DNA of 64,000 nucleotides from Hexactinellida sp. DTS-2022 (Eukaryota > Porifera > Hexactinellida). Numbering within the stretch: position 1 is the stretch's first letter; each line of letters begins with the position of its first letter. Below are positions 1-64,000 of this stretch, one piece after another. The stretch covers positions 2,049,042-2,113,041 of the forward strand of contig JAPNXP010000010.1 of the NCBI GenBank assembly GCA_028753945.1, in the 5' to 3' direction. The notes below the pieces were generated by a model. It saw nothing but the letters and a program-made list of their open reading frames with translations. It was not told the origin of the DNA and searched no databases. A program made the translations under genes and the position numbers.

Positions 1-235
1 AAAGTGTTGAAACTTGCTGTGGCCAGTTGTGGCCACATAATTTTAAACTTTTATATTATACATTTATATACAGACTATATAAAAAAATAAATTCCAGCCC
101 CGCGAAAAGGCGCGACGGTGACCATATATTTTGGTAAGTAATTGGCCTTAGATTTCGACATATTCATTAAATGGAATAATATATTTGTTATAGACTCCCA
201 TTATTTAAATACATCCATTTTAATTGATTATTAGA

Positions 236-3016
236 ATGAATAATAAGCAAGGATTAATATCCTTAAATACTCACTCATCGATAAGATCTGCTACTGAAGA
301 ATTTATAAAACAATACGAAGTTCCGGATCAAGTAATATAACCGGATCAAAGTAATATAACCAATAATCATGGATGAATAATAAAATGTTGTTAACAAACC
401 AAAAATAATATTTTGACTGAATTATCATTAAATGTCTAGAACCACGTTTAGGAGGCTACATACATCATTTTCAATGATGCCATTCAATTCCCAGCTATCA
501 ATAACCTATATGTCAATAATACTTCATGAATGGCTATCTGCTATTAAAATGCCTATTTCCCCTAAATTGTCATTCTCGCCCACTGTGGGCTTCAGGTTCC
601 TATTCGAGAAGATATATCTCAGGTTTATGAACAATATCATGATTCACTTGGTCACCCTGGGATAAATTCCACTCTTCAAGCAATCAAGCAGAGATACACT
701 TGGGCCGGGATGTATATATGTGGATATTACCAATTATGTAAGTAATTTTGAATGAATTACGATTTTGCATCTTGTTTATCTCGGAAACATCTTTAATTAA
801 CTTCGCAGCAATTGCTGAAAATCCTCATGATACATTAGTCAACAAACAGCTGTGCTACCACCTAATCCTCAAAAGAAGCTGCAACCTATTCCACCTCCAA
901 ATGTTCCATGGAAACATATAGGGATGGATCTAATAAGCGATCTCCCTGAAACATCAGATGGCTACAAACACATTCTTGTTACTGTGTGTTGCCTTTCTAA
1001 GTACGTCGTCGCTCGAGCACTCAAAAATAAAACAACTATTGAGGTTCTAGGTCAATTGGAAGATATCTAGCTAGAGTTAGGAATACCCGATATCATTCAA
1101 CACGACCAAGGGAAGGAATTTACATCTAAGGTACTTGTGCTAGATTAATTAGAAGTGTATACAATAATATCTACATTTAGTAAAGTTCTAGTACCTAACT
1201 AACATATTTGATAATTATCATATTCCTAGATTTTTCAGGAGTTCCATCACAAATTGAATGTTCAAAATCGCAGTACTCGAGCATAACACCCAATGGCGAA
1301 TGGATTGGTTGAGGGAACTTGAGGCTCATAACAAAATACTGAAAACGTAAGATTTTTAGCATTTTAAATAATTAGTTTAGAGATTTATCTTTAATTATAA
1401 TTCAATGGAATCATCTTAATTACTCGGGAGACGGATTAGATTAATAACCGGTATTCTGCTTAATCGGCACAAATATTTAGAACGGATTCTTATCTTTGAA
1501 TTATCTTCGTTAATTGGGACTCCACATCTTAACTGAGAGAAAAGTATGCTCCCGAGGTGTCCCAATTAAGCAGCTTCCTATGCAATAGTAATTATTTCCC
1601 TAGTAAGTTGAACAAGATGCACATTCAGTGTGGAAAGGATTGGACTCAACTCCTAAAATCCGCTGTGCTTTGCATGAACTCAACGTTCAAAAAGTCTCAT
1701 GGCACTACACCATTCAGAATTAAGTGGCTAGAGATTCTCGGTATGAAGAACTTGTCCCATCCGTCAGCAGTGTATCAGTGTCTGCAGAGGAGGATGTTGA
1801 TGAAGAAGAAACTATCTTTTCTCTTTGCGACTTTCTTGCTGAAAAAGATGAGGAAGACATTTTCTCTACCCCAACTGAACACCCAGATGATTCCATTGCT
1901 GCACTGACGGAATTTCGTGATACCACGTGCAAACTTGCTGGTAAATATTATCACTGAGCAACTGAAGCAAAAGAGGCAGTATGATAAAAAAGAGACTCAA
2001 AATAGGTTTGTTAGCTAGCACTATTAACTTCTTCTACGTAGGGAATTTCTATATAAAATGTTTCAAAATTTATTCATTTCATTGTAATAATTTGGCTTGT
2101 TAATTCACCAAGTATCTGAAATGTAGTTCGGAAAATAGATACATTCGAACGAGGCGCTGATCTAGGGGGGGTGGATGCCGGATGGGGTGGCTAGCCACCC
2201 CCTTAGCTCCCCATTAACAATATCCGAGTAAAGAAAAATTTAAGAAATATGTAGATAAAAAATATTTTTCGCAATGGTACCCACTGGGGGGCTTAGAGTG
2301 CACACCCCAGACCCCCAGCCAGGGGTTTATCTAGGTGCCTGGCCGGCACTTTTAGGTGCCGGCCAGGCATGAGTTGAGGTGAAAAAGTGCTTGAATTGCG
2401 ACTCGATTTAGGTGCCACGATGGCACTTAATTATGTGCCGGGTTTATGGCAGATTTTCTGGTTTCATAAATGCTTGGTTAAACAACTGTTTGTGCACCGT
2501 AGCAATTTACCTCCTTAAAATAGTGCCGCATCATTGAATTATACTGATTATTTAATACGGCTAATACCTTAGGTTGCCGGAAAAATTATACCTCCATAAT
2601 AAAGTGCCAGCCACGAAAATCCTAGATAAACCCCTGCCCCCAGCTGAGTGATTACCACCCCCCTTCAAAAAACCCTGGATTAGCGCATGCGATCAATTTC
2701 GATCAAAGTACAATAATAAATTTAGTTCACTGCTTGGTGTTAACTTGACTGGATTGTAATTATATAGATCTGAGATACACGAGTGTGATGAAATTCTGTA
2801 TACTAACATGCCAAAATTAAAGAAAATGCCTAATTTTAATCAACAGGAGAAATATATCGTTCCATTTACTGTCTCACGGCTAACAGATAGCATGCCTTCA
2901 TTCCAAACACCAAAGGATTGAAAAAGGACAATAAAATTCCGATCGATCTAGTTCGACCTTACCATCAACGCGAGAATACCTTGAGTCGAACTACAACATC
3001 ACGTAAAAGAAAGTAG
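236..3016 (+). pseudogene. Decayed integrase-type element gene (KRBA2/Ginger/Gypsy-like integrase)
   Basis: Broken pieces of one integrase-type reading frame follow each other on the plus strand. A 34-residue ORF (236-340) may be its start. Around 610-720 sits a zinc-binding remnant (HDSLGH then TLQAIKQRYTWAGMY). The catalytic core follows at about 885-1130, with WKHIGMDLISDLP, then LGIPDIIQHDQGKEF; this supplies the first two acidic residues of the D,D-35-E fold. At 1228-1345 fragments of HHKLNVQNR and HPMANGLVEG carry the glutamate region. A helical tail (1615-1960, DWTQLLKSAVLCMNSTF) and a short end near 2930-3016 (IDLVRPYHQ) complete it. Stops, frameshifts and intron-like gaps make it non-functional, and a hAT MITE sits at 2320-2636. 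The integrase assignment is secure from motifs. Whether the parent was a Gypsy retrotransposon or a Ginger-like DNA transposon is undecided, because no gag or reverse transcriptase is visible beside it. Confidence 0.75.
2320..2636. mobile_element. hAT-type MITE with 8 bp target duplication
   Basis: A 317 bp non-coding element has inverted ends CAGGGGTTTATCTAGG and CCTAGATAAACCCCTG. It is flanked on both sides by the direct repeat CCCCCAGC (2312-2319 and 2637-2644). The 8 bp duplication and CAGGG terminus are typical of the hAT superfamily. The interior is rich in the word GTGCCGG and its complement. It lies inside the integrase-type element and so is younger than it. Confidence 0.88.
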
Positions 3017-3733
3017 GAAGTTTCTAAGGATCAGCCAGCAAGCAAGAAGCCACAAATGGTATTTAGATTTATTTCGGAATGAAATGTGATGACTACTAGT
3101 TGACGTATATATTACAAAATATTTCATCTCCTTTTAGGACAAACAGCAAGTGTTTGGATTCTCGAGGCAAGTAATACTTTCAAAACTTGATGAATTCAAG
3201 GTATTTAAAACACTTACTTGTCGTTTCGTAATCTTTACTGTAAACAGTGTTCAAACTACTTCAAAGCATACTCACAATTCGGTTTTTTTCACTATTTGCG
3301 ACAACAATGAATAATTAAGCAATGGTCTTTTATCTCCCTTAAAGGTAATTCTACGACGAAATGTACAGGAAAAACACCTTTATGACACCACTTCATGAAG
3401 AATTGCACAATAAGCTCCAAAATATCATGAGCACGTGCCAAACACTCTCATATTCAGTTTTCTTCATGATATTACTGAAGAAGCAATGGTAATAATTATA
3501 TTTGAAAATTATGTTTACTAGCAGGTAGTTACTACTAGATCATGCCTCATAATCAAATCTAATTTATTCCTAGAAAACAGAGATCAGGGAACAATTACTG
3601 AGTTGGACAACTGATCTCTACCCCGCGTTTGGAGACATTCTTGCAGCTAAATAGACCTTTAAAGTATTGTATGCACTGGTAAGTATAGTACAGTTATTAT
3701 TTGATATACAATCAAATTACAAATATTTGACAT

Positions 3734-3947
3734 CAGGCTTTCATCCAGGAAATATTTACCGCGCTCCTAGATTTAGTTGGAGTTCGTTCAGTTTTCATTT
3801 TGTACGCCTAGATTAGTCATCTTGTATTAAGTCTATGGGAGCAGCTCTCGAAACTGTAGGCCTAGACTCGATTTTTGTACGCCTAGATTAAAATCCTGCC
3901 AAATTACGCTCCTTTAGGCGCGCCCAGCACGCCTGGATAACACCCTG
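3734..3947. mobile_element. hAT-type MITE with 8 bp target duplication
   Basis: A 214 bp non-coding element starts CAGGCTTTCATCCAGG and ends CCTGGATAACACCCTG, imperfect inverted copies of each other. The direct repeat TTTGACAT flanks it exactly (3726-3733 and 3948-3955). The interior repeats the phrase TGTACGCCTAGATTA. It separates the integrase fragments from the OTU-like frame downstream. Confidence 0.85.
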
Positions 3948-4132
3948 TTTGACATTGTCTACCTTTGATACGTATCGATCTGATACTATACAATTTCGAT
4001 AGTTATACTAGCTATTATTTAAAAGTTATTAATTAAATACAAGTGATTAAAACTACTTCTAATATTCTAAGCAGCATGAGGTTACATATAAGCACGATAT
4101 TTTAGGCAATCCAATATTTCAACACGATACTT

Positions 4133-4820
4133 TTGGGCATCCTTCCAGAAAGCTGGCCGAATAGTGGTCCGGAGTTAGTCTCAGAAAGCCCTAGTAACGC
4201 TGTTATTGATGAAAAGTGGCAGAGAGAGAAATGTACTCTTTTGGGGCTGACTTTTAGCCATCAAGCAGCCGGTAAGCCTGGAAGGAAAGCCTCTGAGTCA
4301 ATACGAGCCATCGGAGACGGAGATTATTGTTGGAGATGGAAACTGTCTCTTTCGGTGCTCATCGAAGATAATCACTGGAAGTTAAGAGAGCCATTTACAA
4401 CTTCGAGCTATAATATCTAGATTTATAGCAAGTGAGGGAACAACTCAGCTCCAGTGGTATTTTCTCCAGAAAAAGATGTATCCATCCAACTACTTACTAG
4501 TAGATGAAAACCTGGTTAGTATAGAAGGCACCTGGGCAGGAGATGTAGAAATCATGGCGGCTGCTTGTATCCCCCAGGAAGATATATTTGTTTCGAACAA
4601 CGATTACATTCCTGAAGGCTCATTAATTCGTGAGGTACGGTGGAGCATGCTCAGAGCTAATGATGAATCTAACACATCCATCTACATTACCAACTATTTG
4701 AATCATTACGAACCTGTAATTTCAATGCTTAGTTCCTCAACTCTTACCTATAGTACGACATATACTAACTTCATTAAGATCGAATATCGACTATCTACAA
4801 TATCTCAATCCTCAGAATAA
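4133..4820 (+). pseudogene. OTU-type cysteine protease-like domain, one internal stop
   Basis: In a single reading frame the segment 4329-4820 shows the OTU deubiquitinase pattern. The nucleophile motif VGDGNCLFR has its Cys codon at 4344-4346. The central part is GTWAGDVEIMAAA, and the catalytic-His region IYITNYLNHYEPV has His at 4704-4706. One stop codon (near 4380) lies between the two halves. The upstream frame 4133-4330 reads LLGLTFSHQAAGKPGRK and may be a linker. OTU domains cleave ubiquitin or related conjugates, and some retroelements and DNA transposons carry them. Its position about 1.1 kb behind the integrase tail, on the same strand, suggests both belonged to one element, although a hAT MITE now lies between. 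A separate captured host gene cannot be excluded. Confidence 0.68.
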
Positions 4821-5129
4821 TATTCGTTTAAACATCATTGATTTTCGAAAGCGCTCAGAGGCAAGGTACATCGAACCTTGTAGGTACCTCTGCCCGAGGT
4901 TATTCAGGCAACGTAATCCCTATCATGGTGAGCCCAGATAATGGAACGCGGCCTGCAACGGCACATCCCCAGTGGCGAATTGTCAAGTAACCACTAAAAC
5001 AACACTCCTCTATCTAGTTTTTTGCGGGAAAGGCAACGCAACTGACGAGTCCAAGCCGGGACGAAACACAAAGAATATCAGTTGAGTTGTAATTAATTAA
5101 TTCTTTTAGTTGTGAGTGTCTGTTTAAAT

Positions 5130-5438
5130 TAGAGCTGAAACGAATATTCAAATATTCATTCGTTTTGATGGCTAAGCAGTAATTATATCAATTCAAGACT
5201 TTAAATACAGATAAAAATAGTTATTTGTTTATGTTACAATAGTTTAATCTTAGCGATAAAATATTAGACACAAGTTAGTTATTACAAAGGTTAGTTTAGG
5301 TAGGAATGTATATTACGATCTCTCCAATCTAAAAACAAGTCATGTTATCGAAAAGTAGTTAACGAATATCCGGTTCGAGTATTCGTTCAATCATTTCGAA
5401 CGAATATTCGAATATTTGGTATATTCGTTTCAGTCCTA
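5130..5438. mobile_element. hAT-type MITE with 8 bp target duplication
   Basis: A 309 bp non-coding element has ends TAGAGCTGAAACGAATAT and (inverted) TAGGACTGAAACGAATAT. GTTTAAAT flanks it on both sides (5122-5129 and 5439-5446). Both subterminal regions are dense in AACGAATATTCGAATA-type palindromes. Confidence 0.85.
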
Positions 5439-5447
5439 GTTTAAATA

Positions 5448-5513
5448 CAGTCGACTCCGCTTAATTGGGTAACTTTCCTCGGATAGTTTGACCCAATTCA
5501 GCATAATCGACTG
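5448..5513. mobile_element. Short mariner/pogo-like MITE remnant
   Basis: A 66 bp segment begins CAGTCGACTCCGCTTAATT and ends with a degenerate inverse (ACCCAATTCAGCATAATCGACTG). It belongs to the same end-sequence family as the 185 bp MITE at 43634-43818. A TA precedes it, but the right-hand TA is not intact. Confidence 0.5.
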
Positions 5514-5540
5514 ATGTATGTGTTTTGTCTGAGCTGTGCC

Positions 5541-5840
5541 TGGTTTATATAGTTTAGTTATTATAATTACAATAGTTACGCTATATGAGTACCTGCTATC
5601 TGGAATTCACCACCAGCTTAGGGTTAGGAGAGTATTATCAGCTAGGTTATAACGGTACTGGAATAGTGTAGCTATTGTATTTTATGTGTCTGGTTTATAT
5701 AGTTTAGTATTATGTAATTACAATAGTTACGCTATACGAGTACCTGCTGTCTGGGATTCACCACCAGCTTAGGGCTAGGAGAGTATTATCAGCTAGGTTA
5801 TAGCGATACTGGTATAGTGTAGCTGTTGTATTGTATGCGT
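5541..5840. repeat. Tandem duplication of a ~150 bp unit
   Basis: Two copies of a 150 bp unit lie head to tail, starting TGGTTTATATAGTTTAGT at 5541 and 5691. They differ at only a handful of positions. No coding pattern was seen. A local segmental duplication is the simplest reading. Confidence 0.8.
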
Positions 5841-6537
5841 CCTGTCTAAACAGTGTCTGTGTATTTACATGCTAACTAATAATTCTTCCCTCTAGCCATT
5901 AATTTGTATATACTTTTTGTAAATTGTATCAAAGATATAGCGTATTTTTGTAGTACATTTACACTGATTTTGCATTGCAAACCCTTTTATATATGTATAT
6001 GTATATGTATATATTGTTTTATTTATTACTTGGAATATATATTGTTGATATTTTTCAATGAATTATTGACTATATCTTCCTCAATTACACATTAGAAGGG
6101 TTTAAGTCATAACTATATAATGCATAATGGACAGATTTCGCGTTTACATTATGCAGTGATACCTCTAAGTGGCTGAAGTAGGGCCGGCGAACATTCTGAT
6201 ATCCACCCATTCTCCAGTTAGTGGTAATTCCCCACTTATAGAGGTGTATTTAAATGAAAATTGAAAAATATTGTCTGGAACATCCCCACTTATAGAGTTC
6301 CACTGAAAACCCAATTTCATAGTAAGTAACATACAATAATATCCAACCACAACTGAATCTCGAGATTAACCATAGAATCTTACGATTCTATGGTGAATCT
6401 CAGAATTCTACGCTACTATTGCGTCCATGCTTTTTTGTACAGGAATCTCAGGATTCTACGATTTCAGAAATCTACTCAACAAAACTAAATAATAATCAAA
6501 CAATTCACTATGGAGTAAATCTGGGTAAGTAAATGAC

Positions 6538-6839
6538 ATTAATTAATTAATTAATTAATTAGTTGACATATAATAGCAGCATACTGAATTGAGTAGGTGT
6601 AATTTACAAATCACAGGTTTAACTTATTTAAGAGTGATATTTGAGGAGAGTAATGCCGCGAAGCGGCCGTTAATTAATTGTGATGCGTAGTGTCTAATAC
6701 GAACGAACATATCTCGCGAAGGGATTTTTGTGAGAGAGTGAACCGTCGCGAAGCGACCGAGACCGAAGGGCTCGTATACTATTAAAACACAAACCTATAT
6801 AGTGTATATGTGTGTTTACGTATATATATATATATATAT
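6538..6839. repeat. Simple repeats and GC-rich palindrome
   Basis: The stretch opens with a TTAA run (6538-6561) and closes with a (TA)n run (6820-6839). Between them are GCCGCGAAGCGGC-type palindromic words at about 6656-6668 and 6747-6760. Related GC-rich words recur near 11400, 14605-14665 and 38020, so they probably mark a dispersed repeat family. The remainder of 6100-7940 shows no gene I can support. Two A/T-rich half-elements starting CAGGGTTGTTT (near 7088 and 7189) look like hAT ends. Confidence 0.5.
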
Positions 6840-7942
6840 TTGTTTGTATATTCAGAGTTGATTGAAGAAACTGGAAGGTTTCGATATCTGATATATGTAA
6901 TATAGGCGTACCATTCCCGACAACAAGTTGATGTTTCCACATAAATTTCTCACATCTAAACAAGTTATGACTCCATTCTCACAATTCGAGAAGCATGAAA
7001 ATTAACTTAATCGCACATAATTCGCGCCCTCGAAGAGATAAAAATCTGAAATATTAATAGAACATGATGATGCGGACATCCTGGTTCAGGGTTGTTTCAT
7101 TTAAATCAAAAATATTATTTAATTAAAAAAAATACAATTTTTTCTATTTAAAAAATTATGATTTTTATCATCCCTAGCAGGGTTGTTTAATTCATGGACT
7201 TAAATCAATGATATTTTAAAATTAAATCATGTTATAAATCAAATTGAATTATTTTGAAAGTTTCAATAATAATACTTTTTAAACAACCACTTCTTTAAGA
7301 TATTTAAATAGACCTGCACAGTGGTCAAACCAGGAGAAAAATTCGAAATTTTGACACTACTTGTTTGGGTATTTTTAGCTTCATAAAATTCTGCATAGTT
7401 GTAAACCTATAAAAATGCATTGATTTTGAAAATTGAGTGTGGTTACATTCCGATAACACTCGACTGAAGTCATGACTATGATATTGAGTTACAGTGTAAA
7501 ATGACGTCTATCAAAATACGATTGATTATTCCAATCTCCAGGTTACTTTCTATAAATAGTGAATACAAAGTGTAAACATATTTAGAATGCATTTTTCTCC
7601 TTTATTCGTTATTAATAATTTCTTGCAGATTTATTTGCTTATTAAACCTATTATGAGCTGTTCAAATTTTCCAATCAGTTGTATTAATTTAACTAATTTT
7701 CTGGTAATCTGAGAGCAAAATCTCAAATTGAAGTGAATTGAGAAGCGTAATACAACATAAATTATTAGTTATATATCTATTCTAGTAATTAAAAATATAT
7801 TTATACCCGCAGGTATCCGCAAACAATCTTAAAAATAGGCAATGGGTAAGCCCAATCGCATAAAATTTCACTTATATTTGGCAAGATTAAATTTTATGGA
7901 TTGTTTATAAATGTTACATTATGAATATAAATTACAAGACTC

Positions 7943-8167
7943 ATGGACAATGACAAAGTGCACACCTTTTTGAAAGAGAATGATTCTGAAAACCTTAGTT
8001 CCTTAACTCGTAAGTTCATGGCTCAATGTTCTGTTCAAGACGAGCGTCTCCTCTGTCAGAGTAATTATGTTTCAATCTTACAGAGGAAGAACATAGAACT
8101 TAAACATAAACAAAAAATATCTCATCTAACGAATGACGAGCTATTCTTGAGGTTAATTAGAGAATAA
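7943..8167 (+). CDS. Short hypothetical protein, possibly one exon
   Basis: A 74-residue open frame is rich in charged and polar residues and lacks the low-complexity look of chance AT-rich ORFs. It reads through EKNDSENLSSLTRK and ends in a Lys/Glu-rich, probably helical part (LQRKNIELKHKQKISHL). No signal peptide, membrane segment or known motif is visible. A possible acceptor and second exon lie at about 8231-8280 (after TTGACAG), giving KNELNQILESN-like coding. It could be a small nested gene or a transposon gene fragment; I do not recognise it. Confidence 0.25.
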   Translation: MDNDKVHTFLKENDSENLSSLTRKFMAQCSVQDERLLCQSNYVSILQRKNIELKHKQKISHLTNDELFLRLIRE

Positions 8168-8555
8168 TTAGTCTAATATCTTTATAGTTGCATATAAATA
8201 CAATACTATGTATATCTCTATAACTTGACAGCATTAAAAATGAACTCAACCAAATTTTAGAAAGTAATATTAATGATATATAAAGTGATTACGTCACAAC
8301 TCGAAAAATTGAAGTAATACACTGTTTTTTAGGTAATCATTGGATTTCTCGTGGTTGATTTACTATTCAACAATAATAGGTTTAGAATGGCTAAAAAAGT
8401 TTATAATGGCTTTTATAGCGATTTCTCCTGATTTGCGATTTTAGACCACTGTGACCTGTCTAGTTTAGCGGTTTAGGAATTATACTCAAATCCACATATT
8501 AGAATACAGTGGGTACTTAATATAAAATTGATATAAATAAAAAAATTCGATAGAA

Positions 8556-11183
8556 TATAGCCTAATCTATACATATATGGTCTGAAATTAACCTAGAAAA
8601 TATGGACAAGGATGAAGGAGAAGATGGTAATATTTATCCAAACACAATATTAAATTTCAAAAATAATAATCATAATCAACCACATTAATTAAAAATATTA
8701 TTGAAATATATACAACTATTGATCAGATTTTATTCCAAACTCTTCTATTGACGTACAATCTCATCCATTTAATTTCGCTTTGGTATTATATTCATAATAG
8801 CTTATATTCATGCCTAATTCGTGTTCTGTCCCCGGATATAAGAGAAACATCAACCCAGATGACCATGTTCCTGTTTTCAAGATGCCTCAAAGTCCACCAA
8901 CACTGAATCATGCCTGAACATGCTCTGTTCGTTGATCACGAGGATATTGGTGACCTGAAGTTGGTCTATGTATGTATCAACCATTTTCAGAAAGAAGACA
9001 TAAACTACACTTTCAAAGTCCCAAAAAGGAGATGATAAATTTACTGAAGTACCGCGGGCGAAGCCAAAGCTGAAGGAAGGCGCTGTACCAAGTTTACTGC
9101 CCGGCTTCCCAGCATATTACTCATCCTAACCTACCAAACGGAATCGCTTGTCATACGATGCAAAAGAGGAAGACTTGATGGACCAAACACTACAGCTCAG
9201 CTTGAGATCCGAGAGTCAAGAGAAAGAGAAGTTTGTGGTCAACTCTCTACAGGACTTGAAAGATAAGTTAACCTTGATTTCTTAACATAATAGTTGGTTG
9301 GTGTGGTTCCGTAATGAGAGTAACATAACGTTTGTTCTCGCTAAAATGGCTGAAAAAAAATTTGTACCTTAAAATTAATTAATGCTTATTTATCCACCTC
9401 AGCCTATTTTAATGGACAAAGTATATCCGTTCCCATTGTTGCAATTAGTGAAATCCGAGAAATTGAATCTGTTTTGCAGGAACTTGCTTTAAAATACAAC
9501 TCTAGTTCTTATTGTGATTATCCCCTTAAGTTCGGTTGTGCATCCTTTGAAGATGTATGTCAATTATATAATTCAGAAAGAACAAGTTTATCCAAGTCAG
9601 CTCCTCATTTGACTATGGAGTCATGTTTTCCGTCTAACAATGAGCGTCAAAATGACAAACTGGTTTTGAAAGTCGTTAACGAATTAACAATATCTGCACT
9701 CACTATCCAGAACGAATTGGGTTATCCAGAATATAGAAATAATACTCCTGAGTTTGTTGATACCCTTCTTACTGTTTGGAAATTATTCAACGTTAACACA
9801 CCACTTAAAGGAATACGTTTGAACGATAATTTCTCTAGACCTTTGACTTTTAATGACGAGCGATTTCTATTTTTGACTTGTGTAGTTTTTGGTTAGATGC
9901 TTGGCAAACTTTACCAGAAAAAATTGGCAAACTGAGTAAACAAACATACACCAGTTTTAGACATGCTTGTATTGCCTTACCACAAATTATCAACCATTTG
10001 AATCAATCTTGTGGCTTTAAATACTTGTTGTCCTCCTTTCTACAGACGGATCCCTTGGAACACCATTTCGGGCTATACCGTATGATCTCGGGTTCTAATT
10101 ATCACATATATCTTCAAATCCTTGAAACCGAGCGTCGACTTAGACTTTCTAGAATATTAAACATATTTACTGACCAACAAGACACAGTCAGTTTCTTCTC
10201 CGTATTCCACTACTGATGGTGAATTCAATTTGGAGCCATTTTTTGATGAGATTCATGATCTATCAACAATAGATTGTGGTTCACAGTTGTTTCAATAACT
10301 AGCTTTATTGCATGCTATAGTGTCCATCAGTATCTGAAACAAACAAAACCGTGGCATGTCTATACATATGCTAACAGTTGATAAAGAATTTCTTCTTGAT
10401 TTAGACCTGGAGTCTCAGTATAAACTTCTGCAGCTAACGGACCGTGGCGGACTTAAATATCCATCTGAGCCAGGTTTGAAATCCATTCTTGTTTTATGGA
10501 ATACCTTTAGTGCCATCGAAAACAATAAAGAGCTGTTGGCGAAGATTGTAAGTGGACCTTCTAGAAAAATAATATTTGAACTCGCGTTGTTGTATTTGGA
10601 AGATAATGATAATTGTGATCCAAGTATTTGGAAGTCTACTTGTATTAGCTGTGGTGTGTTTAGTTGGAACATCTTATCGAAGCTAGTCTTTAACGCAGGG
10701 AATTACTTTCTTGCAATATAAGTTAAGTATTATAACTCGCTGGTTCTTTCAAAAAGTATAGAAAAGCGTAAATTACATAAATTCGCTTAATTATGTGTCT
10801 ACTTATTTGTATTTACGATGATTTGTATACTCTGTTTATTCTTATTTCTATTATGTAGTTAAGTGTGTCGTGCGTCACTGCTAGAGCCAGATAGAGAAAG
10901 AGAAGAAAGGAAAGAAAGCTAATAATTGTGTAGTATTCACTGTATATTAATATTAGAAATTGTACTGTTTGTATTTATTATTACTATTAAATTATGAAAA
11001 TCAAATTACCGTTCTCATTATGGCTATTACTAATTACGGGCTAGCAAGGCTGAGATGTTTAAGACCTAGAGACGCATAAAGAACTTCATAGTTCAATATA
11101 CTGAACATTAAAAATTAAAATTTGCCATCTTCTTGTATATCCCTGGTACATCTACTGTCAGGCCATATATAGAGTAGGCTATG
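8556..11183 (+). mobile_element. P-superfamily DNA transposon, copy C, with 7 bp target duplication
   Basis: A 2,628 bp element is bounded by degenerate inverted repeats: left TATAGCCTAATCTATA, right (inverted) CATAGCCTACTCTATA. The direct repeat GATAGAA flanks it exactly (8549-8555 and 11184-11190). It encloses a THAP-type transposase pseudogene. Copies A (42879-49190) and B (53555-56269) have matching ends and also 7 bp duplications, so the three define one family. It lies just downstream of the last visible SHARK exon, in the presumed next intron. Confidence 0.85.
8810..10721 (+). pseudogene. P-element-type transposase with THAP domain (copy C), disrupted
   Basis: The frame opens at 8810 with a THAP-like zinc finger (MPNSCSVPGY... 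with CINHF near 8975). The second zinc-ligand Cys of the family's C-x4-C pair is replaced by Tyr, and a stop cuts the domain. Catalytic-region exons are largely lost between about 9050 and 9470. The later transposase survives at 9474-9896, 9878-10216 and 10356-10721, in shifted frames. It includes the family signature DPLEHHFGLYRMISGSNYH (about 10050-10100) and DRGGLKYPSE near the C terminus. The LEHHFGLY block is the P-element/THAP9 C-terminal signature and matches copies A and B. Multiple frameshifts make it inactive. Confidence 0.82.
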
Positions 11184-11979
11184 GATAGAAATAAAAAAAA
11201 TATGGTTTAGATAAAAATATTCATCCCTGTGCTGGTCACACCGATTGCCAATAGGCAGACTCATTATCGCATGATGACGTAAGCATTAAAATTTCAAATA
11301 GTAAAATGACTATTTTAGGCCTATTTACGTTATAATCAATGTTAGAAGTACATAAACCATACACGAAAAGCAAAGCGGTTGGTGTTGGTTGTGTTCTGCC
11401 GCGAAGCCACCTGACAAGCGAAGCGAGCTAGTTTTCTAAGAAAATTGGAGTTTTCATCATCCAAAGTAGGGTTGGTTTACAATTAAAATCTTCAATATCT
11501 CAGAATCGTTTCTAATTTGTATATAACAAATATCAAAAATGTACAATACAGTAGATGTCGGATATACTAAGCACACCGGTTAAAAGAACATATCGGATAC
11601 AGGCGCGGCAAGTCCTTTAGGAAAGTGGTACGGCGGAGTATTTTACAATATTTGTATGTGGTCGGACGAGGCTGCACCAGGTATTCGTATATGTTCCAGC
11701 AACGCTGCACCAGCTATTTGAATATCATTCGGCTATTATTAATTCATTAAATCATTAAATTATCATTGAATTGTTAATTTAGGTGGTACAGCAAAGCTGA
11801 CCATCCTGAAAAGTGGTACGGCGCTCGCCGAACCAGCCGTACCGGGTATGCCGCCCCTGGGATAGCAAGTAGGCAATATAACCCGGGGAGGCAAAAAAAC
11901 CCGGCATGAAAAAAACGCCGATTTCAACTATACGTATATTAGAATAATATATACAAATCCATAACATTATGAAACTCAC

Positions 11980-12744
11980 TGCACCAAATTCCCCACTGCC
12001 AATTTCAACATGCAATTCAATTTGGTTTTTATAAATGAGTGGAATTCTTTTGCTAGATTTCATATCCTCATCTTTGAACCACTGTGAAACGTGAGAATAA
12101 TCACTAGTATTCTTGATTAAATTGGAAGTTATTTTTGGCAAACTAAGGTTCAACTCAGGCGATAGTAAAGATATACAATTAATTGAAGGTGGAATACATC
12201 GCTTGAATGGAGTTACAGCCTTTTTCAAAGTTGTAGGTAACCCATCCGAGAATATTGAATAATGAGATATCACAGAGGCTAAATTAGAAAAAATTGGACC
12301 ATCGTCAATATAAAACCATTGATCTGCTAAAGAAACAATAACAAAATGATAAGGTACTTTATTATCAACGAGAGAAAGAGCATAATATCCAACTCTCTTT
12401 GAGTTAGGGCGTACAAGAAAAAGTCCTTGAGAAAGACCGTTTTCTTCCAATAATGTATTAGCGTCTTCCCTGGAAAGATTTGAGTGGAGCCATTCCTGGC
12501 CAGTAGTTTTAGGGGAAGAACATTCAAATTCGAATTTCTCAAGTATACGTAAGATATCAATTTTATTATACCTTTCTGCTAGAGAATAAGGGATATCACC
12601 ATCAGGTGTACGGGGACGAGAAGGGGCACCAATGTTCAATAACATTTCAATAATTAAAGAATGGCCGTGAACAACAGCTTCATGCAAAGCTACCCATCCA
12701 GTGATAGAATTTCGATCTTGAACGTTTGCAAAGCCAGTTACAAT
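11980..12744 (-). CDS. SHARK-type tyrosine kinase, exon 3: ankyrin, second SH2, start of kinase domain
   Basis: A 765 bp exon (255 codons, phase 0) runs from acceptor ...TTGTATTAG to donor GTGAGT. It begins with ankyrin repeats (GWVALHEAVVHGHSLIIEML; DGDIPYSLAERYNK). A second SH2 domain follows: WLHSNLSREDANTLL, then the phosphotyrosine-binding strand GLFLVRPNS with its conserved Arg. A linker rich in Ser and Pro leads to the kinase domain, and the exon ends within the glycine loop (ELHVEIGSGEFGA). SHARK kinases act in the cytoplasm downstream of ITAM-bearing or epithelial receptors such as Draper in flies. It continues exon 2 without a phase break. The remaining kinase lobes (VAIK, HRDLAARN, DFG) are not visible at lower coordinates and are inferred to be off the left edge. 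Confidence 0.9.
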
Positions 12745-13671
12745 CTAATACAAAGAAATAAAGTAAATTAATTAAGATAAGACAACAGCAATGATATAAA
12801 CAAATATAAGAACTAGATTTTTTGATAAATAGGTGAATTTTTAAAGGCACAGAATTAAGAGAGCCATGAAGATTGTTTCCATATACTAAGGGCGGCGGGA
12901 CGGTGGGCAAGGTGGGGCCTGTACTCCACCTCAATTTGAGCGTGCCCACCTGAGGTGCGTGCCACACAGGCTTAAAGTTAATATTAGTGTGCCCCACCCG
13001 TGCCTCGTCAGTGGAGCCGCGCTAGCGCCTACACTGCATATACTATAATGTTGATAAGATTGTGGAACAATAGATTTTAGACTTTTGATCTTCAAATCAT
13101 TTTTAGTTCAACGATGAGTATTAAACATATACATGCATGTATAATGGAAAATGACTCAAATCTAGTCATATTAATGAGAAGTTTATAGTGATAACATGCT
13201 GCCGAATCATAAAGAAAATAAGAGTCCAGTTTTATAAATTTAATAAAAATACTAAGCTTCCATCTCTGTGAATTGAACTTTTGGTTGAAAAATACGAGGA
13301 ATCAATTAAGGCTACTTAAAAGGTTCAAAGGATCATCCCTCATATAGTCGAAATTTACGAAATTAAATATAATAACATAACTCGTGACCTAGGTAACATA
13401 AGGCCTAGGCACACAAAAACCATGGATAGACATCAAGGCTATATTTTTATCAAACCATAGTTTTCAGAAAAATATTGTTTACAACTTTCTTCGTTACCTG
13501 TTCTAACTATTAGTATATTTTACTACTGATTATTAGTAATGGTTTTCTTTACTGTTCGTTTATCTCCTCATGTTATTTCATGATATTCTAATTATATATC
13601 TCCTTCACATTTTGTTATTTTTATTCAATATTAGCTCACTTTGGTTGCTCTCTAACTCATAGTCTCTAATA

Positions 13672-13929
13672 ATGCCCAATACATGTTATGTCCCTCATTG
13701 CAGATCTAATTACAAAGGTGAAGAGTATACACCAGTATTTTATATACCTACATCTCCAGACTTGGCGAACAAGTGGCTACGAGCAATATGCAGGGAGGGT
13801 ACTTCTGACTTAAATTCCGTGTACCTTTGTATTAAGCATTTTCGTGAAGAAGATATTTTACGAACCTTTGAAATACATCAAGCTGATGGCTCTAACAACA
13901 CATTGCTCGTTCAAAGGCTAAACTTGTAG
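13672..13929 (+). CDS. THAP zinc-finger domain exon
   Basis: The 85-residue frame starts MPNTCYVPHCRSNYKGEE, the classic C-x4-C opening of a THAP domain. It continues through VFYIPTSPDLANKWLRAI (conserved Trp) to the C-x2-H pair in LCIKHFREEDI. THAP domains bind DNA and form the N-terminus of P-type transposases. The domain looks complete and unbroken, unlike those of copies B and C. A MULE-like frame overlaps its last residues, in another frame, from 13905, so the rest of its own protein is missing. It is probably the first exon of a P-type transposase. A functional THAP-MULE fusion is possible but not supported by frame. Confidence 0.8.
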   Translation: MPNTCYVPHCRSNYKGEEYTPVFYIPTSPDLANKWLRAICREGTSDLNSVYLCIKHFREEDILRTFEIHQADGSNNTLLVQRLNL

Positions 13930-14605
13930 ACTGTAGTGAGAACAAGATAGGCATCAAGAGGCGGGAACGGGAGTCACAGGACAGCTCACACCACATAGTG
14001 GGGGAGAGTATGGTGACAGTATCTGAGGGCACGGCTGCTAAGCTACCCAAGCTGGACAGCCTGAAGCGGACAATACAGCGCCAGCGCGTGCAGAAGCTGG
14101 CAGCCCCGATGCAACCTGCAGGTATGGAGGAGCTGGTGCTACCGGCAGAGTACCAGCAGACAGCCAAGGGGAGCAGTTCCTCCTCTACGACTCGGCACCG
14201 GAGGCGCAGAGGATCCTCGTCTTCGGGACACAGCGCAACCTTGAGATGCTGCGACTGTCGGACTACTGGATGGCTGACGGCACCTTTAAGACGGCTCCCT
14301 CCCTCTTCGCCCAAGTGTATGTGGTGCATGCACTCCGTGGAGGACCTCAAGTCATGGGGGATGGTCACTTGCTGCCGAGTCTGTTCGTGCTGCTGCCCAA
14401 CAAGAAGGAGGCTACCTACAGCAGGATGTGGGAGCAGATTAGCCTACTCTGTCCCCTTGCCCAGCCGAGGGAGATGCTCTTGGACTTCGAGAAGGCTGCG
14501 ATTAACAGCTTTGAGGAGGTGTGGCCGGACACACTGGCCAAGAGAGAACTGACTGTTTACAGAGAATTGACTGTAACTAGAACAGTCAAGGCTCTTAACA
14601 CATAA
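13905..14605 (+). pseudogene. GC-rich Mutator-like (MULE) transposase fragment
   Basis: The frame shares LPKLDSLKRTIQ, MADGTFKTAPSLF and MLLDFEKAAINSF with the MULE at 46602-48624. ADGTFK and LDFE carry the first two catalytic acidic residues. A single-base deletion in a G run near 14173 splits it into two frames (13998-14172 and about 14174-14605); otherwise it is open. It stops matching the family at about 14548, before the Cys/His region and the third acidic residue, so it is 3' truncated. The N-terminal FLYWCH finger is absent. Base composition is extraordinary: GC- and CAG/CTG-rich with GC-ending codons, against AT-rich DNA on both sides. That fits a recent arrival from a different sequence background. 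Confidence 0.8.
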
Positions 14606-14865
14606 TGGTGACGAGCCCTTCGGTCTAGGACTTCTAGTTAACGGCCGCTATGCGGCCTTACTCGTCATCCTTGCTACCATGCAAAATGGTAGTGGATGTT
14701 ATAGCAAGTAGCGGCATACCGTGACCAAATGCCGCCCGGGGCGGGAATAAAGAAGGCCTCCCCCTAGGTTTAATGATTCAATTCCGCATTTACTATATTT
14801 TGCTAAAGAAAATTCTCACTACAAATAGTTAACAAATATTTATCGATTTCAATGCAAAGGCGGGA

Positions 14866-15055
14866 TTAGACCAACATCGAGGTAGGAATTACACCAACGC
14901 AGTGGTAGGAATTAGACCAACGCAGAGGTAGGAATTAGTCCAACGTATTTTTAAAGTTAGGAATTAGAACAACGCAGAGGTATGAATTAGTCCAACATAT
15001 TTTTAAAGTTAGGAGTTAGAACAACACTGCGGTAGGAATTAACCAACGTATTTTA
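14866..15055. repeat. Degenerate tandem repeat, unit ~23 bp
   Basis: The phrase GGTAGGAATTAGACCAACGCA recurs about eight times in a row with point changes and two spacer units (TATTTTTAAAGTTA). No coding potential was seen. It lies inside the inverted-repeat element at 13199-16774. A homopolymer C run follows at 15601-15615. Confidence 0.75.
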
Positions 15056-16009
15056 ACAATTATTAAACAATAGTATTGAAACAGTGCACAATGCTAAAAT
15101 GTTGTTATCAAAGGTGAATACCTTTGTTAATTCTCATCAAATTCGATAAATTAGGTTGCAATTGTTTCAACATCACTTATTTACAATAACACTATATTGT
15201 ATGTTTACTCATATATTACATTCAATAAAAGTCAAAAGAATTGTTACATGATTACAAAATGTATCTTGACTTAGTTGAAGGAAAAAGGCTTAACGCACTT
15301 TATCAATCAGGATGTTATCTATACCTACTATAAGTCAAATGTGTCCATCTGTTCAAAGCGTTTGTTAACTATTATAGGTTTACATTATTTCAGAAATTGA
15401 AATCATTACCATTAATTTAGTAAATGTTTAATTGTAGCGTACAGTTCTCAATTGTAATTTGTGAATTGGTAATAGTGAAAAATGTCAATAGACAATATAC
15501 TTGGATCAATTTAATTCAATAATGCATTTCTATTAGTAGAATTTAACACTTTCAAATTCAATATGCCGCCCCCAAGAAAGTGCCGTCCGGGGCCGGGCGC
15601 CCCCCCCCCCCCCCCGCCTCCCCAAGGTACGCCACTGATAACAAGCCTTTCTACCATTTCCGTAGTTTGAAATTTTTACCATTAATATCCGTTGGAAGCA
15701 AACTTATAGGTTGATTTTGAATTTTGATTAATTTGTTTACCTATTATAACATTTGGAAGTTAGTTTGTATCTTAATTATAAATGCCGTTTCGATTCCCTA
15801 ATTAATACAATCCGGACAAACACCAAACAAACAAATAACAATCTGGTTTTAATAATAGATATACTGGACTTAAGCACTAAATCTTATAGTTAACTTAAAT
15901 ATTGCTGTAGGCCCAGACAAATTACACACTCACGAAATTGTCGTAAACAGCGTCAAATGACGATTTAGAGTGTCACTATGTTTATAACTAGACTCAGATA
16001 GCTGATGGG

Positions 16010-16115
16010 AGTCGAACAAGGGGTCAATCGATAGGTTTAGGACAAATTTGAGAAAGGAATGTTGTAACAATCTTGCGTTGCTAGGAATAAATAATGGGCA
16101 AGTGACCCCTTAAAC
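16010..16115. repeat. Fragment of the dispersed AGGGGTCACTCGAT family
   Basis: This copy reads AGGGGTCAATCGATAGG, then TTGCGTTGCTAGGAA and AAGTGACCCC. It resembles the ends of the 4 kb inverted-repeat element at 36988-41048. Another copy is at 18836-18960. Confidence 0.55.
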
Positions 16116-17039
16116 GACGGGGAATTTCATGTGGACAACGAATCTGGTCCTTAAAAGTTGATCAGAATAGATTTTGAATAGTTCGCGTTCGGGGTAATAT
16201 CGGTGATTTAGTGGAAAGCCGCAATTTAAAAATCCACGATGACAACGAAAATTTATCCGTTCTTCATGGGTCCGCTGAAAAATAGATGCCTGGGTCATAA
16301 AGATTACATATTTTTTTTTGTTTCTTGTCCTCGTGTCCCAATATCGATGTCAAGCGACCTGTCTACTAAGAGGAAAGATCAAGTAGAGAGCTTTAAGTTA
16401 CGTCAACGTAATACTTTAAGTGGTTCTAACAATTTTCAGCCAAACTATTACCCTAAATTGAGTTATTAATTCCACATACTTTATGAGATTGATTAAACCT
16501 TTCACTTTCAACATATATTTCAAGATTAACAATAACAATACTATTTTTGTTAAAAAATTCTATTTGGTAATATTAATGTGTATCTTAAACAGTTATGTTA
16601 TTATATAAATTTCGTAAATGCGGACTATGTGAGAATGACCTTTTGAACCTTTTAAGTAGCCTTAATTGATTCCTCGTAATTTTCAAACCAAAAGTTCAAT
16701 TTACAGAGATGGAAGCTTAGTATTTTTATTAAATTTATAAAACTGGACTCTTATTTTCCAATATGATTCGGCAGACAACGCACAGACAAATTTATTGAGT
16801 GTAATAACCCAGATTTAAATAATTTAAAATATTTACGTCGTGCATTAGCACAGGTGTTTACCCGTGAAAATTTCCTCTGGTTGTATTTTTCTTCAATGTT
16901 TCCAAAAATATAATACAGTGGATACCGGTTAAAAGCAGATCGTCGGGAACTGCACTTAATGTGCCTATAACCGACATAAATTATACAATATAAAATAAAA
17001 TAAATTTTATGGTGGTGTGTTCTGCAAATTATCATTGAA

Positions 17040-18190
17040 TATTTAATTCAATTTCGAACTATGTTGGCAAATATATTGTTGATCTGAGCATGAGGAAATA
17101 CTAAATTGCTATAAAGAGAATGTTAAAACAATTACCTTTATAGCAATAAACTGACTATCGTAAATCTTCTCCCAAGTATTCAAGATAAATATTCAGCTTG
17201 CAATATCATAGCAACATTCAGTTACTATGAAACGCAGCATAACTTAAGTAGTTAGCAGCTGAACAACTGGGTAATCCTTTCAGCAATTAATGCTCACTTA
17301 TACAATTTTTAGACTATGATGATACAGAATATACCTAATGGTCGAAATTTGTTAGTCAGAAAACACCCTACTTCATAAGCACTTCTCAGATTTGAATAAC
17401 TATAAATTACTAAAGCTATTACATAGCAACGTACTAGTCAATTATCTAATTTCAACAATATAATTATCAATTGTAAACTGTATAGTTTTTGTTATCACTT
17501 CAACGGTCTAATCTGTAAAAGGGATTTAACTTTTAAAGTGTTATAAATTTTCTAAATTGGAGTGAAATCGTGTTTTTGAGGGAGCCGGTCTTTTCGTATT
17601 TTCGAAAGAAGTTCACTCAATTAATTAAATAAGACTTCTTCAATATTAACCAGTTGGCAAGCTATTTGAGATTTTCGGCCACTTTAATGCATCGCATAGT
17701 ATTTGGTGTCACAGTTTTAAAATATATTTACTATAGTAAACAATTTTAGATAAGATTTTCTGGTTTAAAATATCTATAACATCTGGTTACTCATCCATAC
17801 TCCAGATTCTAAAGTAATACATTAATAAATTAGCAGTCAGTGGGAATTTGAATAACTTCATATACAACACATTCTATAAAGAAAATAGAAATGCCTATGT
17901 ATTAGTACGTATATAATGTAAAGGTTGCAGCGTATATGCAAGATTAGCGTGCGTGCATGGATGCACGCAAGTGCATATGCATGAATATAATAAATTTAAC
18001 TGTCGTGTACGCACGACAAAGTTACATTATAGTTGTTGTTCATTAATCAATACTGAGTCACCGATTTCAGCGTTCTTTAATTTCTTACATTAATCATTCG
18101 TACATGCAAATTCTCCTGATTTCTTTTGATGCAAATCCTTACTTGATCGCATTCTTTGTTTTTCATTCTAATTTCGCATCCTGGACACTA
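17040..18190. other. Intronic stretch with no supported gene
   Basis: AT-rich sequence of SHARK intron 2. A degenerate half-MITE (ACAGTGGATACCGGTTAAAAG) lies near 16915, and a run of CGTGCATGGATGCACGCAAGTGCA-like alternating words near 17950-17980. I see nothing coding. Confidence 0.5.
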
Positions 18191-18199
18191 CACAGAAGT

Positions 18200-18629
18200 T
18201 CAAAATCCCTCTTCACAACTAGAATGTTCACATGGAAGGTGAATATATCTATAACATCCCGGACAAGTGTGCGCACCACTTGTACTATTGCCAAATACAA
18301 CACAATCTAGACTGCTAGATGAGCAAGGTATCGCCATTGGATTCATATCCATTGTGGTAAGGTGTTCTAACATATGATCAGTGGAGCATAAAGAGGATTC
18401 AGCAATTTCTGATGGTTGAGGAAACACTGCCATTGGTTCCATAAAACAGCTTTCGCTAATTAAAGTGCCTATTGTAACTGGGCTCGATAGCTGAGTTTCG
18501 TGATCATTGTGTATTATTTTTGGTGGAGGAAACTTTGATTCTAGAGGACTCAATTCATCTTCAGAAGAATATACTGTTGCTAAATAAGTATCTTGGGCTG
18601 GTTCGTATTCTGCTATCGGCGTTTTCTTC
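18200..18629 (-). pseudogene. C-terminal zinc-finger exon of an integrase-type (KRBA2-like) gene
   Basis: On the minus strand, after an acceptor-like TTAATGTAG, a 140-residue frame runs to a stop at the low-coordinate end. The first part is Ser/Pro-rich and acidic. The end carries a Cys/His cluster, HTCPGCYRYIHLPCEHSS then CEEGF. This resembles the PHD-like finger at the C terminus of KRBA2/Ginger-type integrase proteins (C-x2-C...H-x2-C...EEGFG). The last conserved Gly and Cys pair are missing, so it looks truncated. It is not part of SHARK, although it shares the strand and intron. Confidence 0.5.
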
Positions 18630-18835
18630 CTACATTAACCTGATTAATAAATTATGGTAAAGATTAATTTAGAAAATAAATATAGTACAATCCCATTCCA
18701 AAAGTATTCGTACACCCAAAAATTCCCTTTGGAAATAGTACGATATAAGTTTGATTTTTTCGCTAATGTATTCAAATTATATCAGATGATGGCCATTTGG
18801 TATGTGTATAATTATACACAGGTAGTTGATTGGAG

Positions 18836-18960
18836 TCGAAAGAGGGGTCACTCGATTGGGTAAGGACACAATTGGAGAATGGAATTTTTGACACATTCCA
18901 GCGTTGCCATGGGAAAATCTTCCAAATATGGTCATGTGATATATCAAATTATCGGAAATT
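18836..18960. repeat. Fragment of the dispersed AGGGGTCACTCGAT family
   Basis: The fragment reads GAGTCGAAAGAGGGGTCACT, then GAATGGAATTTTTGACACAT and TCCAGCGTTGCCATGG. It matches the arms of the 36988-41048 element with moderate divergence. Confidence 0.65.
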
Positions 18961-19147
18961 TTACTTGGAAACCGAATTCAACAATAAAAAGACGATATAA
19001 CTAAATTTGAACAAGTTTTTATGGGAAACAAGTCCGGCGAACACTATCGGACGTGTAAACTTTGACGAGCTGTCAGGGGCGTCAGGTTGACCAAAAAAGC
19101 GGGGGGGGCCGTCATAGGCGTCGACCAGGCCGGGGCGGTCGGGGCGT

Positions 19148-19176
19148 GCCCCGGCATGAGAAAATCATGCCGGGGC
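19148..19176. repeat. Perfect 12 bp GC-rich hairpin
   Basis: GCCCCGGCATGA (19148-19159) pairs perfectly with TCATGCCGGGGC (19165-19176) across a GAAAA loop. It lies in a short GC-rich island (about 19060-19200) inside AT-rich intron, probably a transposon remnant. Confidence 0.7.
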
Positions 19177-19624
19177 GGCCGCTGTTCCGCCCCGGCATAA
19201 ATTCGATTGGATTCGATTGGAACCCAAAGATTTTGGTTTCGGATGAACTAAAAATTCTAAATCGATCCATATCATCTCTGCTCTGTTCGAAAGGTAATTA
19301 ATTAACATAAAGTATTGACAGTTGAAATTCATCCTCGGCAAAAGTTTTTTTAATCATAGTTCAGCACGAACCTATATGATTCGGATGAACCTATTTAGTT
19401 CGCTGAGAACTAAACTAATTAGGTTTGTCCGAACTTAATTCGAACCATTAAAGCCGCCATGTTTATAGCAATGATGCAATGTATTTGTTGTGTCAGAAAG
19501 ATCAAAGAAAGCAATTTATCGGGAAATTTTCATCAAGATAAACCCAACCTTTGGAAAAAAGTTATACAATATGTAAAACAACTTTTCTGAGACAGGTTAC
19601 ATACTAGGTGATATTTAAAAAATT

Positions 19625-21475
19625 TGATAGCTCGCAAAAGAAAAGCCTTGATGGTAGCTACCTGTTTAAGAGGTAAAGCATTAGAAGTGTACAAGACTTT
19701 GGATACTGAAAGTAGGTTGAATTTCGTAACAATGAAATAAAATTAATTGAGCCATTTTAAGCTAGAAGAAACTAAAGATACTTTAATGAGTGAATTCCAG
19801 AAGAGATCCATGGATCCTGGATAAACACAACATAAATAATTATATGAGCCAAAAGGATTATTTAGAAAGGCATTCCCTGAAATATCAACAGAAGCATAGG
19901 AGCAACTCATGTTTGAACAATGCATACGAGGATTCCCAAGAAAAATTTAAGAAAACATACTGTTATCCACAGATACTAGGACGTCTGATGAAGCAAAGAA
20001 ACGGACACAAGTAGTCCTACAGTTTAGAAAGCAAATCTTTGGTACAGACAGAAGGAACAGTAGTTTAAGTAATGCATTATAAACATGGTTTGGATAGTGA
20101 TGAAAATATAAATCTAAGGACGCTGAACGAATCAGTTAAGTTGATAGCGAATTGTCTAGACAATTTGCACTATGTTGAGAATGCAAATAGAATATGTAAT
20201 GTAGATGTCCGTCGTGGTACAAATAGGAGAACGAATTCAATAAGATCAAGAAGAGGTTTTCAAGGCCAGGGTACTTTTAGGAGAGGCCCTGAACTTACTA
20301 CCTAACAGGAAAATGAGAAACAGTTTAGATGTCATGTTTGTGGAAGGTCAAGGGCATATAGCACGAGAATGTGATCATAAAGCTGAGAGACTCAACAGAT
20401 GTTATAACTGTAGTAAATTTGGACATAGGATGAAAAATTGAACTAGAACTCTGTTTGAGAATCCTTTAAACTAGAAGGGGTTCATTGGGACAGTCGAGAT
20501 GATACCCCGAATATTGGATATGTGAAATTATGAATCAACCTTATCAGAATATTTGCATGTTATATTTGGAAAGTGTTTCAACCCAATTCAAGAACCCAGA
20601 ATATTAGAGAGTTGTTCACTGCTATAGTTGACGAGATAAATATGAATGCAGAAGTTTGTTTGGAATTATCTATTGGTGGACTTCAATGTTCACAGGAGTT
20701 TATTGTTGGTACAATATTAATGGAGGATTTGCATATTGAGAATGGATTTCCGACAAAACACCGTGTCGTATTTATTTTGAGAACTATTAAAGGTCCAACA
20801 ACGAAAACAGTCATGTTTGATAACCCAAGTATTTGCAGGGAAAGTAAATTGACCTGAAATAATATCTGTCAGGTTAATTCGGAACATTGTTTGGAAGAAA
20901 CTACAGTTAATTTATCATATGTAAGAGATAGTGATGATTGGGAGTGTCGCGGAGTTGTTCCGAGATTACAGAAATACAACGACAGGTTCGACAGGTTGCG
21001 GAAATACAATTTAACATTAAAAGGCAGGAAATGTAGTATAGGAAGGAGCAAACTAACCTAATTAGGTCATACTTTTCAATCGAAGGAATGGAGCCGCAGA
21101 TATTTAAAGTGGAAGTTATAAATTTTTGGGATCGTTCAAGTTGAAAAAATCAAGTCGAGCAATTTTCATGGTTAACAAGTTAAATAGGCGCTATATTCAG
21201 GATTTCGCAATAATAGCAAATCCATTGAATGGGTACTCAGATCAGAAATAGCCTGCGTTTGGGGGTAGCAGAGGGAAGTAAAATTTATGAAGTTAAAACA
21301 CAAACTAACTTCATCACATGTTTTACAGTGCCCCGATTTTAGCAAACAGTTCGATTGTATACAGTGGCGAGTGGGATCGGTCTAGGAGCTTTTCTAGGTG
21401 CGCGAAAATCGAGAGATACTCCAATAGAAGTAATAAAAATAAGTATTTTAGGCGAGTGTAAGCGAGCTTAAATTT
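19625..21475 (+). pseudogene. Degenerate Gypsy-like LTR retroelement (gag, zinc knuckles, protease and RT/RNase H traces)
   Basis: Segments appear in gag-pol order. A capsid-like part at 19625-20035 includes ATCLRGKALEVYKTL and EQCIRGFPRK. A nucleocapsid-like region at about 20326-20445 has two CCHC knuckles (CHVCGR... and CYNCSKFGHRMKN) in shifted frames. A protease-like stretch at 20573-20857 contains LELSIGGLQCSQEFIVGTIL. Traces of the RT-RNase H junction lie at 21100-21410 (MVNKLNRRYIQDFA, IANPLNGY, ASGIGLGAFLGA). Many stops and frameshifts interrupt it and most of the reverse transcriptase is missing. No LTRs were identified. It is an old, dead copy in SHARK intron 2. Confidence 0.72.
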
Positions 21476-21478
21476 AAT

Positions 21479-21934
21479 TTAGGCGCACATAAAATATTCC
21501 ACGGATGAAAGCCTAGGCAGGCTCGTGGCGTCTTTTACACTGAATACTTTGAAATTTTCATCCAGTTCATGGTAATGAAACCAGGACTCGTTTCGATTGA
21601 CTAGGCGATCAAAAAGTCCACTCTCCATAATTGAGTAATTTGAGTAATTGAAAACAAACATCCACCCTTTGGCGTTATTCTCATTGGTCAAAAGTGTTTG
21701 CACAAACATCGGGCCATGGTGGCTCATTTACAAGCACTTGACTGTAATTCGATGTATGGTAAATTTAGACATGCCCAGGATCTCCTCTATCAGCTGAAGT
21801 AAAAGACGCATATCTGTTTGAATTGGACAGGGGATCAGGTCGATTTTGCCCTGGTGTTCCGTGGAATATGGACGATCCGTGTGTTCGTAGTTATCAACCT
21901 TAATCCAGTCATCTTCCCAACTTTCAATCCACAA
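21479..21934 (-). pseudogene. Mariner-type transposase remnant
   Basis: On the minus strand the frame contains a helix-turn-helix region (LLLQLIEEILGMSKFTIHRI) and a segment like the start of the mariner catalytic domain (LVNRNESWFHYHELDENF). In active mariners the latter carries the first catalytic Asp, in a GDESW-type motif. Here that Asp is replaced, reading RNESW. A stop divides the two parts at about 21727, and the second half of the catalytic domain is missing. It abuts the Gypsy remnant. Clearly inactive. Confidence 0.7.
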
Positions 21935-22521
21935 GTAGACAGTGGATTAGGAAATTGTCCCCAAACTTTATGCATTTAATGATGAATTTCTTTCCACGAC
22001 TTGCCTTACTTCCAGAGAATACACATATTTATTACCCAGTTTCCTTTCACAGAATCTCCATATTAGTAATCACTGAAATTTGTGAAGGAAATAATTTGTA
22101 TAGATCACTTCTATCTACTAGTCTTCGATATGCCTAATGCTGTACAATATATCCTTGTTAGAGAATTACAGCAATTGACAACCCCTGTAAGAATCATTAT
22201 TATATATGTTCAGAAAACGGATCAAGAGAAACTTTTTGCACAGTTTAAGGATCAGACAAACAATACTATATAAAATAGTCTAAGTGCTCGTAAGTAGATA
22301 TTTTTTACAATGCATGTACAGTCATGGCCACAGTGGATATGAAATAGATTTTTTAATACGTAATAAGAATTAAACAAATTCCCTAACAAATAAATTCAAT
22401 AAATTAAATTTAAGGTATACATTAAGTGAGAAGAAAATTTGGTAAAGCAATCATAAAATATGAGAAACCAAAACGATAACAAATATAAAATAAGTATATG
22501 AAATAAAAAAGGATTACTTAC

Positions 22522-22764
22522 TAAAATTTTTGTAATTCTTAAAAAGCCCCTCTGGCATGCAATATGAAGAGGAGTGCACCCCTTTCTATCTCGCAGGGTA
22601 GTATCAGGATGATAACCAATAATTAGTTGAACAATGTCATAATTGCCACTGTATGCTGCTAAATGAAGCGCGGTTTGCCCAAGGTCATTTTGAGTATTAA
22701 TATCAGCTAATTTCGATTCTGAAATTAATGAATGAATAGTTTGAACATTTTCTTTGCGTATTGC
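22522..22764 (-). CDS. SHARK-type tyrosine kinase, exon 2: ankyrin repeats
   Basis: A 243 bp exon (81 codons, phase 0) lies between acceptor TTTTATTTAG and donor GTAAGT. It encodes two consensus ankyrin repeats (GQTALHLAAYSGNYDIVQLI; GCTPLHIACQRGFLRITKIL) after a first partial repeat, AIRKENVQTIHSLI. The partial repeat continues LLHQ at the end of exon 1. Both neighbouring junctions keep phase 0. The ankyrin block between the two SH2 domains is the defining feature of the SHARK family. It is bounded by introns of about 9.8 kb (low side) and 36 kb (high side). Confidence 0.9.
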
Positions 22765-22949
22765 CTAAATAAAAGTGGCAGAGTAAAAAGATTACTGGAA
22801 ATAAGTCAGGATCAGGTTTTTGTCAGCAACAAAAAATTCGAAAAAGAACATACATTAATTAAACTTTATGACCCTAAATATAACACAATCATGCAAAAGC
22901 TAACTACACAATGCCATATTAGTTGCAAAAAAGCATAACGGATGTAGCT

Positions 22950-24085
22950 ACAGTAAATAAGCAATAACATTCAACCCGTCGAATGCACATATACAAATAT
23001 GGTGGGTATGAAAAACATAGACCAATATGTTTGGTATCAAGAATATTCAATATTTTGAATTTAATGGATGATTTAATTTATAATGATGCAATTAAATATC
23101 CAACAGGCGATCATTTCAAAGTATATTAAATATATACTAATTCTGACTATTTTAAGTTAATTTTAAGTTTCGGAGTTACTCTAGATGCAAGTTCCTAATT
23201 ATTTAAATTTTCTTTGTGAATGCATGTGCAACATTTGCGTCCGAAATGGGTCCCGAGTATGGGGGGGGCTCGGCGCATTTTGTAGATAGAGTCCATCTTC
23301 TGAGATGTTATAGGTGGGTGAATTCGTTAAGGATGCCAGGAATCAGTGTCCATAAGGATAATCAAGACTGACCAAATTAGCAATCAAGAAGTTCTGAAAA
23401 TAGAGATTACTATTATCAAAACTCAATTGTTTAGTATACGTGTGTGTTTGTTCATCCGAATTATATTAAAGAGACGGAGAAAATAATTTTATCTTAGATA
23501 TAGACTAACTTCCAATTGATATTATAGGCAAATAAGTATGCAGATATCGATTTATAATATGAATATTTATTGTTGTTGTTGACAAAAATAGGAAAATTAA
23601 TTAATTAAAATTAAAAATAAACTTAAAGGAAAGGTAGACAAGTGCGTATGCAGAACGAGTGTGAAGTTGGATTAGTATTCGACCAGGGTCACTCCAGTCA
23701 CATAATTTGACTCACTTTAGTTATCAGATTTGAATAAATTTATTATCATCCTAGAGAGGATATACGGAGGTTCATTGTAATATGATTTATTTTTAAAAAT
23801 TAATTTTCCAGTTAGTTATTTAAATCATACAATTAATTCAGGGTTGATATTTCATAAAAAATCACTATCTCAAAATTTGTTTACAATTCTTAAAATTTGT
23901 AATCATACTTTGGAGATAAGGAGGTTTATGTAATATAAATTTTATTAAAATTTCCAAAGATTTTTTTTGAGTTATAAACATTCGAACTTGAAGTTAGAAA
24001 AAGAGTGGAAGTGAAAGTCCATTGAGTGGGCTTAGTTCAAAGTGTCAATTCCTATCCAATGTCAAACTGAATATAATATATTTTG
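22950..24085. other. Intronic stretch with dispersed repeats, no supported gene
   Basis: SHARK intron 1. The part at 23410-23600 (AAACTCAATTGTTTAGTA, then ACTAACTTCCAATTGATAT) is a diverged relative of 37650-37880. A G run and GC-rich patch lie near 23250-23275. Nothing coding was seen. Confidence 0.5.
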
Positions 24086-24091
24086 GTACCA

Positions 24092-27000
24092 GAGGCATTC
24101 CATGTCAATTCATCGAGCCAAAAATATGACTATCACAGAATCATTCGAAACTTTACAACCTCAATACTTTTTGACAATAACCTGAAATTTTTGGATCGTA
24201 AACCCTTTAGGAAGCCAAGTTATGACACCTCTATGTTTTCCCTATTTTTGTCATATAGCTCTTCCTTCTTATTAGGCTTTTATTTCAAAGTTGAATAATT
24301 ATTCACTCAATGGTTATTTTGTTTACATATTCTTTTTCTAGGCTATATTAATACTGTAGATTCCGAATCTGATCTTGGAATAGCATTTAACAACCGTCTT
24401 CCCTATAAAATTTTGCTTTTCATCTAAGTATCTGACAATTTTTCCCTGCAAGTTTAAATCGTTGATGCAAAAAAGGGCCAAATTGGATTTGATCCAAACC
24501 TCACCAAAAGTTAGTCTATTAATGGATATCTAGTATATAAAAAATTTGAGAGTGATTTTTTGTTATAGCTTTTTTACATGACGAATAATGTCTGCGTATT
24601 CAACTTAAGAGAACAATATTTCGTTAGCAAATCATCCTATTTTGTTATTCACTCAAACTTGTATTACATTATGTATCATTACGTATATATTAATTGACTA
24701 AATGTTAGAAATATTCACAAGTCAAAGATGATATGGCATTGATTTATATTCAAGTACCTAAATATCTATTTCTACTGTATTCTATCCAATAAATGTCAAA
24801 TATGTATAATCATAGCAACCTAGCGGTATTAGATATGTATTTGATTGTTTGATAAATCAACTATTCAACACAACTATTAGATTACTTTATTAGTATAATT
24901 GATATGTTTTATCCGAAATACGTACATAGATATTTCTTAAAATGCATAGTAACGTAGCAACACAAGATGGAGATAATTATTCTTTACTTATTGTCATATA
25001 TATACTAGTATACGTATATAAATAATCACCTTTCAATTAATAGTTATTTTGATATTAGTCTATCTAATAAATACTACAAAAATCATCTAATTATATATTG
25101 CAAACTTCAATAATGGCATCAGGAACATTTCTACTAGGAAGTTGTACAATGGGAAATCTGAAGGATAATGAGTGTCATTTGACAATTTTTTCCAAAGTGA
25201 AAGAGCTTAAGAACTTCTCTGATTTACTTCCAAGTGATCAAGTATTGATACGTTTACGTACAGAGTTAAATTCAGCACCACTTATCAACATTTGTGAACA
25301 TCACTTCGCCACCTATATAACTCGATATGCTAAACAACAGAAAACATGTTCAGACCTTTTTCGGATACCACAATAAATCAATATATTTATCTAAAGGTTA
25401 GATTTTTTCTTGTGTCAATATGAGAAATTAGTATATGACATGTATATATTGAAATTCATATTTCTGATTGGTTAGGAGAAGGGAAAGAAATAAGTTTGGA
25501 CGAATCAACAAATTAGGAGATATATTACACACCACGATAATCCCTGGGAAAAAATTGTGCATCAGATGTAAAATTCGCATGTATGAGATGATCAGGGATA
25601 ATGAACAAATGTCTAACGAGACATCCACTTGTATAACGCAGGACTTTAATTCCCCTGATATTGAGATACAAAGTATTTCAAAAGGATTTGCTAGGCAAGA
25701 AAAGCTAGTTAAATTCAACACAACACTTGAGCTACACGATTTAACACCTGCCTCCAAACTACCAAGGTGAATATCTTTCTATTGAATTCAAGTTTGTAAT
25801 TTGTAATACACAATTATTAATTGAAATAACTGAAATTTAGGGAAAATAGAGACATAAAGAGAAAATTAGACACTCTATATGAACAATACTACTCTCCTGT
25901 TCAAAGCAGTGAAATAAAAGAAAAGCAGCTAATTTTGATAATTTAATGGAAATGATAAAGCAAAAGATACATGGTTCTGTGGATATAAAAACGCGACTTC
26001 AATTACTAACTATTGTACCAAGTAACTGGTCCATCAGTAAAGTTCAGGAATATTTCCAGGTAGGAGATATTCTTGATATTTTTTGTTTTTGAAACATATT
26101 TAGCATAAATTGATACAAAATATTTTGTAATTAACTTTAAATTAAAAACATAACACAATCATGTATTGGGGTAATAGGTTTAAGATGAGTTAAACAATCT
26201 ATGACTGAATCCACAAAAAATAGGTAACAGAATATCAAGCACGACAATCCAAGACATTATTCAATGAAAAGGGCATTTTATCTTTCCCACAACCCAAGAA
26301 GGGAAAGCCACTGCCGGAAATAATTCAAGAAGCAACACTAATGTTCTTTGAAGACTTAGAATATTCTCGTGAAATGCCGGGTATGTATTTAGACGTAACT
26401 TTGAATAGCATAATACAAAACCTAAGTGACATTAAAAATATTAATTCCTACATTTTGAAATATGTTATACTAATTTCAAAGTGTGGGTGGCTGGTTATTC
26501 ACCTAAGCCACCCTTCCCCCTGGATCAGACCCTATCATTATATTTATAAATATTTTTAGGCCAAAATGATGTTGTTAGTGTTGGAAGAAAGCAATATAAA
26601 CAAAAAAGATTGCTCCTACTGAATTTAAAAGAACAATATACTTGCAATTTTTAGAGAGATTCGAGAACCAACCAGAGGTATTATTAGTGGGATGTGTACA
26701 TGTTCTCATTGTTTTTACTGTGCCGACTATACTATATTATAGTGGCCCAGTTCTAACTGTTGGAAAATATTTAGGTTAAGATCGGCTTCTCAAAATTTTG
26801 CTCTTTACGCCCAAAATGGTGTATCTTACCCGGCTCAAGTGGCACCCATTCTGTGTGTGTATGCATTATTCATCAAAATGTAAAGTTACTAGTTGATGCT
26901 GTTCAGATAAAGGAAAATATATAGACCTGATGAAATACGTTGTATGTTCAACAGAAAGTCGACAATGCATGATACACAGGTGTTTTCAATTAATTTCCCG

Positions 27001-29272
27001 AGAACCTTGAACTAAACGTTTCGTTTATGTATACTTACACTCTCTAATTCAAAATATGCAATATTTAGGTGTGAGAGATGTCCTAGTAATGCTAGTATAG
27101 AAAATCTTAGAAATTATTTGTATGATTCTCTTGAAAATCATTCAGAATCGGAGATCATTTTTCAACAATGGGTAGCGACAGATCGGACTTCACTCCTATC
27201 TGATTTAGATTCTATTCATGAATAAATTGATATGGTTGTAAACTCAATTGATAAACTCACTTCACATTCATACATTGCCAAAGCACAATCAAACTATCTT
27301 AAAAAGAGAAAAGAGAATATTGATAATACTTGCATTATTTTTTTGGGCGACTTCGCAGAAAACTTTACATTTGTTGTACAAGATGAAGTCCAAAGTTATC
27401 ATTGGTCTAAGGAACAAGCGATTCTCCCCCCAATTGTAATATATTTTGATGATAATGGGATAATTAAGCATAAATCATTCTGCTTTATTTCTGATGAATT
27501 GCGCCATGATGTCCTTATGGTTTATCTAATTCAAAAAATATTTCTGGACTATATTAAAAAAATTCTCCCTAATGTCTCCAAAATTGAGTACTTTTCCGAT
27601 GGATGCGCAGACAATACAAGAATAAATACAATTTTGCTAATTTGTGTATGCATAAACATGACTTTGGGTTTGATGCAGAGTGGAATTTTTTCGCAACTGC
27701 ACATGGAAAGTCTCCATGTGATGGTATTGGAGGCAATATCAAACGTATTACAGCGATAGAAAGTCTAAAACGAATCAACCATAACCAAATTCTACATCCT
27801 AAAGAAATGTATATGTTTTGCAAACAACATTTTAGCAACATCACATTCTCTTACATTTCTAAGGAATAAATCAGTGAGATACGAGCTAATTTACAAAGAA
27901 GATATTCCTATGCTAATGGAATACCAAGAACAAGAAGTTACCATCGATTTAAACCAATTGGTTCTTCAATTCTCGAGATTATGCGAACAAGTGAGCAGGA
28001 TGATTGTCCTTCAACATTTAATTTGGATAATGCTGATGAGGAAAAACTTTCATTAAATCTCATTGGAAGTTATGTTCCATGCATCTTTGAAAGTAATTGG
28101 TGGATTGGTATGGTTGAAGAGGTATCTGAAGATCAATTAGATGCAGAAATTAAATTGATGCAGTTCAATCCAGGAACTAAAACCTTCAGATGGCCCACTA
28201 AGGAAGACAAATGTTGGATTCCTTGCAACAATATCTTGACTATGATAAAGACACCATCACCATTATCCGAAAATATACGTCATTATACCATTACGAAAGA
28301 GGAGTTAAGTATAATTCTCAAGAAATGGAAAAATTGGAAGAGTAAATGATAAAAATTGAGAATTAGGTTATTGTGTTTACAAATATTTGATAAGTTTGTA
28401 TACTATATGTTTTTTGTTACAGAAAATAAATCCAGTTGAGATTGGTGTAAAATGATTTCAAACTGGCCCACTACATAGTAGTCGGCACAATAAAATAACG
28501 TAACTAAAACAGTTTACAAATATATAAAAGGAAATTGTTGTCAAAAATGTATCAGTACCGTATTTACTCGAATAGCCCGAGTGATTATTAATCTTTAGCC
28601 TTCCTATAGAGCTAAACTTGAGTAAAGCTACTATTTGCTATTTAAAGAAATACATTACATAAAGTTTCTAACATTTAATATAATAATATATATTGTAATA
28701 CAAGTTTGAGTGGATAATAAAATAAGGTGATTTGCTAACGAAATATTGTTCTCTTAAGTTGAATACGCAGACAATATTCGTCATGTAAAAAAGCAATAAC
28801 AAAAAATCACTCTCCAAATTTTTTATATACTAGATATCCATTGATAGACTAACTTTTGGTGAGGTTTGGATCAAATCCAATTTGGCCCTTTTTTTGTATC
28901 AACGATTTAAACTTGCAGGGAAAAATTGTCAGATACTTAGATGAAAAGCAAAATTTTATAGGGAAGACGGTTGTTAAATGCTATTCCAAGATCAGATTCG
29001 GAATCTACAGTATTAATATAGCCTAGAAAAAGAATATGTAAACAAAATAACCATTGAGTGAATAATTATTCAACTTTGAAATAAAAGCCTAATAAGAAGG
29101 AAGAGCTATATGACAAAAATAGGGAAAACATAGAGGTGTCATAACTTGGCTTCCTAAAGGGTTTACGATCCAAAAATTTCAGGTTATTGTCAAAAAGTAT
29201 TGAGGTTGTAAAGTTTCGAATGATTCTGTGATAGTCATATTTTTGGCTCGATGAATTGACATGGAATGCCTC
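24092..29272 (+). mobile_element. 5.2 kb DNA transposon-like element with ~600 bp terminal inverted repeats, superfamily unassigned
   Basis: The outer ends are GAGGCATTCCATGTCAATTC and its inverse. The left arm (24092 to about 24700) and right arm (about 28670-29272) match at roughly 95% or better over about 600 bp, including small indels. Between them lies one multi-exon gene reading rightwards. The near-identical arms around a transposase-like gene indicate a cut-and-paste element. No convincing target duplication was found: ACCA versus ATCA at the flanks is only 3 of 4. It lies in the 36 kb SHARK intron. Confidence 0.8.
25113..28349 (+). pseudogene. Unassigned transposase-like gene (zinc finger plus DFAEN/SDG/HGK core), near-intact
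   Basis: Exons are read from coding runs and splice-like borders. 25113-25376 contains a Cys/His-rich part (ICEHHFATYITRYAKQQKTC). 25468-25766 has PGKKLCIRCK. About 25841-26059 ends in VPSNWSISKVQEYFQ, followed by about 26224-26380, 26560-26640 and 27070-28349. The core shows three conserved acidic blocks. LGDFAENFTF has Asp at 27349-27351. YFSDG has Asp at 27598-27600. DAEWNFFATAHGKSPCDG has Glu at 27678-27680. The spacing is compatible with an RNase H-like D/D/E nuclease. The C-terminal part (27981-28349) looks like a separate small domain (YVPCIFESNWWIGMVEEV). One stop before 27232, a frameshift near 27601 and another near 27869 break it. Proteins with these blocks are familiar to me as uncharacterised invertebrate proteins, but I cannot name a transposon superfamily. 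Confidence 0.6.
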
Positions 29273-29878
29273 ATCATTCGTTAGAGGAGACAAGGAGGTT
29301 TACCTCAATGCCATTAGATTCTCGAATATTCCCTATATAACAGACAAATAAGACTTTTAAAATGGTGTAAATCTATGTTTTTATTGCTTTCTCTTTTTTC
29401 AAACTTTCAGCTCAATTTTCCGAGATAAAATACAATCAGAATCGATTCAAACTTTATAGGTACTTTTTCTGATATAATATTATTCAATCCCCCGAAAAAA
29501 AACAGGGGTCGCTAGTCATTCGTTTAGTGGTTAAACATTAATTAACTAATTTTCATACGACAAGTTATAAGAGGCAAGCTCATAATAACTATAAACCTAT
29601 TCCCCTAAACAGTAATTTATCACAAGTCGAATTTGCGCACACAATCGATTGGGATTTGGCTGTTGCGCCTATAGGCTATTCTCAGAATATACAAGTTTTT
29701 CTTAAGAATAGAAATAGATTTCCAACTTTACACTATTTTGTTGTCATTATTTTTTTATCTTTATCAATGTTTTCACATTTCTTCTTCTACTTCTATTTCT
29801 TCTCCCTAATTCTTTTAGTTCTCTTCTACAATTCATTCTTGAGTAATAACTTCATTTGTTCTCAGTAAATGATTTCTA

Positions 29879-30187
29879 TTGAATTGTGGCGTGCACGCAT
29901 CGGTTTGCATTGTATCCGCAAATGCAATAATCATAATCTATCAACCACAGACAAAATTGATTCATCTGTTTCACTCATCTCGATTATCGGCTCATATTGC
30001 TTGTATAATAGCCATTCTACTAGTTATTGGCGGCATCGAGATCAATCCTGGGCCTATCACCCCAACTCAAGATAATCGTCACAAGCAAGGTACCATATTT
30101 CCCCGAATAAGCGTCCCGGAGCTTATTGTTTTCGTGGGCCAAAATTATCCTGAAATTTTTGAGAAAAATCTGGAATATAATATTTAG
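29879..30187 (+). CDS. N-terminal ORF with a 2A-like NPGP peptide
   Basis: A 102-residue frame contains a hydrophobic stretch (AHIACIIAILLVIGG) followed by IEINPGP, codons 30035-30055. This resembles the ribosome-skipping 2A consensus D-(V/I)-E-x-N-P-G-P, with Gly in place of the usual Asp. 2A-like sequences near the N terminus are known in several invertebrate and trypanosome retrotransposons. Here the frame ends shortly after, inside a MITE-like insertion (30089-30341). It may have been the start of the frame that resumes at 30298. Whether skipping occurs is untested. Confidence 0.45.
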   Translation: MNCGVHASVCIVSANAIIIIYQPQTKLIHLFHSSRLSAHIACIIAILLVIGGIEINPGPITPTQDNRHKQGTIFPRISVPELIVFVGQNYPEIFEKNLEYNI

Positions 30188-30341
30188 GTGGGTTCTAAAT
30201 TCTAATGGTTTCCACCTACCGTATAACTACCGAAGTTTCCAAAATCAACGGAATTAAATTACAGTAATCAACTACGTGTATAAATCTTATCATACCAATG
30301 TTATTTTTATTGACCGGGCGCATATTCGGGGAAATTCGGCA
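30089..30341. mobile_element. Small inverted-repeat element
   Basis: The ends ACCATATTTCCCCGAATAAG and (inverted) CCGAATTTCCCCGAATATG bound about 250 bp. The end sequence resembles CCGTATTTACTCGAATAG seen at 28557, 61577 and 62841, so it is a dispersed family. No clear target duplication. Confidence 0.55.
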
Positions 30342-30828
30342 ATTTGATTTGATATACGTTATGAATAAGGATAAACTTTATTGTTATTTTTTAGAACTAC
30401 TAGCAGCAGAGATAAACTATATTATCGACGCACTGCTCTCCACAACACTAACATTTGAACAATTGATCCAATCCCTGTCTGTCAGCCACAGTTCGCCTAG
30501 TTCTATTTGGGGTTCGATTTGTAAGAAGGTTTACTCGTGTAACAAGCCTGTCGAGAGACACAGCTTGTACTTGAAATGGAGAAAGAACTCTCATAACATA
30601 AGAACCCTGGACGTGAGTTGTAGTCTTAGAAACTTAACTATTCAGAGGAGAGCATCATTGGTAACTTCCACTATTCTTAAGGAAGAAAGTTTAAGTGTAG
30701 CTGCGTGTTCTGATTTATTTTCGGCACTCATTTTAGATTTAAGAAAACTTGAATTTGATTTAGTTGACGATAAACTTCTTATTGTGTGGGCATCTTCTGC
30801 ACCGACCAAGCTATGTATAAACGGTTGA
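30298..30828 (+). CDS. Unassigned ORF, possible upstream part of the LDATG-type gene
   Basis: A 176-residue frame without low complexity contains CKKVYSCNKPVERHSLYLKW, a basic aromatic stretch. I do not recognise a domain with confidence. Its place between the 2A-like ORF and the LDATG-type DDE frames (33001 onward), on the same strand, suggests they were exons or parts of one transposon gene, later split by insertions at about 31130-32940. This is inference from position only. Confidence 0.35.
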   Translation: MLFLLTGRIFGEIRQFDLIYVMNKDKLYCYFLELLAAEINYIIDALLSTTLTFEQLIQSLSVSHSSPSSIWGSICKKVYSCNKPVERHSLYLKWRKNSHNIRTLDVSCSLRNLTIQRRASLVTSTILKEESLSVAACSDLFSALILDLRKLEFDLVDDKLLIVWASSAPTKLCING

Positions 30829-31109
30829 AGAGAGATTCTCAGACTACAATTCTTAGTTATCTAAATAGTGTGGTCATGATGTGTATTATATGTTCAATAC
30901 GTACAACTGAATGTCAGCTATGGGTAGACGGCGCTATGTTTTATGGAATAACTTCTCCACAAAATATTTCTGTTTTTTACAATTCGAGAAACTTGCTATT
31001 CTGATGAGTATTTTGATTTTATTCCCACGATAGTATGTACTATTGTAAAAGTTCTGTGGAATGTACTCCTTTAGTGGTTTTGTTGTTTGTCTGAAGTACA
31101 GCTTGAAAG

Positions 31110-31680
31110 TAGTTTCTTGTAACAAATGCACAGTATGGAACCATGGCGTAATAGGTAAAAATTTGACATATCCAAATCCTAATTTAACTGTGTACATTCG
31201 ATTCTATAATGTTGAACGAATAGAGAAATGTTATTGACATCCACCTGGTTATAGTGGTTAAATATATCATGCCTACACAAAGTCTCAAAGTTATGCATAA
31301 AATTTGAAAACTAAATTTCTGAAAAACCACAAATATCTATTGTTAGCCAACGTTGCTATATTGAATTATGCTTGATCCTTTGGTAATTCAAACATACTAT
31401 ATGTGTATTCTTATACATCATTTGATAGATTTTAACTAGTTTTCAAACTGAACTAACAATGTGATTATTTTTTATGAATTTTCTTTTCGGGCAATTTTAT
31501 TAATAACTTCCTGCATTGTGGCAAATATTCCAACTGTCCGATCTTAGAATGCAAACAATTGCGAGCTGAATTGTTTACGTTTTTATATTGTCTATTTATC
31601 TAAGCTCCGATTTAAAACATTTCTACGCCCGCCCAAAGGCGCCCAAATATATTTTCGAGCTAAAGTAAAAGTTGGTCAAG
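31110..31680. repeat. Dispersed repeat, inverse of 52165-52715
   Basis: About 560 bp match the inverse of 52165-52715, which lies directly upstream of the hAT transposase fragment at 51220-52124. Shared words include CAAAGTCTCAAAGTTATGC and TTCTACGCCCGCCCAAAGG. It is therefore probably the terminal region of that hAT family. Its outer end (CACAGTATGGAACCATGG) has a rough inverse near 32907-32938, hinting at a 1.8 kb element. Confidence 0.65.
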
Positions 31681-31734
31681 ATATCGGACGGTTTTTCCAA
31701 TTTTCCAATTTTGAACATTCATCTTAATTGACTA

Positions 31735-32086
31735 CCTTATTATAGGAAATTAACGCGCCATGAAATTAACGCGAATTTCTCCAAATCGCGTTAATTTCAA
31801 TGACCTTAATTTCCTGCTATTTAGCAAAATTAAACAATGGATGGACAAACTTCCGATCTAAATATTTTCAGATGTGCAACTAGTTTGAAAGGATATACCA
31901 TGTTTATCAAGTAGATTGGAAGCCTATTTGGGCACAATAATAGTATTCAATCAGAGGATAAATAATCCTGAAATTTGTTTCTAAAATTTATTCACGTTAA
32001 TTTCATGTATTTGAAAATGTTCAGCTCCAATTCGCGTTAATTTCCTTCGCGTTAATTACATGGCGCGGTAATTTACTATAATAAGG
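31735..32086. mobile_element. 352 bp MITE flanked by TA
   Basis: The ends CCTTATTATAGGAAATTAAC and (inverted) CCTTATTATAGTAAATTACC are flanked by TA on both sides. The motif AATTAACGCGAA and its inverse is repeated several times inside. The TA duplication fits Tc1/mariner-type mobilisation. Confidence 0.7.
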
Positions 32087-33432
32087 TAATTTCCCTTCTA
32101 GTTGTTAATGAATAATGGTTTAAAATAATATTAATTGATTTTGCTAGAATAATAACTATTGTAATCTGTACTAGCTCATCAAATTTGACAATATGAGTGA
32201 ATTTGTTTCTAACAAAGATACTTCTGATACTATAAGTAGCTAACGACCGAAGTATCATTATATTTGTACAAACTCTTATTGAAATTAGTCAGTATATTGT
32301 GCAATAGCAACCCTACTGGTAAAAATAGTTTCAAAGCTATAAAGGTATATAAAGACCCAACAAACTGCGTACAAGACACATTATATAATAATTCACTTAT
32401 GAAAATCTATCAATAAATGTCAATTCATACTATATAGTTACTGAATTATTTGTATTAGCCTCCTAAATATATTTCTTGTTTCCATAAAAAATGTTAACAT
32501 AAGGTAGAGCAGCTATTGCAGTGTCATACATGGGCGTAGCTTCGAGTTAATGATTGGTATTATGTATTATGAGTCTCATAGGTAGGGCATTTTGGGACAA
32601 TTTTAATTATGCTTAATATAAAATACTGATTCTGTGTAAATTATTGGTAGAACCATGGCTCTACCAAACCTACCGAAGCCTACGCACATGATACACGTTC
32701 AATTTTATTAATTAGCATAAAATATAGAATGATAAATATTTGATTATTATTGACCCATATTCAAAATATTCAAAATAATGAATGATGATGTCATTTTCAC
32801 ATATTTCTAGTTGAGTTAGAAAATAATAAAAATTTGGATTCTACGGATTCGATTTCCTACCTGTACTAATGCAACATTTACCATTAACGTAAATACCTAT
32901 TACCCCATAATCGCCATTTTTCCACACTGTGAAATATTTGGTAAGAAATATGTGTTTTGAAGTGGAGATGACTTGAGTCTTTTTATTACTTGGGTAAAGG
33001 TGTTAAGAGATGAGTACAATGCTAATGGTCTTAAGTGCTTAGAAAGTAAATATACTGATTTTTGTGTTAGAGTTGAAAGTGAACTTCCACTTCCTCGTTC
33101 TCACGATGTGCCTAATATTTAAACTGACAACTTTGAAATAGAAATGGCGATAGAAAGTTCTGAGATTGAAGTTCTAACTAATTTGAGTAGTAACTGTGGG
33201 GAGTTTTATCCCGAACTGAGCGAGTGGGATAATATTTGTATTACGAATTCTGTTGAATAACTTCATTGGTTAGTAATAGGACAATGTTTTTGCTGAAAAA
33301 ATTAAAGATTTAGCCCCAATGTGTGTTTTAAAGTTTGTAAATTATTGGTTGAAGAAACCTGATAGTCGCAAGGTTAATAGTCCTTTCTTCAGAGTTAGAG
33401 CGTCTTGTAAGTTTGAAAATTGTCGATCTTAT

Positions 33433-34010
33433 GGGGAAGCTGCATTTGTCCGAATTTTGTAGTATTCATTTGTCCGAATTTTGAAGTATGCATCTGTCCG
33501 ACTGACGTATGCATTTGTCCGACTGGAGTATGCATTTGTCCGACTGGAGTATGCATTTGTCCGAATTTACATTGATGTAAGCATTTGTCATTCATATGAT
33601 ATTTTGTCACTAAGACACTTAGAAATGCGAGTGTTTATCAATAATCAATACAAGGCACTTAGAAAGTCGGTGTTTTCCCAATGATCACGTAGACACTGAG
33701 ATTTTCCACCAGGGCACCATACCCACACGGTTAAAAAGGGCGCGCTTTCCCCCGAAATCATATATTCGCACTTAGAAATGCGTGCGTTTTAACAATTAAC
33801 CATAAAATCACACTTAGAAATGCGAGTGTTTTATCAATGATCCATAAAAACTCAATGACAAATGCTTACTTCTGTCGGACAAATGCATACAACAAAATTC
33901 GGACAAATGCATACTCCAGTCGGACAAATGCATACAACAAATTCGGACAAATGCATACTCCAAAATTTCGGACAAATGCATACTAGAAATTCGGTCAAAA
34001 GCATGCGCCC
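33433..34010. mobile_element. MULE-type MITE with iterons and 9 bp target duplication
   Basis: A 578 bp element begins GGGGAAGCTGCATTTGTCCG and ends with a degenerate inverse. The 9 bp direct repeat CGATCTTAT flanks it (33424-33432 and 34011-34019). Subterminal iterons of GTATGCATTTGTCCGA are present, about six on the left (33440-33590) and about six inverse copies on the right (33870-34000). The middle holds four copies of CACTTAGAAATGCGAGTGTTT. Removing the element and one repeat copy keeps the surrounding coding frame open (CRSY joined to IFYIDD). Terminal iterons and a 9 bp duplication match Mutator-like elements. Confidence 0.85.
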
Positions 34011-35229
34011 CGATCTTATATCTTTTATATTGATGATGCACTAAATTTGGTAGAAAATGACATACTTGTCAAGATTTACTCAGAAGGATATTTGCAATTC
34101 AACATAGAGATGGACAGAGTGCATTTAGTCGCCATCTAACTTGCAGTGAGCGTAGTAAAATGGGAGAATTATTAGTGAATAATTCGGTTAGTAAATTTAT
34201 AATAAACAGTTTAATAATTCAAGTAATCAGGGTCTCTGTTATGGTAATTTGCTTCCCTTAGATCACAAGATTGTTTGAGGAAAGTTAAAGCGGAATTGAA
34301 ATCTAAAGAGCGTTTTTCTAATTATATATGGAAGATGTAGCAGTAACCCAGCAGTATTTCCGTTATCTACTCGCTGAATCCCCTTTCCAAGCTATGTTCA
34401 GTATTTCGTACAGGACCCTCTCATTATTCATATGTATTCTTATAAGCAGCTGGAAATTCTAAAACTAATGAATAGTAAAGATATTGTCTTGAATTTAGAT
34501 GCGACTGGTTCTCTTATTATTAAACCCCCTTCCTGTTCTAAGAAAATATGTTACTATGCCTTTACAATACAACATCCGGAGCTTTCCACCAGTCCCATCC
34601 CATTACCTGAAATGATTAGTAGCGATCATAGCACAGCTGAGATCTCACACTTCCTGAATAAATGGTGTTGAGAGTAAAATTATTTAACACAATAGAGTTA
34701 AAAATTAAGAAAGTTGAGATAGATTATAGTTGGGCTATGATACACAGTACATGTTTAGCGTTTAACAAATTTTCTATCTTAAATTATCTCCGATATTGTT
34801 GGGAATTTATAGCTAATAATGAGAACTTAGGTGATAAAAATATATCAATCCTCCATCTCTGCTCAGGTCATATCATGCACAGAATTAGTTATAATTTAAA
34901 TAAGAAATTCGAATTAAAAAAGGCTTTAAAAAGAATAATATTGCATGTAATTGGTCGTATGGTTAATTGTAGACAAATGAATGAAATTAATCAACTTTTC
35001 GGGTTACTTTGTTATATTTTGTGTAGTAAGAAGCAAACTAGTGTTTATTGCACTAAATTAAACCAACTAGAAGGATGTATTAAGGCGGAGAATAATGTTA
35101 GTAATGATGCCTCCAATGAATTCGAGGATGATACTGAAGTTAAGAGTATGCTGTACTGACAGAGAGAAATATCCCTTCGGCAGACATTTTGAAATGATTT
35201 ATCCTAATACTTTAGTCTCAAAAAGTGCA

Positions 35230-35579
35230 TAGGCGTCAAGTTTTGGAAAATATAATCAAAGATGGGGGGGGCACTTGGGGGGTCAGGGGCCACTTAGGGG
35301 GTCTGGGGGGGCCACTGGGAGGTTTGCTAAATATTTCCAGATTTGTTTCTTGAGAAACAAAATCTCGATATATTGAGTAAACAAACGTGATTCTCACCCT
35401 CTCGATCAAAAGGACAACTTTCATAAAAAAATTAAATCCACCGAAAGGTCCGGCAGGTCGCTCCCAGTGACCCCCAGCCCCCCAATCAGCAATATGGGGG
35501 GAGGGACAGCTCCCCCCAGACCCCAAATTAAAATCATTGGGGGGAGCCGGGCCCCCCCAAACCCCAAACTTGGCGCCTA
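35230..35579. mobile_element. 350 bp G-rich insertion with short inverted ends
   Basis: The outer ends TAGGCGTCAAGTTTTGG and (inverted) TAGGCGCCAAGTTTGGGG enclose a strongly strand-biased segment with many G runs of 4-7 near 35263-35330, and matching C/G runs at 35460-35560. The G runs could form quadruplexes. It interrupts the LDATG-type gene between its second Asp and its Glu. No clean target duplication was identified. Confidence 0.6.
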
Positions 35580-36104
35580 TGAATAAGTGAATTCAAAATA
35601 ATTCGAAACTTGATCCTAGTGTATCTTATAATCCCCAGATAGTTGAATTTATTCTCACGTATTATATGCCATTATAACCGTTGTGGAGTGGGATAATTCT
35701 ATGTACAATTAATTCGTCAGAGAATGCAACAGACAGTAATGCGATTGTTGAGAATTGGTTCAGAATTGTTAAACACAGCATATTGTTCAGAGACCGGGAT
35801 AAGAGCTGCTGATTTCATTAGAACTGTTTATAATAATATAGACGATTCGATCGCGGCGTTTAAATTTGCTTTTACCCCACTGGCTCATAAAGTGTTTAGG
35901 GTTAAGAAGAGATTTCGCGTGAAGAATGAGGAGGAGTGCAAAGAGGAGTGGTCTAGAAGTAAGAAGAGTAAATTAAGTTATACTAAACCAACTGTTGATA
36001 AAGTTAGTACGATATTTACAAATTTCAAGTATAGTAAAGTTCTGATGTAGAAAATTTAAGTAAACGTTCAACAAACAGGGAGGTAGCTGGATTTTTTGAA
36101 TTTA

Positions 36105-36235
36105 TACTTGACTAGAAGTAATTTGTACTTCTCGACTAATTTATACTTCGCTAGAATTAATAATTTATACTTCGCTAGAATTAATAATTTATACTTCGCT
36201 AGAATTAATTTGTACTTCTCGACCAATTAAATTAC
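36105..36235. repeat. Tandem repeat of TTTATACTTCGCTAGAATTAATAA
   Basis: Three close copies of a 27 bp unit are flanked by two variant units (TTTGTACTTCTCGAC). It starts just after the LDATG-type gene ends and could be subterminal repeats of that element. Confidence 0.7.
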
Positions 36236-36360
36236 AGCCTCGGTTAAGGCATTCTATATGCACATTAACAATTGGTAGAAAATCCTTTCATACTAATTGG
36301 ATGCTAGCTGCTAGTCCATACTGGGACAACTCTCGAATTTAATTGGCTAAGCCATAATTG

Positions 36361-36566
36361 GATTAAATAGGTGTTAAAATTATTTGATCATAAATCGTAA
36401 CCCCAGGTGCAAATTAGAAGGGCACTCCGCACAAACTTGCCAAGTTTCAGCTCTCTATGAAAAAAGGTGTGGCCAGGGCACCGTCTACGAAGAATAAAAG
36501 AAAAAAATCTAAAATTGCAGCCTGTGCCGACGCATGTTCCTTTGGTGGCACTATATGTTGTTGGTT
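36361..36566. repeat. Dispersed non-coding repeat ending GGCACTAT
   Basis: The segment GTGTTAAAATTATTTGATCA...AGGTGTGGCCAGGGCACC matches 41450-41562 continued at 41870-41895 in direct orientation. The last part (GTGCCGACGCATGTTCCTTTGG) resembles the ends near 50580 and 62070. It is probably a non-autonomous element family. Confidence 0.6.
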
Positions 36567-36740
36567 CATAGCCTACTTTATATAAGGCCTACCATCACAT
36601 GTACCATGGATGAAGTAGTGTACGATGAGAAAGTGATAAACACAGTCAATGTTTTCAACTTCATTTAGAAATTAATCTGTTATAATAAATAATTCTAGTA
36701 AATTAATAGATTTTCTCTATTGAGTCTTTATTGCTTATAG
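36567..36740 (-). mobile_element. Solitary end fragment of the P-type family
   Basis: CATAGCCTACTTTATATAAG and the following about 170 bp match the inverse of the right end of P copy B (56100-56269), including ATGAAGTAGTGTACGAT. No partner end was found, so it is a truncated copy. Confidence 0.75.
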
Positions 36741-37649
36741 TGGGGCAGCATAACAGCCAGATTGGAGTGAATTGTTCAATTTTTGATACAAGCATGAAAA
36801 TTGGCACAGACATAGATAAATATATTATAGAAAGATATGGATATGGAAGCATCACGAAATTTTAATATTTTCATGATGGCGGGCAAAAATTGTCGGAAAG
36901 TGTCGGACAAAAGCCCGCTCTCGCGATTACTTGTTGAATAACCTCGTAGAGTGTTTATATGCTCATAGTTATTCTCAAATGACTGTGCGATGAAGAGAGA
37001 GGGCTCACTCGATAGGGTAGAAACAATATTTGAGAATGGAATGTGTCACATTCCAGCGTTGTCAAGAATGACCTCCCTCCCAAACATGGTCATGTGACCC
37101 CTATAATGACTGGAAATCTTATGCTGATTACGAATATCAGCATTAAACATTGATTAAACTTGAATTGATAGAGTTGATTTGATTTTGTATACATATATGT
37201 ACTACAGTATAACTCGGTTTAGTACGTACTTAGGCTTAGTTTGTACTAATTCTTTTAACCAATTAATTAATTTATATGTATCTCAATATAATGTAAAGTC
37301 AGTTAGTACTGTATAAATCAAATAATCACTTTTCGTGTCTTCTATTTCGGCTATTTTGCAATCACTTTTCGACGTTTCGTGTCTTCTATTTCGGCTATTT
37401 TGCACTAGTCTATTTGCACGTTCATGATAAAAAATTGGTATCAACCGGTGTTATTCGAATTGAAGATTCTTTGAAGCGTGCAAGTGTTCATTGTCACCGG
37501 AAATTCGCGATGCCCGTGTTCGTACTAATGAGGTTATATTGTATATTTCATTTTTGAATTTAATTAGGATTTATTTAGTTCAAGCACTCAAATATATTTT
37601 AGGCGAGAACATTCAGGGGCTATGGATTTTAAGAAACTATTGATGAATC

Positions 37650-37880
37650 TATATTATTAAAACTCGACTGTTTGTTTGTGTGTGTGTACCACTGTGTGTG
37701 TTTGTTTGTCCAGGTTGCATTAAAGTGATGGGAGAATATAACCTCATTTATATACGAGATAGAAACTAACTTCCAAATGTTATAATAGGTAAACAAATGT
37801 TATAATAGGTAAACAAGTACGTATGCTGATTTCAAATTTCGCATTTTTTAATTTTAGTATGAATATTATTGTTGTTGTTT
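37650..37880. repeat. Dispersed repeat with GT-rich start
   Basis: TATTATTAAAACTCGACTG followed by a (TGTG)n-like stretch, then AGAAACTAACTTCCAAATG. A diverged relative lies at 23410-23600. The arrangement recalls termini of some non-autonomous elements, but I cannot assign a class. Confidence 0.5.
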
Positions 37881-38301
37881 GCAAAAAGGTAACAAATTAA
37901 TGAAAATTCAAGATCACCCTAGAAGTTTGCTTCACGGATATTATAGCTAAACATGTTTAAAGTATGGAAATGGGAGGAATTGATGTTTTACTAACTCTAT
38001 CATCAATGATTTAGTGAGGAGTAAGGGCGCATAGCGGCAGTTAACTTGAGGTGCGTAGTACACAGTGGCTTCATAGCCGGAAGTAGCGAAAAAGTCAAGG
38101 GTTGTATTTTAGCTAAATAAAGTTGTCATTTCATGCTGAATACAATAGAAACACTTTAATAAAATTGCTAGTAGATTGAAAGCCTACAAGCTATAGAAAA
38201 TTATTATCAAATTCAAAGAAGTTGATGGTTTCATATTGTGGTTAGCAAAATTCAAAAAATAACTTGTCGTTTGATGTTGATAATTACTTCTAACCAAGAT
38301 G

Positions 38302-38661
38302 CTAAGTTGTTTAATACGAGTATTGCGTATAATACGTATTATACGTATTATACGTGATACGCTATCCACCAGTACGTATTATACGTTAAATCTATGATCA
38401 ACCAGGGATATCTTTGAATTAAATTCAATAGAATATTTCTAATTCTTGTTGTAAAAACAACATCTAACAAATAATCATATTTGTACTATACAAACGATAC
38501 TAAGAGTCGATTAACAATAAAAGAATAACGATTAAACCAAAAGTTATTCAAATCAAATTCCATGAGCTCGATATTATAAGTAAGGTATACGTATAATACG
38601 TATTACATTATACGTATTATACGTAATACGTAGACAATAAAAGACGTATTAAACAACTTAG
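38302..38661. mobile_element. 360 bp MITE with 8 bp target duplication and AT palindromes
   Basis: The ends CTAAGTTGTTTAATACG and its perfect inverse are flanked by the direct repeat CCAAGATG (38294-38301 and 38662-38669). Next to each end is a long run of overlapping TATAATACGTATTATACG palindromes that could extrude as cruciforms. An 8 bp duplication would fit hAT or Mutator-like mobilisation. Confidence 0.85.
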
Positions 38662-39369
38662 CCAAGATGTATGTAGCTAAATTTAGCCTCTATAATACAA
38701 TTTTAGTATGCTGAATCTAAATTTGAAATCGCATTGGGTGTAGCTCACATATTTTGTCTAGAAATTTCGATTTCAAATTCATAAGTTCAAATATCTAAAA
38801 TATTATCGTAATAATATTTCAAAGTGAGCGATAAAAAAAAATGTCAAAGAATGTCAAGCCGATATTAATACATTTTCTTAATTAGTATATCTAGAATAAT
38901 TTGAAGAAATTACAGCTTCCGAAACAGTGCGCAACTATAAATATTTTAGTGAATTCCATTGTCACTTTGTGTTGCTATGAAAATGCAAAAGCTAATTATT
39001 TGTTGCAATTCAGTAGTATACCTCAGTAATTACGCAAATTTATAGCAGATATTGTATAATAAGAACAAGTGAGCACTTAAGTATAATTTCATCAATCAGA
39101 GCACCGAGCTATGAACTCATATTGAGTTTTGAAATTGAAGGAAATCAGTTTGGTATAATTCGGAGGCAATTTAGATGATGCACAAGAGGCAGCAATGCTA
39201 GAAAAATCGATCTAAGGTTTCTATGAGTTCTAATACACATTATGATTACATTCAGTAAGCGTCTACCCCCTTTACATGAATGTAATCTATAATATCCGTT
39301 GGTAACTGGGCTTTTAAGAAATTTTCCCCATGTTCAAGATATTTGCACAATAACCATGATTGAATAATA

Positions 39370-39560
39370 AAAGGTTTGTAAACAAACCAAAATTTATTAT
39401 TTCATTGAATTACAACAAATTGCCCAGAAGTAAACTTAAAAGACTGCTAATGTCATTTTTGACGATGCTATTCAATTCCCAGCTATCAATAACCTATAGG
39501 TCAATAATACTTCACTTTTGAGTATCTGCAACCAAAATGCCTATTTCCTACCAACTACTG
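39370..39560 (+). repeat. Second copy of the 5' part of the integrase-type element
   Basis: This region matches 370-560 (AACAAACCAAAAT...CATTCAATTCCCAGCTATCAATAACCTAT) in the same orientation with moderate divergence. It shows that the integrase-type element is repetitive. Confidence 0.7.
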
Positions 39561-40015
39561 TTTTAAGCCACTGTGTAGTACAGATCCGTCGCAAAGCCTC
39601 CTATTTAACTCCTATTTTATAACTAACGACTTAGAAGAGTATATAACTGCAACTATTAATTATCGATGTTCACTGGGTAACTCGAATGGCAGGAGCGTAT
39701 CGAGAAATTCACCTGGAGGATGTAGCCTCAATCGGCGCAGACTTTTACAATATTTTTTCTTATATTATAAGATCCACTATTTTCAGGAAATAGAATACAC
39801 CAGGGTTTTTAAGGAAGATCTTGGTGTAAATTTTGCACCAAAGTGTTTTGGAGTTACACCACGATTCGGGTCGGCCGCGGGCGCTGCAGTGTTGAGTTAC
39901 ACCAAGGCCGCTGCTGAGTTACACCAAGGTATCAACCTTAATAAGGAACCTGGAATACACAGTATTGATTTACTTTAAAACATGGATAAGATCTTTATAT
40001 GCACCTACGTATATA

Positions 40016-40194
40016 CAGTAGAACCTCGTTAATATGAGCACCAACGGACGATAAAATTTTGTTAGGTTTATCCAGAGTTCATATTAACCGGAGTAAAACC
40101 CATTGTAGCTTGTAGGGACCTGATTCTATGGAACTGTTTGTCGTCTTATCCGCGAAATGGTATTAACCGTGTTCGTACTAACGAGATTCTACTG
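40016..40194. mobile_element. 179 bp MITE flanked by TA
   Basis: The ends CAGTAGAACCTCGTTAATATG and (inverted) CAGTAGAATCTCGTTAGTACG are flanked by TA, as expected for Tc1/mariner/pogo-type elements. Confidence 0.78.
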
Positions 40195-40396
40195 TAATAT
40201 GGAAATATCCGTTGAATATAAGATAGGTATTGGTGTCGAATCTGTCGATCAAACGTAGTCGACTCCGCTTTATAGAGCCACCAGTTAATAGATTTCTCTG
40301 CTTAATCGAGTAAAGGTTTCACAGGATTTTTAGGACGGAATGACATTTTGGCTTAAAATAGAACTCGGTTAACATGTAACCCCTCGGGAGATAAAT

Positions 40397-40741
40397 ATGA
40401 CCATATTTAACCATGGATACTTTCCACCCATGACGGTTTACTTACCGTCTTTGCTATGGCTAACACTTTATACTTCCTATTATACCTCTACACTTATAAG
40501 GATTCACATCTCAAATTCTAATTGGAAACTGTCATTTGGCCCAAAATATCTAAGCTAATATGGAAATTATTAAATGCTATGTTGATGCATTGTCAAATTA
40601 TGATAGTATATATAATTAGAATTTGAGATGTGAATCCTTATAAGTGTAGATGTGTAATAGGAAGTATAGTGTGAAGCCATAGCAAAGACGGTAAGTAAAC
40701 CGTCATGGATTGGAAAGTATCCATGGTTAATCATGGTCATA
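40397..40741. repeat. Fold-back repeat, ~130 bp arms
   Basis: The arms 40397-40530 and 40614-40741 are inverted copies (for example GACGGTTTACTTACCGTCTT and ACTTATAAGGATTCACATCT) around an 85 bp loop. It is non-coding. Confidence 0.8.
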
Positions 40742-41562
40742 GTAATAGAGGTAAGTAAACTGTCATGGTAAGTGAACCGTCATACAACAGTACTACTAAG
40801 CCTAAGTACGTACTAAACCGAGTTATACTGTAGTACATATATGTATACAAAATTAAATCAACTCTATCAATTCAAGTTTAATCAATGTTTAATGCTGATA
40901 TTCGTAATCAGCATAAGATTTCCAGTCATTATAGGGGTCACATGACCATGTTTGGGAGGGAGGACATTCCTTGACAACGCTGGAATGTGACACATTCCAT
41001 TCTCAAATGTTGTTTCTACCCTATCGAGTGACCCCTCTTTCTTCATCGTAGCAATGTTGTCCACGGTGAGTGAGTTAAGTCAACAAATTCCTTATATTAA
41101 ATTATTTTATTCAATACATTGTATAGTAATACTATAATTAAATAGAAGCCAGCTGGAATTTATAAGTTAAATCAATATAATTATCGCGAGTTGAATCAAT
41201 AGAGAAAGATTTAACAAGTTAAATCAATATAATTATTACAAGTTGAAACAATAGAATTAGATTTAACAGTTTTACTGAATCTGAAGTGTGAGGAAACACA
41301 GGAGATTGGCACCCCAATTATGGCACAAACCTAGGCTAAGTTGAACATTTGTGAATTGCCAAAAGGTGTAGAATTTAATTCTCTATCCGTATATGTAAAA
41401 GTTATCAAGCTAACTATTAATTATGTAATGCTATGAGCCATAATTAGTTTAAATAGGTGTTAAAATTATTTGATCAAAAATCGTAACCCCAGGTGCAAAT
41501 TAGACGGTCACTCCGCAACTACATGCCAAATTTCAGCCCTTAATGTATACAGGTGTGGCCAG

Positions 41563-41861
41563 CAGTCCTCGACAAATGAAATTTTGATGGTGGCTAGTTA
41601 AGCCACCACCTTACTTTCTATGGTGGCTAAAAAATAAACAACGGCCGGTTTAACAAAGCACTGATGACTTAACAAAGTTCAGATGCCGTAAAACAACACT
41701 ATTGTTAATAACGAATAATGCAACGAAAAATATAATATACACAAAGTCAAATAATCCACAATTTATGGTAGATTAGTTAAGCCACTAAAGGCAAAATTTG
41801 GTGGCTTAAATATGATTTTTGGTGGCTAACGCCACCAAACCACCTAATTTGTCGAGCACTG
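41563..41861. mobile_element. hAT-type MITE with 8 bp target duplication
   Basis: A 299 bp element has ends CAGTCCTCGACAAAT and (inverted) CAGTGCTCGACAAAT. The direct repeat GTGGCCAG flanks it (41555-41562 and 41862-41869). The empty site exists in this window: the related repeat at 36361-36510 reads straight through AGGTGTGGCCAGGGCACC. That directly confirms the insertion and its duplication. Confidence 0.92.
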
Positions 41862-41889
41862 GTGGCCAGGGCACCTGCTACGGAGAAAT

Positions 41890-42200
41890 AAAAATAAAGG
41901 CAGTGATTCCAATACTGGCCCACTATACTATAGTATAGTCGGCACAGTAAAAATAAAATAAAGGCAGTGATTCCAATACTGGGCCACTATACTATAGTAT
42001 AGTCAGCACAGTAATAATAATATCGATAATAAAGGCAGTGATTCCAATACTGAGCCATTATACTATAGTATAGCGCCACAGTAAAAATTAAAATAATAAA
42101 GGCAGTGATTTCAATACTGGGCCACTATACTATAGTATAGTCGGCACAGTAATAAAGGCAGTAAGATCAGTACTGGACTACTATATAGTCGGCACAGTAA
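41890..42200. repeat. Tandem array of five ~60 bp units with a 16 bp palindrome
   Basis: Each unit reads AAAGGCAGTGATTCCAATAC, TGGGCCACTATACTATAGTA, TAGTCGGCACAGTAA. The palindrome CTATACTATAGTATAG sits at the centre; the last unit has lost part of it. Single copies in either orientation occur at 26721-26757, 28461-28490 (degenerate) and 49316-49375. The array may be multiplied ends of a short palindromic MITE. Confidence 0.85.
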
Positions 42201-43633
42201 AAAACAATAATACCGTAGAATACCAAAGTGGCTTAGGGAAGGAAATAGGAGCCAAAATTATGTGCTCCGTCTACATACTTATTAGACATTATTAACGGTA
42301 TATTAAATAATTGGATAATGGAGAAAGAATGAGATGGTATCATTAATAATTGTATAAGGGAGTAAGAAATAAACGGTATGAGTATAATTGAATAAGGGAG
42401 TATCGATTAGATGGCATCTTTAATTATAGTACAATAGAGCAAGAAGCAGACGTTATCTTTAATAAATGTATAAGGGAGTATAATAAGACGAAATATTGAA
42501 AATATCGTCTTAGGGAGTAAAATCACAAGGAAGCTATAGGAATTGATTAATTTAGTAAATAAATTACATGCATTCTTTGCAAATTACCAATATTTACAAT
42601 CTGATTCTAGATTGAGAATGTACGTAATTTGTATGGGGGTTATCATACTAATTAGATAAATAATAGCTCAAAAATTTCAGATGAGCCAAAAGTATAACTC
42701 GTTTCAGCTGCGCCATATATTCATTCTGTGTTAGTAACATTCTAACTCTTCGACCCATAATAACGTATAGCAAACCGAAGCTCGCTATGCTTATCGAGTT
42801 GGAATTGGGGAAACTCAGAAGTCTCGTTACCTGGCTCCCAACGCTTGCTTTCAGATTATTCAATTATTAAGCTTGAGGCATAGCATTCTATACACTAAGG
42901 CAATGGTGGTCACTAAAAATTTTGGACCAGGGATTGGTTAAATAATTTGACAAAATGCTTTTTCGTATTTTGTACATTAGTTTAATAAAATCCTTATTGA
43001 ATAGTTACAATCAGCCTCGTGTAGTATGAATTGTGTTCATTTTGCACAAATTTAATAATATACTAAATCGAATACTTTTCCTATTTGAATTGTTTATTGG
43101 GACAATTATTTATAAGGCTTTTAATATTGAATAGAAAATTAAATATTAACTAACTATATTTTGTTCATAATAAGCAGGCCTGACTCATTAGTAATCTATA
43201 TGAGTATACTTGTATTTAAACTGATATTGCGAGTCACCTATACATCTTGTTTTTATCCACCTTTTTTTATCCACCCATAATGTAAAAATTTACATTGGTG
43301 GATATTAATCCGATTCTAATTTTTTAAATTGCCCCTTCTATTCTATTCCAATCCACTCACTTATTCCAAATACATACCTCAACCAGTATATTATCTATCC
43401 GAATACGATGTCTTGTGTTGTGCCTGGCTGTACCTCCAATTACAGGGGAGAAGATTTCACGAAAATTTTTAATTTCCCAAAATATGAGGATCTTCGGGAA
43501 AAATGGTTCAAGGCTATTCCCAGACCCAGAGAAGACTACCAAAACAACAAGATTCCAAGGGTTAGTAATTCTTACATTAAAATAATGAATTTTTCAACGA
43601 AACTCTGATTAAGTTATTATAATAATTTAATTA

Positions 43634-43818
43634 CAGTCAACTCCGCTTAATAGAGCCACCTCGGGACTAGGTTGTTTTGACCCGATTAAGCGGAGAAACC
43701 GATTAACCGAAAATATTGTAAGCCAAACTGTAATTCTGTCCTATAAATCCTGTGAAATTTTGACCCGATTAAGCGGAGAAACCGATTAACTGGTGGCTCT
43801 ATTAAGCGGAGTTGACTG
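43634..43818. mobile_element. 185 bp MITE flanked by TA, inside P copy A
   Basis: 27 bp perfect inverted ends begin CAGTCAACTCCGCTTAATAG, with TA on both sides. It lies in the first intron of the copy A transposase. Related halves lie at 5448 and 40255-40340. The ends are typical of pogo/Tigger-like elements. Confidence 0.9.
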
Positions 43819-46601
43819 TAATTAAAAGTACAAGTGTTGATTATGCAATCTGAACCTCGTTATTGAAATTTTCCTTAGTTTGACCTCAAATACACCTTAT
43901 TTAATTAACCGTGTAGGTAATAATTGATTAACAAGGTTCCACTTCAACTGTATTTTTGTATAAATCTAGATATGCATACTCCACTTTAAAGAAGAAGATA
44001 TCGAAAAATCAATAAGATATTTTGATGGAAGTAAATATGTTGATTAACCTCGCAAAAAATATGCCGTATCTAAGTCTGCGATACCATGCATTTTCCCAAA
44101 CTGTCCCAGCTACCTCTCTGACACCAGTGAAAGACCGAGGAGATTCTCAAGAGAACAGAAAGAAGTAACCCTGACTGAAACAGCAATGAAACTAAGTAGA
44201 GAAGAGAGTGCAACCACAACAGCTAAGTTTTCAATTTCGTTAATTGCTGATATTATTGATAAATTGTAGTACATTGACCTCTCCAATGGTTGGACTAGTC
44301 ATATTGCGGATTTATACTCCATTATTTTCCTTAAGATCCTAGTTAAGGATAGTCAACCTCATATTGAAGCATCGCTTACGATAAAATCTGATTTATATAT
44401 CACGGCCTTTCTTCAACAAAATTATCAAATAGATCTTTCCATGAAGCAAGTTAGTGACATCCGTCAAATTGAGAACCTGTTATTAGAAATAGATTGTTTA
44501 CTTAGGCCTAAGATTAATCAAAGTTCAGAAACACCACAACCCACTGTTACAACCTGCCTAGAAAATGCCATTAGTAATTTGGAACACGTTATTAAATTAC
44601 TAGATCATGATGATTTAGATTTCGCTGCCGACGAAGCTATAAATGATAACCTCTTTAATTCATCAAAAATAGGGTTTCATTTTTTACTTGACCAATTGAA
44701 ATCTTTGAAAGTTTCCAAATTTGGGCGCCGATATAGTGTTTTAACTCAGGTTTTTTCCCTTAAGGTGCATGGTATTTCACTAGCTTGTTACCGTCTTATT
44801 CAATCTTCGAATTGTTTAACTCTACCACATGAGCGTAATATCCTCAAAATAAAAAATTATGTCGGTTTAGATAACGATTATCTAAATGTTCTTAAAGAGT
44901 TTTCATCCTCATTTAATGACAGCGAGCGACAGGTCATACTTCAAATGGACGAAGTACACATACGTAGTGATGCCAGCTGTAAAGGTGGTAAAATAATAGG
45001 CTCTATCGACCATCCGGAAGATCCACCTACAACTGTGTTTTGTATGACAAAATTTTCCACAATTGTAAGTCTAGTCCCTCTCGGTTCTAGCTCTGCTACG
45101 GCTCTTTTTCCCATTGTTACAAAACTATCTCTGATATCGAAAGATGTAATATATATGTTGACGCAATATACACTGATAACTACCCACTAAATGTCAGTTT
45201 ATTTAAACTTTTTTCAGCAGACCAAAAATGCCCATAGTAAAACATCCATGTGATCCAATCAGAGATCTAATTTTATTCTTTGACATTGTGCATATTATTA
45301 AGTCTGTTAGGAACAATTGGCTCAATTTAAAAGACTACGAAAAGGTTTTATCTTCCCAAAATTTATTGATCGCAAGCCTCATGACTACACACATACCGAA
45401 AATATACCTCCTAGTAACCTCAGAGTTTCCATCAATACATCAGAACTTGATATCGATACCAGTTCATTTTCTAATTCTATGTACCCTACCATCTGCTATT
45501 CAGCCTTTCAGGACATAAGAACTTTATTCAATTCGGATAAGTGCAATTTATTCAAGCGTGCTCCCAGATTAACATCAAAAGCCTGTAAGCCATCTAGCCT
45601 GGAAAGACAAAATGTCAATTTAGCACTTAGGGTTTTTCACGAATCAACATCAGCGGGACTGTTAGCATATAATTTGAAAAAGAACATTGTAGACAAAACC
45701 CAAACTGTTGAATTTTTGAAATTAATCAATGATGTTTGGAAAATGAGTAATGTGAACTGGGTAGGGAAGAATATTCGTTTTAATGACGAAATGTCTGCAC
45801 CCTTATGTTTGAAAGACTCGCGATTATTGTTTTTCAATACTTTGTTCTTGGTTAGAGTGCTGGAGAGCTCTTCCTACAGCGAAAGGAAAATTATCTCCTC
45901 AAACTTTTAAAAGTTTTATACATACCTGCAAGGCATTACCTTTACAACTCGAATTGATTTGTACAAAATATGGGTTCAAATACCTTCTGACATCAAGGAT
46001 ACAAAACGATGCTTTAGAACACCATTTTGGTTTGTACCTGCAAATGTCAGGTTCACAGTATCACATTTCATACTGTCAAATCCAGGAGTCTGAGCGCCGG
46101 CTTCAGCTTTCTAATATTCTAAAATTGTTTCAGATCAGAAGAGAATCTGATACTATTGAGAGACCTACCAGTCTATTAGAGTATTTAAGTACATTTTTTC
46201 ACTCAAATGACGATGAACATGCTGCTAGTTTTGATGTAGATTCCTATTTGTCAACCTTAAATGAAATCAGCCTTCCGGAAATGGCAGCATCTCAAGTTGA
46301 GTGCCTCGCGTTTGTCGCTGGTTATGCTGCATTTTCTTATCTCAAAAAATCTAGCAATTGTATATTGTGCAGGAAATTTCTGTGTACTGAAAAATCCTTA
46401 CAAGTGAATGATGACATGGGCAGTCAGTCTATACTGATAGAATTGTTAGATAGGGGTTCTCTCAAATATCCATCGAGCAATGTTCTTGAATGCATTAAGG
46501 TCATTTTTGATATATTTAGCAAAATTGACAGTCATAGGGAACAATTTGACAACTTTTACTCTGGCTCTTCCCCGTGCAAAACTCGTTCAACTGGCATGGG
46601 G

Positions 46602-48624
46602 GGGATACCGACTTTTCGGTACACGACAATTCGGTACGAACAATTCGGTACACGACAATTCGGTACATGGACTAGTCGGTACACACCGTAAATTACTATT
46701 CAGTATCGAGTAAACATAAACTTGATAGAAAGTTTCTATTTTTAAAAAAGATGTTGATTATTTGAACCTTGGGTGAGAACCTGTAAATAGGAACTAATTA
46801 GCGCCTTGTTGACTTGTTCACATGCAAACCTTAAATGAAAATAATTTATGTCAAAAGAAAATATGTCAATAGTCTAAGTCTAGTATAAACAATATGTCCC
46901 CAAATATATAAATATAAGTATATTTACATAATACATTAAACATTATCGAATCAATATGTATCGACTCATCAAATCAAGTAGGGGGGATTTAAGCTCACAG
47001 AAGGGGGCTATATTTACGATAAGTAGAGAGTTGGTGGAGAAATTACACATTGGCAATGTGAGAAGAAATCAGAATGTAAAGCAAGGCTACACACCAAAGA
47101 GGATCAGATAGTGAGACGAACAAATGAGCATCTCCACGGTCCAGACAACACAAAGGTCAGCTGTTTCGAAACAAAAATTGGAATCAAAAGGAGAGCGCAG
47201 ACTACTCATGAGACTTCACATCACATTATAGGCGAAAATGTATTGGAACTTTCTGAGGGAACATCTGCTAAACTACCAAAATTGGATAGTCTGAAACGTA
47301 CTATTCAGCTCCAGCGGGAAAAGGACAATGCCGCTCCAGCTCAACCGACGAGTTTAGAAGAGCTTGTAATTCCTTTGGAATATACAAAAACTGGGAAGGG
47401 AGATATTTTTTACTATATGACTCCGGGCCTCAACTCCATCGTATTCTAATTTTTGGGACACATCACAATATTGAAATGCTAGCGTCATCCCAGGTCTGGT
47501 TGGCTGACGGAACCTTCAAAACAGCACCGGCACTATTTGGACATGTTTACGTCATCCATGGATTTCGAGGAGGACCAGAACTTATTCAGGACGGCCACAT
47601 GCTACCAAGTTTATTCGCGTTACTACCGAATAAGACCCAAGATACATAATGAGGATGTGGCAACAAATTCAACTACTTTGTCCAAATGTACAACCGACTC
47701 ATATGTTAATGGATTTTGAACTGGCAGCAATAAAGAGTTTTCAAGTTTATTGGCCTAACACAAACGTAAAGGGTTGCTTTTTCCATCTGACCCAGAATAT
47801 ATGGAGAGAGGTACAAGCCGAATTTGCTCTCAAGATTCGCCTCTTGCCTGACCTTGCATATGCTTCTCCGTTTGATGTGCCCGAACTATTCGCAGATGTA
47901 GTACAACAACTCCCTATGCCTGCTGCACAAGGTCTGGTCTTATATTTCGAGCGAACATATATAGGACGTACTCTACCAGGTGGTACTTTTCGTGAGCCTC
48001 TCTTCCCAATATAATTTTGGAATCACCACCATAAAGTGCCACAAGGATTTCCAAGAACAACAAATTCGGTTGAAGCATGGCACCGTTCTTACAATGCTAC
48101 TGTCGGTTGCCATCATCCAAACATATGGAAATTTATAACTGCTCTAAAGAAAGAACAAGGACTTGTTGAAGTTAAACAAGCAAAATTTATTGCAGGTGAA
48201 AAACCTAACAAGAGACGCAAATATCGAAACAAAGAAATGGCTCTGAGGGATCTGGTTATGGGGTACCTCCACTGGCCAAAAATTGAACTTATTCGAGGAG
48301 TTGCTCATCAAATAGGAATGGAAACACACTAAACTAACCTCGTTAGTCTAATTCCATATATATTATATCATGAATACAAATAAATTAAAATAATTAACAA
48401 GGTTATGACATTTCAACGATACACAATTAATAGATTCCTGTAACTGCATAATACCACTATTAATGACTTTAGTAACTTTAAATAAACTATAACGCTCAGC
48501 ACGAATTGCTCCATTGAGTTTGGAAATGTACCGAATTGTCGTGTAACGAATAGTCCATGTACCGAATTGTCGTGTACCGAATTGTCGTGTACAGAATTGT
48601 CGTGTACCGAAAAGTCGGTATCCC
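46602..48624 (+). mobile_element. Mutator-like element (MULE), 2.0 kb, nested in P copy A
   Basis: The 21 bp ends GGGATACCGACTTTTCGGTA(C) and their inverse match perfectly. The direct repeat GGCATGGG flanks the element (46593-46600 and 48625-48632), or 9 bp with one mismatch. Subterminal iterons of ACGACAATTCGGTAC are present: five units at 46611-46687 and six inverse units at 48528-48618. Without the insertion, the P transposase frame reads through the target site. The element encodes its own transposase. Confidence 0.94.
47051..48332 (+). pseudogene. MULE transposase with FLYWCH-type finger, several breaks
   Basis: The frame from 47051 starts with a FLYWCH-like finger (WQCEKKSECKARLHT then NEHLHGPD). 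A conserved linker follows (LPKLDSLKRTIQ). The catalytic region reads VWLADGTFKTAPALF (about 47490-47535, first Asp) and MLMDFELAAIKSF (about 47703, second Asp), then GCFFHLTQN (Cys/His between second and third acidic sites). LVLYFERTYIGR (about 47940) has the likely catalytic Glu. The tail 48036-48332 contains NSVEAWHRSYNA. Frameshifts occur near 47404-47470 and 47640, and a stop near 48014. The enzyme would cut and paste the element by binding its terminal iterons. It is related to the GC-rich fragment at 13905. Confidence 0.88.
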
Positions 48625-49689
48625 GGCATGGGCCACTATGGAACTAGAGCATAGCACACTTTGGAGATTCGTATGTGAATGCAATGTATCGCGGTGGGAC
48701 ATTCTACGAAACTTTTTCTCACTGTTTCCAACTGTTTATTATCTAATAGAGTTAAGAATTATAATGTACTAGTATTGAAGCGTGATAATAGTAAGTTACT
48801 AAATTTAGGAATTAATTTTTCTTTATTTCTTTTAGTTTTATTCAGTCAACCTGTTGCTGTTCCTGTAGATGTAATAAGTGTGACTACTCCCTCTTAGAAG
48901 TATATCTCTATTTACGTATTGATGTCTTAACTCCTTAGTATCATAATAACATTTTTATCAATATCTGTGTTTGTATGAGTATACTGTATTATATATTATA
49001 TATTAAACTCCTTATATTTTCCAATCGTTTTAATTGACAATAATATGTTGTCAGGATGATGAGGGTAGCTAAAATTAATGGAAAAATTGAACAAATTACC
49101 ATTTTAGAAAATGTTGTTTTGAAGTGCTTAACCAATCCCTGGTCCAAAATTTTTAGTGATCACCATTGCCTTAGTGTATAGAATGCTATGCTTGAGGAAA
49201 TAAAAAATTCGAAACAAATGTGTCAAGGCAGAAAATTTGATAGAGAAAAGTATATAAGAGTTGAACTAAGAAATAATAGACACAAATGCCTTTCCAAACA
49301 AAGATTTTTAGTGTGCCGACTATACTATAGTATAGTGGCCCAGTTCTAATCTTACTGCCTTGGTGTTTTTTTATTTTTTATTTTTTTAGTCCGTATAAGC
49401 TCTACAGGCCAGAGTTACATTGCCCGGAGCTCAAATTTTTAGCATCGGTGTCCCATATGTTACAGATGTGCATCTCGAGCCAAATTTTAGATAAACCAAT
49501 TTTATATCACTTTGACACCTTATAAAATTTATAAAGTCCATAACTCAAAAAATCTTAAACTAAACCCGAAATTTTTATTTTACAATTGGATTCAACATAA
49601 AATTTTGCTGAGAAGAGGAAATTGAATAAAGCGTTTAATTCATGCCATAAATGGGTGTTGAAATTTCATTTTTTACTCACACTTCAGTT

Positions 49690-50590
49690 CAGTTAAAAGT
49701 GTTAAATCTAATTCTATTGTTTCAACTTGCAATAATTATATTGATTCAACTTGTGAGATCGAGTAGACTTCTATAAATAGAAGTCTACTAAGACTTCTAT
49801 TTATAGAAGAATCAGTAGACTTCTATTTAAAGAGAAGTCTACTAAATTTTCTATTTGAAAATTAATATTATAAATTCCATTACAACGACAAATTATGTGA
49901 GTATATTTTCTTCTGCAAGAAATACTCTTGCACTTATTAATATACTGACGCATTTAATCATGATTAATTCAGTTAGTATTTAACATATAGAGGTACTTCC
50001 AATAGTTTATAGGGGATAACTTGTCGAGTGTGCGGAATTAAAAAATGATAGCCAAATTAATTTTAAAAATTAATATTTATAACAAATAATTAAACTTAAT
50101 AAATTTAGTTACCTTAAACTAGTGTTAAATTATTAATGAGTTTGAATAATTATTTATATTAATTAGCTAAATATCATTAATCTCAGAGATGATACAAGAT
50201 AGAAACAAACTTCCAATTTATCAATTGAACATTATGCCACGTGACACCTCTACAAATGGGTCATGTCACCTGGAGCATCATGATGACATCGTTAAAAAAA
50301 TGCGTTTTTACAATTTTGTGAATTTTAGAATTCGAATGGGTTGGTTGGAGTTGGGCAAAGACCCAACACGCACAAAAAAATTGCTGACTCATCACCTAAT
50401 ATATTCTACTAAACTAGAATATCTCTGAAATTATGTGAGCTAAAATGAAACTTCCAACTCACAAAGGGTCGTCCCCCCCCCCACCGAAACAGCTTTTAAC
50501 ACCCTGACGTGATGTTGACATGACAAAAAATCAAAATTGCATCTGTGCCGACACCATTTTCCTTGGAGGCACTATCAATAACCAGCCAAA
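49690..50590. repeat. ~900 bp dispersed non-coding repeat (family X)
   Basis: This stretch matches 60140-62075 in direct orientation: ATCTAATTCTATTGTTTCAA, GATTCAACTTGTGAGATCGA, and the end TTTTCCTTGGAGGCACTAT. A piece lies inverted at 41145-41290. At 49765-49850 it contains a hairpin run of TAGACTTCTATTTATAGAAG-type words not present in the other copy. No coding frame is convincing. Confidence 0.7.
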
Positions 50591-50894
50591 ATTATTTGAA
50601 CAATAGGGATTTTAATGCACACATTACTCGTCCGGTAACTTATTAACGGCTATCTAAACTACTCTGAAATGACTATAAATATATTATTAAAGATATAAAT
50701 TACAAAATGTTGTGATTTCTATTCAATTTTGAAAAAATTCACGAAGTGGCATAAGTATTTCTGCCACGTGCCACTTGTGGCATAAGTGGCACAAATGGAA
50801 ATGTGGCTGTATGAGCCTGTAACACAGCAGAAAATATTCGGATTGATTTGAAATTAAGCACTTAGAGTAATTTAACCATGTGGAATTCAAATCT

Positions 50895-51046
50895 ACTATC
50901 AGAATTAATATATTAACATTGCATCTTAATGATCACAAATTAATTATTTAATTATCTAATTATATATTTAACTATCAGAATTAATATATTAACATTGCAT
51001 CTTAATGATCACAAATTAATTATTTAATTATCTAATTATATATTTA
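50895..51046. repeat. Perfect tandem duplication, 76 bp unit
   Basis: ACTATCAGAATTAATATATT begins at 50895 and again at 50971, and the two 76 bp units appear identical. It is a recent local duplication in AT-rich DNA. Confidence 0.88.
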
Positions 51047-51219
51047 ATGAGTTTAACGCCTCCATAAAAATGTAAATTCGAAACCTTTGCTGTTTTATTA
51101 TAATTTACACATTGTTTCATGTAAATTATTCATTTTGTAACATCTACTAGTGTTTATTATGCTGGTATAACCTCAAATGTCGGAATACCAATTATTACTG
51201 TTCAAATACTTTTGGCCTG

Positions 51220-52124
51220 TTAGTGTATATTCATATTTATATCATCTTCTGAACAACGAATGGCACGTTTCTGCTGCAATAGCCGAACTAACATGCTATA
51301 ATAAGAATTCCAACGTGTTTTCTCGCCTAAAATTAAAGTGCATTCTTGAACCCCATTGAGATCCATTTGATGTCTGAGAACGCCCATTGCCTTCGGACTC
51401 TTCCGAAAAAAAGAAATCAATTTACTGGCACGCCCCATCATTGATTGTACGCCACTTTGTTCAAAAATTGAATTCATGACCACTAGATGGATCGTGTAAA
51501 AAACAACCTGCATTAGAGAAGTTGTTGTCAGCCATCGCACGGACCATATTTAGGGCATTATCTCGGATTATCAAGTGGAGTTTCCTTCCAAATTCCAATC
51601 AGAAACGATCATGCGTAAAGTCTTGGAAATTGATTCAGAGGTATGTGACACATCATATAGAAAACAACGCAACACAGCTGCCTTTCGCTCTCCTCCTTTG
51701 TTGATGAAATGCAGTGTGAAGCTAATAAATGCGTGCTGACTCTTTGAACTCCAAATATCAGTGGTTGCACTGCAAGAATCGCCTAGATTATTGTGAAGCA
51801 GTTCCATGATTTTGTATTGTACACGTCTGTAAATATCCGGAATAATCCTTTGATGGAGTACTTTTTCACTTGGAACATCGAATTTGTGATTTAAGTTACC
51901 GTACTTACAAAAACGTTGAATCTATCATTTTCAACTGTAGTGTAAAGTGAATCACATATCCATTCAGCCAGAAAATATGTTCCACTAATTTGGTCAGGAT
52001 GATCAGACAACCACTTGTTTTTCAGCTCAAATGTTTCTTCTAGGCTCAATTGAGTTTGGGAACCTTGTGTAGCCAAAACGTAGATGGATTGGAGCTTCGA
52101 TTTCTCCTCATCGTTCTTGCACAT
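51220..52124 (-). pseudogene. hAT-superfamily transposase fragment
   Basis: Minus-strand frames in order: 52124-51891 contains FLAEWICDSLYTTVENDRF. 51807-51571 contains LGDSCSATTDIWSSKSQHAF, the hAT catalytic start with the first Asp in TTDIW. 51540-51220 contains ILGEKTRWNSYYSMLVRL, the conserved TRWNS block. The C-terminal dimerisation region and the BED finger are not seen, and frameshifts separate the blocks. The region directly upstream (52165-52715) is a repeat also found inverted at 31110-31680, probably this family's 5' end. Confidence 0.82.
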
Positions 52125-52164
52125 TTAGAATTCGGCCCCCGGTCGATACCTAATTTTGACACAC

Positions 52165-52715
52165 TGTTTACTTACCTCGAAAATATATTTGGGCTCCTTT
52201 GGGCGGGCGTAGAAATAATTTAAATATAAAACTAGATAGATAGACAAGTAAAACGCAAACAATTCAGCTCGCAAATGATTGCATTAGAAGATCGGATAAT
52301 TGGAATATTTGCCAAAATGCAGGCAGTAATTTATAATAATAAAAAATACATAAAATAAATACTAGTTAATTTAATACGGTTTGAAAACAAGCTAAAACTT
52401 TCAAATAACGTACAATCATACACATATATGTTTTGAACTACCAAAGAATCAAGCATGATTAAATATAGTAAGTAGGCCAATAATATATATTTGTGGTTTT
52501 TCAGAAATTGAATACGTGTATTCAAAATTTATGAATAACTTTGAGACTTTGTGAGGAAATGATAAATTTAAACGGCAAAGGACAAATACATTATTCTATG
52601 CTTTATTATTGTAGAATCGAATGTATACATTTAATGTATAATTTAGCTAAGTCAAAATTTGACCTATTACCCCATGGTTCCACACAGTGCGAAGTACGTA
52701 CTAATTAATATCAAT
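52165..52715. repeat. Dispersed repeat upstream of the hAT fragment
   Basis: Inverse of 31110-31680, ending near CCATGGTTCCACACAGTG. See the hAT fragment at 51220. From 52720 to 53435 I see only AT-rich intron. Confidence 0.65.
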
Positions 52716-53554
52716 CTACTAGGGAAAATAAAGGCTGATGCTGGTAGCTCAGACTCAAAGGAAAACTTCAAAGTACACACATTCTAAATATAGAATCTTC
52801 ACAGTTTCATTGGTAATACTACCGAAACATTTAATTTTACTCGTACAATTATTAAGAATTGTAATAGATATTAACTTAAATAACATAATCAAACTTAAAA
52901 TAACAGCTCAGTAATTGTTTTCATCGATCAAAATCGAAAGGTTTGTTGATTAAACAAGTTAAAATTTCAAGTTTAATAGGAATCACACTATCTGAATGAT
53001 AATCCATATAGTAATTCAAAATATAAACAGACAATTAAATAATACACGATTGGATTAAAAACACGCAAAGTGTCTATTAATAGGAGCAAAATAGCCTATG
53101 GATGGTATATAGTGATAGGTAATGTTACAACCTACAGGATTATCAACAAACAGTTAACAAAAACTTACGAGTTGTTATAGTTCGTTCTACTTGCTATTGC
53201 AAGTTAATTTGAATTTCTCCAGCCCTTTCGATAAATAAAATTTGATACAAAAACAGTTTAAATGAAGAAATTACTTTCTGACTACTATTATTTCTAAACT
53301 TTAATGTCAATTTTCTAATAACTATAGCGGAAAATATTAAAATGCAACCTACTTGGTTTATAAATTATCAAATCATTTTCAGAGTATATTGCACTCGACC
53401 TGAAGCTTCTGGAATCAAATGGAACATTTTTTTCGAGCAATAAAGAGAGCTGTATCGGATTAGAGATTCTCTACTCCGGCCGGATATCCGGTTATCCGGC
53501 TAAATATGTATTTGACAAATGATACCATATTATCAGATCAAGAACAAGTTCTGC

Positions 53555-56269
53555 CATAGCCTACTCTATACAAGGCCTACCATCAAAGATGATATTTTAC
53601 ACCAAGGATGAAGTAGTGTACGATATTATTATTACCCATAGATATTTACATTTATCTCTGTACAGTTAGAAATATTTAAAAATAGTTGGATCAACTTGTT
53701 ACTGATTTTTGTAATTAATTAATCCAATTCTCCTTCCACCGATATTTTAAGCAATTCCTAGTACTATATTTGACTTTGTTTCTTCGTAATAAATAGTTAG
53801 ATATTTAATTTTTCTCAATGCCGAACTGTTCTGCCCCTGGTTGTAGGGGTAATTATACCCCAGAAGAGCGCGTCCCAGTTTTACTTCCAGATGGTTCACC
53901 TGAGTTACGAGATGCCTGGATACGTGCTCTCCATCGTGAGGATATTTCTTACCTCAAAATGGTGTGTGTGTGCTAAGCATTTTCCGAAGGAAGATATTCA
54001 ATATTTTCACACGGTACCCAGAGGAGATGGCACATCCTATGAGGTCCCGCGAGGAAGACCCAAATTATATCCTGCGCTGTTCCCTCTCTCCTTCCTGGTT
54101 GTCCGTCTTATTATTCCTCTACCCCTTCAATTATAATCAAACGAACTCGGTTCTCTTGCGACTCCAAAGAGGAAGATTTATTGAACCAAGCAACTAATCT
54201 CAGCTTGAGATCAGAGAAAACAGAAATGGAGAAGTTTCGTGTTGGTTGTATACAATAAATATGAGATAAGTTAGCTTTAATAACAATCCCAACTGACTGG
54301 TTAGTTTGGATTCAAACAGATAATTATGTGAGACTTTTTGCCTAAGTTGGAAAATCATAATATTTGTGTAGATGTTTCTATTGAAATAAATTCTTTTTTA
54401 TCTGTTAACTGATATATATATGGGGAGTCCATTTCTCTATCACTTATCTCTATCACTGATATCCGACAAATTGAAACGATGTTTACAGAGATTACTCTGA
54501 AACTTAGATCTTCCCCTCAGAAGAAACATCCTCACCATATCTCTAAAGCAAAATAACATATTGAGGAGGCCATCTGATAATAAAAGAAAACTCTATGTAA
54601 CTTTTGACTTTGTGCACATTTTGAAAAGTATTCGAAACAACTGGTTGAATCAGAAAGATATTCGGAAAACCTTTCACTTTCCCAACTTTCAGAACATTAA
54701 GCTGAATTACTGTGTGTATTCTGTTCAAGTTTACTTTGCATCTTTTAGTGTTGTGCGTCTCCTCTATAATTTAGAGAAAGAATCCTTAGCTAAGTTAGCT
54801 CCTAGCTTTGACTATCAAAGCTTGTTATCCTTCTGCTATTGAGCGCCAAAATGTGAAACTTGTTTTGAAAGTATTCAACGAATTAACTGTTGAGGCTCTG
54901 AAGTTACAGAATGAACTCCGTAACCAAGAAGACCGAAACAATATACACGACTTTGTTGAAATGCTTCTACAAAATTGGAAATTTTTCAACATAAATTCCC
55001 CTCTTAAAGGTAGACGTTTGAATGATGATATCTCAAGACCTATAACATACCAGGACGAACGATTTTCATTCTTAGCTTGTGTTGTTATTTGGTTAGAGAC
55101 TTGGCTGGCCTTGCCAGGAAATGTAGGAAAGTTAAGTAAACAAACGTTTACCAGTTCTAAACATGCTTGTACTGTATTGCCTCAGATAACTAACCATTAA
55201 CTGGATTTAGTGGATTTAACTATCTTTTGACATCCTTTTTACAGACAGATCCATTGGAACATCACTTTGGCCTATATCGTATGATGTCAGGTTCAAACTA
55301 TCATATCTCGTATCTTCAAATCCTTGAAACTGAACGCCGCCTCAAGTTATCTAACATATTAAAGATTTTTGCTTCACAACAAGATTGTGGCTTACATTCA
55401 ATTCAGACATTTATTGATTCATACTCATCCCTTGATACGAATAATGGCGATGAAATCGATGTCCAATTAGTCTGGGATGAAATTGATGATCTAACTTCCA
55501 TTGAATGTAGTTTACAGACCCTTCAGTCATTAGCTTTTATTGCTGGTTATGCAGTACATAAATATATTTTAATTACTCAGCCATGTCATGTTTGCATTGA
55601 TCTTTTGACCATTGACATACTTTATCTTTGATGAAGATTCACAACCCGAGTTCAGGCTTTTGCAATTAACAGACCGTGGTGGCCTAAAGTATCCATCTGA
55701 GTTTATCCTCGAATCTATAGTAAATTTATGGAAGACGTTAATTGCAATTGAAAGCAAAGACTACTTGTTGGCGATATTGATGCAAGGTCATCCAGAAAAA
55801 TTATTGTGGAAGTAACCTTGATATTCTTAGAAGAGACTGATGCGATTGCTAAATCGAGTTGCATTTCTTGTGGTGTCTCTACTTTGGCTATCCTAAAAAA
55901 TCTTGTTTTCACTTGCGCCAACTGTTTACTAGCTAATAAGGTTAAAATTATAACTCCGCTGTTGAATCTAAAGGTATAGAAAAGCGATTAACTGAAGTCC
56001 TCACGTTAATGAAATACACCAGAACTACTCTTCTATTATTATTATTGTTATTATTATTGTTATTTGAACCCACATTATTCTTTATGTATTCTTATCATTG
56101 TTGTTAAGTAGCTATAAAGACTCAATAGAGAAAATCTATTAATTTACTAGAATTATTTGAATAACAGATTAATTTCTAAATGAAGTTTAATACATTGAAC
56201 TGTGTTTATATCGTACACTACTTCATCCATGGTACATTTTATGGTAGGCCTTATATACAGTAGGCTATG
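53555..56269 (+). mobile_element. P-superfamily DNA transposon, copy B, with 7 bp target duplication
   Basis: A 2,715 bp element starts CATAGCCTACTCTATACAAG and ends with a diverged inverse (CATAGCCTACTGTATATAAG). The direct repeat GTTCTGC flanks it (53548-53554 and 56270-56276). Further subterminal similarity (ATGAAGTAGTGTACGAT) is shared by both ends. It encloses a THAP-type transposase pseudogene. Confidence 0.9.
53818..55965 (+). pseudogene. P-element-type transposase with THAP domain (copy B), disrupted
   Basis: The ATG at 53818 opens the THAP domain MPNCSAPGCRGNYTPEERV with RDAWIRALHRED. A shift in the GTGTGTGTGTGC run near 53960 moves it to another frame, where the Cys/His pair CVCAKHFPKEDI follows. 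The first catalytic block region is lost. LYVTFDFVHILKSIRNNW (about 54595) is the second Asp block. 54808-55200 and 55227-55631 carry the later part with DPLEHHFGLYRMMSGSNYH. 55612-55815 contains DRGGLKYPSE, and a tail near 55850-55930 keeps a Cys pair. Several frameshifts and stops are present. It is closer to copy C than to copy A in the C-terminal region. Confidence 0.85.
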
Positions 56270-56473
56270 GTTCTGCTTATTCTTGATTAATTTGTACATA
56301 TACTAAGCTTGTGTTTTTTAGGAAGGCTTCTAAAATAATGTATGTGATTCCACAATTGATACAGTATATGAATATACTTTCAATCGCATTCACCTTTGGT
56401 AAATAAGATCTTTTAAATAACATATTTATTTTCGATTCCTATATATTTTTTGTGATGGCTTTTCCTATTAGCT

Positions 56474-56680
56474 TTGAAAGGTTGCATTTTTTATCAATCA
56501 CAGCATGAGAAAAATTTGGAATTTTTCTCACTATCTAAGAACGATTCTTTCAGAACACTCTGTAATGAATATTATGCCAGTACATATATCACGTGGAAAT
56601 ATTCCAAAATATATAGCACGTCACCACTGTGGAACCACACAAACCATTCACATCCAGAAATTTACAAAAAAAATCAATAA
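56474..56680 (+). pseudogene. BED zinc-finger fragment of a hAT-type gene
   Basis: The frame includes a Cys-containing strand (RTLCNEYY) and STSPLWNHTNHSHPEIYKK. This matches the histidine half of a BED finger, a DNA-binding domain at the N terminus of many hAT transposases. Its place inside the hAT-type element agrees. The first Cys part appears frameshifted. Confidence 0.6.
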
Positions 56681-57276
56681 ATGAAAATCCTCTTGTAGAA
56701 ATTCACAACAAGGTGATCATAGTATTTTTCAATCAACTAGTTCTGTATTACACATTATCTAAATTCTACTCCAAGAATATATATACAAGAAAACCTGTAC
56801 CAGACATTAGAACGACAGAAGAAATGGACAGTTAATGACCCTAAAGCTATGGAAATTCACTTTATATTCGGAGATAAAGTTATTCTTTAATTCATACATA
56901 AATACAATTGGGACCGTTATCCGGTTGGATAGCTGTTCATATCCGGTTCCGCCCGGATATCCGGATACCGGATTAGAACCGGATATCCGGTACAGCCCTA
57001 GCAATAAGTAAAGTATACGAAAAAACACTGTATAAATTAAGAGGATATAGAGAATCATTGAAATGAAGGAGCAGGATAAATTTCAAGTTACTTGAAAGTC
57101 AAGTTAAGTGGAAATCCACCAACAGAATATCTTATGGATTATCAAATGGATTCTGATTAGGTAGGAAAACCGAAGTAGAAATAGTGGATGCCATTTATGC
57201 TAGACGTGGACTTATTCGTAGTTTTAATTTATTTCGATGCAATGAACAGGTGGAGAACACACCAGCCAAGCAGTAT

Positions 57277-57425
57277 ACAGTAGATGTCGGATATAAGCGC
57301 ACCGGTTATAAGAACGTATCGGATATAAGAACACTATGTTTGAAACGGTTTCCAAAAACCCTATATAATGCCTGCTATAAGCACATTATATCAATTCCCG
57401 ACTATGTGCTTATAACCGGCATCCA
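57277..57425. mobile_element. ~150 bp MITE with TACAGTAGATGTCGG end
   Basis: The left end CAGTAGATGTCGGATATAAG has an imperfect inverse at the right (CTTATAACCGGCATCCAC). Half copies lie at 11547 and 16915. It is a Tc1/pogo-like non-autonomous repeat. From 57480 to 58560 no gene is supported, apart from a local duplication of ATTTTGAGATTGG near 58117-58150. Confidence 0.6.
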
Positions 57426-58568
57426 CAAAATCACCACTTGCAGCCTGTTGCTGATCTAATAAATGGTCGTTACCTATAGTAATGTACTTGCAATCAAAAC
57501 TCTTGTTAAATCCTTTTAGAAATTTAGTTAGTCACTAATTAGCTCTAATAACAATTCCATTAACAAATTGAATTTTTATGTTACTCTATCACAATCAAAC
57601 TCTCGTATATTCTTTATAAATTGGTTATTCATGTGGTTAACACATAGTGATATTGAGAATAGAATTTGAGAAAGAGGAGAGAAAGGATAACAGTGGTATT
57701 AAACAACAACCTACAACCGATGTTATATTTTAGGGAATTGAATTAGTAGAATTACAATATATCACAGAAAATGACCTTGAACATCTAATCAATTTTGATA
57801 ATATTGTATAACGAATATTAGGTTACAATAAAAGCGAGATTTAGGGGCATTTTTAAGACTGCTTTGTAAGTTAATTAGGAATATTCATTAATCTAAATAC
57901 ATTGAAGTAACCTCTGTATCGAGCTAACGGCTGGCATCAGAGTAAATCAAATACAAATTGGTATTGGATTAGACATTACACTGAACTTACCCCATTCGGT
58001 TCGGTTAAAAATTATACTTTCAGTCATTTTCCAAATTTCAAGTTTGGATGCTTTCAAATTAAAATTTTTGCGGAAATTTGAATCAAGAAACTTCCATCCT
58101 CAAAGCATAATAATAAATTTTGAGATTGGTATTAAATTTTGAGATTGGGAAAAACCTCGGAAAACCTCGAAATTTCCTCTGTCGATTGCTAGTCAATTTA
58201 TCTAAATCAGATAACAATAAATCCAAGGAACCGTAAGGCAAATATCTAACTGAAGTGACCTGGTCGATTACTAAGCCAACATCGCAGACATTGTAGAAAA
58301 AAAGTATTGTGAAACTCCACGACATTTCTTTGACGTCAAGGAAACTTTTTCTTAATTGACAACATAAACTAAGAGGATTTAATGGTAGAAAATAATTTAG
58401 AAATATACAATAGATTGTAGATTAATTGTGGGGATTACATTAATTATGACAGATTAAAATGTCTGACTCAAAATAACTTGTGGCCGATAACTTTGATTTT
58501 CGAAGTTTAAACTACATCCAAAAGTGAGTTTTTGTAATTAAGAACAAAATTATTATCACTATTAGCAT

Positions 58569-58688
58569 TGCCGGCGCCACGTATTATGAGGTGTGGGTGT
58601 AGTGGGTGTCACTGTCAAAGCACCGCTTCATTTCCTTGAGGCAGTGGGTGTCCGAACATCCAGGACACCCCCGGTGGCTCCGGACCTG
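58569..58688. mobile_element. 120 bp MITE with 8 bp target duplication
   Basis: The direct repeat ATTAGCAT flanks it exactly (58561-58568 and 58689-58696). The right end (inverted) reads CAGGTCCGGAGCCACC; the left reads TGCCGGCGCCAC, short of the first bases. The interior is GC-rich, with GTGGGTGT repeats. A hAT-type element is likely. It lies 128 bp beyond the 3' edge of SHARK exon 1. Confidence 0.72.
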
Positions 58689-58816
58689 ATTAGCATGATA
58701 ATTATAAATATTTAAATGCAGAAGAGTGACAAATTAGGGTAAATGGTTAAAATGATAAGAAAAAAATTAAATTTTTGTGTAATTAGAGTAGGGTCAAAAA
58801 AGATAAGAGGACAAAC

Positions 58817-59179
58817 CTGATGAAGCAGAGTATCAGTTCTTTTACGAAATTCACAGGGCAGTTCATTTCCAACAATATAAATTGATAAGTTACAAGGTAA
58901 TCCATCTGGATTTTTTCTATAATGGTCAATTAAGGAATCAATCCCACGAAAAGAATGACCATTGTCAATACTAAAAGTACCATCTGTTAAAAGTGAAATT
59001 CGAAATTGATGGGGCTGATTATTAGCCCAAATACAGAGAACAAACGAATTCTTTGAAGTTAAAGATTCTCTTACAAAAAATATTCCATCTCTTTTTGAAC
59101 TTCTTTCAAGAAGAGAAGTAGAAGTTTCACCAGAGATTTTTCCATGATACCATTGATTACCATTTTGCAATTCATCCAT
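58817..59179 (-). CDS. SHARK-type tyrosine kinase, exon 1: start codon and first SH2 domain
   Basis: A 363 bp exon (121 codons) runs from ATG at 59179 to donor GTTTGT (58811-58816) in phase 0. It encodes MDELQNGNQWYHGKISGETS, then a full SH2 domain: the phosphotyrosine-binding strand GIFFVRESL with conserved Arg, SFVLCIWANNQPHQFRI, and the closing SLIDHYRKNPDGL. The last residues DTLLHQ lead directly into the first ankyrin repeat in exon 2, about 36 kb away. This ATG was chosen because WYHGK starts only eight residues later, as in other SHARK proteins. No promoter element could be recognised upstream. Confidence 0.92.
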
Positions 59180-60758
59180 AATAAAAATTGCTTAGTAACT
59201 GGTTTTGCTTAAATAAAATTGCATTTAATTAACAAATTGGAATATAACACCAAAAACAGTTACAAAATAGATTTTTGATAGCAGTTATGAAAAAACATCC
59301 TAAAATAGAGCTAAATGGAATACAGACAATACGCTACAGGACTATGAAACATACTCTAACGCCGGATTGATTGGTTGAAATCAATGATTAAATCAAAATT
59401 GAAAGTAATTCCCCTAAGTTTCACTAAAAATGCCGCTAAACAAATAATTTCCTCAAAATATTAAATTAGAACCTTTCTTGTTTATGCGCTAAGGTATTAA
59501 TCTCAAAATCCATAATTAGGGGGTGAGTTCAATAAATTTTAGGAAGGGGTGAATATACTAGAAAATAAGATAAAACGCCCAATTTTGTCGAATTCCATTC
59601 AATATGGGTGTATGTATATACCTTATATAACATACTTGATGCTGATTTAAATGTTAAAACTTGGAAGATAAATAAATTAAAAATTCTATTAAAAAGACCC
59701 CACGCGAATTTCAGGGTGGGCCACACTGTGCAACATTGTTATTCTAGGGGGGGGGGCAGCCTCAAAAGAGGGGAAATCATGGCCCCCCCCTGGCCTCCAT
59801 AGCCGAAAAACCCGTGGGTGCCCTGGGTGCTAGGGCACCCACGACAGAATTTTTTTTGATAGTTTTAGTTAAAAATACAATTTCTTAACAAATTTAATCG
59901 ATAAATTTTAATGTCACAGTATAGAAATCATCACTTCGACCTTTTCTCATTCCTTTCAACAGCTGCCTCATGTCTTCTCTTCAACCTGACCACTGCTTCG
60001 GGTACGCACGACAGTTCGGGTACCCACGACAGTTGCGCTGAAGGCTGAACATGAAAAACTTGCCAATGCTGGCCCTAATCTCAAATTTTGGCTTTTTTAG
60101 TGAGAAATTTATTATTTTACAGATCAATGTTTTATTTCTATTTAAATCTAATTCTATTGTTTCAACTTATTATAATTATATTGATTCAACTTGTGAGATC
60201 GAGTATGATTCTATTTTCTATTTGAAAACTCAGAGTATATATTCCAAACAACGACAGATTATGTGCTTATATAACTTCTACGAGAATATTCTTGCACATT
60301 GGATACACTGACATATATAAATCTAATTAATTCGCTATGTGTTTAAAATAAAGAGACGATTCCAATTAGATTATTGGGGTTATCGAGTGCGCTGAATTCA
60401 AATATTGTCGTGAAATTCAATTTAAACTAATAATTATTGCAAATAATTGAACTTAATTTATTTTGCTATACAATGTAGTATACATAATAAAGGTGTTAAA
60501 TTATTAATAAATTAACTAAATATTTATACTAATTAGCAAAATTTCATTTATCTCAGAGATGATATAAGATTGAAACAAACTTTCAATTTATTAATTGGTC
60601 ATTATGCCACCTACCACCTAGACAAGTGGGTATTGACACGTTGAGGTGATAAAATGTGAATAAAATGTGTTTTTACAATTTGGTGAATTTGATATTTCGA
60701 ATGTGTTGGCTGGTGTTGGGTCAGTACACAACCTGCAGATAACAATGTTCACTCATCA

Positions 60759-61878
60759 GTGTCTATGTTGCAGTGTATATGCACTTTTGGAGAACATGCA
60801 TGTACACCAGCGCACATGCATGTAAACTGATAAGTTGGTGTACATGCATGTACACCGGTGTATATGCAATTTATGCACTATATTGGCTACAAGTGTATCT
60901 ACACCAGTGTATACGCACTTTTATCTATTTTTAATGTCAATGGGTGCTGATGAATTTAAATTTTAAACTAGTATATTGTGAATTCCTGTGTGTCTAAGTT
61001 ATGATATAAAATTGATTCTGAAATTGTACATATATTCCCTCGATGTAATATAGCTAGTGTTATACATACGTATGTTATGATTATGACATACGGCGCGCGT
61101 AAATTACTTTGATAAAATTGCAATCGATTAGATTTTCACACATGCAATTGTAGGATGCATTGCTGGGAATATAATTAGAATTAACTTCAAAAAGTTGTGT
61201 TTATTGAAATCCATTACCGTACATGATTATAATTGTATCTTATCAATTAGAATCAAATGTCATACAGTCGAAACCGGTTTATTCTAAACAATTCTTTTCA
61301 TGGAAATAAAGTAAGAAGAATCCGATAGTTAGAATAAACCGATTGAAGATAAAACAAAATTGGAATTTCTTACACATTTAGAATAAATAGAAAACGATTA
61401 GTTACAAAAAACTGGGATTAGAAAAACCTGTTTCGACTGAATCATAACTAGATAGATACACTGGAATTCACAATACTTAATTAAAATTAATAAGCACTCA
61501 TTGACATTAAAAATGGATGAAAGTGCGTATACACTGGTGTATACGCACTTGTAGACAATATAGTTCATAAAGTGCATACCGTATTTATTCGAATAGGAGC
61601 CTCTATTCGAATAATCGCCTACCTCCAATAATCGCCCCCTAAAGTAGTAAATAAAAATTTATTACTGCTATCCGGAGTAAACATTTACATCTAATATAAC
61701 TGACAATACGATTATCAACCGATTATCATAATTAAATTGTAATGAAATGTGATATTCTAGAAAATTCCTCAAAATTATTGGTCGAAAAATGGAGTAAAAA
61801 CAATAATCGCCTAGGCTACTATTCGAGTAAATACCAGTGTACATACATGTACACCAAAAGTGCATATACACTGCAACA
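60759..61878. mobile_element. 1.1 kb non-coding element with TGCAGTGTATATGCAC ends
   Basis: The inverted ends TGTTGCAGTGTATATGCACT (left from 60766, right ending 61878) are flanked by TCATCA (60753-60758 and 61879-61884), although the left side has a few extra bases. Subterminal DNA consists of repeated GTACATGCATGTACACC palindromes on both sides. No coding frame; the intact site in family X supports an insertion here. Confidence 0.68.
61577..61835. mobile_element. Small MITE nested in the 60759-61878 element
   Basis: The ends CCGTATTTATTCGAATAGGA and (inverted) GGTATTTACTCGAATAGTAG enclose AATCGCC-rich sequence. Related ends lie at 28557, 30089 and 62841. Confidence 0.6.
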
Positions 61879-62229
61879 TCATCACCTATTATATTCTACT
61901 GAAACTTGAATAACTCTGAAAGAAGTGAGCAAAAAGGAAACTTCCAACTCACTAAGGGTCGTTGCCTTCCGAAACACCTTTCTGAAATGGTTTAACATCT
62001 TCATATTGATGATGAATGGGTGAAAAATCCAAAATTGCTGGCTATGACGACAGCATTTTCCTTGGAAGCACTATAATTTGCTAACCAATCGCCACCAAAA
62101 GATAGTGCCTCCAAAGGGAAATGCGTTGGTACAGCTGCAATTTTGTATTTTTTTGTATTCAAATACTGTACCCGGACAAAGGTATTCGACCACCCAACAT
62201 TTTCCCATTGAAAATAGTACTATAGTAGG

Positions 62230-63868
62230 CAGGGCCGCCGAGATGTTTTTCGGGCCCCCGGGCAAACAATAATGATGGGCCTGTCACAGAAAATTTGGTC
62301 CCCTTGGGAAATTGGTCCGGGGGGACCAAAATTTTAATGGATATCTGGTCCTTCTGGGAAAATTGGTCCCTCTGAGGTTTGTGTTTAGGCCATGTAAAAT
62401 AAATTAATTGTTTATCATCCGGATTTTTTTCAGAAAATACGGACGGCGGACGGGATTTTATTTTTATTTTTTATTTCCATTAATGTGCACATTACATTAT
62501 CCTATGCCAGACAATAAATATTAATAGTTTATTAAATTAGAAAATCACATGACAATGTCCAAATAATTTAAATTAATGACCTCTGGGTTCTATCTAGGAT
62601 GTTAAATTTGGGGGAAAGCTTCCCCCCACCCCCCCCCCCCAGTACTGTACATAGAACCCTGGCCCTAAATACAAGATAAATAAAAATTGATATATATTAG
62701 GAGCATTTCACTCAAGTTTATAGCTAATATCTGTTCGATTATGTTCATAAAATAATAATAAATTATAACCGGACGGGGGGTAAAATTGGGACGGGCGGGG
62801 ATGATAAACAAGTTATTTATTTTATATGGCCTTATTTAGTTACCGTATTTACTAGAATTGTAGCCAAGGCGATTTTTCGCCTATTTGGGACCCAACAAAT
62901 TTTATGAATAAGCCTGTCACTGGAAAATTGGCCCCAAAAATTGATCCTGGGACAAAATTCCAGGGAAATGGTCTTAGGACCAGTTTTTTCGGAGATCAAT
63001 TTCCATTGACATGCCCCTCTGGAAACTTTCCCAAACCCAAATGTTCATTTTACACGATTTCCTTATCTCTTTATAATTAATATGGGAATGACCCTTGATC
63101 TAAACTTTACAATACAAACCTTCAAAGTTAATGCCCTTTGAAGTCAGACTAGGGACCTTGACAGTCCAAATCTGACTTCAAATGACTATAACTCGGAACT
63201 TAATTTTTGGAATGTTGAAAATTTAGGTTTACAACCTAAGTAGATATGCAAATATACTTTTGTATGAATAACAACTATATTGAAAACAAATTGTGGCAGT
63301 GCCAGCCTACTAAACTTTCATTCCATTTGAAAAAGTCACCCTCCATGATGTCCTTCACATTCCTGGATCTTATAATGGTCGCTACATCAAAACTATTAGT
63401 CAGATTCACCTGAAATTTTCAATGTGGCTTTTCTTTCTGGTGTACTATCCAAAAACAATTGAATCTCAACTTATCTGACCAGCATTGTGTGGCCGTAATT
63501 TATATTACTCTCAATTTGGCCATATAACAGACATTCCCCAATTTCAAATTGCTCTAGTGAGTTCAATTGTCCTCAGAATTAAGCCAAATTTTCGTATATT
63601 ATCCTCCCGGGTATTATAACTAATAAAAACGAAATAAACTCAATTATTTAAATAATTCAAAATTAACCCGAGAGGGGCCTTAAAGTTTAAGTTAACTATA
63701 TATCATTCAATTTTATTATCTGAAGGCAGCATTAGGCGGTAACATTATACTTACATTCTTAAACTAATAACTTTGTTTAGGAATTTTTACGGGCCCTCCT
63801 AGACCCACGAGCCCCGGGGCAACTGTCCCCCCTGCCCCCCCCCCCCCCCTCCCTTCTTGGCGGCCCTG
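62230..63868. mobile_element. 1.6 kb non-autonomous hAT-type element with 8 bp target duplication
   Basis: The ends CAGGGCCGCCGAGATG and (inverted) CAGGGCCGCCAAGAAG are flanked by ATAGTAGG (62222-62229 and 63869-63876). The interior has no convincing ORF. It includes repeated GGTCC(C/T) words at 62300-62380 and long C runs at the right end. The two end sequences are a classic hAT signature. Confidence 0.88.
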
Positions 63869-64000
63869 ATAGTAGGCCTACAAATATTTTTTAATGTATT
63901 AAAACCTTATGACATATTGCTATTTTGATATCAGATTCGTATTCTACGCATTAGAGTTACCCATTGTAGATGCTTTCAAATTGATTACATACATAGCCTA

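Follow-up and report, generated by a model that had tools for sequence, protein, structure and literature searches.

The DNA analyzed here, a 64,000-nucleotide stretch of contig JAPNXP010000010.1 from Hexactinellida sp. DTS-2022 (the window), raises the question of what kind of genetic unit lies at positions 24092–29272, and whether that unit has moved recently. The region is a single 5,181-bp element in which terminal inverted repeats (TIRs) of approximately 590 bp flank one multi-exon gene, in agreement with an earlier note on this DNA that described near-identical inverted arms of about 600 bp around such a gene. As delimited by the arm alignment and the end sequence, the left repeat occupies 24092–24681 (plus strand) and the right repeat 28681–29272 (minus strand). 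The left repeat begins with GAGGCATTCCATG, which is the outer sequence at both ends of the element, and the ends have the form 5'-GRGG..CCYC. The two arms align in gapless blocks of 391 nt (99%), 80 nt (99%), and 143 nt (92%), with a further block of 28 nt (86%), and an end-to-end alignment reveals differences at 11 of 590 sites.

Whether the arms delimit an insertion can be read from the surrounding sequence. The flanks of the element (500 bases on each side) match at least 40 other places in the genome apiece; these counts are lower bounds, as 40 of 151 candidates were scored for the left flank and 40 of 105 for the right. Among the matches listed, a left-flank match adjoins a right-flank match in the same orientation at 25 places, and the two overlap by exactly 4 bp at 24 of them, while at the 25th the left-flank match ends 5 bases early. 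The empty-site junction is ATCA in all ten of the 24 sites that were read at the base level. The window carries ACCA, one substitution away from ATCA, to the left of the element (24088–24091, plus strand) and ATCA to its right (29273–29276, plus strand); together with the empty sites, this indicates that ATCA was duplicated on insertion and that one copy mutated later. Because the flanks are multicopy and overlap by 4 bp at empty sites, the element is a true insertion, nested within another multicopy repeat. The enclosure of one gene by two arms would also be expected if a host gene had become surrounded by a segmental inverted duplication, but this explanation is already refuted by the empty sites with their 4-bp duplication, and its probability becomes negligible given the sharp ends, a second full-length copy elsewhere, and 131 termini genome-wide; a unique segmental inversion is rejected on the same grounds.

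The host repeat covers 23655–24091 and 29273–31128 of the window and is represented at no fewer than 40 places per flank. Ten pairs of left-flank copies, among the matches listed, face each other at 6.8–10.1 kb, so the host repeat seems to be the arm of a larger element.

The second full-length copy (L009, the sister copy) resides on contig C11 at 11,059,755–11,064,965 and differs from the window copy by 137 mismatches in 5,164 compared sites. A DNA search with the arm sequence detected fragments at four further genome places besides this copy, a search with internal sequence gave additional matches on C11, and the core protein stretch matches 62 genome places. Several relatives have arms of 526–853 bp and related ends. 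The terminal motif GRGGAATTCCATGTCAA, with at most one mismatch, was counted 131 times across the genome, compared with once for a reversed control, and 31 convergent terminus pairs with spans of 1,278–7,624 bp were picked by eye among the first 100 of these 131 matches. The element set examined for target duplications (n = 31) consists of 29 fetched pairs, the window copy, and the sister copy, with L059 and L061 left out. An exact 4-bp duplication is present in 26 of these 31 elements with related ends, and none is longer at the true ends, whereas right-flank shuffling (10,000 rounds) produced a mean of 1.2 and a maximum of 7 exact duplications. Four of the other five, including the window copy, are off by one base, and one is off by three. 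Outside the set, L059 is flanked by TATA on both sides and L061 by TATA and TGTA. The flanks of the C16 pair, which spans 7,624 bp, are wholly non-matching, and this pair may join the ends of two different elements. Five of the 31 spans measure 3,207–3,208 bp, and such near-equal lengths suggest a burst of one non-autonomous family. The 31 elements also display a symmetric target preference, with T at the fourth base before the duplication in 21 and A at the fourth base after it in 21.

Between the arms, coding blocks on the plus strand match eight relatives of 755–866 amino acids, in order and block by block, with GT..AG-type edges at most junctions. The exons were placed by tblastn with relatives and by edge sequence. 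Exon 1 (25114–25396, 3' edge uncertain) encodes the Cys/His-rich N terminus, exon 2 (25474–25766, 5' edge uncertain) contains the PGKKLCIRC block, and exon 3 (25840–26058, edges approximate) holds the start of a helix-turn-helix-like region; HTH_23 matches weakly in one of 46 relatives. Exons 4 (26224–26381) and 5 (26559–26677) have approximate edges, and the reading frame of exon 5 shifts near 26640 when compared with that of the sister copy. Exon 6 (26775–26979) carries the conserved Cys/His cluster HSVCVCIIHQN, and exon 7 (27069–28349) comprises the rest of the Cys cluster, the predicted RNase H-like core, and a putative C-terminal barrel, ending with TGA at 28347–28349. All seven exons lie on the plus strand.

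A search with the conserved core returned 871 related proteins. The family is widespread in animals, with sponge, jellyfish, spider, sea spider, beetle, crinoid, fish, and frog among the hosts of named matches, and its proteins are listed under labels such as "uncharacterized protein". A scan of family members gave no Pfam-A model at cut-off, and a PDB sequence search found no relative. In the literature search, the core motif words did not occur in the main text of any relevant paper, and the name Cc8L18.2, under which one relative is listed in UniRef, was not found.

Three other features of the window deserve mention. A unit of approximately 45 bp in the intron-like part of the element (about 26708–26756) is repeated at dozens of other places in the genome, and in L010 (2882–3168) it forms a tandem array with a period of about 55–59 bp. 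An open frame on the minus strand at 11779–12744 encodes an SH2 domain (E 1.5e-14), together with an ankyrin repeat that scores below threshold, and looks like the amino-terminal portion of a Shark-type kinase. Two long open frames at 44270–46691, for which Pfam gives no match at E ≤ 0.001, presumably resemble the THAP9/P-element transposase.

The conserved core of the protein is predicted to adopt an RNase H/integrase fold, an assignment based on VIA-align and predicted secondary structure; Foldseek alone gave no match for the core at E ≤ 0.001. The earlier reading of the region as a transposon is supported, and the RNase H fold for which the earlier note suggested a test agrees with the prediction. 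The three acidic codons that had been named as a D/D/E triad are all present (GAC at 27349, GAT at 27598, and GAG at 27678). Conservation and predicted structure designate the first two, the Asp of DFAEN (27349–27351, plus strand) and the Asp of SDG (27598–27600, plus strand), as putative catalytic residues. The Glu at 27678, however, is Glu in only 31 of 40 relatives, whereas the Asp of HGKSPCDG (GAT, 27720–27722, plus strand) is conserved in 38 of 40 and, in the predicted structure, starts a helix where the third residue belongs. As Asp 27720 is both better conserved and located at the helix start, it is the best candidate for the third catalytic residue by conservation and topology, and the triad is likely to be D-D-D rather than D-D-E. 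The Asp immediately preceding it (D639 of the model) is kept in 40 of 40 relatives.

The window copy itself is dead and non-functional, because its gene contains at least two stops (TAA at 27223–27225 and at 27867–27869) and two frame changes relative to its relatives (between 27609 and 27612, and near 26640). The sister copy reads through both stops and through the 26640 region, but carries a separate frame change close to the SDG block. The arms diverge by 1.9% within the window copy and by 1.2% within the sister copy, compared with 3.4–4.9% between the copies. At 17 sites, the two window arms agree on a base found in neither sister arm, while the crossed type, which sets left arms against right arms, is seen at one site. 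In transposition, neither arm serves as the template for the other; this distribution therefore means that the arms have been homogenized within each copy. The near-identity of the arms, previously taken to imply recent movement, reflects this homogenization instead, and the copy bears at least four frame lesions and a mutated target duplication. Elsewhere in the genome, 4 differences in 3,386 sites separate two loci that have an open frame of 755 amino acids, and three other relatives show 12–19 differences in 3,270 sites; these near-identical relatives indicate that the group has been active recently, although near-identity can also come from segmental copying.

The length and sequence of the target duplication, together with the termini, separate the element from several well-known superfamilies. 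Tc1/mariner elements are rejected, as a TA duplication is expected of them and 4-bp duplications were found. Kolobok and piggyBac likewise duplicate 4 bp, but theirs is always TTAA, whereas the duplicated 4-mers vary here and TTAA occurs in none of the 31 elements. P elements duplicate 8 bp of their target. PMC10741241 gives 8 bp for hAT and 7–12 bp for MULE, and hAT, P, and MULE are all rejected because none of the 31 elements has a match of 5–10 bp at its true ends. The inability to match the element to hAT, P, MULE, mariner, Kolobok, or piggyBac, as stated in the earlier note, is therefore upheld by the target duplication and the termini. According to PMC9587614, hAT, P, MuDR, Kolobok, and Dada have a C/DxxH motif between the second D and the last acidic residue; when the conserved columns from model residue 618 to 659 are read by eye, no such motif stands out. 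Ginger1 and Ginger2 similarly combine an integrase-type core with a 4–5 bp target duplication, but the Ginger ends, 5'-TG..CA-3' in PMC10741241, differ from the GRGG..CCYC found here. Unlike retroviral integrases (ASV, HIV, and PFV) and the Mos1/Metnase mariner transposases, with which the PDB search detected no sequence similarity, the present protein belongs to a DNA element with long TIRs and no reverse transcriptase that does not duplicate TA.

Sola elements are characterized, in PMC10741241, by a DDD transposase, 4-bp duplications, lengths of mostly 2–9 kb, and TIRs of 11–1124 bp. The 4-bp duplication, the likely DDD triad, the long arms (approximately 590 bp), and the length of 5.2 kb (5,181 bp) all lie within this description of Sola (Sola1, Sola2, and Sola3), so the element is filed as a likely new member. 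The Sola2 elements described in PMC3627910 have AT-rich 4-bp duplications and short TIRs of 12–21 bp, and in arm length the present element is unlike them. Taken together, the element is a dead DNA transposon of the cut-and-paste type that probably belongs to Sola, matched by described features and not by sequence.

Chapaev- and Academ-type groups also have 4-bp target duplications, and the length of the duplication alone cannot separate them from Sola. Weighed by features rather than by sequence comparison, membership in such a catalogued superfamily is nevertheless quite improbable, as the structural fit and the putative DDD triad favor Sola and the Pfam scan of members gave no transposase family at cut-off. 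The lack of a Pfam-A model at cut-off and of a sequence relative in the PDB, as well as the failure to find the core motif words and the name Cc8L18.2 in the literature search, could instead indicate a distinct animal DNA transposon superfamily that is unnamed in print and resembles Sola only in its triad and target duplication. We regard this as unlikely, since all measured features fall inside the range given for Sola in PMC10741241, and for the same reason the view that the window holds an undescribed system is not sustained. A fuller version of this reading is a tentative idea with a similarly small chance of being correct. The family would then be a pan-animal superfamily that has yet to receive a published name; its proteins would have a Cys/His cluster followed by a DDD integrase-like core, insertion would be steered by a C-terminal barrel resembling a chromatin reader of the Tudor/SH3 type, and the long arms would be kept identical per copy by concerted evolution.

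For an element probably of the Sola kind, an intact family transposase would use the Cys/His-rich and helix-turn-helix-like regions at its N terminus to bind the inverted repeats, and would cut out the element by means of a DDD metal-ion active site formed by the residues at 27349, 27598, and 27720. The excised element would then be joined to the two target strands at positions 4 bp apart, possibly assisted by DNA or chromatin binding of the C-terminal Tudor/SH3-like barrel. The gene in the window would have decayed after insertion, while its arms may have been kept alike by gene conversion or hairpin-templated repair.

The likeness of the arms within each copy shows why arm identity should not be relied on to date DNA transposons. 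Naming the family would help annotation, as the Pfam-A copy used here holds no model for it. The group offers clean empty sites, duplications of 4 bp, and relatives that are nearly identical, and is therefore well suited to tests of a Sola-type DDD transposase.
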